Source of the DNA: Bacteroidaceae bacterium | GTDB lineage: Bacteria > Bacteroidota > Bacteroidia > Bacteroidales > Bacteroidaceae | DNA: 45,691 nucleotides | NCBI GenBank assembly: GCA_017526905.1 | Contig: JAFXQT010000100.1 | Span: 1 to 45,691, forward strand | Reading direction: 5' to 3' | Shown: piece by piece, positions 1 through 45,691 of the stretch | Layout: every line of letters begins with the position of its first letter | Numbering within the stretch: the first letter of the stretch is position 1 | The notes under the pieces: model-generated | The model's input: the letters and a program-made list of their open reading frames with translations, nothing else | What the model was told of the DNA's origin: nothing | The model's database searches: none | Program-made: the position numbers and the translations under genes

Positions 1-3000
1 GCCGCCGAACCGAGGGAATGCACCTTCGAGACGCATCTGGAGTGTCTGCAGAGCCTGCAAGGGTTTGACCGCGCTTTTGCTCAGTTCAGTCGTTACGGCG
101 AATATTGCCTGATTCGCTTCAAGATGTCCACCGAGGTGAAGGTGACTGCCGACAGCCGCTTGGTGATGGACGTCCGCTATACCGACCACGACGGACTTTC
201 AGACGATGCCGACGACTACGGCATGTCGAAGACGCGCGAGGTGTCGCTGACGCCTATCAACGCAGGCTCCGTGTGCGACGAGCTGTGGTATCTCTACAAG
301 CCCTCTGAGGACGAGTACCTGCATTCCTATAACGACACCCGCAACAACAAGATTGACGACGACAAGTGCATCGCCTATCCCATCCGCGAGGTAGGCCCTA
401 TTGAAGTGGCCAATCCTGCCGAGGGAGCCGTGCGGTATATGTTCTTCTCGCGCAACGACCTGCCCGAGGAGAATTCCACGTTCTACGTCTATGGTGGCCG
501 TAGTAGCTTCACGCCCCACTTCTCCGGCGCCAGCATCAACAAGACGACTGTCAACGGCGGTGAGGCCCTGACCATCACCGCCACGATGGACAACTGGCAG
601 TTCGTGAAGCGTGCACAGCGCGAATTCTTCATGAAGTCGTTCGGCGTGAGCTTCGATGGCGGCGAGACCTCCGTGCCATGCCGTGCTACCTTCGACGAGG
701 CTACGGGTCGCCTCACCTGCAGTTTCAATGCCCCCACTGAGGCAGGCACCGTCGATGTGGCATTGTGCAGCAAGCTGACGGACTTCTATCTCGGTACTCA
801 GCCGATTGTCGACCCCGGCTGCTCGTTCGCCGTCAACGTCGCTTCCACACAGGCCACCGCCGTCCCCGCCCAGTCGCTGACCTTCGAGGGCTTGCCCGCC
901 GAAGGCAGTGTCGTCGCATTGGGTTCTTACCGTTATTGGACTTTCATCGGTTGGGGCGATGAAGCGGATGAGGATGGCTATGGGTGGAGGAATTACGTTG
1001 ACATGGTAAAAATGCCCCTGACCGTTTCCTGCTATCCGGCCAACGCCACCGATGCCAACAACGTCACTTACAGCATCACGAACGAGAAAGGGGCTACGGC
1101 ACATTTTGACAGCGAAGCGTTTTCTGGGGAACCCATCAATGACATGATGTACTTGGGCGAAACCTCCGGCAAGGTCACCGTCACGGCCACGACGAAGAAC
1201 GGGCTCAGCACCTCGCGTTCCTTCTATGTGTGGGCTACGGCGCCGCGAGGCAAGGAGCACACCAGCACCTATCTGGCCGAGACCACCTTCCCGCTGTTCC
1301 AGTTTGAGATGGAGAACGTGCTGGCAGTAGATGCCCCCGTCACCGTGAACTACACCCATCTCAACGGCACCCAGTGGACGGAGACCTACAAGCTCAGCGA
1401 TTTGAAGAGTCAAGCTATGGGTAAAGGGGTCATGCTGTACGACCTGCCCTTCAGCTTCACCGAGGAGCATCCCAACGTGACCGACGTCAGCGAGATAGGC
1501 CAGGCCATCATCACCGCCCAGGTGCTGATGCAGACGAAGGACGCTAATGGCAACACCACTACCGTGGAGTCCACCGCAAAGCTGGTGCCCGACCTGAAGA
1601 TGCCTTCGTTCAGCGACTATCGGGAATATCAAGCCTACTATAACCAATACGTTCCCGCCACCTTTACTTCAGAGGTGATGTATCTGCCGAAGAAAGGCTT
1701 CACCGTGGGCTACGAGATTCCGCAGCTCAATCTGCGCGAGACCTACAGCAACCTGAGTGGCGACCCTGTACCCGACTGGCTGACGCTGGAGGAGGATGGC
1801 TTATACTACACGGCACAAATCAATGTGCAGCCCGAGATAGACCAGACTAACCGCTTGTACTACTTCTACACGATGGCTCAGCGCAGCTACAATCCTGAGG
1901 AGACATGGCGGTACGAAATGACCAGTATGGCCTATCTGGATTATGAGGATGCCGACGACGATTTTAAGTATCGTGTAAACGGAGTGGATGTGACGGGCGA
2001 CCTGACATTCGACAATACTGCTACTATTCAAGAAATCATCAATACGAGTAAAACGGACGGAATCTATCCAGCTACCATTGAAAAGCGAGGATTCGCGATA
2101 ATAGATGGCGAGGAAGTGGGTGGCATGAATTGTGTGGTGGATCCGACGAATAAGTCAAAGGCATACTTTGAAATATCAGACGATTTCTTTTATAAGGGAG
2201 CAGACGTTACCCTCTCCTGCGAAGGCACGGTGATTCAGACCTTGAAGGGTTTCAGAGGAGCCTTCACCTTCATGCCACCTTTTGACGGGCTTACTTACGA
2301 GGTAGAGGTCTATTATCCCGGATATAACAAGCGCTTCAAGAGCACCTTCGTCAATGCTGACCTCCACCGTCTCTACTACGCTTGTATAAGAGTAGTGCCA
2401 GGTACAAGTAATAATACGTATTGTCTTAATGGAAAGTTCTATCTCAGCCATTTCATCGACGGACAGGAACATGTCATACCAATAAATAATAGTGGAAAGG
2501 CATGGGATTATCCCTTATATGGTTTTGTGTATCTTGAAGACCCCGCCAACTGCTATCTCTCCAATAAGGGAGGGACAAAATTAAAGTTCTCTATGGACAG
2601 ACATCAAGGCCTGCATTCTCTTCACTATGATGTCAAGCCCGAGCTGAAAGTAACAGACGTCAAAAGTTGGCAAGCATCCCTAAATTGGGATTATTACCAG
2701 CCGTATTCTTTCTTAGAGGACCATGAGTTGTGGCTGCGTTCGAATTCGATAAAATGGGAGGTTCTATGCGCCAGCAACACGCAAGTTGAGGTAGTCAACA
2801 GCCAGGGCGAGCACATCAATAATGCCACCATCAACTATGCCTGTGTGGATGCCTCCATGGCTCAGTCGGGTGCAAAAGGAACAGCTGAATACGATGCGAC
2901 ATCGAAAATCTATCAAGTCCCCACTTCGTCCGACCAGTATGCGGAATTCTTCGAGGTGGTGGCTCCAGGTTATGTGCCGAAGCTCTCCACGATGTACTTG

Positions 3001-6000
3001 TGGAGCTACGACTACAACAATTGGGCGAACAAAGGTAAGCCGCGCCGCCACGTCATCGTGCTGGAAGAGGAGGACAACCCGCTGAAGAACCTGACGCTTG
3101 AGACACCGCAGGGCAATGGCGTAGTGAAGGACAACGCTATGGAAGCCTATTTTAGTGCCGACGACCTGCTGACGAGGGACGAGGGCGAGACAATCAACTA
3201 CTCGCAGACCGCCGAACGCCCCACTGTGACAAAGCACATTAGGGACCCGAGATTTGGCTCCGAGGGCTGGAATGGCCAGAAGTACATGCACGTCACCGGC
3301 ATGATGCCCTACGAGAACACGCCCAGCCTGACGTTGGCGACGGCCGACGGCTCGAAACAACTGCAGCCGGAGATGAAGTACATCACCACCGACGCCTTCC
3401 CCTTCTCACGGAACTACTGCCTGTTCGACTTCGACCTGACCGACCAGATTGAGGGCGACGCCAAGTTCACGCTGAAGAACGGCACGCAGACGCTGGCCGC
3501 CCTGCCCACGCTGCACGACTACGACCTCGACCTGGCTGCCAGGGACGAGGCCAGCCGGGTGTCGCTGAACTTCGACAGCCCGGACCTGACCGAGGTCGAC
3601 GACGACGCATCGGCACAGGGCGTGGACATGAAGGACTCGGGCAAGGCCTTCGACAAGTTCAACTTCCAGCTGCCGCCCGTGCTGCCCTTCACGGTAAACA
3701 TCGAGCGCGACGGCGACTACTTCATCATTCGCGCCTGCATGGAGAAGAATTTCCTGCCCGGCGGAGAGATCATGACGGCACTCGACCAAGTGGGCGACCT
3801 GGCCTACTTCAACGACCAGTTCCAGGCATGCATGGACGCCGTGAACGCGGGCAAGCCGGCCGACGACGACTTCTTCGACGACATCCCGCGCTTCCCCTCG
3901 GCCTTCGTCGGCATCAAGGGCTACCTCACCGGCATCGGCTACTACGACCGCGAGAACAACAAGTTCCAGTTCAACTTCTACGACGGCGGCATCGTCTTCG
4001 AGGCCTCGGCATCAGTTTCTTCGGTTCCCGTCAGCTTCGGCATCGGCTCGTTCGGCATGTCCATCGATGCCAAGATGGCCATGACCCTGGGACTGGTGAA
4101 CACGGCGGCCGAGATGGGCGACGTGTCGTTCAAATCGACCACCATCGACTTCTTCTTCGACTATCAGGCCCGCCTGAAGGTGTGCGCCTGGGCCTACGCC
4201 GGCATCGACCTCTGGATAGCCAAGGCCGTGGCCGGCGTGCGCGGCGGTGCCTGCGTCGACCTGCACCACCGTGCTTACGTGGGCAAGGGTCAGGCAGGCA
4301 TGAAGACCACGCTGCAGGCCAAGATGGAGGCCTTCGCCGAGGCCCGCTTCATGTTCTGGTCGGCGAAGAAGGTGTGGCCCATCTTCAATGTCTATAAGGA
4401 ATACCTGGTGCCCAACAACCCGTCGAACCCCTTCCATCCGGCCAACGCCCAGCCGCTGTTCTCGATGAGTCGCCGGAACGTGACGAAGAGCTACAAGAAA
4501 CTGAAGCGGAAGGTGATTGCCGACCTGGGCACACCTATTATAAGTAATGTGAACGGCATGGCGCAGCCCACCTACCTGCTGGGCGGCGAGTCGCTGCTGT
4601 TCAACAACCTGAAGACAGCCAGCAACTACAACGACGACCGCCTGCAATTATATAGTGGCGGCAGCAAGGACGACCTCGTCAGCACTGGCATCTCGGCTCC
4701 GATGTACGACTTTGCCGAGGCGCACAACGCCGACGGACTGGAGGTGGTGGCCTTCGAACAGGTGAAGGAGGCCATCGACGGCTCGGCATTAGAGACGATG
4801 TCGGAGAACGACCAGACGAAGAGCGTCACTGAGCGGAGCGAGATCCACGTGGCCGTGCGACAGAACGGCGGCTCGTGGACCGACGCCACGGTCAGCACCA
4901 ACTTTGGCAACATCGGTGCCGTGACGCCCGCCGTGGCCGTGCAGCAGGACGGCAAAGCCGCCGTCGTCTGGCAGCAGGGCGTGGCGAAGTTCAACGAGCA
5001 GGGCAGCCGCTACATCGACGGCAGCCTGATGCTCGCGCGCTACGACGGCAGCTATTGGAGCGAGCCGATAGAGATTAAGCGTCTGCACCGCCGCAGCGTG
5101 CCCGCCGACTATCAGGTGAGCATGAAGCAGGACTCGGTGCTGGTGATGATGACCCTGCAGCAGGACGTGGAGAACGAGCAGAAGCAGGCGTCGGTGGTCT
5201 ATGTCAGCATCTCGCCCGACGACAAGGTGCGCGAGCGCTATACACAGGTGGAGGGCGTGAAGCCGCAGATGGCGAGCGTGAATGGCGCCAACCTCGTAGG
5301 CTACATCAAGACGAACGAGAGCGGGCGCGACGTGGTGCTGAGCACGGTGAACATGAAGGGTGAGCCGACAGGAAAACTCTCCGGCTCATTAGGCATGGAC
5401 AAGCGCACGGTGAACGACTTTAAGCTTGTGGCGGAGGACGATGCCGCCGACCTGGAGGACGTTGGCCTGCTGTGGAGCCAGAGCGACCAGGAGACGACAG
5501 ACAACGGCGACGGCACGACGACGGTCAACATGAAGAACCGCCTGTATGCCTCGAAGCTGTGCAGCCACGACAAGATGCTCTACTTCTCGGCACCTATTGA
5601 GGTGGCCACGATGCCCGACGACGTCAGCCTCGCCTCTATGGACGGCTACCTGAGCGACCGCGACATGAAGGTGGCCTACTGCGTGACCAACGAGGAAGAC
5701 GGCGGTGCCGTGCTGGAGAGCAGCATCCTCTTCGACAACGCCATCGACCACAAGGCCCGCTTCAACGCCTACGAGGTGAAGAACGACAGCCTGGTGCCCG
5801 TCACCATCACCATTGCCAACAACGGCTTCCAGCCCATCGGCAGCGTCGACGTGACGATGAACGGCGAGACGACCAGCCATGGCGTGCTCATCATGCCGCA
5901 GGAGAAGACCGAGCTGACGGCCTACTATCCCGTCACCGACGGCTTCGACGGCACTATCGACTACGACGTGACGGCCAACTTCGTTGCCGGCAACAGCAAT

Positions 6001-6636
6001 GCGCTGAGGATCCGCCGCAGGGGCGCCATGTCGAAGGCCCCGCGCCGCACCGTCAGCCAGAGCGGTACGCAGGTAGATGTGCGCCAGGTCGATATGGCGC
6101 TGAAGGTGCTGAGCAAGAAGACCGACACCGACGGCATGACGACCATCGTGGCCGAGGTGAACAACGCCTCGCTGCTGCCCCTGGCCAGCGGCATGAAGGT
6201 GAAGGTGGGCCTGTACAACTCGCCGGTGGTTGACGAGAACGTGGTCAGCTACGCCGAGACAACGGTGAGCGCCGCCGACCTCTACGACGCCGCTGCCGAG
6301 CAGAAGAACAAGGTGAAGATCGTCACCCTGACCGTCCCCGAGCAGGAATACGACCAGGTGCTCTACCTGAGTACCACGCCCATGCAGGGCAGCGAGCCGG
6401 TCAAGGACGTGCGCCCCTCCAACAACGTGCTGCCGGTGAAGGTGGCGGGCAAGAGCATCGCCACCTCCATCAATCAGCTGCCACCCGCCGATCAGGAGCA
6501 AGCCACCGGCCTGGAACCCTCCGGCGGCAACACGCTCTACTACGACCCCTCCGGCATCCGAAAGAGCAACCAGACCAAGGGTGTGAACATCGTGGTGAAG
6601 GACGGCAAGGGCCGCAAGGTGTATCAAGGGAAATGA
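1..6636 (+). CDS. Giant secreted multi-domain surface protein, 5' partial
   Basis: The frame is open from base 1 to a TGA at 6634-6636, giving 2,211 visible residues with no start in the window, so the N-terminus and any signal peptide lie upstream. The first in-window ATG (124) continues an open frame and is unlikely to be the start. The protein is rich in beta-strand, Asp, Thr and Tyr. It contains Ig-like stretches (about residues 180-270 and 370-420), a long central part with no family I recognise, and near the C-terminus two CARDB-like beta domains (about 1950-2130). The last 30 residues (YYDPSGIRKSN...GRKVYQGK) resemble a degenerate form of the tail on the secreted proteins at 13.5-25 kb, which suggests export to the surface. 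Bases about 1900-2760 are visibly more AT-rich than the rest. Specific function unknown. Confidence 0.85.
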   Translation, partial: AAEPRECTFETHLECLQSLQGFDRAFAQFSRYGEYCLIRFKMSTEVKVTADSRLVMDVRYTDHDGLSDDADDYGMSKTREVSLTPINAGSVCDELWYLYKPSEDEYLHSYNDTRNNKIDDDKCIAYPIREVGPIEVANPAEGAVRYMFFSRNDLPEENSTFYVYGGRSSFTPHFSGASINKTTVNGGEALTITATMDNWQFVKRAQREFFMKSFGVSFDGGETSVPCRATFDEATGRLTCSFNAPTEAGTVDVALCSKLTDFYLGTQPIVDPGCSFAVNVASTQATAVPAQSLTFEGLPAEGSVVALGSYRYWTFIGWGDEADEDGYGWRNYVDMVKMPLTVSCYPANATDANNVTYSITNEKGATAHFDSEAFSGEPINDMMYLGETSGKVTVTATTKNGLSTSRSFYVWATAPRGKEHTSTYLAETTFPLFQFEMENVLAVDAPVTVNYTHLNGTQWTETYKLSDLKSQAMGKGVMLYDLPFSFTEEHPNVTDVSEIGQAIITAQVLMQTKDANGNTTTVESTAKLVPDLKMPSFSDYREYQAYYNQYVPATFTSEVMYLPKKGFTVGYEIPQLNLRETYSNLSGDPVPDWLTLEEDGLYYTAQINVQPEIDQTNRLYYFYTMAQRSYNPEETWRYEMTSMAYLDYEDADDDFKYRVNGVDVTGDLTFDNTATIQEIINTSKTDGIYPATIEKRGFAIIDGEEVGGMNCVVDPTNKSKAYFEISDDFFYKGADVTLSCEGTVIQTLKGFRGAFTFMPPFDGLTYEVEVYYPGYNKRFKSTFVNADLHRLYYACIRVVPGTSNNTYCLNGKFYLSHFIDGQEHVIPINNSGKAWDYPLYGFVYLEDPANCYLSNKGGTKLKFSMDRHQGLHSLHYDVKPELKVTDVKSWQASLNWDYYQPYSFLEDHELWLRSNSIKWEVLCASNTQVEVVNSQGEHINNATINYACVDASMAQSGAKGTAEYDATSKIYQVPTSSDQYAEFFEVVAPGYVPKLSTMYLWSYDYNNWANKGKPRRHVIVLEEEDNPLKNLTLETPQGNGVVKDNAMEAYFSADDLLTRDEGETINYSQTAERPTVTKHIRDPRFGSEGWNGQKYMHVTGMMPYENTPSLTLATADGSKQLQPEMKYITTDAFPFSRNYCLFDFDLTDQIEGDAKFTLKNGTQTLAALPTLHDYDLDLAARDEASRVSLNFDSPDLTEVDDDASAQGVDMKDSGKAFDKFNFQLPPVLPFTVNIERDGDYFIIRACMEKNFLPGGEIMTALDQVGDLAYFNDQFQACMDAVNAGKPADDDFFDDIPRFPSAFVGIKGYLTGIGYYDRENNKFQFNFYDGGIVFEASASVSSVPVSFGIGSFGMSIDAKMAMTLGLVNTAAEMGDVSFKSTTIDFFFDYQARLKVCAWAYAGIDLWIAKAVAGVRGGACVDLHHRAYVGKGQAGMKTTLQAKMEAFAEARFMFWSAKKVWPIFNVYKEYLVPNNPSNPFHPANAQPLFSMSRRNVTKSYKKLKRKVIADLGTPIISNVNGMAQPTYLLGGESLLFNNLKTASNYNDDRLQLYSGGSKDDLVSTGISAPMYDFAEAHNADGLEVVAFEQVKEAIDGSALETMSENDQTKSVTERSEIHVAVRQNGGSWTDATVSTNFGNIGAVTPAVAVQQDGKAAVVWQQGVAKFNEQGSRYIDGSLMLARYDGSYWSEPIEIKRLHRRSVPADYQVSMKQDSVLVMMTLQQDVENEQKQASVVYVSISPDDKVRERYTQVEGVKPQMASVNGANLVGYIKTNESGRDVVLSTVNMKGEPTGKLSGSLGMDKRTVNDFKLVAEDDAADLEDVGLLWSQSDQETTDNGDGTTTVNMKNRLYASKLCSHDKMLYFSAPIEVATMPDDVSLASMDGYLSDRDMKVAYCVTNEEDGGAVLESSILFDNAIDHKARFNAYEVKNDSLVPVTITIANNGFQPIGSVDVTMNGETTSHGVLIMPQEKTELTAYYPVTDGFDGTIDYDVTANFVAGNSNALRIRRRGAMSKAPRRTVSQSGTQVDVRQVDMALKVLSKKTDTDGMTTIVAEVNNASLLPLASGMKVKVGLYNSPVVDENVVSYAETTVSAADLYDAAAEQKNKVKIVTLTVPEQEYDQVLYLSTTPMQGSEPVKDVRPSNNVLPVKVAGKSIATSINQLPPADQEQATGLEPSGGNTLYYDPSGIRKSNQTKGVNIVVKDGKGRKVYQGK

Positions 6637-6648
6637 TGGAATGAACGA

Positions 6649-6672
6649 GCAGGCCAACAATTGTTGGCCTGC
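6649..6672. other. 24-bp perfect palindrome after the giant gene
   Basis: Two 12-base arms (gcaggccaacaa / ttgttggcctgc) form a perfect palindrome starting 13 bases after the stop codon. There is no T-run after it, so alone it is not a classical intrinsic terminator. It may act with the larger hairpin 12 bases downstream, or protect the mRNA 3' end. Confidence 0.6.
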
Positions 6673-6683
6673 GATATCATAAG

Positions 6684-6730
6684 AACACCAGCGAGACGAA
6701 CAAGTGGTTGTTGTTCATCTCGCTGGTGTT
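6684..6730 (+). terminator. Long hairpin, probable terminator of the giant gene
   Basis: A 20-base stem (6684-6703 with 6711-6730, one mismatch) closes a 7-base loop and is followed by T-rich sequence (aatttgttta). It lies about 50 bases after the stop of the giant gene. A further small hairpin (ggctta/taagcc, 6741-6756) follows. Confidence 0.65.
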
Positions 6731-7150
6731 AATTTGTTTAGGCTTAGACGTAAGCCTTAATACTCATCCTCGTTGAAAACTTGTTTTTTGGCGATTTTAT
6801 ATTGATTATCAAGTACTTGTAAAACGTTTAGCTATTTTTATCCAAACAAACCGTACCATCAGAGGCGATGCAGGGCGATTACAAGCCAAATTGGACAAAC
6901 AAATGGTTCTTATCATATGAGAGTTCCCGAAATCCATTAATAAAATATTGCGCCATATACCATCTATACATCATCACCACCTTGGCTATATGGGAACATT
7001 TTGGGAACAATTAACCCACTGACCTTTGGCATATAAGCTCTATTCTAAGTCTCTAAATAAGTCATCCAATGTAACCTCCCTCTGGACTGTATCTGAATAT
7101 TTGTTGCGTTTCAAACCGTAGGTTGTAATCATTGTGGTGTGGAGCGACTT
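6731..7150. other. AT-rich non-coding stretch
   Basis: No convincing gene is visible on either strand. It holds a short hairpin (6741-6756) and one copy of a 24-bp direct repeat (6756-6779), then AT-rich sequence with no motif I recognise up to the stop of the ATPase gene. The drop in GC compared with the giant gene is obvious by eye and continues through the ATPase gene. Confidence 0.5.
6756..6779. repeat. 24-bp direct repeat, copy 1 (orphan 3' end of the DUF2795-like gene)
   Basis: These 24 bases (cttaatactcatcctcgttg plus aaaa) are identical to 8685-8708, which encode on the minus strand the last seven codons and stop of the DUF2795-like gene. Here they are detached from any reading frame. 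The two copies bracket the ATPase gene, and similarity stops abruptly beyond the 24 bases. Confidence 0.85.
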
Positions 7151-8494
7151 TCATGTACCGGTTACAGCACGAAAGGTTTCCTTGTGCGAGTTCAGGCGCT
7201 CTGCATAGTCCTGACTGATGGAATATGAATCGATGGAAAACTTACACTCACAGAGGTTGACAGTCTCATCACGACGGTCAATGACTAAGTCTATCTGTGT
7301 CCCCTTATACTGTGTGCCATCTTTATCCTTAAATGCCTTACATGACCAGGAACAGACTTCACTCAACACACCGCTAATTCCCAACTTCAGTTTGATTTGA
7401 GGGATATGATGCATGCAAACCTGCTCGAAAGCGTATCCTTGCCATGTCGTCCGCCTGGGATTATCCAGCATGTTGCTCCAGAAATGGTTGTCTTGCCCGC
7501 TATACTTGCTTACGAACTGCAAATGGAAAAGAGAGAAAAGGTCTGCCAGCTGGTACATCTGACCACGTTCTTTTTTCCCAAAAGCCGCATATTGCCTGAG
7601 GAAGTCGCACTTGCACAGATTGTCCAGCACTTCCGTAAGCAGTCCACCATCGTCCATTTTCAATGCCTCCTGGATGTCCTTGCGGCTCATTCCCGAAGAA
7701 CGGGTTGCGAGCAACTCAACAACAGAGCGGTACACTTTGGAATCGCGAAACAATGACCGAAATATAAAGTCATACTCTGTACTCAATGCTGCTCCCTCCT
7801 CAAAGAAAAGATGATCGATATTTTCGTTCAGTGAAAGATTTCCTTCCAGCATATCCAGGTAATAAGGAATGCCTCCCATCGTCATATATGCTTCTGTTAC
7901 TTGATAGTGCTCCCAGTCTATACCTTTACTCTTTAGGAATTGTTCTGTTTCGAAGAGTGTGAACGGACGAAGGTAAATATGACGGTTCACACGACCATGC
8001 ATCCCACCCTTGTCACCGATGAGTTTTGAAAGCATCCATGTAGTGGCAGAGCCACAGACAAATAGTTTCAATCCAGGAACAGACGATGCCCAGCTGTTCC
8101 AAAAATAACTGAAAGCAGAGAGAAAACCAGACTTTGGCGTGTCCATCCAAGGGAGTTCGTCAAGAAACACCACTATTCGCTCTTTATGAAGCGAAGAAAG
8201 ATGCTCTCGTAAAGCTTCAAATGCCTCATACCAGTCTTTTGGCTTAAGATGTTTCCTGCCAGAATATCTTTCCAATTCTTTCTTGAACAGGGTCAGCTGT
8301 GTGCTTCGAGATGTCTCGAAAGAACCTGTAAAGTAGAAATCAAAGTCATTGTTGAAAAATTGTTTGACTAAATAAGTCTTGCCAACACGCCTGCGTCCAT
8401 AAACAGCCACAAGTTCTGCTTTGGGAGATAGGTAGTACTCTCTTATCAAGTCCTGCTCATGCTTACGTCCAAGGATTGATGTCTTATATTTCAT
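7151..8494 (-). CDS. AAA+ ATPase of the ATPase_2/DUF234 type
   Basis: The 447-residue protein has a Walker A motif (GRRRVGKT, residues 33-40) and a Walker B motif (VVFLDELPW, about 108-116). Its C-terminal half resembles the DUF234 nuclease-like region (CECKFSIDSYSISQDYAERL near the end), which has the look of a PD-(D/E)xK E-x-K core. Proteins of this architecture are common, often multicopy, in Bacteroidetes and archaea, and their role is poorly defined. The gene stands alone, is clearly more AT-rich than its neighbours, and sits between two copies of a 24-bp direct repeat, all consistent with horizontal acquisition. The family is clear, the biological role is not. Confidence 0.85.
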   Translation of the reverse strand: MKYKTSILGRKHEQDLIREYYLSPKAELVAVYGRRRVGKTYLVKQFFNNDFDFYFTGSFETSRSTQLTLFKKELERYSGRKHLKPKDWYEAFEALREHLSSLHKERIVVFLDELPWMDTPKSGFLSAFSYFWNSWASSVPGLKLFVCGSATTWMLSKLIGDKGGMHGRVNRHIYLRPFTLFETEQFLKSKGIDWEHYQVTEAYMTMGGIPYYLDMLEGNLSLNENIDHLFFEEGAALSTEYDFIFRSLFRDSKVYRSVVELLATRSSGMSRKDIQEALKMDDGGLLTEVLDNLCKCDFLRQYAAFGKKERGQMYQLADLFSLFHLQFVSKYSGQDNHFWSNMLDNPRRTTWQGYAFEQVCMHHIPQIKLKLGISGVLSEVCSWSCKAFKDKDGTQYKGTQIDLVIDRRDETVNLCECKFSIDSYSISQDYAERLNSHKETFRAVTGT

Positions 8495-8511
8495 CGTTTT
8501 CGATTTTTTTG

Positions 8512-8519
8512 CAAAAATA
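8512..8519 (-). promoter_or_regulatory. Candidate -7 box for the ATPase gene
   Basis: Read on the minus strand this is TATTTTTG, matching the Bacteroidetes -7 consensus TAnnTTTG, 18 bases upstream of the ATPase start. No good TTTG -33 box lies at the expected 19-base spacing, and the region is AT-rich, so a chance match is possible. Confidence 0.35.
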
Positions 8520-8646
8520 CAAAAAACAGCGATACTACTTCCGAAACATCGTTTTTTTTTTCAAAACGGAAGCATTATCGCCACTTTTTTATTTTTTCAC
8601 GTCCAAAAAGCTGAATTCAGCCGATTTCTTCATTGAGGATCTAATA

Positions 8647-8684
8647 AAACAAGCGAAGTAGCTTTTGAGTTACTTCGCTTGTTT
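8647..8684 (-). terminator. Terminator of the DUF2795-like gene
   Basis: A perfect 14-base stem (8647-8660 with 8671-8684) closes a 10-base loop immediately after the stop of the small gene, and on the minus strand it runs into a T-rich tail. The hairpin could also stop transcription coming from the other side. Confidence 0.8.
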
Positions 8685-8708
8685 CTTAATACTCATCCTC
8701 GTTGAAAA
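8685..8708. repeat. 24-bp direct repeat, copy 2 (within the intact gene)
   Basis: Identical to 6756-6779. This copy is in its coding context: it encodes the C-terminal residues FNEDEY and the stop of the DUF2795-like protein and abuts that gene's terminator hairpin. Confidence 0.85.
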
Positions 8709-8907
8709 GGAAGTCTTCCTTGGTAGGGTAGTCGGGCCATACGTCCTCGATTGTTTCGTAGATATCGCCTTCGTCCTCAATTTCCTGAAGATTCTCAATG
8801 ACCTCCATAGGAGCTCCGCTGCGGACAGCATAGTCAATCAGTTCCTCTTTGGTGGCGGGCCAAGGTGCATCCTCAAGTTTCGAAGCCAGTTCTAGTGTCC
8901 AATACAT
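8686..8907 (-). CDS. Small acidic DUF2795-like protein
   Basis: A 73-residue, strongly acidic soluble protein. The segment WPATKEELIDYAVRSGAP followed by an acidic helix resembles the DUF2795 family, whose members carry the pattern 'xYPAsKeeLvxxAxxxGAPxxVlexL'. The function of that family is not established to my knowledge. There is no signal peptide or membrane segment. The gene has its own strong terminator and lies 80 bases downstream of the adenosyltransferase gene on the same strand. A TATCTTCG sequence (plus 8963-8970) could be a weak -7 box. Its 3' end is duplicated on the far side of the ATPase gene. Confidence 0.75.
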   Translation of the reverse strand: MYWTLELASKLEDAPWPATKEELIDYAVRSGAPMEVIENLQEIEDEGDIYETIEDVWPDYPTKEDFLFNEDEY

Positions 8908-8987
8908 ATGGTATGCGGTTTAATGATGAATATTTAAGGTTTAGTGTGCTGTTTCTTTGAAATCGGGCGCGAAGATACTACTTTATT

Positions 8988-9548
8988 TCATTCGGTGGAA
9001 CGTTTTCGCCAAATATTTTCACTGATTCCTTCGTTATGGTTCATTTTCTGTGCCAGGACAAACAGAAAATCGCTGAGGCGGTTGATATAAGCCAGCAATG
9101 TCGGTTCGACCGGTACCTCGTCGGCGAGGGTATAGATGCGCCGTTCTGCTCTGCGGCAGATGGTTCGGCATAGGTGTGCAACGGCAGCTCCGCGCCCACC
9201 TCCGGGCAGGATGAATCCTCGCCAGCCGGGCAGTCCCTCGCCGGCCTGGTCGATGGCCTGTTCCATCTGTTCAACGTCGGCTGGTGTGATCACATGCTTG
9301 TAGTGCCGTCCGTCAGAGGTGTCGGTGGCCAGCATCGATGCAACGCTGAAGAGGCGGTTCTGGATTTCGATGACGAAGGCACGATCGGCCTCCTCGGTCA
9401 GATAGGTGGCCAAGAGGCCAATGGCCGAGTTCAGCTCGTCGATGGTGCCGTAGGCTTCGAGGCGGGGGTGCGTTTTGGGTATCCGCTGCCCGCCGACCAG
9501 GGAGGTTTCTCCGTGGTCGCCGGTGCGGGTATAGATGGTATGTGCCAT
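8988..9548 (-). CDS. pduO: Cob(I)alamin adenosyltransferase, PduO type
   Basis: Transfers the adenosyl group of ATP to the cobalt of reduced corrinoid, making adenosylcobalamin in the cytoplasm. The 186-residue length is normal for the PduO/MMAB family. It has the N-terminal ATP-binding motif [15 protein letters not shown] (residues 6-20), the conserved helix [10 protein letters not shown], and the [11 protein letters not shown] signature near the C-terminus. It starts 9 bases after the nagB stop on the same strand, so it is probably co-transcribed with it. No cobalamin riboswitch is visible upstream of the block. The corrinoid link to nagB is not obvious from the sequence; in this phylum adenosylcobalamin serves methylmalonyl-CoA mutase. 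Confidence 0.93.
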
Positions 9549-9557
9549 GCAGTATGT

Positions 9558-10349
9558 TCAGAGATTATCCTTTTCGATATCCTTGAAGTATTTGTATGTG
9601 CCGTGCTTGATCTCTTCGGTGGCAGCCTCGTCGCATACGATGATGCCGTGCTTGTGCAGCTGCAGGGCAGAGATGGTCCACCACTGGGTTACGGGGCCTT
9701 CGATGGCGGCTTGCAGTGCGCGGGCCTTGTTGTGGCCGTTGCAGAGGATGAGCACTTCCTTGGCATCCATCACGGTGCCTACGCCCACGGTGAGTGCGGT
9801 GGCCGGCACATCCTCGGGTTTGCCTCCGAAGAAGCGGCTGTTGGCCACGCGGGTGTCGGTGGTGAGGGTCTTTTGGCGGGTGCGGCTGTTGAGGCTGCTG
9901 CCCGGCTCGTTGAAGGCGATGTGACCATCGGGTCCGATGCCGCCCATGAACAGGTCGATGCCGCCGGCCTCCTGTATCATCTGCTCGTAGTGGGCACATT
10001 CGGCTTCGAGGTCGCTGGCGTTGCCGTTCAGGATATGGATGTTCTCTTTGGGGATGTCGATGTGGTTGAAGAAGTTGGTGGCCATGAAGGAGTGGTAGCT
10101 CTCGGGATGGCTTTCGGGCAAGCCTACATACTCGTCCATGTTGAAGGTGAGCACGTGTTTGAAGCTGACACGGCCTTCTTTGTTGGCCTTGACCAATGCC
10201 TGATAGGTGCCGATGGGGCTGGAGCCTGTGGGCAGGCCCAGGACAAAGGGTTTCTCAGCTGTGGGCTGAGCGGCGTTGATCTTGTTGATGATGTACTCGG
10301 CTGCCCATTGGGACATCCGCTCGTAGTTGGGTTCGATAATTACTCTCAT
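9558..10349 (-). CDS. nagB: Glucosamine-6-phosphate deaminase
   Basis: Converts glucosamine 6-phosphate to fructose 6-phosphate and ammonia, the entry of amino sugars into glycolysis. The 263-residue protein has the length of the hexameric E. coli-type enzyme and keeps its key residues at the same numbers: Asp72 (FNMDEY), Asp141 and His143 ([12 protein letters not shown]) and Glu148, plus the phosphate-binding [13 protein letters not shown] (38-49). It lies 31 bases downstream of the propeller lipoprotein gene and 9 bases upstream of the adenosyltransferase gene. It sits in the same strand block as a predicted mucin/glycoprotein peptidase, so use of host amino sugars is plausible, but the functional link is inference. 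Confidence 0.97.
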
Positions 10350-10380
10350 TGTTTTTTTGTGTTAGGGTGTAACGTTAAGG

Positions 10381-11925
10381 CTATTCTTTGTGTTGAAAGG
10401 TGGCGGGTTGTGCTTCCGTCTGCCTGACGGTGTGGATAAGTGCCTCGTGGCCTACCTGCACGGCGTTGCGTGTGAGTTCGGGCACGTTGTAGCTTTTCAG
10501 CAGCAGGAGGTTCTGTTCTGGATCCTTTTGCGGCAGCAGGAATGCACGGTGTGCCTGTCCTTTCCTGTCGAAATAGGCAATATAGGGGCGGGTGAAGTTG
10601 CCATCGTCACGGCGCGAGGAGAATACAATCCAGCGGCCGTTGCTGGACCATGTGTGGTAGCTGTCCACATCCGGGCTGTTGGTTGCGGTCAGGGGATAGG
10701 GGTCGGCATGTGAAAGGGGGGCTACCCAGAGGTCGGCGCTCTTGTGCCAGATGTGGAACTGACCGTAGTCGGCAAGGGTGTAGAGCAGATAGCGGCCATC
10801 GGGGCTGATGCGCGGCACGCTGGCACTCTTGCCTGACGAGGCGCAGTCTATTTCCAGCTGCGGCTGTCCGAACCGGCGTGTGATGGTGTCGAAGGGCACT
10901 GACCAGACATCGTAGCGGATGCTGTCGTAGTGTGGGAGCAGCCATTCGGCCGTTTTGCGTTTTCCGTAGAGCGAGTCGGGCATGGCATGCATGTTGGCCG
11001 AACAGTAATAGAGACGGTCGCCGGCCGGGTTCCAGCAGGGGAAAGTCTCAAAGGCGTCGCCCTTGTCTGCTCCGGGTATGCGGCTCACGGTGTTGTTCGT
11101 AACGTCGTAGAGCAGCAGGTCCGATGCTTCGTCCAGCACCTCGATCTTCTCGGCATGCTGCATGTGAAACACCTGGCCGGTGAGGTTGGTTGAAAATGCC
11201 ACCAGCGGTAGTGTGGGGTGCCATGAGGGATAGACGCCGGCACCCAGGATGCTGTCATGCCGGATGGATATCTTGTGTGCCTCGGCGCCATCGGCGATGA
11301 TGGTGCCGCCATGGGCCCCACGCACATGGAACAACATGTGGCGCGTGTCGTAGTTTTGGTAGTTGTGGCAATTCACGCAGTGGTTCTCATCGTCGTCGAA
11401 GGTGCGGTTGTTCTCGTAGATGGGCTGTTCGTCGAAGTTGGTGAGATTGCGTTGGTAGAGTCCCACCTGACGGTAGAGTTCATAGCCCGGTTCGATCAGA
11501 CGGTAGCTCAGGAAGGGGTCGATGGCTTCTTGTGCCACGGTGAGTGTGTAGCGCGGGAAGCGCTGCCACTGGCCGTTGTGCTGTGCGTAGATATCCACGC
11601 CGATGTTTGTTCCTTTGGCTTGTGCCAGCAACTGTCGCCAGGCGGTGGTGTCCATGTCGATTTTGCCGTCGGCATCGGCACCTGCTATCAGGAGGTAGTC
11701 GTCGGCATGCAGCGCATATCCCACCACGAAGGCGTCGGCCTTATCGTCCTGCACCATGAAGTTGAGGGGGGCGATATTGGGGGGTATGACGATGTTGCGG
11801 TAGTCGGGATAGATGGCCGGTTGTTTGTCGGTGCGGCTATAGTCCGTGGGGATGGTGGGGCTGCTGTTGCAGGCCATCATCATCAAACTCAATAGCAGTA
11901 GTATGTATTGCAGGCTTTTTCTCAT
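10381..11925 (-). CDS. Beta-propeller (TolB-like) lipoprotein with a CxxCH motif
   Basis: A 514-residue protein with a lipoprotein signal peptide (LMMMAC, Cys19), so probably membrane-anchored. The C-terminal two thirds contain WD40/TolB-like blades (YPSWHPTLPLVAFSTN, FPCWNPAGDRLYYCSA, VPRISPDGRYLLYTLA, YHTWSSNGRWIVFSS). Upstream of the propeller, residues 183-187 read CVNCH, a canonical c-type haem attachment site, so a monohaem role is possible; no distal axial ligand can be assigned from sequence. The next gene upstream (a membrane protein) starts 23 bases away on the same strand, and I recall this pairing from other Bacteroidales genomes. Substrate and reaction unknown. If no haem is bound, the motif could bind metal. 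Confidence 0.8.
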   Translation of the reverse strand: MRKSLQYILLLLSLMMMACNSSPTIPTDYSRTDKQPAIYPDYRNIVIPPNIAPLNFMVQDDKADAFVVGYALHADDYLLIAGADADGKIDMDTTAWRQLLAQAKGTNIGVDIYAQHNGQWQRFPRYTLTVAQEAIDPFLSYRLIEPGYELYRQVGLYQRNLTNFDEQPIYENNRTFDDDENHCVNCHNYQNYDTRHMLFHVRGAHGGTIIADGAEAHKISIRHDSILGAGVYPSWHPTLPLVAFSTNLTGQVFHMQHAEKIEVLDEASDLLLYDVTNNTVSRIPGADKGDAFETFPCWNPAGDRLYYCSANMHAMPDSLYGKRKTAEWLLPHYDSIRYDVWSVPFDTITRRFGQPQLEIDCASSGKSASVPRISPDGRYLLYTLADYGQFHIWHKSADLWVAPLSHADPYPLTATNSPDVDSYHTWSSNGRWIVFSSRRDDGNFTRPYIAYFDRKGQAHRAFLLPQKDPEQNLLLLKSYNVPELTRNAVQVGHEALIHTVRQTEAQPATFQHKE

Positions 11926-11948
11926 CTCCGTGGTTTTATCGTTGCAAA

Positions 11949-13550
11949 CTAATTGACTCCTGCGTTGGATGTTTCCTGTGCTTTGTTGTCCTCCTTCTTT
12001 CGTGTGGCCTTGAGGTTGCCGAAGAAGTAGTAGTAGGGGTAGTAGCCTTGGAACTGGTCGAAGAGCTGCCGTGCGTGTGCAGGTCTGTCTTTGATATAGG
12101 GGCTTACGGCTTGCAGGAAGGTGGCATAGCGGCGCATGTCCATTTCCAGCGAGGGAAAGGCTTGTAGGATGGCGGGGTTCTTTTTGATTTGTGTGGTCAG
12201 CCCCTGCCCGATGAGTGTGGGCGGCACCTGTCCGGCCAGCGGCTGGCAGCGCATGAGGAAGTCGGGCATTCGCTTGGAATAGAGGTTGGCCATGAGGCTC
12301 TGTGTGAGTGCCTCCATGCTGCGGCCCTCCATGAGTGTGGCTGTGTAACCGAGGAAGCAGGGCTGCTCATACTGGCTCTCAAAGCTGTCATGCAGCGGTT
12401 CGGTGAGGCGCAGCAGGGCGAACTCGGGGTCGGCAGCCACCGCCTCGTCGTTCCCGACCATGGCCTCGTAGGGTTCGGTCCATGCTTTCTCGAAGGGCTC
12501 TTTCTGCAGGATAAAGAGGTATTTGCGTGCCAAGGCCCAGTCGCCGTCAAGCAGTGCCAGACGCGTGAGGTGCTTCAGCGAATAGAGTGTGGGGCCGTTC
12601 ATGGTGAGGTCCTCCATGGCGTTGTGGCCTGCGGCACGAAACAGACCTGCGTGGTAGTTGCAGTCTGACAGATAGTATTTGTTGCCGTTGTCCGGGAAGC
12701 CCGACCGGTTGTTCACTTTCAGCGAGTCATAGTCCATCCGGATTTGGAAGAGGTCCTCGGTGAGGCGGCCTGTATGCACCAATGCAATGGCGTAGTAGGC
12801 GGCCAGCGGGCGGTAGCTCAGTGTGGCATGTTCCTGTGCCGTCTGCACGGCTCCCTGATAGTCCTTCTGAAGCAGCTGCACCTCCATGCGTGTGAGCGGG
12901 CGGAGATAGGGATGGCGCCACGCACCGATGGCAGCCGTGCCCACAACCAAGGCCAGCACCAAGGCCACTTGGCTCAGGTTTTGCGCCAGGCTTTCGTCCT
13001 TGGGCATACGTATGATGGCCGGCAGCGGCTTTCGTGAGAAGGTGGAGATGACAAAGCCATCGACAGCCACCACCAGGAAGGCCAGGAACAGGATGCCCAA
13101 TGCGCGGCCGCTCTCATGCTGATAGTAGAGTTCCAGCCCGATCCACGACACCCACAGCATCCAGACGCCGGCCGGCAGGTATTGCAGCCAGCGCCAGCGT
13201 GGGCCGAGACGCAGGCAATAGCCCACCAGCCATGAACCCAGTGCCAGCACCAACGCCACGACGCAGCCGCCCAGCCAAGGCCAGCGGAACAGAGTGAGCC
13301 AGGCGCGCCCTATCAGCCAGAGCGAACCGTAGCTTTGCTGCCAAAGGAAGCCCATCAGCGTCAGGTCGGGTGCAAAGAATGAGCGCTCGCGGGCTACACG
13401 CCACACGTCGCCCATCCACCAGGATGCCCAGCACCATACCGCCAGGAACATGAGCAGTGGCACCGCCACGCGCCATTGTATGGTGCGCGGCGATGCTTTC
13501 TTTTGTTCCTTGTGCTGGCTGTTTGCTCTTGTCCGGTTGTGCTTGCTCAT
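11949..13550 (-). CDS. Polytopic membrane protein with C-terminal helical-repeat domain (DUF6057-like)
   Basis: The 533-residue protein starts with a basic cytoplasmic tail, then five likely membrane helices (about residues 28-46, 90-113, 122-142, 150-168 and 193-212), then a roughly 320-residue soluble part rich in helical hairpins that looks TPR-like (VQTAQEHATLSYRPLAAYYA, TRLALLDGDWALARKYLF). I associate this architecture with a Bacteroidales family of unknown function (DUF6057), without being able to check. Its start codon abuts the stop of the upstream 1,205-residue secreted protein, so translation is probably coupled. It sits directly before the CxxCH lipoprotein, suggesting a two-protein envelope unit. 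Confidence 0.75.
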   Translation of the reverse strand: MSKHNRTRANSQHKEQKKASPRTIQWRVAVPLLMFLAVWCWASWWMGDVWRVARERSFFAPDLTLMGFLWQQSYGSLWLIGRAWLTLFRWPWLGGCVVALVLALGSWLVGYCLRLGPRWRWLQYLPAGVWMLWVSWIGLELYYQHESGRALGILFLAFLVVAVDGFVISTFSRKPLPAIIRMPKDESLAQNLSQVALVLALVVGTAAIGAWRHPYLRPLTRMEVQLLQKDYQGAVQTAQEHATLSYRPLAAYYAIALVHTGRLTEDLFQIRMDYDSLKVNNRSGFPDNGNKYYLSDCNYHAGLFRAAGHNAMEDLTMNGPTLYSLKHLTRLALLDGDWALARKYLFILQKEPFEKAWTEPYEAMVGNDEAVAADPEFALLRLTEPLHDSFESQYEQPCFLGYTATLMEGRSMEALTQSLMANLYSKRMPDFLMRCQPLAGQVPPTLIGQGLTTQIKKNPAILQAFPSLEMDMRRYATFLQAVSPYIKDRPAHARQLFDQFQGYYPYYYFFGNLKATRKKEDNKAQETSNAGVN

Positions 13551-16500
13551 TTATTTGCGGATGATTTTCTTGCCGTTTTTGATGTAGATGCCTCTCGTCA
13601 GCACGGTATTCTCAGACACCTTTCGGCCTTGGAGGTCATAAATGCCATTGCTTACCACGACGGGGCCGTTGGTCGCGATGTCCTCAATGCCGTTGGTATC
13701 AGCCCCGGTCAGTGCAATGAGCAGGTCGGCTTCGGTTATGACGGGCAGCTTGCTCCAGTCGGGCAGCACTGCGCTGTATGTGTTGAGCAGGCGTTCGTCA
13801 TAGGTCGATTTCTTCTGAATGGTGGTCCATTGGGGCCGCCTGTTGGTCTTGTTCATCAGCAGTACCGTCTCGCCCTCAGCCGCCAGCCTGGACACATAGC
13901 TTCCTTGCAGGCCGCCCACTTCTGCGGGCTGGGCTGCCAGTTCTTGTCCGAAGTTGATTTCCACGGACAGGCTGTCCTCTGCCGTTGGGGTCGAGGTATA
14001 GGCTATATCGTTCAGGTGCATCACAAAGACAAAGGGCTCTCCGGCCTTTACGTGGTCCACTTCCTTCAGGCCCACATAGGTGTCATCGCCTTGTTTGACC
14101 AGGCCAGCCACGGTGTACATTTGGCCTTCAGTGCTGGTCACGTTGAGCGGATAGCACATGGCATAGTACTTGCCTATCTGAATGTCCATGGGCACCGTCT
14201 CAATGTCTTCCTCGTTCACCGTTTCAGACTCTACCTCATGCAGTTCCAGGGCACCGTTGCTGCCCAGTCCCTGCAGTGTGCTCAGGCTGAGGCGTGTGTC
14301 GTAGAGTTGTGCATAGAGATTGCCCACAGCGGTGCCATCGGGGTTGGAAAGGTCCAATTGGATCTTGCCATGGCCGAGGCCCTTCACCCGGACGAGCGAG
14401 GGTGCATAGGCCAGTGTGAGCGGTGCGTAGCCGCCGTTGCTGCCATGCAGATAGAGGCCTGTGGCGCGGTTCTGCACCAGATAAGTGCCATCGGTTTGAG
14501 GCACGAACCGGAATTGTGCCATTTCCTCGTCGGCCACCTCTTCGGGATTCACGAAATAGAGCATTGCCCCGCTGCGGACGGCGTTAGCCTCTGGCTGTTC
14601 GTAGGCCGATGTGGCAATAACGGCCTGTTTGCCGAAGAGGTAGTTGCCTGTGGCCTCGCTGTTAGCCTCGGTGGTTTCCCAGCCGTACTCGCTGTATTCC
14701 TCCATGCCAGGGAAGTGAATGGTGTAATACTTAGTGGGATCGGGGGTCTGCTGCATGGCGCTCTGGAGGGTGGCCAGTGCATTGCTCAGCAGTGTAGTCT
14801 GCTGGTCGAGTGTGGCTGCGGTGTAGGCCGTTGTCTCCACCACGGTGCGTGCCTGTTCGATGAGTTGCGGCAGCGTGTTGGTGGTGCCTTCAGTGTAGTA
14901 GCCCAGTCCGGTGCCGGTTTCAAAGTTGTTGTTCACTTGCTCGGCTTCGCGGATGAGTGCCAGCAGGGGTTCGGCATCGACATACTCGGCCAGGAAGGCG
15001 TTAATGGCTTGTTGCAGTGCCTCTATGTCGGCCTGGGTGGGATTGGCCAGTGCATTGCGTGCCAGGCCTAAGGCATGTGCCAGCCCGCTGACCACATCTT
15101 GTGGCATGTTCACTGCCTGGCAGTTGGGTGCAAGCTGTACCGGTCCACACACCTTCAGTTCGGCCAGGTTCCAGAAGATGGCTCCACCTTCCGACTTGCG
15201 GTCGTGTCCTAGTGTGCCGCTGGTGTGGTTCACCACCATTCGCAGCATTCGGTACTTGGTTCCCAGCTTTAGGTTAGGGATGATGGTCACATCGGCCTGT
15301 GTGGGGTCGAAGTCGTTGTACCCGGTCAGGATGGTGGTCCAGTTCACTTCATCGTTGCTGCCGAGCAGGTCGAAATCGGCGGGGCTGCAGTCGTTGTGGG
15401 GAGCACGCCGGGTGAACACCAGGCTCACCTCGTCCGTGGCTTCAGGCAGCGTGATGGCGAGCCAGTGTTTCTGGGCAACGATTTGTTCCAGTCCTTCGGC
15501 ATCGGTGATGGTTTCGGTGGGGATGTTGTCGGTCCAGGCTGTGTGGAAGTAGGTGGATGCATCTTCATCGATCAGGGCGGCCAGTCCGTCGCCATCCTCA
15601 CCCCATTCGCTTTCCGGCCCCATGCCAGCGTTGCTTTCCAGTTGTGATGCGGAGGTAATGAGGTTGGCCCCAGGTAGGTATTCTACCGCTGTGGCATAGA
15701 GTCCGCTTCCGCGGGCAATGAGGCTCGTTAGTTGGTTGCGCAGCTGAATGGTAGGTGCATCTGCCAGAAGTGTGGCCAGCTCCTCCTCGGGAATGGCGTT
15801 CAGATACCACGAACCGGCTGTGCGGTCGCCTGCGCTGCGTAGCATCAACGTGGATCCGTTGCCATCGTAGAGTGCCCGTTGTGTGTAATTGGTTGCATAG
15901 AGCGGCGTGAAGGTCTTTCCACTGGCATCGTACATGGCCAAGGCAAAGGTGGCATTGGTGCCCAACAGCTGCAGGTCGATACCCATTGTACTGTTGGATG
16001 TCATGGCAATGGTTGTACTGTTCTCAGCCAAGTCCAGGTATTGTCCTGTCAGCATGTTTTGGAAATCATAGCGCCCATCCGCGCGTTTGGTCAGGTGCCA
16101 CACGTATGCCGGGTCGGCGTTGTCCAGGCGGTGCCAAGTGGGCACACCGCGCTCGTCATCGCGTATAGCCAGTTTGGTCACAGGCATCTCTTCTTGTGGC
16201 AATAGTCCGAGAGCATTGAGGTCGTAGGCGCCGTTCACGAGGTAGTAATAGCCGTCGTTCACGGGGTTGGGCTTAGCGCTGAGCACCTGCTCAATAGCTG
16301 CGTTGAGGCGTTCAGTCATGTCCCGTAGTTGTTCGTCCGTAGCCTCCCAGGCATCCATCAGTTCATTGGCCTCGTCAATCAGTGCGTGTAGGTTATCCAT
16401 GAGTTCCGGGCTGTAAAAACCGGGGTCTGTTCCGGCTGGCCGTTCGGCAGCGCGTGCTGCAGCCACTGCGGCGCGCATGTCCTCATACGGATCCTCTTGC

Positions 16501-17168
16501 GTGGCCACTGTTTCCATCATGAACCAGGTCTGAGCGGTGCATGTTGTCATTGCCATGGTCTCGTCGATGTAATAGAACATGTCTGGATACATCTTCTTGA
16601 ACATGACAGAGATGACGCCATTATATGTAATATAATAAGGTGTGCCGTCGGCTCCCAACGCCATAATTTGAATGGCTTCATCGGGAATGTCGCGCCCGCT
16701 GTAGCCCGTCAGGTCGGTATGCTCGGCCGCCTTGAACACGGCCCACGCCGTGGCTTGGCTCTTGTCTGTGAGCCAGATGTCGGCACAGTCGTTCACTTCG
16801 TTCTCCGTTTTGTGCAGATATTTGCCGCTGAAGTCGTTGCGGATGTAGTAGGCATCGATGCCTTGAATCTTGAATCCTGCAGCCTCAAGCGTGAAGGTGT
16901 ACGAGTCGCCGGGAGTCGCATCGGTGAATGTGCTGAAGGCGAGGGTGTCTGGCGTGGAGCTGGGTGTGATGACGCCCAGATAGTAGGGCGTCCCCACCAG
17001 TCCGTCGGGGTTTTCCTCCGACACAGTTTCTATCCATTGTGCGGAGAGGTAGATGCGCTGGCCGTCGTGAATGTCGGTGGTGGCCAGTTCGGGAGTTGTG
17101 GCAGCCCAAACGGCGCCGGCACCGATCAGTGCCAGCGCGCAGAGTAGGGTTGAGAGGTGTTTCTTCAT
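13551..17168 (-). CDS. Secreted F5/8-type-C domain protein (paralogue B)
   Basis: A 1,205-residue protein with a signal peptide (MKKHLSTLLCALALIGAGAVWA). An N-terminal beta region is followed by a helical FIVAR-like segment (about 235-300), a lectin-like beta region (about 305-470), an F5/8-type-C/CBM32-like domain (about 500-675, from NLITSASQLES to LAELKVCG), a second helical region (690-790) and C-terminal beta domains. The tail IYDLQGRKVSENTVL...GIYIKNGKKIIRK is a Bacteroidales surface-sorting type tail. The same order is seen in the 1,213-residue protein at 21.4-25.1 kb, so the two are paralogues. The start overlaps the peptidase stop by 4 bases (ATGA), so the two are co-expressed. The domain suggests sugar binding; no catalytic motif is recognised. 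Confidence 0.85.
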   Translation of the reverse strand: MKKHLSTLLCALALIGAGAVWAATTPELATTDIHDGQRIYLSAQWIETVSEENPDGLVGTPYYLGVITPSSTPDTLAFSTFTDATPGDSYTFTLEAAGFKIQGIDAYYIRNDFSGKYLHKTENEVNDCADIWLTDKSQATAWAVFKAAEHTDLTGYSGRDIPDEAIQIMALGADGTPYYITYNGVISVMFKKMYPDMFYYIDETMAMTTCTAQTWFMMETVATQEDPYEDMRAAVAAARAAERPAGTDPGFYSPELMDNLHALIDEANELMDAWEATDEQLRDMTERLNAAIEQVLSAKPNPVNDGYYYLVNGAYDLNALGLLPQEEMPVTKLAIRDDERGVPTWHRLDNADPAYVWHLTKRADGRYDFQNMLTGQYLDLAENSTTIAMTSNSTMGIDLQLLGTNATFALAMYDASGKTFTPLYATNYTQRALYDGNGSTLMLRSAGDRTAGSWYLNAIPEEELATLLADAPTIQLRNQLTSLIARGSGLYATAVEYLPGANLITSASQLESNAGMGPESEWGEDGDGLAALIDEDASTYFHTAWTDNIPTETITDAEGLEQIVAQKHWLAITLPEATDEVSLVFTRRAPHNDCSPADFDLLGSNDEVNWTTILTGYNDFDPTQADVTIIPNLKLGTKYRMLRMVVNHTSGTLGHDRKSEGGAIFWNLAELKVCGPVQLAPNCQAVNMPQDVVSGLAHALGLARNALANPTQADIEALQQAINAFLAEYVDAEPLLALIREAEQVNNNFETGTGLGYYTEGTTNTLPQLIEQARTVVETTAYTAATLDQQTTLLSNALATLQSAMQQTPDPTKYYTIHFPGMEEYSEYGWETTEANSEATGNYLFGKQAVIATSAYEQPEANAVRSGAMLYFVNPEEVADEEMAQFRFVPQTDGTYLVQNRATGLYLHGSNGGYAPLTLAYAPSLVRVKGLGHGKIQLDLSNPDGTAVGNLYAQLYDTRLSLSTLQGLGSNGALELHEVESETVNEEDIETVPMDIQIGKYYAMCYPLNVTSTEGQMYTVAGLVKQGDDTYVGLKEVDHVKAGEPFVFVMHLNDIAYTSTPTAEDSLSVEINFGQELAAQPAEVGGLQGSYVSRLAAEGETVLLMNKTNRRPQWTTIQKKSTYDERLLNTYSAVLPDWSKLPVITEADLLIALTGADTNGIEDIATNGPVVVSNGIYDLQGRKVSENTVLTRGIYIKNGKKIIRK

Positions 17169-20100
17169 TTCTTCAGTAGTTTCTTGCTGCCCATGATGTA
17201 GATGCCGGCCTTTTGCACGTGGTCAATGCGGCGTCCGGACAGGTCGAACACGGGGGCGTTTGTTGTCGTATGATGGTTTGTGCTGTTCAGGTTGCTGATG
17301 CCAACGGCCTGTTCCATCGGATAGATGAAGGGTGCTGCCTCGGCGGCATTCTCCACATTTTGTCCGTCGGCTGTAAGAACGCTGATGTTGGTTTGTGTCT
17401 GGAAGTTGCCGGCTTTGAGCTGCACGTTGGTCAGTGTCAGGTTCAGGCCGTTCTGTGCCACCACGGGATAGTTTGCTTCCACGCGGTTGGCGCTGGTCAC
17501 GTTGAGGGTGTTGTTCTCGTAGGTGGCGGTTTGCAGTCCGTCCACGTCGGCGTCGGTCACAGCAAACGGCAGGCACAGGGCTGCATAGCCACTGAAGGGC
17601 TTCGTGAACTTCAGCGTGCCCACGGTGGCGTTGGTGGGGATGAAGCAAGGCTGCGTGCCGTCGATGACGACCTGCTGTGCCGTTCCGTCGGTGTTGATCA
17701 CGTTGGCGGCCTTCAGCACATTGTCGGGGGCGCCTTCGCCCTCCATCACCATCATGGCGTTGGTGGGCAGATAGGTGTCGATGTCAGTAGTGCTGCCGGT
17801 CCACCACACATTAGCGTTGTCCTCCTTGCCGAAATAGACATTGGCCTTGTACACCTTGTTGGTGCTGCTCTTGTAGTAGGGGCAGGGCACGTCGCTCATG
17901 TTTGCTTCGGCAGCCACTACGCGGAAGTTGTCCACGCCGAGGTTCTTGACCGATGTGGGCAGGGTGGCCGTCTTGGCATTGGTGGCCCAGATGAGATTGC
18001 CTTTCAGGTCGTAGAACTTGTGGCCCATATAGCCCTTACCCTTAAAGGTGATCGTGCTTCCGCTCAGCGTGAAGTAGTCGCCGTCCACCTCAAAGTCGGG
18101 GTTGTCGTCAAAGTCCTCATAGTCGCCCACGTCGCCGATGTTGTTGCCGCCGTTGCCGCGTTGCGAGGTGTTGTTGCTCTTCTTGCCGTTGGCGGCGGGA
18201 ATGCCCTCGAACTTGTTGTTCGGGTCGGCATCCTTCATGGGCAGGATGTGGTCGTCGATGAACATGATGTTGCCCAGTTTCTTCGGGTACTTCTTCATGT
18301 ACTTCTTGGCGGCTTCGATATCAGCCTTGCTCGTGGTGACCAGATAGTTGGCATAGTCGCCCACAAAGTGGTTCTCCACGGGCACGAACATGCCGTATGC
18401 CTCAAAGAACTCCGACAGGTCGGCCTGGGCCGCGTCGCAGCACATCTTGGCCAGGTGCAGGTAGTCCAGGCGTCCGTAGGTGATGTTGGCGCCGGTCTTG
18501 GTTTCGCCGCCATCCACAAACGGAGTGGTGCTGTCCCAGCCCGAGCGTTTGTTGATGGGGTTCTTGCGCAGGGTGCGGAACAGGTTTGGCAGGAACTGGT
18601 CGTCGTGATGCATGACATGGAAGTAGAGGTAGAGCTGGAAGAACATGCTGGTGGTGTTCCAGATGTCGCGTCCCACCCAAGGCTTGGAGGTGGCCAGGTC
18701 GGCAAACACGTCGGGCGGCAGCTGGCGGCGCGAGGTCTGGATGCCCTGCTCAAAGGTGTTGATGTTGGAGAACATGTTATTGGAGCTCTCAGTGGTGCCG
18801 CACACATTGATGCTGCCCTGGTGGTTGTGTCCCATCTCGTGGCTGGGACCCCACAGGCTGCCGGCCTTGCGCATGTTGGCATAGTTCATGATTTGGGAGA
18901 TGGTGCCCTCGCTGTACCAGGTGCCGTAGGTTGATGCGTGCATGTATGAGCTGGCACCGCTGAAGGCGTTCCAGATGTTGCGGTAGCGGCCTTCAAAGTC
19001 CTCCACGCCCATGTAGCGTTCTTCATTCTCGGGGATCATGTCCCAGATGCGCATTAGGCCTTCCATCTCGTTGGGTTCTGCGGCCAGCACCAGCTTCGTG
19101 TCCATCTGGAACACCAGGTGCTTGGTCTTGAGGTTGACGAACGGAGCCTTGAGCAGGTCCTGCTGCAGCAGTTTCCAGTCGGCATTGGTCATGCCGCGCG
19201 TAGCATCCCAGTAGCCGTTCAGCTGTCCGCCCTCGATGTGTATCTTGATGTCGGGATAGTCGGCCAGGTATTTGCTGGTGTTGTTCAGCTGGTGGAAGAT
19301 GTATAGCAAAGCCTGCTGTCCGGAATAGATCAGGTTGAGGCCTTTCTTCAGCGGCGTCTGTGTACCGGTGGGGTGGTTGCCGGCCACGCCGTCGGTGGTG
19401 ATGGTTTCCAAGGCCAGCGTGCATTCGCTCTTGGGTGCCTCGTCCACATAGATATAGATGATATCGCCGGGGTTGGCCACGATGCCGGTGGGTCCGGACA
19501 GGCGGCCGAAGGAGTTGGCCATGGTGAAGTTGTTGCCGTTGGCCATTTCCTGGTGGTGGCTGTATATCTTGTAGTCGGCTATGCGGAAGAACTTCTCGTA
19601 GCCGGCCGTGTAGCCGGTTGTTTTGTTGGTGAACTGCTGCCATGTGTTGTTCTTCACCTTCAGCACCATGGCCTGCATGTCGGCATTCAGGGCGGCGAAG
19701 TCGTAGTTGGCGGCCAACTGCTCATCCGTCATGGCCTGGATGGCGGGCAGCAGGGTGGTGCATGCCTTGTCGGCAAAGAGTGCGTCCAGGTGTTCCTGCA
19801 GCGTGCTCTGGTTCTTTACCAGGTCGTTGAAGATCTGCAGGGCACCGCGTGCGGCATCGATGTCGGCCTGGTTCAGCTGCACGTTCTCGAATTGCCAGAG
19901 GTTGCCGTCGTTGCCCGTGTCGGCCCACATCACCACGTTGTGGTTGGCGTCCGTGTGGCATCCGGCGGCAGCCCCGTCGGCGTTGGTGATGTACCACTTG
20001 TAGTTCCACTCATCGCTGGTGCGTCTGGGGTAGAGGGTGGCCTGGTTGTTTCCTGTTTTGTAGATGTTGCTGGTCGAGCCTTGCACCTGTATGTACCGTT

Positions 20101-21301
20101 CGGTCATCACGTTCTGGAAGGCGTAGCCCGAGCCGCGTTTCTTCAGCTGCCAGTATTGTGCAAAGTTGTCCTTGTCCTCCTTGATGGATGCCACGTTGCC
20201 TTCCACCTCGGTCATGTACAGACCGTACTTGGGGCTGTACACGCGGTAGTAGAGGCCGTCCTGGAGCTGTCCCACAAATCCGCTGGCCTCGTTCACGTGT
20301 GCCTTCACGTCGTCCAGTGTCATGTCCTCGACCAGTTCGATGGTCCAGTCGCATCCGGCATCGCCCTTGTAGGCCCATTCGTGCAGTGTTGTCCCGTCGT
20401 TGCCCAGGTTCAGGCAGCTGTTGCCGCTGAAGTCGTTCTTTGATGATATGTTTACGTAGGCTGCCGTGCCTGTGTTGTTGGGGCTGAACTGGAAGTAGAG
20501 CGTGGTGGCTGCGGCGGTCGGCTTGCTGAATGTGGCAGCAAGGAATTCGCCCGTGTGTGCATTGCGGACGGTGTAGCCTGTGCCGTTTTTGGTGGCCAGC
20601 CACACCTGGCAGAACTTGTTGCTGTTGTTCTTGGTGGCTCCCACGGCCGATCCGGCGGCGGTGCTGGTCAGGTAGGCGGTGCTGGAGCGTTTGTTCTTCA
20701 GGCGGAACAGGCTGAGCTGGCTCATTTGGTAGTTATAAAGGTCGCGTCCGGTCAGCTTGTCCGGGTCGGCGGTCTTCACCTCCTTGAAGCCCCAGTCGCC
20801 CGTGCCGTCCAGGCTCTTGTCGGTGCCGCCTTTCGGGTCGCCTCCGTTGGTGGGTGCTATCATTACATAGGTCGAGCCTTGCATCAGGAAGTGTCCGGGC
20901 GTGGCGTCGATGAGCGGGAAGGTCAGTGCCCATGCGGCGGTGGCAGGCGAGCCGGTGCCGCGTGCCGAGCCGGAAGGCCCTTTCACATAGTTGCCGCGTC
21001 CGGTCTTCAGGTAGAAGCTGCCATCCGTTTCGGTGGCTTCCAGGCAGAACAGGTAGCCTTCGTTGCCGCTGGCCGAGATGCCGTTTGGAACGGAGCCTTG
21101 CTTCAGCGAGTAGTTGCTGTTCTCGTAGATGTACGTTCCTGTGGCGCGGTTGTGCAGGAAGTACCACTTGCCGGTTTCCAGGTTAGTCACGTCGTTGCCC
21201 ACGCTCAGCACGCCTTGCGGCAGGTCCTGTGCATGTGTGGTCAGGCTGCCCATCATCGCGATGAGAGCCATCAGTGTAAGGTAAATCTTTCTCATATTCA
21301 T
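17165..21301 (-). CDS. M60-type secreted metallopeptidase (putative mucin/glycoprotein peptidase)
   Basis: A 1,378-residue protein with a signal peptide (ending TTHA). Repeated ricin-like beta-trefoil segments occupy about residues 35-490 (GKWYFLHNRATGTYIY, GLYYRVYSPKYGLYM). A gluzincin zinc site follows: HEMGH at 821-825, with Glu838 twelve residues later, fitting the M60/enhancin pattern HExxH-x(8-28)-E. The C-terminal part has beta domains and a tail VFDLSGRRIDH...GIYIMGSKKLLKK. Characterised M60-like enzymes of gut bacteria cleave O-glycosylated proteins such as mucins next to the glycan; the same activity here is inferred. A well-matched promoter lies directly upstream, and the gene is translationally coupled to the downstream F5/8-C protein. 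Confidence 0.92.
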   Translation of the reverse strand: MNMRKIYLTLMALIAMMGSLTTHAQDLPQGVLSVGNDVTNLETGKWYFLHNRATGTYIYENSNYSLKQGSVPNGISASGNEGYLFCLEATETDGSFYLKTGRGNYVKGPSGSARGTGSPATAAWALTFPLIDATPGHFLMQGSTYVMIAPTNGGDPKGGTDKSLDGTGDWGFKEVKTADPDKLTGRDLYNYQMSQLSLFRLKNKRSSTAYLTSTAAGSAVGATKNNSNKFCQVWLATKNGTGYTVRNAHTGEFLAATFSKPTAAATTLYFQFSPNNTGTAAYVNISSKNDFSGNSCLNLGNDGTTLHEWAYKGDAGCDWTIELVEDMTLDDVKAHVNEASGFVGQLQDGLYYRVYSPKYGLYMTEVEGNVASIKEDKDNFAQYWQLKKRGSGYAFQNVMTERYIQVQGSTSNIYKTGNNQATLYPRRTSDEWNYKWYITNADGAAAGCHTDANHNVVMWADTGNDGNLWQFENVQLNQADIDAARGALQIFNDLVKNQSTLQEHLDALFADKACTTLLPAIQAMTDEQLAANYDFAALNADMQAMVLKVKNNTWQQFTNKTTGYTAGYEKFFRIADYKIYSHHQEMANGNNFTMANSFGRLSGPTGIVANPGDIIYIYVDEAPKSECTLALETITTDGVAGNHPTGTQTPLKKGLNLIYSGQQALLYIFHQLNNTSKYLADYPDIKIHIEGGQLNGYWDATRGMTNADWKLLQQDLLKAPFVNLKTKHLVFQMDTKLVLAAEPNEMEGLMRIWDMIPENEERYMGVEDFEGRYRNIWNAFSGASSYMHASTYGTWYSEGTISQIMNYANMRKAGSLWGPSHEMGHNHQGSINVCGTTESSNNMFSNINTFEQGIQTSRRQLPPDVFADLATSKPWVGRDIWNTTSMFFQLYLYFHVMHHDDQFLPNLFRTLRKNPINKRSGWDSTTPFVDGGETKTGANITYGRLDYLHLAKMCCDAAQADLSEFFEAYGMFVPVENHFVGDYANYLVTTSKADIEAAKKYMKKYPKKLGNIMFIDDHILPMKDADPNNKFEGIPAANGKKSNNTSQRGNGGNNIGDVGDYEDFDDNPDFEVDGDYFTLSGSTITFKGKGYMGHKFYDLKGNLIWATNAKTATLPTSVKNLGVDNFRVVAAEANMSDVPCPYYKSSTNKVYKANVYFGKEDNANVWWTGSTTDIDTYLPTNAMMVMEGEGAPDNVLKAANVINTDGTAQQVVIDGTQPCFIPTNATVGTLKFTKPFSGYAALCLPFAVTDADVDGLQTATYENNTLNVTSANRVEANYPVVAQNGLNLTLTNVQLKAGNFQTQTNISVLTADGQNVENAAEAAPFIYPMEQAVGISNLNSTNHHTTTNAPVFDLSGRRIDHVQKAGIYIMGSKKLLKK

Positions 21302-21332
21302 AAGGTTTTCGTGTTACTTTATGTTTTCGAGG

Positions 21333-21363
21333 CAAAAGTACAGCATTCGGCTGACATGGCAAA
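21333..21363 (-). promoter_or_regulatory. Bacteroidetes-type promoter of the M60 peptidase gene
   Basis: On the minus strand TTTG (21360-21363) is followed after exactly 19 bases by TACTTTTG (21333-21340), matching the phylum consensus TTTG-N19-TAnnTTTG. The predicted leader is about 25 bases, ending at the start codon at 21301. This is the best promoter match I found in the window. Confidence 0.8.
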
Positions 21364-21373
21364 GGTTTTGGGC

Positions 21374-21409
21374 AAAAAAAAGCAGGAGAGGCGTTTGTGC
21401 CTCTCCTGC
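21374..21409 (-). terminator. Intrinsic terminator of the upstream F5/8-C gene
   Basis: A perfect 11-base stem (gcaggagaggc / gcctctcctgc, 21382-21409) has a 6-base loop and, on the minus strand, is followed by eight T's. It lies about 30 bases after the stop of the 1,213-residue protein gene and just upstream of the peptidase promoter, so the two are probably separate transcription units. Confidence 0.88.
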
Positions 21410-21440
21410 CGATTGTTGTCGGTGTCGTGCCGAAGTGTGC

Positions 21441-24400
21441 TTACTTCACGGCCACCTTCACGCCGTTCAGGATATACACGCCCTTAGGCATGTTCTGCAG
21501 CGTGTTCAGGTTGGCCTTCTTGGCCACGAGCTGTCCGTCGATGGTGTAGAGCTCGCCCACCTTGGCCACCTTGGCCAGGGTCTCGCCGATGCCGTCGGAT
21601 GCATCCATGTCGATGGTCACCGTCGGACGGTCGGAACGCTTGAAGCCGGTGCCCTCGGCGGTCATGTAGGCCGAGTTGGCAGCCACGACGCCGCCCTGCA
21701 TCACGTCCTTCAGCACCACGAAGGTGTTACCCTCCACAACCACATCGTTGGTCTTCAGTTCCTTCTGTACGAAGGTACCGATGAGGCAGCTGGTGGTGTC
21801 GGCCTCGGTAGTGAGGTCATAGCCGTGCTTCAGCTGTACAAGTTCGGCCTCTTGATCGGCCACGTAGTCCTCCAGGTTGCCATCCACATACAGGAACGGG
21901 CGTCCGCCTTCGGCCTTTGTGATGGGTGCGAGGGTGATCTCGGTGCCTTCGATGGAGCTGATGCCGTACATGCCGTCCTCAGCCGAGATCTCCACGGGGT
22001 AGCACAGGGCGTTCAGGGCGCCGTGCACCACGGGCATGTTGAAGGTGGTGCCATCGTAGTTGGCTTCCACATCGCCCACTTCCTCAATGAAGAGGCCGCT
22101 GTTGCTGCCGGGGGTGTTGGCATTCCAGGTGACCAGGGCGTTGTACGAGCGTGCAATGTGCAGGTAGTTATGGTTCACACCGTCGAAGGTCTTGGCGGCG
22201 ATGACGTTCTGGCCATAGCCGATGGCGCTGACGTTGAACAGCGACGGGTGTAGGCTCAGCGATGCGTAGTTAGTGCCGCCGGTGGTGCGGATGAACAGGC
22301 CGGAAGCCTTGTTCTGGATGATGTAGGCGCTGTCGCCCACGGCAATGAAGCGGAACTGTGCCAGGTCGTCCATGGCGATTTCGTCAGCTGCATCCACGTA
22401 GATGCCGAAGCCCAGGGCCACTTCGCTCTCGTCCACGGGCACCACGGTCTTCAGGGTGAAGGTGCTGGTGGTTTCCTCGCCCTCGTCGTTGGTGCTGGTG
22501 CGCTCCACGCTCTCCGTCTCGACGTTGGCGGGCGTCACATACTTGCCGAACAGGGCCTCGTCAATCACATCCTCAAAGGCGTTCACGGAAGCTTTGGCAG
22601 GTGTCTTGTCCCAGCCATACTTCTCGTATTCGGCCTCGGTGGCAAAGCGGAACTTGTACCACTTGCCCGTCTGGATGCCGATGGCGCCTTCCAGCAGTTT
22701 GGCCGACTTGGCCTTGATGTCCTCGACAAACTTCTCCGTCTGGGTGCGTGTGTAGATACCGGCCTCGTTGTAAGCCTTGGCATCGGCAACGGCCTGCTTG
22801 AAGGCATCGCCGGCAGCGGTGTTGGTCCAGAAGCCCGGGTTGGTGCCGCTCACCACCATGTTCTCCTTGCCGTCCCACTGGGCGATGAGTTCGCGCAGTT
22901 CGGTGGGATCCACCACCTCGGCCATGAAGGCGTCGTAGGCGGCTTTCAGCTCGTCATAGTTGGCTTGTGTCAGGTCGGCAGCTTCGATGTCCTTCTGCTT
23001 CTCCAGCACATCCTCCAGGTTGGTGGCGATGACACCCAGCTGTGCATACTGCGAGTTGGGGTTGTCGGTCACGGCAAACAGCTGGAACTCGCTCACGTGG
23101 CCGTAGCCGCGGGTCACGCCGTTGGCCTTGGTCGTGGTGTCGTCGATGTAGAAGCGCAGGTACTGGAAGCCCTGCACGTGGAACAGGTCGCTCTTAATGG
23201 TCTCGGTGTTGCTGCCGTAAGGTGTCGAGAGCTGGCCCAGGTCGGTCCAAGCCTCGTCGGCTGCATCGGGATCGTTGCTTCCCATCACGCCCCACAGGAT
23301 GATGTGGTCGTTGGCCACGGCGCGGCGTGTGATTTGCATCTGCATCATGTCATAGCCTGCTTCGGGCAGTGCCACCTGCAGGTAGTGAGTGTGCGCGGCC
23401 ACGTTGTTACTCCAGTCAGAGTGCCAGTAGGTGCTTGCATTGCCGTCGATCAGTGCCTCGATACTGCCTTCGCGGGTCTCTGTCCAAGGCGAGCTGAGCT
23501 GGTCAGCGCTGGTGATGAGCCCGTCGCTTACGAGGTAGTCCTTTGCAGTGAGCAGCTTGTTCTGTGCATCGGTCTTCATGGCGTTGTAGTCCTTGACCAG
23601 CTGGTTGTGAGCCTTCACGGGCAGCCAGGCGTCCATGGCGGCCTGAGCCTCCTCGTCGCTCACGGGCTCGAACACCCACATGGTGGGCAACACGGGGCCA
23701 CTGCCGTCGGCAGCCCACCAGCCAATCACATAGCCGTTCACGCCGGCACCGCTGCCATGGCCTTTCTGGTGCAGTGCCAGCATGCCGTTAGGTGCCACAG
23801 GCTTGCTCTTTTGGTCGGCCATACAGATATACACCGATGTCTCGCCGGCTTCCGTCTTGGCGGGTTCCAGCCAGATGAGCTTGTCGCTGTCGGCAGTGCT
23901 GGTCACGTTGGCGCTGAGTACAACGCTGTTGAGGCGTGTCTCGCTGCCCATGTTGTACAGGTCGTACAGGCCGCCTTCCTTGTTGGTCAGCTTGTACAGG
24001 TTCATGGCCTCGCCGGTGGGATTGTTCTCGTCGCGGGTGTCCCAGATGTTGTACCAGGTGTTGTTATACTCGTAGCTCCTCAGGTACTTGTACATCGATA
24101 CGTCCTCGGTGATGTCCACACCGTTCTCGTCCTTCTCGCCAGTGGGCACCTTGTTGGTGAACATCTGGCTGGAGTGTATGCGGTAGTAGCCGTCCTCAAG
24201 GGTCAGGCCAATCTTGGTGGCTATCAGAGCGTTGTAGGTGTCGATGATGTTCTGGCGTGCAGCCGCGATCTCCTCGGCAGTGGGGTCGTCCTTGCCGGGG
24301 TCGAACAGCTCGTCGGCAAAGAGGATGGCCTGTGAGAAGGCGTTGTAGGCCTCTGGGCTGTACATGCCGGGCTCGTCGCCTTGCATGTCGCGCAGGGCAT

Positions 24401-25082
24401 CCTCATAGGCGCGGTACTCGTCCAGCGTCTTGTTCAGGGCGTTGTTGGCCTTGGTCCAGTCGTCCAGTTCCTCCAGCACCACATAGAAACCGGTGGTGTT
24501 GGCAAACAGGCCGTTGTTCTTGCCGTTAAGGGCTTCGTTGGCCACATAGTCAACAGCAATGACAGCGGTGGTGCCGTCCAGGTCGGTGGCCTCAACGTGT
24601 ACGGGCTCGGTCTTGCTGAAGCACTCCACAGCCTCCTCGCCGGCAATGGAAACGGATACGCCGTACTCGGCTATACTGGGCGTATAAGTGGGGTGGGTGC
24701 CCACCACGAAGTCCATGCCGATCTCTACAATCTTGTAGTTGCCGCTGATGCAGTTCAGCTCATAGTTGAGCGGGTGGCGCGACCCCCACAGGGCATACAG
24801 CTGCAGGTGCTCACGGTCCCAGAAGGCCATGTTGTTAGGACTCTGGCTGTTGTTGGGTGCTGCCTCGTAGGACACGGCGCTGAGGTAGATGTCGTAGCCG
24901 TCGATGGTCTTGATCTGACGGCCCCAAGCCAGCGTCTTGTCGGCATTGGAGTTCCAGTACACCCAGTCCATGTTATCTACACTGAGGTCCACACGTACGC
25001 GGTCGCCTTCAGCTGCAGTGGCTGTGGTGCTGTTCAGCAGCATCACGGCCGCCGTTAGGAGAAATAGGTAAAATTTCTTCAT
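21441..25082 (-). CDS. Secreted F5/8-type-C domain protein (paralogue A)
   Basis: A 1,213-residue protein with a signal peptide (MKKFYLFLLTAAVMLLNSTTATA). An N-terminal beta domain is followed by a helical segment (GMYSPEAYNAFSQAI, about 235-300), a lectin-like region, an F5/8-type-C/CBM32-like domain (about 520-672: DGLITSADQLSSPW to HVSEFQLFAVTD), helices (680-800) and beta domains. The tail (LYTIDGQLVAKK...GVYILNGVKVAVK) is of the same type as in the next two genes. It shares its whole layout with paralogue B on the other side of the M60 gene. The likely role is surface display and glycan or glycoprotein binding near the peptidase; no catalytic motif is seen. A roughly 200-base leader precedes it if the candidate -7 box at 25288 is used. 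Confidence 0.85.
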   Translation of the reverse strand: MKKFYLFLLTAAVMLLNSTTATAAEGDRVRVDLSVDNMDWVYWNSNADKTLAWGRQIKTIDGYDIYLSAVSYEAAPNNSQSPNNMAFWDREHLQLYALWGSRHPLNYELNCISGNYKIVEIGMDFVVGTHPTYTPSIAEYGVSVSIAGEEAVECFSKTEPVHVEATDLDGTTAVIAVDYVANEALNGKNNGLFANTTGFYVVLEELDDWTKANNALNKTLDEYRAYEDALRDMQGDEPGMYSPEAYNAFSQAILFADELFDPGKDDPTAEEIAAARQNIIDTYNALIATKIGLTLEDGYYRIHSSQMFTNKVPTGEKDENGVDITEDVSMYKYLRSYEYNNTWYNIWDTRDENNPTGEAMNLYKLTNKEGGLYDLYNMGSETRLNSVVLSANVTSTADSDKLIWLEPAKTEAGETSVYICMADQKSKPVAPNGMLALHQKGHGSGAGVNGYVIGWWAADGSGPVLPTMWVFEPVSDEEAQAAMDAWLPVKAHNQLVKDYNAMKTDAQNKLLTAKDYLVSDGLITSADQLSSPWTETREGSIEALIDGNASTYWHSDWSNNVAAHTHYLQVALPEAGYDMMQMQITRRAVANDHIILWGVMGSNDPDAADEAWTDLGQLSTPYGSNTETIKSDLFHVQGFQYLRFYIDDTTTKANGVTRGYGHVSEFQLFAVTDNPNSQYAQLGVIATNLEDVLEKQKDIEAADLTQANYDELKAAYDAFMAEVVDPTELRELIAQWDGKENMVVSGTNPGFWTNTAAGDAFKQAVADAKAYNEAGIYTRTQTEKFVEDIKAKSAKLLEGAIGIQTGKWYKFRFATEAEYEKYGWDKTPAKASVNAFEDVIDEALFGKYVTPANVETESVERTSTNDEGEETTSTFTLKTVVPVDESEVALGFGIYVDAADEIAMDDLAQFRFIAVGDSAYIIQNKASGLFIRTTGGTNYASLSLHPSLFNVSAIGYGQNVIAAKTFDGVNHNYLHIARSYNALVTWNANTPGSNSGLFIEEVGDVEANYDGTTFNMPVVHGALNALCYPVEISAEDGMYGISSIEGTEITLAPITKAEGGRPFLYVDGNLEDYVADQEAELVQLKHGYDLTTEADTTSCLIGTFVQKELKTNDVVVEGNTFVVLKDVMQGGVVAANSAYMTAEGTGFKRSDRPTVTIDMDASDGIGETLAKVAKVGELYTIDGQLVAKKANLNTLQNMPKGVYILNGVKVAVK

Positions 25083-25165
25083 AAGGGTTGGTTGTTAAGT
25101 TAGTAAAATATGAATTGATAGAGAGTCGTGTGTAAGTAGGATAGATGTGGTGCAGGCGTATCAAC

Positions 25166-25238
25166 CGCCGCTTCGTGCCCTTGCCGAGCCAGTGGGTGAA
25201 ATGATCAGTCGCCCTTTCGTGCTTTGGCCGAGCCGGTG
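25166..25238. repeat. Imperfect 29-bp direct repeat in the leader
   Basis: Bases 25166-25194 and 25210-25238 match at 23 of 29 positions; both contain ttcgtgc and gccgagcc followed by (a/g)gtg. They are 44 bases apart and lie between the candidate promoter and the start of the F5/8-C gene. They could be a regulator or RNA-binding site pair, or an old duplication. Confidence 0.6.
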
Positions 25239-25287
25239 AGTGTGGTATTCACTGAGAGTTTTTGCCTATGGGTAGGTTTTAAGCGGC

Positions 25288-25295
25288 CAAATATA
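25288..25295 (-). promoter_or_regulatory. Candidate -7 box upstream of paralogue A
   Basis: Reads TATATTTG on the minus strand (consensus TAnnTTTG). No TTTG is seen 19 bases further upstream. If used, the 5' leader is about 200 bases. Confidence 0.35.
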
Positions 25296-25440
25296 CGTTT
25301 ATATTCCGACATGCGCTCGCCCGCACGCGCTAAAAGCATCGTCTTTTAAGGATTATTAACCAATAGAGCCCACTTCAAGGCCGTTTTACCACTACTTCAG
25401 CGTGGCGTTTGGGGTGTGGCGACCAAGGTTTGCGGGGACC

Positions 25441-26004
25441 TCAGAAGTTGACGATATAGTGCTGCTTGTGCCGTTGCAGGTCAAAGAAAACGATGCCGTA
25501 GGTATAGACATCGAAGGTGCAGCCGGTGCGGGGGTCGGCCTTGATGGCTTCCCATTTGGCATGGCAGGCCCTGTCGCGGTGAATGCCTTCCAGAATGAGC
25601 ATACGGCAGGGTTGCAGCTGGTAGCCGGGCAGGGCGTCGGGCTTGACCAGGCACAGTTGTGGCGTCTCGGTTGCGGGGTCCACCAGCGTGGCTTTCCTGT
25701 TGCCGCAGCGCAGGCTGGCCTCCTCTGCGGCGGCGAGAGCGTCCGGCTGTCCGCAGATACCGAAGGTGTCGGCCTGTGCATAGTTGGCCAGGCGGAACAG
25801 CAGGCGGTGGCATTGCAGGGGGTAGCGCAGCAGCCAGCGCTGGTGCCACGGGTAGTGCCTGTCCAACTCGGCATAGGCGTAGTAGTGTGCGGGCTCCAGC
25901 AGCACGCTGCGCACGAAACTGTAGGCCCACGGCGAGTGGATGCCGTAGCCGCGGCGGTGACGTATGCGCCACAGCCAGACGAAGGGGTTGCGAATCAGCT
26001 GCAT
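25441..26004 (-). CDS. Short methyltransferase-like protein of Bacteroidales type
   Basis: A 187-residue soluble protein. The N-terminus (RHRRGYGIHSPWAYSFVRSV) and C-terminus (FDVYTYGIVFFDLQRHKQHY) match what I know of a Bacteroidetes family annotated as class I SAM-dependent methyltransferases. The usual family length is somewhat greater, and no clear glycine-rich motif I (GxGxG) is visible; residues around GICGQPDALAAAEE may be the degenerate remnant. Activity is therefore doubtful. The gene is divergent from the DUF4954 gene, with a candidate -7 box at 26079-26086 that gives a leader of about 65 bases. Confidence 0.6.
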   Translation of the reverse strand: MQLIRNPFVWLWRIRHRRGYGIHSPWAYSFVRSVLLEPAHYYAYAELDRHYPWHQRWLLRYPLQCHRLLFRLANYAQADTFGICGQPDALAAAEEASLRCGNRKATLVDPATETPQLCLVKPDALPGYQLQPCRMLILEGIHRDRACHAKWEAIKADPRTGCTFDVYTYGIVFFDLQRHKQHYIVNF

Positions 26005-26078
26005 GGCAGGGCTGGGTGGCTTGTTTCCTCCCGATGCCGTGTGCGGCGGGAGGCTTGACGAATGTTAAATAACCGATG

Positions 26079-26086
26079 CAAAGATA
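26079..26086 (-). promoter_or_regulatory. Candidate -7 box for the methyltransferase-like gene
   Basis: TATCTTTG on the minus strand, an exact match to TAnnTTTG. No good -33 box is seen at the usual spacing. It lies back to back with the plus-strand box at 26131. Confidence 0.5.
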
Positions 26087-26130
26087 TGATAAAAAATGTA
26101 ATCCCCTCTCCTCCTTTCGGGAAAAAGTAA

Positions 26131-26138
26131 TATTTTTG
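26131..26138 (+). promoter_or_regulatory. Candidate -7 box for the DUF4954 gene
   Basis: TATTTTTG matches TAnnTTTG and lies 33 bases before the chosen ATG at 26172. Its position argues against the upstream in-frame ATG at 26076, which would precede the transcription start. Confidence 0.5.
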
Positions 26139-26171
26139 GCCCGATTTTCACGAATCAACACAGATATCACC

Positions 26172-28157
26172 ATGCTACGACAACTTACACCAGAAGAACG
26201 CAAACGACTGGAAGCCCAGGGCAACAGCGCCGAGAACTGGGACGATGTGCTTATTACCGATGCCGCCAGCCTGAAGTACATACGCGGCACACGCTTCTCC
26301 GGCCATGTGGAGCTGGGACGCTTCACCGGCAGCTTCGACATGCCCGGCGGCATACACAAGCACACGGGTTTGTTCAATGCCACGCTGCACGATGTGACCA
26401 TCGGCGACGAGTGCTGCATTGAGAACATCAAGAACTACATAGCCCGCTATGACATAGCCGAGGGCTGTTTCATTGAGAACGTGGATATCATCCTGTGCGA
26501 CGGCACTTCGGCCTTTGGCAACGGGGTGGAGGTGGCCGTGCTGAACGAGACGGGAGGCCGCGAGGTGACCATTCATGACGGGCTCACTGCCCACGAGGCC
26601 TATATCCAGGCCATCTACCGCCACCGCCCCGAGTTGATACGCCGCGTAAAGCAGTTTGCCACCCAGCGTGCCGAGGCCTGCGCCACCGGCCGCGGCACCA
26701 TAGGTGCCCATGCCACCATCGTGGACACGGGCTATATTAAGAACATGTACATCGGCCCCTATGCCAAGGTGGAGGGTGCCGGCCGGCTGAAGAACGGCTC
26801 GCTGTGCAGCCGGCGCGAGGCTCCGGTGCACATAGGCTACGGCGTCATAGCCGACGACTTCATCGTGCAGGACGGCTCCTCGGTCGAGGACTGCACCACT
26901 CTCACACGCGTGTATGTGGGCCAGTCGTGCGTGCTGGGCCACGGCTATTCGGCCTCGGACAGCCTCTTCTTCTGCAACTGCCAGGAGGAGAACGGCGAGG
27001 CTTGCGCCATCTTTGCCGGCCCCTTCACGGTGACACACCACAAGAGCACCCTGCTCATTGCCGGCATGTTCTCGTTCATGAACGCCGGCTCGGGCTCCAA
27101 CCAGAGCAACCACATGTATAAGCTGGGCCCCATCCATCAGGGCGCCATGGAGCGCGGGGCCAAGACGGCATCGGACTCCTATATCCTGTGGCCGGCACGC
27201 ATCGGAGCCTTCTCGCTGGTGATGGGCCGCCACACCAGCAACCCCGACACCAGCGCACTGCCCTTCTCCTACCTGATCGAGAAGAACGGCGAGACCTATC
27301 TGGCGCCGGCCGTGAACCTGCGCTCGGTGGGCACCATACGAGATGCACAGAAGTGGCCGCGGCGCGACAAGCGTCAGGCCGAGGGGCGCTTGGACCAGGT
27401 GAACTTCAACCTGCTGTCGCCCTACACCATCGACAAGATGCTGCGCGGACTGCACATCCTGGAGGATATGGAGCGGCTGAGCGGACCCACCAGCGATGTG
27501 TATGCCTACCAAAGCGCCAAGATCAGCAACACGGCGCTGCACAAGGGCATACGCCTGTACCGCATTGCCATTCAGAAATTCCTGGGCAACTCGCTCATCA
27601 GCCGTCTGGAAAAGAAGGGCGGCAACACCGCACAGGAGGTGCTGGACAACCTGAAGCCCGAGTGCCCCACAGGGCGGGGCGAATGGCTGGACCTGGCCGG
27701 ACTCATCGCGCCGAAGACGTGCATCAACCAGCTGCTCGACGAGGTGGAGCAGGGCATTGTGAACACTACCGACGAGCTGAATGCACGCCTGGCCGACTTG
27801 CACCGCAACTACTACGATTACGAGTGGACGTGGGCCTATGACAAGATGCTGGAATACTACGGCCTGCAGCCCGACCGCATCACCATCGACGACCTGGTGG
27901 CCATCGTGCGCCAATGGCAGGAGAGCGTGGTGGCGCTGGACGAGATGCTGTATGCCGATGCGCGCAAGGAGTTCTCCCTCTCGGCCAAGACCGGCTTCGG
28001 CTTTGACGGCTCCAACCGCACGGCCGAGGCCGACTTTGAGCAAGTGCGCGGCGCCTTCGACAGCAACCCCTTCGTGACCGAGGTGCAGGCACACATTCAG
28101 CGCAAGAGCGCGCTGGGACAACGCACCGTGCAGTTCCTGGAAAGCCTCGGCGCATAG
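26172..28157 (+). CDS. DUF4954 family left-handed beta-helix protein
   Basis: A 661-residue cytoplasmic-type protein. The start at 26172 (MLRQLTPEERKRLE) is preferred over an ATG 32 codons earlier, because a -7 box lies between them and the extra residues look non-coding. Residues about 30-300 carry hexapeptide-like turns (ATLHDVTIGDECCIENIKNY, VHIGYGVIADDFIVQDGSS), as in UDP-GlcNAc pyrophosphorylase/acyltransferase beta-helices, and the rest is helical. I recognise it as DUF4954, common in Bacteroidetes; its role is unproven, with a sugar-nucleotide or acyl-transfer role often guessed. Two glycosyltransferase genes follow at short spacing (25 bases), so surface-polysaccharide metabolism is a reasonable context guess. 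Confidence 0.88.
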   Translation: MLRQLTPEERKRLEAQGNSAENWDDVLITDAASLKYIRGTRFSGHVELGRFTGSFDMPGGIHKHTGLFNATLHDVTIGDECCIENIKNYIARYDIAEGCFIENVDIILCDGTSAFGNGVEVAVLNETGGREVTIHDGLTAHEAYIQAIYRHRPELIRRVKQFATQRAEACATGRGTIGAHATIVDTGYIKNMYIGPYAKVEGAGRLKNGSLCSRREAPVHIGYGVIADDFIVQDGSSVEDCTTLTRVYVGQSCVLGHGYSASDSLFFCNCQEENGEACAIFAGPFTVTHHKSTLLIAGMFSFMNAGSGSNQSNHMYKLGPIHQGAMERGAKTASDSYILWPARIGAFSLVMGRHTSNPDTSALPFSYLIEKNGETYLAPAVNLRSVGTIRDAQKWPRRDKRQAEGRLDQVNFNLLSPYTIDKMLRGLHILEDMERLSGPTSDVYAYQSAKISNTALHKGIRLYRIAIQKFLGNSLISRLEKKGGNTAQEVLDNLKPECPTGRGEWLDLAGLIAPKTCINQLLDEVEQGIVNTTDELNARLADLHRNYYDYEWTWAYDKMLEYYGLQPDRITIDDLVAIVRQWQESVVALDEMLYADARKEFSLSAKTGFGFDGSNRTAEADFEQVRGAFDSNPFVTEVQAHIQRKSALGQRTVQFLESLGA

Positions 28158-28182
28158 CCGGGCGGAAGCGTAAACAACGCAC

Positions 28183-29448
28183 ATGAAAGTACTGTTGCTA
28201 AATACAAGCGAAACCGCAGGCGGAGCCGCTATTGCCGCCCGCCGGCTGGCCAAGGCATTGCGCCGTCAGGGCGTGGATGCCCGGCTGCTGGTGCGCGACG
28301 CGGCCGGCGGGCCGGATGCGTCGGGCTCTGTGGCCCAGCAGGCCCCCTTCGGCCGTTGGCGTGGCCGCCTGGCCTTCCTGTGGGAGCGGCTGTGCATTTG
28401 GGTGGCCAATGGCCTGAGCCGCAACGGCCTGTGGCGGGTGGATCTGGCCAACGCAGGTCTGCCCATCAGCCGGACCGGTGCCTTCCGTGAGGCCGATGTC
28501 GTACACCTGCATTGGGTGAACCAGGGTTTCCTCTCGCTGACCGAGCTGCAACGCATTCTGCGCAGCGGCAAGAAGGTGGTGTGGACCCTGCACGACATGT
28601 GGCCCGTGACGGGTGTGTGCCACCACGCCGGCACCTGCACCAAATACCACGAGCACTGCCACGACTGCGCGCTGCTGTGCCGTCCCGGCCAGGACGACCT
28701 CTCCAACACGGTGTTCGGCCAGAAAGCCAAGGTGTATGCCACCGCACCCATCACCTTCGTGGCATGCAGCCAGTGGCTGGCCGGACAGGCCAAGGCCAGT
28801 GGCCTGACCAAGGGGCACCGGGTGGTGTGCATCCCCAACACCTACGATGCCGACCTGTTCCACCCGGCCGACCAGGCCGCCGCACGGCAGCAGTTGCAGC
28901 TGCCCCAGGACAAGCGCCTGCTACTGTTTGCCTCGCACAAAGTGACCAATGCGCAGAAGGGGCTGGACTATCTGCTGCGCGCCTTCCGCTACCTGACCGA
29001 CCAGAACATCGGTCTCATCGTGGTGGGACAGATGGCCGACCAGGTGCGTGGCCAGTTGCCCTTCACCGTATATAGCATGGGCTACGTGACCGACGAGGCC
29101 CGCATGGCCGCCATCTATCAGGCAGCCGACCTCTTTGTGACCCCCTCGCTGGAGGAGAACCTGCCCAACACCATCATGGAGGCCATGGCCTGCGGAACAC
29201 CGTGTGTCGGCTTCTGTGTGGGCGGCATCCCCGAGATGATCGACCACCAGCACAACGGCTATGTGGCCGACTACAAGAACGAGCAGGACCTGGCTGCCGG
29301 CATCCGCTGGACGCTGCAGCATGGCGCCACGGCCGGAAAACTGGCGGCTGAAAAGGCTCTGGCCACATGGAATGAACGTGTGGTGGCACAGCAGTATATA
29401 AACGAATACACCCTTCAGGACTCGGCCACCGAGGCACGCACCAACTGA
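28183..29448 (+). CDS. Family 4 glycosyltransferase
   Basis: A 421-residue GT-B fold enzyme. The N-terminal domain begins MKVLLLNTSETAGGAAIAAR, typical of GT4 enzymes that act on lipid-linked sugars, with DVVHLHWVNQG and VVWTLHDMWPVTG further in. The C-terminal domain has the donor-binding E-x7-E motif (EENLPNTIMEAMACGTP, about residues 326-342) followed by GGIPEMI. A Cys/His-rich insert (residues about 145-170: CHHAGTCTKYHEHCHDC) resembles a small metal-binding knuckle seen in WcaC-like relatives. It lies between the DUF4954 gene (25 bases) and a GT2 gene (27 bases), probably one operon. Acceptor and sugar unknown. Confidence 0.92.
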   Translation: MKVLLLNTSETAGGAAIAARRLAKALRRQGVDARLLVRDAAGGPDASGSVAQQAPFGRWRGRLAFLWERLCIWVANGLSRNGLWRVDLANAGLPISRTGAFREADVVHLHWVNQGFLSLTELQRILRSGKKVVWTLHDMWPVTGVCHHAGTCTKYHEHCHDCALLCRPGQDDLSNTVFGQKAKVYATAPITFVACSQWLAGQAKASGLTKGHRVVCIPNTYDADLFHPADQAAARQQLQLPQDKRLLLFASHKVTNAQKGLDYLLRAFRYLTDQNIGLIVVGQMADQVRGQLPFTVYSMGYVTDEARMAAIYQAADLFVTPSLEENLPNTIMEAMACGTPCVGFCVGGIPEMIDHQHNGYVADYKNEQDLAAGIRWTLQHGATAGKLAAEKALATWNERVVAQQYINEYTLQDSATEARTN

Positions 29449-29475
29449 TGTGCCGACGAGTCCTTTTACCTATCT

Positions 29476-30267
29476 ATGAAGACCTACCCCATTTTTACCA
29501 TAGCCACCGTGACCTGGAATGCAGGTCAGACCATTGGCAGAACCCTGCATAGCGTAGAGGAACAGACCTACCACGGGGTGGAACACCTGATTATAGACGG
29601 CTGTTCCGACGACGACACCATGCAGGAGATACAGCGCTATGTGGAGCGCAACGCCGACGAGCCCACCGAGCACACCATAAGGCTGGTGCGCGAGCCTGAC
29701 AACGGGCTGTACGACGCCATGAACAAAGCCATCGGCCTGGCCAAGGGCGACTATATCGTGTTCCTGAATGCCGGCGACAAGCTGCACACCCCCGACACGC
29801 TGCAGCAGGTGGCCGAGTGCATCCGCCGCTACCCACAGGCGCGCCGGCCGGTGGTGGTCTATGGCGAGACCGACCTGGTCGATGACGAAGGCCGTTTCCT
29901 GCGTCACCGGCGGCTGCAGGCTCCCGAACGCCTCACCTCACGCAGTTTTCTGCAGGGCATGCTGGTGTGCCACCAGAGTTTCTATGTGCGTACCGACATC
30001 GCCCAAAAGGAGCCCTACGACCTGCACTACCGCTACTCGGCCGACTACGACTGGTGCATCCGGCTGATGCGGCGTGGCGAGCGGCGTGGGCTGGCAATGC
30101 TGAACACGGGGCTGGTGCTCACAGACTATCTTTCCGAGGGGATGACCACACGCAACCACCGCGCATCGCTCATGGAACGGCTGCGCCTGATGGGCCGCCA
30201 CTACGGGTGGCCGGCTGCCATCGGTGCTCACCTGTGGTTTGTGGTGCGGGCCGTGGTGCGGCGTTAA
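29476..30267 (+). CDS. Family 2 glycosyltransferase (WcaE-like)
   Basis: A 263-residue GT-A enzyme. It has FTIATVTWNAGQTIGRTLHS at the N-terminus, the nucleotide-binding IIDGCSDDDT, the WcaE-type signature REPDNGLYDAMNKAI, and FLNAGDKL where the metal-binding DxD would lie. No membrane segment is seen. It is the last gene of the plus-strand glycosylation run and converges with the MscS gene, 80 bases apart. It probably adds a sugar to a lipid-linked oligosaccharide at the cytoplasmic membrane; the specific sugar cannot be read. Confidence 0.92.
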   Translation: MKTYPIFTIATVTWNAGQTIGRTLHSVEEQTYHGVEHLIIDGCSDDDTMQEIQRYVERNADEPTEHTIRLVREPDNGLYDAMNKAIGLAKGDYIVFLNAGDKLHTPDTLQQVAECIRRYPQARRPVVVYGETDLVDDEGRFLRHRRLQAPERLTSRSFLQGMLVCHQSFYVRTDIAQKEPYDLHYRYSADYDWCIRLMRRGERRGLAMLNTGLVLTDYLSEGMTTRNHRASLMERLRLMGRHYGWPAAIGAHLWFVVRAVVRR

Positions 30268-30347
30268 GGGCGTGTGGCTTGAAGCCTGCAGGCCGCGCCC
30301 ATGGTTGTGCATACGGCTGCAGGCGGCAAAAAGTGCAGTGACAAAGC

Positions 30348-32984
30348 TTATGCTTCGGCGCGAATCACATGTATGTCGCGCTGCGGGAACGGAATCTCGA
30401 TGCGGTGCTGGTTCAGCGTGTTGTAGATGGCTTCCTTGCAGAGGCTGGTCAGACGGATCTTCTCCTCTACCAGCATCCACACACACACCTTGAGGTCCAC
30501 GCTGCTCTCGCCGAAATCGCTGAAGGCCACGGTGATGGGCTGGCGCGGGTTGACGAAGGGCTGCCCGGCGGCATTCTCGCCCTGGCAGGCCGCATTCAAG
30601 GCGTCGGTGATGAAGCGCCGCACCTCGTCGATATTGGTGCCGTAGGCCACGCCCACGGGAATCTTCACCAGCTCGTAATTGTGGTTGCGCGTCAGGTTCT
30701 TGAAGTTCTTGCTGAAGAGCGTGCTGTTCAGGAAGGCGATGACACAGCCGTCGGCCGTGATGATCTGTGTGCTTTGATAGGTGATGCTTTCCACCTTGCC
30801 GTTGATGCCGTCGCACTCGATATAGTCGCCCACGCGCAGGCGGCCCGTCATGAGCGAGAGGCCGTAGAAGAAGTTCTCTATCAGGTGTTGCATGGCGAAA
30901 CCCAGACCGGTGGCCAGACCGGCCGTGACGATGGAGATGCCGCTCTTGGGCACGTCGAGAATGACCAGGCAGATGATGATGAACAGGCCCCAGATGATGA
31001 TGGCAAAGATGTTGCGGGCCAGCGTCAGGTTGAGCACCTCGTCGGCCTGTGCCAGCCGCTTGCGGTAGGAGGAATAGAGGCTGCTGACGAGGTAGTTGGC
31101 GTAGCGGAATATGAAGAACAGCTCGGCCACGACCAACAACTTGAACAGTGACACGCGAATCAGGTTCTTCTGGTCGATGAAGTGATAGACGAAGGCCTTC
31201 TGGCACACGCTGCTCATCTCAAAGATGTCGGCCGCCCAATAGATGCTCAGCGGCACGGACAGCACGGCCAGGATGGGCACCAGCGTACGGTTCACGAAGT
31301 CGTACAGCCACGTCTTGGTGATGTACTTGCCCCGCTTCATATCGCTCAGCACCGGTGCGGCCGGAATGGCCACGTCACGGCCGGCGCGGATGTCGGCCTT
31401 CAGGTCCGGGCGGATGCGCGAGAGTAGGTGACGCTGCTCGTAAACCTCCATCAGGTCGTAAACGCAGGTGATGGTGGTGATGGCTGCCAGCTGGAATATC
31501 CACCACACCAGCAGCTGCAGGGCCAGCAGCGTGTAGCCTCCCCATGCTGTTACGCACGACACGATCATTGCCGTCAGCGTGATGTAGGAATAGATGGTGT
31601 CCAGCATTGGCAGGGCCTTGCGGTGACGCCGTATCACGATGCTTTGCCATGCGGTGAACAACAGCAGGATGGGCGGGAAGATGAGGTTGATCAGGTTGTT
31701 AGGAATGAGGATGATGCGGAACAGGATGACCACGAAGGCCAGCGCCATGAGCGGCGTGTAGATGACGGCGGCGTGGTGCATCTGGGAGCTCTTCAGACGG
31801 ATGTAGAGCGACAGGAAGATGGCCTCCAGCAGCCAGGCCACTTCGATGATGAGGCCCGTGCCCATTTGGATGAAGTTGCGGTGCACCACGGCCCGGACCA
31901 CCATCACCATCACGGCGAACAGGCCGATGCCCACCACGCACACCAGCATGCGACGGCGCTCGCGGAAGTCGTCGCCGCGCCAGCGGCGGGGCAGCAGCCA
32001 GTGCAGAATGACAAAGGCCAGTGCCAGTGCCCCAGAGAGGTAGATGAGGATGAACAGGCTGATGAACAGCACCGGCACGCCGCGCCACTCGGAGTAGTCG
32101 TGGCTGTGGCCGCGGAAGGGGCGGTACTTGGTGCTGGCGGCACGGTTGGCCTGGCGGATGTAGCGCGGCAGGTGGGTCAGGATTGTGAAGTAGTTGGTGC
32201 CGCCCTCCTTGAAGATGTGGTTTTGGATGATCCGATAGCGCGCCTGGGCAAAGGTGTTCAGTTCCTTCACCTTTTCGCGTACGCTCTTGTAATAGGTGCT
32301 TTCGGCCTCCATGCTTTCCAGGAAGTGCTCCATGTTGTCGCGCAGCGTCTGTGCATATTTAAGGCAAGCCTCGCGGTCCTCCAGTTCCTGCCCGCTCAGG
32401 TAGAGCGGCTCGGTGGGCGTTTCCTTGGCTGTAGGTAGCGGTGCGGGCGGCATGGGTTTGCCGGCCGTGGCCAGCGAGTCCATGCGGTTTTCCAGCGAGT
32501 CGATGGCGTTGAGCAGGATGCTGTCGCTCTCGGTGAGCACCTCTTCGGCATCGGCCTTCTGCACGGGCGGCATGCTTTTGAGCGAGGCTATCAACGCATC
32601 ATACCGCTTGATCTCCTGTTGCATGCGACTGATAATCTTGTCGTAGGGCAAGGTGCGTCCGTGGCGGTCGTCCAGGCTTCGGTACAGGTTCACGGCCTGC
32701 TGGCAGGCATAGGCCATGTCGAAGGTGTTGTCGGCCGACTGCGAGTAGAGCATCAGCCCGATCTGCTCGCACTGGTTCATGTACGACACCAGCTGCTGAT
32801 GCTGTGCTGCGCCCTGCTGCTCATACATCTGAATGAACAATTGCTGCTTCTCATAGTCGGAGGCAAGCTCGGCCCGGAGCACGCCCAGCGTGCGGGCCAG
32901 GTCGCGTTCTTTCAGCACGGCTTGGGCCTGCAAGGCGGTAATCAGGGCAATCAGTAGCAGGGACAGGATGCGTTTTATGTTCAT
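30348..32984 (-). CDS. Large MscS-family mechanosensitive channel
   Basis: An 878-residue protein: a signal peptide (ending ALQAQA), an extended helical, coiled-coil-prone periplasmic domain (about 25-290), then about eleven membrane helices. The pore-lining helix lies near residues 685-710 (IVTAGLATGLGFAMQHLIEN) and is followed by the MscS beta domain (LRVGDYIECDGINGKVESI, about 720-740) and a C-terminal alpha/beta domain. The architecture resembles the long MscK/YbdG-like members with periplasmic regions. Such channels release solutes on hypo-osmotic shock. It is a single-gene unit divergent from the OmpA-like lipoprotein gene. Confidence 0.93.
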   Translation of the reverse strand: MNIKRILSLLLIALITALQAQAVLKERDLARTLGVLRAELASDYEKQQLFIQMYEQQGAAQHQQLVSYMNQCEQIGLMLYSQSADNTFDMAYACQQAVNLYRSLDDRHGRTLPYDKIISRMQQEIKRYDALIASLKSMPPVQKADAEEVLTESDSILLNAIDSLENRMDSLATAGKPMPPAPLPTAKETPTEPLYLSGQELEDREACLKYAQTLRDNMEHFLESMEAESTYYKSVREKVKELNTFAQARYRIIQNHIFKEGGTNYFTILTHLPRYIRQANRAASTKYRPFRGHSHDYSEWRGVPVLFISLFILIYLSGALALAFVILHWLLPRRWRGDDFRERRRMLVCVVGIGLFAVMVMVVRAVVHRNFIQMGTGLIIEVAWLLEAIFLSLYIRLKSSQMHHAAVIYTPLMALAFVVILFRIILIPNNLINLIFPPILLLFTAWQSIVIRRHRKALPMLDTIYSYITLTAMIVSCVTAWGGYTLLALQLLVWWIFQLAAITTITCVYDLMEVYEQRHLLSRIRPDLKADIRAGRDVAIPAAPVLSDMKRGKYITKTWLYDFVNRTLVPILAVLSVPLSIYWAADIFEMSSVCQKAFVYHFIDQKNLIRVSLFKLLVVAELFFIFRYANYLVSSLYSSYRKRLAQADEVLNLTLARNIFAIIIWGLFIIICLVILDVPKSGISIVTAGLATGLGFAMQHLIENFFYGLSLMTGRLRVGDYIECDGINGKVESITYQSTQIITADGCVIAFLNSTLFSKNFKNLTRNHNYELVKIPVGVAYGTNIDEVRRFITDALNAACQGENAAGQPFVNPRQPITVAFSDFGESSVDLKVCVWMLVEEKIRLTSLCKEAIYNTLNQHRIEIPFPQRDIHVIRAEA

Positions 32985-33013
32985 TTTCTTCGTCTTTTTG
33001 ATGATATTTGATG

Positions 33014-33021
33014 CAAAGTTA
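33014..33021 (-). promoter_or_regulatory. Candidate -7 box for the MscS gene
   Basis: TAACTTTG on the minus strand, fitting TAnnTTTG, 29 bases upstream of the MscS start. The -33 region is not a good match. Confidence 0.5.
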
Positions 33022-33043
33022 GTAAGAAGGAATCAAAAATTAC

Positions 33044-33051
33044 TATCTTTG
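33044..33051 (+). promoter_or_regulatory. Candidate -7 box for the OmpA-like lipoprotein gene
   Basis: TATCTTTG, an exact match to TAnnTTTG, followed by the often-seen GCGCC. It supports the start at 33100 (leader about 40 bases) and excludes in-frame ATGs further upstream. Confidence 0.6.
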
Positions 33052-33099
33052 CGCCGAAAAAGTGCAAAATCAACCAAACAAACCAATCAAACAAGAACA

Positions 33100-34761
33100 A
33101 TGAAGAAGATTCTTTGCCTATCGCTCACGGCTGTGTCTGCCCTGGCTCTCACGTCGTGCAGCAAGCTCGGCCCCCTCAGTGCCGACAATTTCACAGTCAA
33201 CCCCACTCCCCTGGAGGCCGTGGCCGGCGAGGTGCCTGCCACCATCAATGCCACCTTCCCGCAGAAGTACATGAAAAAGAAGGCCAGCATCACCGTTACC
33301 CCGGTGCTGAAATATGCCGGCGGCGAGACTACATCGCAGCCCGCTACCTTCCAGGGCGAAAAGGTGGAAGGCAACGGAACGACCGTGCAATATAAGGCCG
33401 GCGGCAACTACACCATGAAGGCTAACTTCCCCTACACCGAGGATATGCAGCAGAGCGACCTCTACCTGCGCTTCACCGCCAAGGTGGGCAAGAAATATGT
33501 GGCCGTGCCGGCTGTGAAGGTGGGCTATGGCGTGCTGGCCACCAGCGACCTGCTTCGTGGCACCGTCGCCAGCGCCAACCCCGCCTTGGCTGCCGATGCC
33601 TACCAGCGTGTGATCAAGCAGAAGCAGGAGGCACAGATCAAGTATCTGGTGAACCAGGCCAACGTACGCGCCAGCGAGCTGCGCACCAACAGCGTGCAGG
33701 ACTTCGTGAAGATCCTGAAGGAAATCAACGACAACGAGGAGACACGCAAGCTGAACAACATCGAGGTGAGCGCCTACGCTTCGCCCGAAGGCTCCTACGA
33801 CTTCAACGAGCGCCTGGCCGAGAAGCGCCAGAACAGCGGTGCCGAGTATGTGGCTCAGCAGCTGAAGAAGAACAAGATGAAGGCCGACGTGGATACCAAG
33901 TTCACCGCCGAGGACTGGGAAGGCTTCCAGCAGCTGGTCAGCGAGAGCAACATCCAGGACAAGGATGTCATCCTGCGTGTGCTGTCCATGTATAAGGATC
34001 CCGCCGAACGCGAGCAGCAGATACGCAACATGAGCGTGGTATATGACGAACTGGCCAAAGGCATCCTGCCCGAACTGCGCCGCGCACGCCTCATTGCCAA
34101 CTACGACGTGATTGGCCGCAGCGACGAGCAGATCCAGCAGCAGTTCCAGGCCGATGCCAAGCAACTCAGCGTGGAAGAGGTGCTGTATGGAGCCAACCTC
34201 CAGCAGGACAATGCCGCCAAGAAGGCTTGGTATGAGAAAGCTGCCGAGCTGTTTGCAAACGATGCACGCGCCTACAACAACCTGGCCAACCTGGCCTTCC
34301 AAAGCGGCGACCTGGCTTCGGCACAGAACTACCTGGCCAAGGCCAAGAGCCTGAATGCCAACAGCGCCGAGGTGGCCACCAACGAGGCCCTCATCGCACT
34401 GGCACAGGGCAAGGTGGCCGAGGCTGAAGCACTGCTGAGCAAGGGCACAGGAGCCAACTCCTACAACGAGGTGATGGGCAACCTGAACATCGCCAAGGGC
34501 AACTACGCTGCCGCCGCTGCCAACCTGGCTGGCGTGAACACCAACAGCGCAGCCCTGGCTCAGATCCTGAACAAGGACTACGCCGCTGCCGCCAAGACGC
34601 TGGCTGCCATCAAGAAGGCCGATGCCTACACCAGCTACCTCAAGGCCATCCTGGCTGCACGTACCGGCGACGCTGCCGCTAAGGCTGCCGCACTGCAGGC
34701 TGTGGCTGCACAGAGCCCCGTCCTGGCTGCACGCGCTGCCAAGGACTTGGAGTTTAAGTAA
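33100..34761 (+). CDS. OmpA-like/TPR lipoprotein
   Basis: A 553-residue protein. The start at 33100 gives a clean lipoprotein signal (MKKILCLSLTAVSALALTSC, Cys20) and lies after the -7 box. Residues 25-160 form an Ig-like beta domain. Around 210-300 there is an OmpA-C-like segment (NNIEVSAYASPEGSYDFNER and LAEKRQNSGAEYVAQQL), a fold that binds peptidoglycan in OmpA. The C-terminal third is Ala-rich TPR-like helices (AYNNLANLAFQSGDLASAQN). The likely role is outer-membrane attachment or envelope scaffolding. A low-complexity repeat begins at the base after its stop codon. Confidence 0.85.
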   Translation: MKKILCLSLTAVSALALTSCSKLGPLSADNFTVNPTPLEAVAGEVPATINATFPQKYMKKKASITVTPVLKYAGGETTSQPATFQGEKVEGNGTTVQYKAGGNYTMKANFPYTEDMQQSDLYLRFTAKVGKKYVAVPAVKVGYGVLATSDLLRGTVASANPALAADAYQRVIKQKQEAQIKYLVNQANVRASELRTNSVQDFVKILKEINDNEETRKLNNIEVSAYASPEGSYDFNERLAEKRQNSGAEYVAQQLKKNKMKADVDTKFTAEDWEGFQQLVSESNIQDKDVILRVLSMYKDPAEREQQIRNMSVVYDELAKGILPELRRARLIANYDVIGRSDEQIQQQFQADAKQLSVEEVLYGANLQQDNAAKKAWYEKAAELFANDARAYNNLANLAFQSGDLASAQNYLAKAKSLNANSAEVATNEALIALAQGKVAEAEALLSKGTGANSYNEVMGNLNIAKGNYAAAAANLAGVNTNSAALAQILNKDYAAAAKTLAAIKKADAYTSYLKAILAARTGDAAAKAAALQAVAAQSPVLAARAAKDLEFK

Positions 34762-34970
34762 AGAGTAGAGAGTAAAGAGTAAAGAGTAGAGAGTAAAGAT
34801 ACATTATGATAGCTGTTACATCCGGACATAGCCATGCCACAGGCTTTAAATCTCTCCGCTGCCCGGAGGGGTGGCATGGCTTGTATGCACATAAGCCATC
34901 CCGGTCTCCCATCTCTGCTCTCTACTCTCTACTCTTTACTCTCTGCTCTCTACTCTTTACTCTTATCTCT
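34762..34970. repeat. MITE-like element with low-complexity inverted arms
   Basis: The left arm (34762-34799, agagtagagagtaaagagt and on) is the approximate reverse complement of a longer right arm (about 34913-34970, built of ctctactctttactct units). The core of about 110 bases contains a second perfect inverted repeat (gccatgccac 34831-34840, gtggcatggc 34871-34880). The element starts right after the stop of one lipoprotein gene and runs into the signal-peptide region of the next. Confidence 0.75.
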
Positions 34971-35852
34971 TTCTCTTCCTGCCTGGGTGGTGGCGAGGTG
35001 CGCATACGTGGTTCGTTCACCCACATGGAGCAGGCCGAGCTGTACCTCTACTCGCCCGACGGGGGGCTGGACCATCTGGACACCCTGCATGTGGTGGGTG
35101 GCAAGTTCAGCTGGCAGCATCCGCTCGGTGCCGATGCCACCTTTTTTATTGTCTATCCTAATATGAGCGAACAGGTGGTGTTTGCCTCTCCGGGCGATGA
35201 CATCAAGCTGGAGGGCGACGGCGGTCAGCTCAAGAGCATCGAGGTGAGCGGTAACGACGACAACAAGCTGCTCACACAGTTCCGTCTTGAACACAACGGC
35301 GACAAGCGCGACAGTCTGGTGGCGGCCATGAAGCGATTCGTGAAGCAGTACCCCGACAGCCGTGCTGCCATGTACCTACAGCGTCAGATGAACGAGAACA
35401 CCTTCGGCAGTTCGCGCCAGAAGGTGGGTTCGCTGCTCCCGGTCATCACCCTTCCGCCCGACAGTCTCACCGATAACTACCGCACCGACTCGCTGGCCAA
35501 GGGCAAGCCTGTGCTCATGACCTTCTGGGCCACATGGCGTGCGGGCAGCAACGTGAATTTCCGCATCAAGCGGTTGTTGCGCAAGTATGGGAAGCAGAGC
35601 ATCCAACCTATCTCTATCAGCCTGGACACCGATCCGACCTTGTACCGCATGTTCCTCCGTCAGGACAGTGTGGACTGGGTGACCCGTTGCTACCGCCGCT
35701 CGTGGGACACGCCCGTGGTGCAGCAGTTATCGGTGCGCACCATCCCCTATTTTATCCTGGCCGATAGCCATCACCGCATCAAGGCCGTGGGCACGGACTG
35801 GGAGCAGGACATCCAGCCAGCTGTGGAGAAGTTGCTGGATGTGGCCCGCTGA
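34806..35852 (+). CDS. DUF4369/thioredoxin-fold lipoprotein lacking the CxxC
   Basis: Up to 348 residues. A lipoprotein signal (SLLFTLISFSSC) is followed by a DUF4369-like beta domain (about 65-165) and a TlpA/AhpC-like thioredoxin fold (about 215-345). Where TlpA proteins read FWATWCxxC this one has FWATWRAGSN, so both redox cysteines are missing; the cis-Pro loop (VRTIPYFILAD) is kept. Thiol chemistry is therefore unlikely; a binding or scaffold role is more probable. The hydrophobic signal core is encoded by the right arm of a low-complexity repeat. The true start is uncertain: ATG at 34806, or an in-frame TTG at 34881 that would give a more normal 34-residue signal. A terminator follows. 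Confidence 0.8.
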   Translation: MIAVTSGHSHATGFKSLRCPEGWHGLYAHKPSRSPISALYSLLFTLCSLLFTLISFSSCLGGGEVRIRGSFTHMEQAELYLYSPDGGLDHLDTLHVVGGKFSWQHPLGADATFFIVYPNMSEQVVFASPGDDIKLEGDGGQLKSIEVSGNDDNKLLTQFRLEHNGDKRDSLVAAMKRFVKQYPDSRAAMYLQRQMNENTFGSSRQKVGSLLPVITLPPDSLTDNYRTDSLAKGKPVLMTFWATWRAGSNVNFRIKRLLRKYGKQSIQPISISLDTDPTLYRMFLRQDSVDWVTRCYRRSWDTPVVQQLSVRTIPYFILADSHHRIKAVGTDWEQDIQPAVEKLLDVAR

Positions 35853-35882
35853 TTGCGTTCACGCTCACACACGCGCGCCATC

Positions 35883-35920
35883 AGCTCCACCTTGTCATGA
35901 TGATGAGGTGGGGCTTTTTT
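35883..35920 (+). terminator. Intrinsic terminator after the thioredoxin-fold gene
   Basis: A 10-base stem (agctccacct 35883-35892 with aggtggggct 35906-35915, one G-T pair) runs into six T's. It separates the lipoprotein gene from the sigma-factor operon. Confidence 0.8.
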
Positions 35921-35949
35921 AGTTTTTTTACGGTTACTTAGGCCATGAG

Positions 35950-35962
35950 GGTTTAGTAAACC
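35950..35962. promoter_or_regulatory. 13-bp palindrome upstream of the sigma-factor gene
   Basis: ggttta-g-taaacc is a perfect inverted repeat 24 bases before the sigma-factor ATG. No TAnnTTTG box is seen in this gap, so the operon may use an ECF-type promoter. The palindrome could be an operator or chance. Confidence 0.3.
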
Positions 35963-35986
35963 GCGATTCATGTGTTATTAAGGTGT

Positions 35987-36472
35987 ATGAAAGACAAGGC
36001 TACATACGAGAAGCTGTTTCATGAACACTACCGCCCGATGTTCCGTCTGGCCATGACGCTGCTGCACGATGAGGCAGAGAGCAAGGACGTGGTGGGCGAG
36101 GTGTTCGCGCGGATGATGGAGGCCGGACGCACCGAGGGCCGTAGCTATCTGCTCGCGGCGGTGCGCAACCGGTGCCTGAACGTGATGCGCAACCGCTCCG
36201 TCCAGCAACGCATACGTCGGCTCTACCTCCTGGAGCTTGAGGGCGAGACGAAGAGTGCCGAACAGCTTGGCCGCGAGGCACAACTGCTGGAACAGGGCAT
36301 CGTGCAGCTGCAGCCGCCCGTGTGCCGGCAGGTCGTCAGGCTGCATTTCGAGCAGCAGAAGACGTTCCGAGAAATTGCGCTCCTGCTGGGCACCAGCCAG
36401 ACAACTGTGTATAAGCACTTGCGGCGCGCGATGAAGCAATTACGTCAACACCTTAATAATAACGAGATATGA
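35987..36472 (+). CDS. ECF-type RNA polymerase sigma factor
   Basis: A 161-residue sigma-70 family protein from the ATG at 35987 (MKDKATYEKLFHEHYRPMF); a GTG five codons earlier is less likely. Region 2 is FRLAMTLLHDEAESKDVVGE, and region 4 carries the helix-turn-helix (TFREIALLLGTSQTTVYKHL). There is no region 3 and no extension, as usual for the Bacteroidetes ECF group that works with FecR-like anti-sigma factors and outer-membrane receptors. The stop overlaps the next start (ATGA), so production is coupled to the anti-sigma factor. It probably drives this operon and perhaps other loci. Confidence 0.93.
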   Translation: MKDKATYEKLFHEHYRPMFRLAMTLLHDEAESKDVVGEVFARMMEAGRTEGRSYLLAAVRNRCLNVMRNRSVQQRIRRLYLLELEGETKSAEQLGREAQLLEQGIVQLQPPVCRQVVRLHFEQQKTFREIALLLGTSQTTVYKHLRRAMKQLRQHLNNNEI

Positions 36473-37296
36473 ACAACGAACCTAAGACCGACCTCCTGCT
36501 GCGGATGATGGAGCAGCCGGAGCTATACACCGACGAGCAATGGTGCGACATCCTCAGCGACAGCGAGTGTCGCGAGCTCTACACATTGATGGCCATGACC
36601 CATGGCAGCGTCAATGTCGCCAAGGCCGATGCCGCCATGACGGAAGAAGACATCGCCGCCGAATGGGAGAAGGTGAAGGGAATGACGAATGACGAATCTC
36701 GCTTCGCTCGGAATGACGAATCTCGTTGTGCCCAAAGTGCCGAATCTCGCTTCACTCGGAATGACGAATCTCGTTGTGTCCAAAGTGCCGAATCTCGCTT
36801 CGCTCAGAATGCCGAATCCAAATCACCTTCAAACCCTGAAGGTAACTCTTATTTGTCATTCGTCATTCGTCATTCGTCATTCCGAGCGAAGCGAGATTCG
36901 TCATTCCCCAAAATTGCCGCCGTCCTCCTCACCGCCGTCTTTCTCGGCGGCCTGGCTTGGGCGTTCGTTCCTCGCTTCATAACCCCCAAAGCCAATGCCC
37001 CCAAATCCGCAGAGGCGACCACTCCACGCCTTGACGGGGAGCGAGAGGGGGTGCTTCCTGTTTCCTTCAACGACATGCGTCTGGACAGCATACTCTCTGT
37101 GGTGGCTACCCACTACCACCACGCCGTATGCTTCCGTGACAGCAGCCTGCGCGCCCTGCATTTCTATACCACTTGGGACGACAGCCAGCCCATCGACTCA
37201 TTCCTCACTACGCTTGATGAGTTCGAAGGGTTGCGCTTGAGCCGCGAGCGCGACACCATCTTCGTTGAATCTGAAACAGGGGAGGAAGCACAATGA
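36469..37296 (+). CDS. Anti-sigma factor with DUF4974-like periplasmic domain and repeat-built linker
   Basis: A 275-residue protein. The N-terminal 75 residues are helical and presumably bind the sigma factor. Residues about 76-120 are a tandem 8-residue repeat (ESRFARND / ESRCAQSA types). Residues about 129-146 come from inverted copies of the same DNA repeat. One membrane helix follows (about 150-168, IAAVLLTAVFLGGLAWAFV). The periplasmic C-terminus (about 198-270, VSFNDMRLDSILSVVATHYH) resembles DUF4974, the C-terminal part of FecR-type proteins; the FecR beta domain itself is absent, so this is a short form. It overlaps both neighbours by ATGA. It should hold the sigma factor until an outer-membrane protein with an STN domain signals. 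Confidence 0.85.
   Translation: MNNEPKTDLLLRMMEQPELYTDEQWCDILSDSECRELYTLMAMTHGSVNVAKADAAMTEEDIAAEWEKVKGMTNDESRFARNDESRCAQSAESRFTRNDESRCVQSAESRFAQNAESKSPSNPEGNSYLSFVIRHSSFRAKRDSSFPKIAAVLLTAVFLGGLAWAFVPRFITPKANAPKSAEATTPRLDGEREGVLPVSFNDMRLDSILSVVATHYHHAVCFRDSSLRALHFYTTWDDSQPIDSFLTTLDEFEGLRLSRERDTIFVESETGEEAQ
36687..36906. repeat. 24-bp tandem repeat plus inverted copy inside the anti-sigma gene
   Basis: Five contiguous 24-base units (36694-36717, 36718-36741, 36742-36765, 36766-36789, 36790-36813) alternate between two types, gaatctcgcttcgctcggaa and gaatctcgttgtgcccaaag (each plus 4 bases). A 35-base block (36687-36721) recurs as a perfect reverse complement at 36872-36906. The unit length of 24 keeps the reading frame. 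Confidence 0.92.
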
Positions 37297-40200
37297 AAGC
37301 GCGCGCGTTTCTCCTTATTATCTTTATGCACCTGTCAGCCTTCGCCTACGCACAGGAGGCATCCTCTTCGCTTGCTTCGGTCCTCGCCGCCATCCGCGAT
37401 GCGCAGACCGACCAGACCATCCATTTCATGACCAACGAGCTGGAGCACCTGACGGTCGGACGCATACCCAAGGACCTCACCGCCCGGAACGCTGTGGAGC
37501 GGGCCTGCAAAGGGCTGCCGGTGAAAGTGAAGCGCAAGGGGCGGCACATCTTCGTGCAGTACAAGCCGGAGAAGGATTTCACGGGCAAGAAGATCCACCT
37601 TTCGGGCGAGGTGAGGGACGGTTTCCTGGATATGCCGCTGCCTCATGCCCGCATCTCCGTGTTCAAGGCCGACAGCACTCTGGTGGCCGATTCCCTACGG
37701 ATGGTTGTCTTCTACAGGGGTGATATGCGAATTGACAAGGCTGTGTTCAACTTAGATGTGAGCGCTGCCGAACGCGAATATCTGGTGCGCGGGCAGATGG
37801 ATGGCTACGACGACGTGTGGCAGCGCGTCGCCATCAACGACCCCTCACAGGATGAAGTGGATGTGCCTTCGCTGAAGATGCGCAAGAGCACAGCCCGCAC
37901 CATGCGCGAGGTGACCGTCACGGCCACGAAGATCAAGATGTTCTGGCGCGGCGACACACTCGTGTACGATGCCACGGCCTTCCGCCTGCCCGAAGGCTCC
38001 ATGCTCGACGACCTCATCCGTCAGCTGCCGGGCGTGACGATGAACGCCGACGGCGAGATCTTCGTCAACGGGCGCAAGGTCGATGAGCTCCTCCTCGGTT
38101 CCCGCTCCTTCTTCGGTGGCAACAAGAAAGTGCTGCTTGAGAACCTGCCATACTACACTGTCAGGCACTTGAAGGTCTATGAAAAGCAGACCGACCGCAG
38201 TGTAGCTCTTGGCTACGACGTAGATCCCCGTCGCTACGTCATGGACGTGATTCTCAAAGATGAATACAATCAAGGATATATCGGTAATGTGGAAGCGGCA
38301 GGAGGAACAGACGAGCGATGGCTGGGGCGCGGCTTCTTGTTGGGCTTCACCGACAAGTTGAGGTTTACGCTTCTCGCCAACGCCAACAACGTAAATGAAA
38401 GCCGCCACATCGGACAGTCCGACCAGTGGAGTCCCGCCCGTCAGCCCCGTTCACTCCTCACCACCCGTAGCGTAGCCGGGGAACTGAACTATGAGGCCAA
38501 GAACGGGAAGAACAAGGAAATCAAAGAAACCTTCCGTGCCGAGTACACCTCCACCACCGACGATCAGACCATCACCCAACGCACAGAGCGCTTCATCGAA
38601 GGCTGCTCGCCAACGTCCGTAACCGAGTCCTTCAACCGCGCCGGCAACCGCCGTTGGACGCTCAACAACCATCTGGCGATGCGACTGCCCGCATGGATGG
38701 ACGTCTATGCAAACTTCGACTATGCCCAGCGCGACGGCTCCTTCCATTCCGCCTTCGATGAGCAATCCGACAGCCTCAGCATCGCGCAGCGCACCGTCGG
38801 CATCAGCGAGGGCACGAAGTGGAATGCCAAAATCGATGTCCAAGGCAGCGTGAGACCCGGTAAACAGAAAAGTCACATCGACTATTACGTTTCGATGGGT
38901 CATAACAGCGACGAGGGGGAAAGTGCCAGCCACTACCAAACCACGGACTCTCCCCCCGCCCTCCCTGTTAGGGAGGGAGCAGAATGTACTGAGCGGGCGT
39001 CTGTCTCATCTTTAAATTCCTCCTCACTCTTCAATCACAATACGTGGGGAGTTGTGAACCTTGGCTATGGCTATGAGATTGCAAAAGACCTTCACCTGGG
39101 CTTCTCCAATATGCTCTACAAAAGCCACGTACACACCCGCGACTATTTGTATCATCCCGACACATTACTCCTCCCCTCACAACTCGATGCCCTCGAAGCC
39201 ATCACCGACTACGCCAACTCATACGAGAGCCGCAGCGACACGTGGCAGAACGACTTCACCATCCACCTGAGTAAGAGCTCCTATTACATGCACCCGCAAG
39301 TACACATGAGGGTGAACTACGACCGCTGGCGCTTGGAACTGAAGCTACCAGTCTATAGCAACAAGCTCCACTATCAGCGCGGCAAAATCGACACCCTCGC
39401 CCGTCAGAGAATGTTCTTGCCCGAGCCCAAGTTTTGGTTCCGCCACTCATGGAAAGGTGCGCTGCGCGACTTCCAAGCCCACGCCAGCTTCAGACAAAGC
39501 ATGCCTCTCCTTATTGACCGCATCAACTTCCGCGACGACAGCCAACCACTTATCATCAAGCTTGGCAACTCCGACCTGAAGTCCACCGCTGTCACGCACT
39601 TCGACGCCCGTTATTACGACGGCACGGGGCGCAATCAAGGCATGTATAACCTCACCGCCTCCTTCGACTACCACCACCGCGACATCGCGCAGTCCATCGC
39701 CTACACCCCCTACAACGGAGTATATACCTACAAACCCATGAACGTGAGCGGCGCCTACCAAGCCCACGCCAACTTCAGCACCGACCACAATATCGGCGAG
39801 AAGCGCTACTGGTCGTGGCATGTCAACACCGGGGCCGACTGGAACCATGCCAAGGATCATGCCCTGTTGGAGGGGCAGACAGAAAGCCAAGTGAACACCG
39901 TGAACACGCTTTCGCTCAACAGCGGTGCTAACATCCGCTACAACTACAAGACCCTCAACGTCCGCGCCGTGGGCAGCATGGAGTGGCGGCACAGCGAAGG
40001 CCGGATGTACGACTTCTCTACCCTCAACGCCCTCGACTTCAGCTACGGCCTCGAAGCCACCTATACCACCCCCGCCCTCTGCGGAAAGAAGGTAGGAGGC
40101 ATGACCCTCGCCGCCGATGCCTGCATGTACAGCCGTCGTGGCTACGGTTCCGCCTCGCTCAACCGTGATGACTTCGTCGTGAACGCCTCCATCAGCCAGC

Positions 40201-40379
40201 CCTTGCTCAGTGGCAAGCTCATCGTCCGTCTCGATGCCTTCGACTTGCTGCACCAGCTCTCGCCCACCGACTACGTCATCAATGCCCAGGGACGTACCAT
40301 CACCACCTACCGCTCCCTGCCCCACTACGTCATGCTCCACGCCGTATGGCACTGGAACCGCAACCCCAAAAGGAACTAA
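37293..40379 (+). CDS. STN-domain outer-membrane plug/beta-barrel protein 1
   Basis: A 1,028-residue protein with a signal peptide (ending SAFAYA-QE). An STN domain lies at about 27-95 (LASVLAAIRDAQTDQTIHFM, then GLPVKVKRKGRHIFV) and normally relays to an anti-sigma factor. A carboxypeptidase-like regulatory beta domain (about 96-200) and a TonB plug-like domain (about 205-325: RGDTLVYDATAF, DDLIRQLPGVTMN) come next, then a large barrel ending in an aromatic-rich strand (HYVMLHAVWHWNRNPKRN). It lacks a SusD partner nearby. The start overlaps the anti-sigma stop. A palindromic element encodes residues about 552-563, in a presumed loop. Substrate unknown. Confidence 0.88.
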   Translation: MKARAFLLIIFMHLSAFAYAQEASSSLASVLAAIRDAQTDQTIHFMTNELEHLTVGRIPKDLTARNAVERACKGLPVKVKRKGRHIFVQYKPEKDFTGKKIHLSGEVRDGFLDMPLPHARISVFKADSTLVADSLRMVVFYRGDMRIDKAVFNLDVSAAEREYLVRGQMDGYDDVWQRVAINDPSQDEVDVPSLKMRKSTARTMREVTVTATKIKMFWRGDTLVYDATAFRLPEGSMLDDLIRQLPGVTMNADGEIFVNGRKVDELLLGSRSFFGGNKKVLLENLPYYTVRHLKVYEKQTDRSVALGYDVDPRRYVMDVILKDEYNQGYIGNVEAAGGTDERWLGRGFLLGFTDKLRFTLLANANNVNESRHIGQSDQWSPARQPRSLLTTRSVAGELNYEAKNGKNKEIKETFRAEYTSTTDDQTITQRTERFIEGCSPTSVTESFNRAGNRRWTLNNHLAMRLPAWMDVYANFDYAQRDGSFHSAFDEQSDSLSIAQRTVGISEGTKWNAKIDVQGSVRPGKQKSHIDYYVSMGHNSDEGESASHYQTTDSPPALPVREGAECTERASVSSLNSSSLFNHNTWGVVNLGYGYEIAKDLHLGFSNMLYKSHVHTRDYLYHPDTLLLPSQLDALEAITDYANSYESRSDTWQNDFTIHLSKSSYYMHPQVHMRVNYDRWRLELKLPVYSNKLHYQRGKIDTLARQRMFLPEPKFWFRHSWKGALRDFQAHASFRQSMPLLIDRINFRDDSQPLIIKLGNSDLKSTAVTHFDARYYDGTGRNQGMYNLTASFDYHHRDIAQSIAYTPYNGVYTYKPMNVSGAYQAHANFSTDHNIGEKRYWSWHVNTGADWNHAKDHALLEGQTESQVNTVNTLSLNSGANIRYNYKTLNVRAVGSMEWRHSEGRMYDFSTLNALDFSYGLEATYTTPALCGKKVGGMTLAADACMYSRRGYGSASLNRDDFVVNASISQPLLSGKLIVRLDAFDLLHQLSPTDYVINAQGRTITTYRSLPHYVMLHAVWHWNRNPKRN
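38946..38980. repeat. In-frame GC palindrome in barrel protein 1
   Basis: Arms ccctccct (38959-38966) and agggaggg (38970-38977) flank the loop gtt. The 35-base block is identical to 42242-42276 except for the loop (aac there, the reverse complement of gtt). It encodes DSPPALPVREGA in frame. Confidence 0.9.
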
Positions 40380-40384
40380 CAACA

Positions 40385-43300
40385 ATGCACACAGAAATGA
40401 AAACGAGATACCGACTTTTGTTGCTCATGGTCCTGGCGATGCTGCCATGCCTCCCATCCATGGCCGAGGGGGGCGCTGGCTTGACCGCCGACGAGCAGAA
40501 GCAGGGCCAATCCTCTTCGCTCCTGGCCGTGCTCCAGCACATCCGGCAGAGCCAGACGGACTATGCCATCGACATCGCCGCCGACGGCCTTGAAGAGCTG
40601 ACGACCAAGGCCAAGGTCGGGGGGCTGGACGCCGTGACGGCCGTCAGGCAGGCATGCAAGGGTCTGCCTGTGAAAGTGAAGGTGCTCGGCAAGCGCATCT
40701 ACGTACAGCACGAAGGGGTGAAGGTGGTGCGCAAGCTGAAGCTGCAGGGCGTGGTACAGGACATCCGTGCCCACAAGGACCTGATCGGTGCCACGGTGGT
40801 GCTGATGCGCCCCGACAGCACGGTCATCGAGCAGAAGGAAGCCTACCAGAAATATTACGCCGAGGGCTTCTCGTGGGAGACCAGCGAGTTCTCGTTCTCC
40901 GTGCCCGCCCGGCCCGCCAAATACCTCTTCCGCATCAGCCACATGGGCTTCCAAACCACCTACGTGGAGTATGCCATCAACAAGGTAGGCCGGCGCGAGT
41001 ACGAACGCGGTCTGCCTCCCTTCTACCTGGCACCACAGGCCAGCACGATGAAGGAAGTGACCATCACGGCCTCGAAGGTAAAGTTCTATTACAAGGGCGA
41101 CACCATCATCTATAACGCCGACGCCTTCATCCTGGCCGAAGGCTCAATGCTCGACGCCCTCATCCGTCAGCTGCCGGGCGTGGAGATGAAGTCCGACGGC
41201 CGTATCTATCACGAAGGCAAGTTCGTGGACGATCTGCTGCTCAACGGCAAGGAGTTCTTCCGCAACGACCGCAAGCTCATGCTCGAGAACTTGCCCGCCT
41301 ACACCGTCAAGGACATCGCCATCTACGACAAGCAGACCGCCGAGAACGAGTGGCTGGGCATCAAGGACGAGCACTCGCAGCGCCACGTCATCGACGTGCG
41401 CCTGAAGAAGGAGTACATGGTGGGATGGCTGGTGAACGTGGAAGCGGGAGGTGGCCTTAGGGACAACCAAGCGCAGCCCGCTCTAAACGCTAAATCCTCA
41501 ACTTTCAACTCTCCTTACCTCGCCCGCCTCTTCGCCATGCGCCACTCCGACTTCTCGCGCATCGCCATCGTGGCCAACGCCAACAACCTGGACGATGACA
41601 GCAAACCCGGCGAGAGCGACAACTGGCAGCGCGGCAAGACCAACGACCTGCGACGCACCGAGCGCGCAGACATTGGCGGCTTCGTCAGCGACCGCAATCA
41701 GCGATGGGAGGTCTCGGGCAACGTCTCCGTCAATCACCAGCGCACCGAGGGCGCGTCGCGCACCGTGCGCCAGAACTACCTATCCTCGGGCGACACCTAC
41801 GACCACAGCTTCACGAGCCGCACGGGCGAGGACCTGCGCATGGGAGGATGGCTGAGTTTCTACCGCAACTTCAAGAACGTGCGCTGGCACATCGACCCCA
41901 GCCTGAACTACCACCACTTCAACAACAGCTCCGACCTCGCCTCGGCCACCTTCAACGCGCCCGTGGCCGACGTCAGCCGCCAGCTCCTGAACGACCTCTT
42001 CAGTCACAATGCCGCACGCATCAGCCTGCGCGACACCCTCATCAACCGCATCCTGCGGCAAGGTTCAGGCCGCGGTCACACCTGGGACGGCACCTTCCAC
42101 ACCGGAGCCACCATCAAGATCCCGCACACCAACGAGAACCTCCGCCTCGGCGCCGGCATCAACCTCATCGGCAGCGAGGAACGGATGTTCGATAAGCAAG
42201 AGGTTAGAATAGCAGACCCTCAAGACTCTCAAGACTCTCAAGACTCTCCCCCCGCCCTCCCTAACAGGGAGGGAGCGGTTACCTTCGAGGATGAGGGTAC
42301 GCTGCCTTCAACACATTCTACTCCCCTCCCTACAAGGGAGGGGCAGGGGGGTGGGTCTTCCTCCTTCCACCACTACCGCGACAACCACCCGACGCGCGAC
42401 GGCAAGGCCTACTTCAACCTCGGCTACAACATCCCCTTGGGCGAAGGCTGGCGCTCCATCCACGCCACCTACAGCTTCGAGCACCTATGGCAGCATCACC
42501 GCTCAACGCTGTATCTGCTGGAAGAGGCCCCCTATAATCCCCCGGTGGGGGATGAACAGGCAGGCGACCTCCAAACTCCCCCCGCCGGGGGGCTACAGGG
42601 GCCCCTCCCCTCCCTCACAGACTACTATCAGGTGATGGACCGCGCGAACAGCTTCGACAGCCACTCCCACGAGAACCGCCACAAGCTGGACATCAACCTC
42701 GGCTACAAGTTCAACAAAGCATCCTACGGCCAGATATGGACGCTCCTCAACGGCAACATCACCCTGCACCAACAGCACCTCGACTACCAGCGCGGCAGCA
42801 TCGACACCACGCTCTGCCGCACAGCCGTCAGCATCACCATGGACGATAACACCTACCTCGACTTCAAGAACGGCCAGATAGGGATGACCATGGGCATTCG
42901 TCAGACGCTGCCCGAGCTGGAGCACCGTATCGACCTGCGCGATGACACCGACCCGATGAACGTTCGGCTGGGCAACACCCGCCTGCACCCGTCGGTCACG
43001 CCCGACTTCGGAGCCTCCTTCGCCTTACGCTCCAAGCAGGGCTTCCAGCGGTGGGAATGGCACCACGTCCAGACGTTCAACGCAGTGGCCATGGGCTACA
43101 CCTACGACACCCGGACGGGCGCACGCACCTACCGACCCGAGAATGTCAACGGCAACTACACCAGCGACGGCGGCTACACCTTCCACCACAACTTCGGCAC
43201 CGCCCAAAAGGTGAGCATCGACCTCCCCCTGCACCTCACCCTCATCCAGAGTGTGGACATAACGGGAGGGGAGCGTTCCACCGTCCATCGCCTCAACCTC

Positions 43301-43765
43301 TCCTTCTCTCCCTCTGTCAAGGCCGACATCGGCAAGCAGCACTTTGAGTTCACCTGCCAGCCTGCGTGGGACCGCCTCACCAGCGACCGCAGCTCCCCTC
43401 CCCAGGGAGGGGATGGGGGTGGGCTTGACTTCAGCGCCTTCACCTGCCGCACCTCCCTCTCGGCCATCCTGAAGCTGCCGTGGAAGCTGGACCTCTCGAC
43501 CGACCTCAACCTCTACACCCGCACAGGTTATGCCGACGCAGCGCTGAACACCAGCGACTTCGTCTGGAACGCCCGCCTCTCGCGTCCGTTCTTCAAGGGC
43601 AAGTTCCTCGTCCTCATCGACGGCTTCGACATCCTCGGCCAGCTCTCGAACGTCACCCGCGTGATGAACGCCCAAGGCCGCACCGAGACCTACACCAACG
43701 TCATGCCCCGCTACGTCCTGCTCCACGCGGTCTGGCGCTTCAACAAACAGCCGAAGAAACGATAG
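40385..43765 (+). CDS. STN-domain outer-membrane plug/beta-barrel protein 2
   Basis: A 1,126-residue paralogue of the upstream protein, starting 5 bases after its stop. The ATG at 40385 gives the signal MKTRYRLLLLMVLAMLPCLPSMA after a short lead. It has an STN domain (about 40-110, then GLPVKVKVLGKRIYVQH), a regulatory beta domain (about 120-225), a plug (about 230-320: KGDTIIYNADAF, DALIRQLPGVEMK) and a barrel ending RYVLLHAVWRFNKQPKKR. It is longer than paralogue 1, partly because of several palindrome-rich inserts around residues 613-660, 718-741 and 1003-1010, and a Ser/Asn-rich insert near residue 375 (NAKSSTFNSPYLARL). It probably shares the regulatory partner; substrate unknown. Confidence 0.88.
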   Translation: MHTEMKTRYRLLLLMVLAMLPCLPSMAEGGAGLTADEQKQGQSSSLLAVLQHIRQSQTDYAIDIAADGLEELTTKAKVGGLDAVTAVRQACKGLPVKVKVLGKRIYVQHEGVKVVRKLKLQGVVQDIRAHKDLIGATVVLMRPDSTVIEQKEAYQKYYAEGFSWETSEFSFSVPARPAKYLFRISHMGFQTTYVEYAINKVGRREYERGLPPFYLAPQASTMKEVTITASKVKFYYKGDTIIYNADAFILAEGSMLDALIRQLPGVEMKSDGRIYHEGKFVDDLLLNGKEFFRNDRKLMLENLPAYTVKDIAIYDKQTAENEWLGIKDEHSQRHVIDVRLKKEYMVGWLVNVEAGGGLRDNQAQPALNAKSSTFNSPYLARLFAMRHSDFSRIAIVANANNLDDDSKPGESDNWQRGKTNDLRRTERADIGGFVSDRNQRWEVSGNVSVNHQRTEGASRTVRQNYLSSGDTYDHSFTSRTGEDLRMGGWLSFYRNFKNVRWHIDPSLNYHHFNNSSDLASATFNAPVADVSRQLLNDLFSHNAARISLRDTLINRILRQGSGRGHTWDGTFHTGATIKIPHTNENLRLGAGINLIGSEERMFDKQEVRIADPQDSQDSQDSPPALPNREGAVTFEDEGTLPSTHSTPLPTREGQGGGSSSFHHYRDNHPTRDGKAYFNLGYNIPLGEGWRSIHATYSFEHLWQHHRSTLYLLEEAPYNPPVGDEQAGDLQTPPAGGLQGPLPSLTDYYQVMDRANSFDSHSHENRHKLDINLGYKFNKASYGQIWTLLNGNITLHQQHLDYQRGSIDTTLCRTAVSITMDDNTYLDFKNGQIGMTMGIRQTLPELEHRIDLRDDTDPMNVRLGNTRLHPSVTPDFGASFALRSKQGFQRWEWHHVQTFNAVAMGYTYDTRTGARTYRPENVNGNYTSDGGYTFHHNFGTAQKVSIDLPLHLTLIQSVDITGGERSTVHRLNLSFSPSVKADIGKQHFEFTCQPAWDRLTSDRSSPPQGGDGGGLDFSAFTCRTSLSAILKLPWKLDLSTDLNLYTRTGYADAALNTSDFVWNARLSRPFFKGKFLVLIDGFDILGQLSNVTRVMNAQGRTETYTNVMPRYVLLHAVWRFNKQPKKR
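42221..42276. repeat. 9-bp triplication plus palindrome in barrel protein 2
   Basis: caagactct occurs three times in a row (42221-42247), encoding repeated QDS, and leads into the palindrome ccctccct-aac-agggaggg (42255-42273), encoding PPALPNREGA. The position corresponds to the loop carrying the same element in paralogue 1. Confidence 0.9.
42323..42343. repeat. Second GC palindrome in barrel protein 2
   Basis: cccctccct-aca-agggagggg, followed by a G-rich run. It is read in the same phase as the others, giving LPTREG then QGGGSSS. Confidence 0.88.
42537..42606. repeat. Cluster of three GC palindromes in barrel protein 2
   Basis: Three palindromes lie in series: atccccc-ggt-gggggat (42537-42553), cccccc-gcc-gggggg (42578-42592) and aggggcccct (42597-42606). 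Together they encode a Pro/Gly-rich stretch (NPPVGDEQAGDL then PPAGGLQGPLPS) unlike barrel strands, so probably a loop. Confidence 0.85.
43395..43412. repeat. Third GC palindrome site in barrel protein 2
   Basis: cccctccc-ca-gggagggg, followed by atgggggtggg. It is read in a different phase from the LPxREG copies, giving SSPPQGGDGGG. Confidence 0.85.
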
Positions 43766-43932
43766 GAATCCGAACCACCTGAAAAAAGCCCATCAAGGCC
43801 CTTCATCCTCTCGTGAATCAGCTCAATTTGCTTGATTCTCAGGTGAGGATACAGCCCTTCTTGTGCCCATTCCGTCCCTCCTTTCAGTGACAAGCTACCA
43901 CCCAAAACGCGAATAAACGAATACTTCACAAT
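43766..43932. other. Gap before the decayed barrel gene
   Basis: A 167-base gap interrupts the otherwise overlapping gene run. It holds an imperfect inverted repeat (gaatcagc ... gcttgattc, about 43813-43837) with no clear T-tract, and no -7 box I trust. Confidence 0.4.
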
Positions 43933-44282
43933 ATGTTTAATTCTCTAAGAACCATCTGTCTGCTCTTGATGCTTCATGTGTCAGTGAACAGTTTCTCCCA
44001 AGGACTCGTCTTCGGCACCGTGCAAGACGCATTCCTGAAGACACCGCTGCCCGAGGCAAAGGTATCGCTGTTGCTGGCAGCTGACAGCACCGTGATCATC
44101 GACTCCATCCCTGTCACCAAGAAATTCAGGGACGACGGCTACTCCGCCTGCTACATCAGCTCAGCAACACCCAGTACTCCGTCAACGCCCAGGGCCGCAC
44201 CGAAACGTGGTATCGCTCCCTGCCGCACTACGTCATGGCGCATTTAGTATATCACAGGAACAAGAATCCTAAAAAGAAATGA
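43933..44282 (+). pseudogene. Remnant of a third plug/barrel gene with internal deletion
   Basis: The 5' part (ATG 43933) encodes a signal peptide and the start of the regulatory domain (VFGTVQDAFLKTPLPEAKVS), aligning with VKDGFLKTPLTDAHVS of the next gene. After about 44125-44150 the homology jumps to the extreme C-terminus of the family, but in another frame: LLHQLSNTQYSVNAQGRTET and then YRSLPHYVMAHLVYHRNKNP, matching the end of barrel protein 1. That frame ends with TGA at 44280-44282, overlapping the next ATG. About 2.5 kb of plug and barrel is missing and the join is out of frame, so the open frame from 43933 ends early at 44247 with a nonsense tail. No functional product is expected. 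Confidence 0.9.
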
Positions 44283-45691
44283 AAAGAAACATCATCACCA
44301 TCATCATCGCCCTCGCCGCCGTATGCGGCACATGGGCGCAGCAACAGAGAGAAATAACCATCACGGGCGACGTGAAAGACGGATTCCTGAAGACTCCGCT
44401 GACCGATGCCCATGTGTCAATATGCAGAGCCGACAGCAGTGTGCTGGTCGATTCGGCAGCGATGTTCACGGCCTACAACCGCGACCTGAGACCGCTGTTT
44501 ACCAAATACTCGGCGAAGGTGACGACCGACGCGAAAGTGCTGCTGATGCACGCCCAGCTGAAGGGCTACGGCGACGTATGGCAACGCGTGAACATCGGCA
44601 GCAAAGAGACAGAGGTGGAGGTGCCGACGATAGAGATGCGCAAGATGCGGGAACTGAACTTGAACGAAGTTGTTGTGAAAGCCACCCGTGTAAAGATGTT
44701 CTACCGGGGCGACACCATCGTCTATGATGCCACGGCATTCCAACTGCCGCAAGGCTCGATGCTTGACGACCTGATACGCCAGATGCCGGGTGTGACGCTG
44801 AACGAGGCGGGCGAGATATTCGTGAACGGACGCAAGGTGGATGAATTGCTGCTTGGTTCGCACTCGTTCATGCGGGGCAACAAGAAGGTGCTGATGGAGA
44901 ATCTTCCGTACTACACCGTGCAGAACATCAAGGTCTACGACAAGCAGTCGGACATGAGCAAAGCACTGGGCTACGACGTGGATCCGAAGAAGTTTGTGAT
45001 GGACGTGAACCTGAAACAGGAGTACCAGCGCGGCTACATCGCCAATGTGGAGGGTGCCGTGGGAACTGAGGACAGATGGCTCGGCCGTGCCTTTGCCCTC
45101 GGCTTCAGCGACCATTACCGCTTCACGCTATTAGGAAACCTGAACAATGTGAACGAGAGCCGCCACATCGGGCAGTCGGGCCAATGGACTCCAGCCTCAA
45201 TGCCAAAGAACCAGCTGACGACAAGAAGCGTGGCCGGAGAGATGGCCTACTACGCCAAGGAGGACAAGGTGAAAAACAACCTGACGGCCTCGTACACTTC
45301 GACAACAGACGTCAGCGAGAGCCGGAGCCGCTATGAGCAATTCCTGCAAGGACTGACGCCCACGTCGCTGACCGAAAGCAGCAACCACACGGGCAGCCGG
45401 ACGTGGAATGCGCACGATGAGTTCACGCTGACCAAGCCTTTCTGGCTCTATGCGGTGGCCGACTTCCGATATTCCAAGAATCACGGCGCATTCAGTTCCA
45501 TGTTCGACCAGTGGACTGACACGCTGACGGCCTCGCAGCTGAGTCGTGGTTTCAACGAGGGGACGGCATGGAGCGGAAGCATGGAGGCGCAGGGTGCATT
45601 CAATGTGGGAAAAAAACAGAAACGTATGAACTTCTACGTCAGGGCAGAGCAACGTGAGAACGAGTCGGAATCGGCCATGAGATACAGCACA
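44279..45691 (+). CDS. Outer-membrane plug/beta-barrel protein 4, 3' partial
   Basis: ATG at 44279 overlaps the TGA of the decayed gene, and the frame stays open to the window end (471 codons). It has a signal peptide (MKRNIITIIIALAAVCGTWA), a regulatory beta domain without a preceding STN domain (ITITGDVKDGFLKTPLTDAH, about 25-115), a plug-like domain (about 135-250: YRGDTIVYDATAFQ, DDLIRQMPGVTLN) and the first barrel strands. Over the plug and early barrel it is closer to protein 1 (DRWLGRAFALGFSDHYRFTL against ERWLGRGFLLGFTDKLRFTL) than to protein 2. Lacking an STN domain, it is probably regulated by but not signalling to the anti-sigma factor. The visible part ends just before the loop that holds palindromes in proteins 1 and 2. 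Confidence 0.88.
   Translation, partial: MKRNIITIIIALAAVCGTWAQQQREITITGDVKDGFLKTPLTDAHVSICRADSSVLVDSAAMFTAYNRDLRPLFTKYSAKVTTDAKVLLMHAQLKGYGDVWQRVNIGSKETEVEVPTIEMRKMRELNLNEVVVKATRVKMFYRGDTIVYDATAFQLPQGSMLDDLIRQMPGVTLNEAGEIFVNGRKVDELLLGSHSFMRGNKKVLMENLPYYTVQNIKVYDKQSDMSKALGYDVDPKKFVMDVNLKQEYQRGYIANVEGAVGTEDRWLGRAFALGFSDHYRFTLLGNLNNVNESRHIGQSGQWTPASMPKNQLTTRSVAGEMAYYAKEDKVKNNLTASYTSTTDVSESRSRYEQFLQGLTPTSLTESSNHTGSRTWNAHDEFTLTKPFWLYAVADFRYSKNHGAFSSMFDQWTDTLTASQLSRGFNEGTAWSGSMEAQGAFNVGKKQKRMNFYVRAEQRENESESAMRYST

Follow-up and report, generated by a model that had tools for sequence, protein, structure and literature searches.

The palindromic sequences lying in frame in two outer-membrane barrel genes of the window, as the whole 45,691-nucleotide stretch analysed is called here, are probably (at a probability of roughly 0.7) copies of a small mobile element with a DUF559 gene, either lacking this gene or consisting of a single end. 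The palindromes themselves are real, are read in frame and are not a product of chance, and DUF559 nuclease genes bracketed by palindromes of this kind, which the original prediction had missed, are present in the same genome, where the short copies share their ends with the nuclease-carrying ones. The palindromes resemble the termini of a mobile element. Such a palindrome-bracketed nuclease gene would be a concrete candidate mover for protein-coding palindromes like the Rickettsia elements, for which, to our knowledge, no mover has been established, as well as a possible function for DUF559, listed in Pfam as a domain of unknown function.

Palindromes in the barrel genes of the window

The host genes and the inserts found in them are as follows:
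37293..40379, + strand: host gene 1, outer-membrane beta-barrel protein (PF14905), 1028 aa
40388..43765, + strand: host gene 2, paralogous barrel protein (PF14905, 27.7 bits against a cut-off of 27)
38946..38995, - strand: single element end in host gene 1, consisting of the tail GACTCTCCCCCCG, the palindrome and an 'A' head (right limit approximate)
42242..42357, + strand: complete nuclease-less composite element of 116 bases in host gene 2
~42526..42605, + strand: second composite, belonging to another family (limits approximate)
43395..43423, + strand: single palindrome with a G-rich tail in host gene 2, encoding SSPPQGGDGGG

The reading frame of host gene 2 is open from 40346 (1139 aa). 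The sequence CCCTCCCTNNNAGGGAGGG occurs exactly at 38959-38977, 42255-42273 and 42324-42342, and the three copies are read as LPVREG, LPNREG and LPTREG, in agreement with the original prediction of in-frame palindromes in two barrel paralogues. There are nine copies of CCCTCCCT in the window compared to 1.5 expected and a maximum of five in 100 shuffles, one of the nine lying elsewhere, at 2567. The occurrence of CCCTCCCT at 42608 was rejected as part of an element, as it codes for the host residues LPSLTD, found also in the related genomes G002 and G003. No known Rfam RNA family was detected in the window, and the window element had no match in the plasmid collection.

The single end in host gene 1, with its palindrome at 38959-38977, is translated in frame as DSPPALPVREGAECTE; at the corresponding site of G002 the palindrome is absent in the alignment, but the loop is also different otherwise. 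The composite at 42242..42357 has the order tail, palindrome and 'B' head followed by 'A' head, palindrome and tail, encodes DSPPALPNREGAVTFEDEGTLPSTHSTPLPTREGQGGGS and is coding throughout. Aligned with G002 and G003, the two relatives compared, which both lack it at the corresponding place, it represents a net gain of 108 nt (36 codons). As in a MITE, its termini are inverted repeats and it contains no coding gene. The segments 42242-42276 and 42323-42343 had been taken for separate elements; they are indeed palindromes, but the two ends of this one composite. Likewise, 42537-42606 is palindromic, but it represents a separate family (TCCCCCGGTGGGGGA and CCCCCCGCCGGGGGG) and is part of the second composite, which encodes EAPYNPPVGDEQ...TPPAGGLQG and whose loop is occupied in G003 by a composite belonging to the first family. 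The element described at 43395-43412 is a single end, CCCTCCCCAGGGAGGG plus the G-rich tail, present in G002 too and missing from G003. The inserts vary between orthologues, and the conservation in all of them that had been named as evidence against palindromic insertion was not found.

In the source genome, G000, the palindrome occurs in 38 exact copies and in 77 with up to two mismatches, with 0 matches to the reversed-pattern control. Within 19 aligned barrel proteins, 19 of the 25 palindromes fall in variable columns holding 4.7% of the residues, 'surface loop' being a label derived from alignment gaps; three of the six outside them are one CCCGAC palindrome of another type. The description of the inserts as REP/MITE-like, protein-coding, present or absent between relatives and mostly situated in variable loops within barrels thus holds, but not the idea of a feature special to barrels or surface loops, which is not supported by 20 further palindrome-containing frames of G000. 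A Pfam family was assigned to 18 of these, mostly not outer-membrane ones judging by the family name, and in our reading the copy is on the N-terminal side in 13 of the 18. In-frame insertion into unrelated protein genes was observed in G000, in the barrels of the window as well as in TrmB, HATPase, GH35, Aldedh and ABC-F proteins.

It is quite unlikely that the inserts are in use and kept by selection, either diversifying the barrel loops or regulating expression as N-terminal or RNA-hairpin parts. One loop (alignment columns 716-758) has been hit repeatedly across paralogues and species, two different element families have entered one loop in two species, one end is common to G000 and G002, and a RecG-type insertion occupies the same place in eight named loci, all of which would fit such a use. 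Against this, the same elements are found in cytoplasmic enzymes and at gene starts, the composites in protein 2 differ between species, and tolerance alone predicts recurrence in variable columns.

DUF559 genes between inverted palindromes

The complete copies are about 0.5 kb long and contain one DUF559 gene (PF04480; Vsr-like, PD-(D/E)XK-type) between two inverted, co-varying palindromes, each end comprising a G/C-rich palindrome of the CCCTCC-loop-GGAGGG type and a tail, which in the family of the window element ends in GAC/GTC. In the first sample, 43 of 50 DUF559 genes (those usable out of 70 listed rows) reached the bracketing score threshold of at least 14, compared to 0 of 600 control windows from the same loci; the second sample gave 54 of 77 named DUF559 loci with 3 of 462 controls. 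The 23 named loci scoring below 14 include all eight RecG-type insertions as well as several LeuRS and IleRS ones and may, in our reading, be old and decayed copies. At phylum distance 12 of 29 DUF559 loci reach 14 in a count made without a control, including one whose palindrome is of a different type. Outside Bacteroidota, G/C-rich inverted repeats beside DUF559 were observed in Pseudanabaena (score 57), Sphingomonas (23) and Deinococcus (20), the other scores being 10 for Synechocystis, 8 for E. coli and 16, of an A/T-rich type, for a gut phage contig; these six records, chosen from 42 matching ones and scored without a control, are a lead only.

G000 itself harbors DUF559 copies with palindromic flanks on contigs C66, C58, C76, C49 and C67 alongside the short copies. 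The left end of the window composite is best matched by C66 (alignment score 66) and the right end by C58 (78), and the ends of the second insert, ~42526..42605, match the DUF559 element G000:C76:3415; the elements on C66, C58 and C76 may be autonomous.

A search of PDB sequences with the DUF559 profile (hmmsearch) retrieved 3hrl, 'Endonuclease-Like Protein' (E 2.5e-30), and 3r3p, 'Mobile intron protein' (E 1.4e-8), which we take to be I-Bth0305I, and by this profile similarity DUF559 is assigned to the nucleases of the homing endonuclease fold family. The value of pN was lower than that of pS in all 32 nuclease pairs compared, with a median ratio of 0.16, as expected of nucleases under purifying selection. 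A role in mismatch repair is predicted for VsrA, a DUF559 protein of Caulobacter, in a passage of PMC12907096.

Residence in genes and evidence for mobility

Copies of both kinds, nuclease-carrying and short, are situated in frame within genes (TrmB, LeuRS, MetH, HsdR) or at operon junctions. Ten carriers, taken from 13 long frames located and chosen for lying in long open frames, were scanned with Pfam: host domains flank DUF559 on both sides in eight (LeuRS, MetH, HsdR, type ISP enzyme) and on one side only in two, and no splicing domain, as an intein would have, was listed together with DUF559 in any of the ten. Between co-directed genes, a frame starting at an ATG close to the stop codon of the nuclease leads through the palindrome into the downstream protein, the element supplying the start codon of the next gene at 24 of the 31 testable non-fused named loci. 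Host names supported by Pfam were kept separate from those given by sequence motif; RecG, ValRS, IleRS, MetRS, IspG, IspF, ArgC, LeuC, Gmk, phosphoglycerate mutase and others are presumed identities of the latter kind.

Movement is suggested by comparison of filled and empty sites and of nucleases between loci. The flanks of the G000 copy C28:28259 are 97-99.5% identical in three relatives without the element, in our reading with some 40 bp, the former start codon among them, having been replaced; no clean target duplication was detected in the four filled/empty comparisons made and no target motif was found in them. The element at C28:24241 is also present in G003, which indicates that some copies are inherited and not newly moved. 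Nucleases sharing as much as 90% identity are found at unrelated loci, with ends that resemble one another: among the 60 nuclease pairs listed (out of 78 with at least 70% identity), 16 are 72-90% identical with no flank similarity detectable on either side, while four have nucleases that are 100% identical. Nuclease similarity follows end similarity at non-homologous loci (rho 0.16, with 0 of 300 permutations as high, near-duplicate genomes possibly being included).

These comparisons make it extremely improbable that the inserts are G/C-rich low-complexity sequence of an ordinary kind or have arisen in assembly, with no mobile element involved. The ends are indeed G/C-rich, and some copies occur together with A/G-rich microsatellite DNA in short tandem arrays (C24, C64, C83), but the control gave no matches, presence or absence is clean between nearly identical flanks, and part or all of the 116-bp element is matched in 42 of 61 genomes of the genus, near full-length in several. 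Related copies lie at different places in many genomes, which likewise argues against the assembly artefact considered in the original prediction.

It is unlikely, if less so, that these are REP/BIME elements moved by a RAYT/HUH transposase or by some other, unknown enzyme, with DUF559 as a passenger caught between inverted REPs. The anatomy is REP-like, with short palindromes, inverted pairs and a high copy number, and genome G018, about 80% complete, has 68 exact copies, the most of 37 genomes, and no DUF559 hits. However, the palindrome number is uncorrelated with PF01797 (rho 0.08) and is correlated with the number of DUF559 genes (rho 0.46, p 0.0045), both over the 37 genomes with kinship ignored. 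Many different palindrome families bracket DUF559, and the nuclease lineage tracks the end type. Neither GTAG nor CGTC occurs within 8 bases on either side of the palindrome in the 57 copies, out of 77 in G000, whose flanks were read, with CTAC on the head side in 10. There were 0 PF01797 hits in G000, although the rejection of RAYT as a mover in this genome is weak as the MAG is 79% complete.

The situation in G018 and the presence of DUF559 in 6 of 16 palindrome-free genomes speak against the preferred reading, that of copies of a DUF559-carrying element, for which the following course may be suggested. The nuclease would cut DNA and the element would be copied into the break during repair, like homing endonuclease genes, sometimes replacing a stretch of the target; it is in this sense that the DUF559 nuclease, judging from the sequence comparisons, may drive mobility. 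The short copies would arise by internal deletion and be moved in trans or via recombination. Insertions would be retained solely at sites that tolerate the translated sequence, namely flexible loops, linkers and protein ends, with the host protein carrying the insert unspliced.

There is about an even chance that this constitutes a new class of mobile elements, widespread in Bacteroidota and possibly beyond, in which a palindrome-bracketed DUF559 nuclease enters genes in a translation-compatible way without splicing, is either incorporated in frame into housekeeping enzymes (LeuRS, MetH, IspG, RecG) as a domain or provides the following operon gene with its start codon, and sheds nuclease-less copies that act as REP-like repeats and as a source of new protein sequence; from such elements Rickettsia palindromic elements (RPEs) and other orphan coding palindromes could descend. 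A mobile element could then propagate through dense bacterial genomes because it preserves the reading frame and provides start codons, and, if true, this would account for unusual 'decorated' N-termini and for aminoacyl-tRNA synthetases with a DUF559 domain that are otherwise taken for multidomain enzymes.

Comparison with known systems

In-frame palindromes are already known as RPEs, reportedly described by Ogata et al. in 2000, and as intragenic REPs, while no description of a nuclease-coding parent or of start-codon replacement for in-frame palindromes was found in the open-licence literature searched. The original statement that there is no described Bacteroidetes counterpart is too strong, as passages of PMC3733652 report intragenic REPs in several species and CGTC-tagged REPs from Bacteroidetes. 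RPEs and the Wolbachia palindromic elements are described in parts of PMC2229807 and PMC10969869 as being ~105-150 bp long, with several families per genome, and lying in frame in unrelated conserved genes; the passages on RPEs in these sources name neither a mover nor a nuclease-coding parent. The elements presented here are alike in being palindromic, in having several families per genome and in being translated in frame in unrelated genes, and guanylate kinase is a carrier both here (by motif) and among RPEs (Abergel 2006 as cited in a passage of PMC2229807). They differ in that R. conorii RPEs end in CGTC according to a passage of PMC3733652, whereas none of the 57 copies has this end, in supplying start codons at operon junctions and in the phylum, the host not being Rickettsia (the closest records with names are MAGs assigned to Bacteroidales, Bacteroidaceae and Prevotellaceae).

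REP/BIME elements with RAYT and the intragenic REPs (PMC3733652, in the passages concerned) share short palindromes, spaced inverted pairs, high copy number and some in-frame copies with the elements described here, in which there is no GTAG/CGTC tag and no RAYT hit in G000, the bracketed gene is DUF559 and the window composite is coding throughout. As in MITEs, short copies without a gene have the same ends as a longer, protein-coding element of this genome, but the partner is a nuclease and not a known transposase, and no target-site duplication was found in the four comparisons.

Homing endonuclease genes, inteins and the EDxHD family (I-Bth0305I) are similar with regard to the profile match to 3r3p, conserved housekeeping hosts and dispersed distribution; here no intron or intein was seen, and there are short inverted palindromic ends, many nuclease-less copies and many sites. 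The ShiLan domain, a homing insertion readable in frame in a phage methylase according to passages of PMC11855218, likewise encodes a nuclease, interrupts its host gene without introducing stop codons and is believed to undergo translation but no splicing. Its nuclease is of the HNH type and is out of frame with the host gene, and the word palindrome is absent from the text, whereas DUF559 here shares the host frame or lies next to it, and the element has palindromic ends.

The palindrome in the barrel genes

The palindrome CCCTCCCTNNNAGGGAGGG is present in the window in three copies (at 38959, 42255 and 42324), all of which share the reading frame of the two paralogous outer-membrane beta-barrel genes and are read as LPVREG, LPNREG and LPTREG, just as the original prediction had it, while CCCTCCCT occurs there nine times against 1.5 expected. 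The palindromes at 42255 and 42324 form one inverted pair, so the element itself extends over 42242-42357.

37293..40379, barrel gene (PF14905), protein 1
40388..43765, barrel gene (PF14905), protein 2
42242-42357, element in protein 2
43933-44283, remnant of a third barrel paralogue
36469-37296, ORF with a repeated coding stretch
34806-34950, microsatellite-like stretch, N-terminus of a DUF4369/thioredoxin-like ORF

The genome of the window (G000, a 2.8-Mb MAG of 104 contigs) contains 77 copies of the palindrome with up to two mismatches, 38 of them exact, and no match to the reversed-pattern control at the same threshold. In the 61-genome set, exact copies were found in 21 of the 37 same-genus genomes (1 to 68 each) and in none of the 24 genomes from other genera; the 116-base element has partial or full matches in 42 of 61 genomes of the genus.

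When 19 barrel proteins are aligned, 19 of the 25 G/C palindromes fall into low-occupancy columns holding 4.7% of all residues, with six outside, and one loop (columns 716-758) holds several palindromes across paralogues and species. Element DNA had been proposed to be tolerated, or used, as new loop sequence; at the sequence level this distribution fits tolerance at variable loops, with use as the less likely reading. The inserts also differ between the orthologues of G000 and two related genomes, G002 and G003, in keeping with the proposed insertion. The composite (inverted pair of ends) of the window is absent at the same place of protein 2 in both relatives, both being 108 nt (36 codons) shorter there, and the G003 sequence at this point being CCAGATTCT followed directly by TCCTCC. 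In the next loop, a composite of the window composite's family is found in G003 and one of a different family in G000; this second G000 insert matches the ends of a DUF559 element of the same genome (C76:3415; left end, a 36-base stretch with 5 mismatches). In a third loop, which follows NVEAG, palindromes occur in both relatives and not in G000, and the SSPPQGGDGGG end is common to G000 and G002 and absent in G003. In protein 1 at 38946, G002 lacks the palindrome, but its loop differs otherwise too.

Two further barrel paralogues, both from other species, L080:6694-9933 (G018) and L073:2661-5783 (G017), each carry one palindrome end close to the signal peptide (SAQVTSPSLQGRAGEESS and TNTRPTPCPSLVGRGG, respectively). 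The start of the remnant at 43933-44283 (MFNSLRTICLLLML...) resembles a 938-aa gene of G002 (L066:938-3751); its frame stops after 104 aa, and what looks by eye like a barrel C-terminus comes next in a different frame, a layout suggestive of an internal deletion. The repeated stretch of the ORF at 36469-37296 (RFARNDESRCAQSAESRFTRNDESR) is in frame and unlike the palindromic elements; the adjoining ORF is presumably sigma-factor-like. The stretch at 34806-34950 codes for LYSLLFTLCSLLFTL, and similar-looking A/G-rich arrays adjoin elements on contigs C24, C64 and C83 of G000.

Element anatomy and DUF559 genes between inverted ends

Aligned copies represent a polar unit consisting of a head (types A and B, sorted by eye), the palindrome and a G-rich tail, e.g. 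CGGGGGGAGAGTC. Many ends form inverted pairs with the tails outward, mostly spaced 68 to 129 bp apart and in a few cases 187, 245, 446 or 451 bp, and the remaining ends stand alone or form direct arrays. L006 (G000:C24, 297-529) and L061 (G000:C39, 1015-1329) each have three to five ends in a close array, those of L061 belonging to a separate subfamily with CCCTCCTTGAAAGGGAGGG. The open frame inside the 446- and 451-bp pairs (contigs C66 and C58) codes for DUF559 (PF04480). On C66 its stop codon overlaps the A-head ATG (ATGA), and the same ATG starts a methionyl-tRNA formyltransferase frame: MNTSSQIHPAPSLTGRAGGESSLRIIFMGTPDFAV.

Inverted repeats were sought between the 300 bp upstream and the 300 bp downstream of DUF559 matches (Table). 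The palindrome varies between copies (CCCTCCCTGTTAGGGAGGG, CCCCTCCAAAGGAGGGG, CTCCCCCCGTGGGGGGGAG and others), but within any one element the two ends match. DUF559 is present in 78 of 148 genomes drawn from the phylum, where the bracket signal is weaker, since 12 of 29 loci reach the threshold. Two DUF559 genes of other phyla, L356 1201-1500 (Pseudanabaena plasmid) and L358 1201-1497 (Sphingomonas), are likewise flanked by G/C-rich inverted repeats, with scores of 57 and 23.

Table. DUF559 loci with an inverted-repeat score of at least 14
Set; loci; controls
61 genomes (50 of 70 listed rows tested, the other 20 being fragments, weak matches or near a contig end); 43/50; 0/600 windows from the same loci
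Named genomes (best 80 of 573 loci, 77 testable); 54/77; 3/462
Phylum-wide draw; 12/29, one with a palindrome of other type; no control set

Insertion sites

Among 20 palindrome-bearing long frames of G000 that were scanned, 18 gave a Pfam family; by coordinates the palindrome is internal in five (TrmB, HATPase, GH35, Aldedh and an ABC-F protein) and on the N-terminal side in 13. As these frames were picked as long and open, they do not measure how frequently copies break genes. The internal TrmB copy is located in a loop that varies in all five relatives, and an N-terminal TrmB copy is absent in three aligned relatives. The element at C28:28259 is absent in three relatives with flanks 97-99.5% identical and, in our reading, takes the place of about 40 bp, start codon included, in G000, MKLNILNANGW-LFIELV becoming MNTASQIHSAPSLTGRAGGESV-LFLELV. 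The copy at C28:24241 is common to G000 and G003, so inheritance accounts for some of the copies. The filled/empty comparisons revealed no clean target duplication.

Some of the elements lie within genes and in frame with them: in named genomes, the open frame that contains DUF559 exceeds 250 aa in 39 of 77 loci. Ten carriers, picked for long frames from 13 located, were scanned against Pfam: host domains flank DUF559 on both sides in eight (four leucyl-tRNA synthetases with two sites, two methionine synthases, HsdR and a type ISP restriction enzyme) and on one side in two (HsdM-type methylase, DNA methylase). Eight loci share one insertion place, between DEQHRFGV and MTATPIPRT, in a host which we take to be RecG. 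DUF559 is also joined to the ends of genes (named by motif), among them IspG and a phosphoglycerate mutase, which it follows, and guanylate kinase, which it precedes.

Other elements lie at operon junctions. For the 37 loci of named genomes with DUF559 frames of up to 250 aa, the longest adjoining open stretch is co-directed with DUF559 upstream in 34 and downstream in 33. Of these loci, 31 combine a co-directed downstream stretch with an inverted repeat score of at least 12; in 24 of them the downstream stretch has no stop codon across the element end and is preceded by an ATG. Ten junction loci gave a Pfam family for 19 of 20 stretches (none for L200 upstream, a borderline one for L202 upstream) with upstream and downstream genes differing, e.g. 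fucose isomerase and MFS transporter, or NadA and tRNA methyltransferase; no gene split around DUF559 was found among these ten.

Mobility and comparison with known systems

Nucleases up to 90% identical occur in places whose flanks are not alike (L196 and L197; G000 C66 against both and against G019 C13). Flanks are dissimilar in 16 of the 60 pairs listed of 78 at ≥70% identity, most other listed pairs being plainly inherited in place and four pairing one species' gene with itself across two collections. Among 4424 nuclease pairs from non-homologous loci, end similarity rises with nuclease identity (rho 0.16, 0/300 permutations), mean end similarity being 0.42 for 72 pairs with >65% nuclease identity against 0.21-0.30 in lower bins. 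pN is below pS in 32/32 DUF559 pairs (75-99% amino-acid identity; median ratio 0.16, many of the pairs having saturated synonymous sites), and the ExDG motif is present in 120/120 stop-free copies, but the named-genome loci were found by a pattern containing it. In 37 genomes, uncorrected for kinship, the number of palindromes rises with that of DUF559 genes (rho 0.46, p 0.0045) and not with that of PF01797, the RAYT family (rho 0.08). In a genome of another family, L160 (G037:C135) has two DUF559 genes 95% identical and about 3.4 kb apart (3315 and 6767), possibly a recent duplication.

From these data we infer that DUF559 moves the element. Against this, G018 has 68 palindromes and no DUF559 match, six of the 16 genomes that lack the palindrome have DUF559, and for a DUF559 protein of Caulobacter a connection with DNA repair is reported (PMC12907096). 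The DUF559 profile matches PDB entries 3hrl (E 2.5e-30) and 3r3p, 'Mobile intron protein' (E 1.4e-8), the latter presumably the catalytic domain of I-Bth0305I. In a review, I-Bth0305I exemplifies the EDxHD homing endonucleases, whose mechanism resembles that of restriction enzymes (PMC3943268). Based on this likeness, we propose that a Vsr-like DUF559 nuclease would copy the element by break and repair, and the insertions that survive would be those staying translatable.

In the open-licence literature searched, no description was found of coding palindromes paired with DUF559 or of start-codon replacement by such elements; the odds that the DUF559 palindromic element is a new class are about even. 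In-frame palindromes are already known from Rickettsia (PMC2229807, PMC10969869) and intragenic REPs from other phyla (PMC3733652). GTAG and CGTC, described as tags of such intragenic REP and Rickettsia repeats (PMC3733652), are absent in 57/57 copies examined (of 77), and CTAC is located on the head side in 10 of the 57. A phage methylase homing insertion is described as readable in the host frame, with its nuclease in another frame (PMC11855218).
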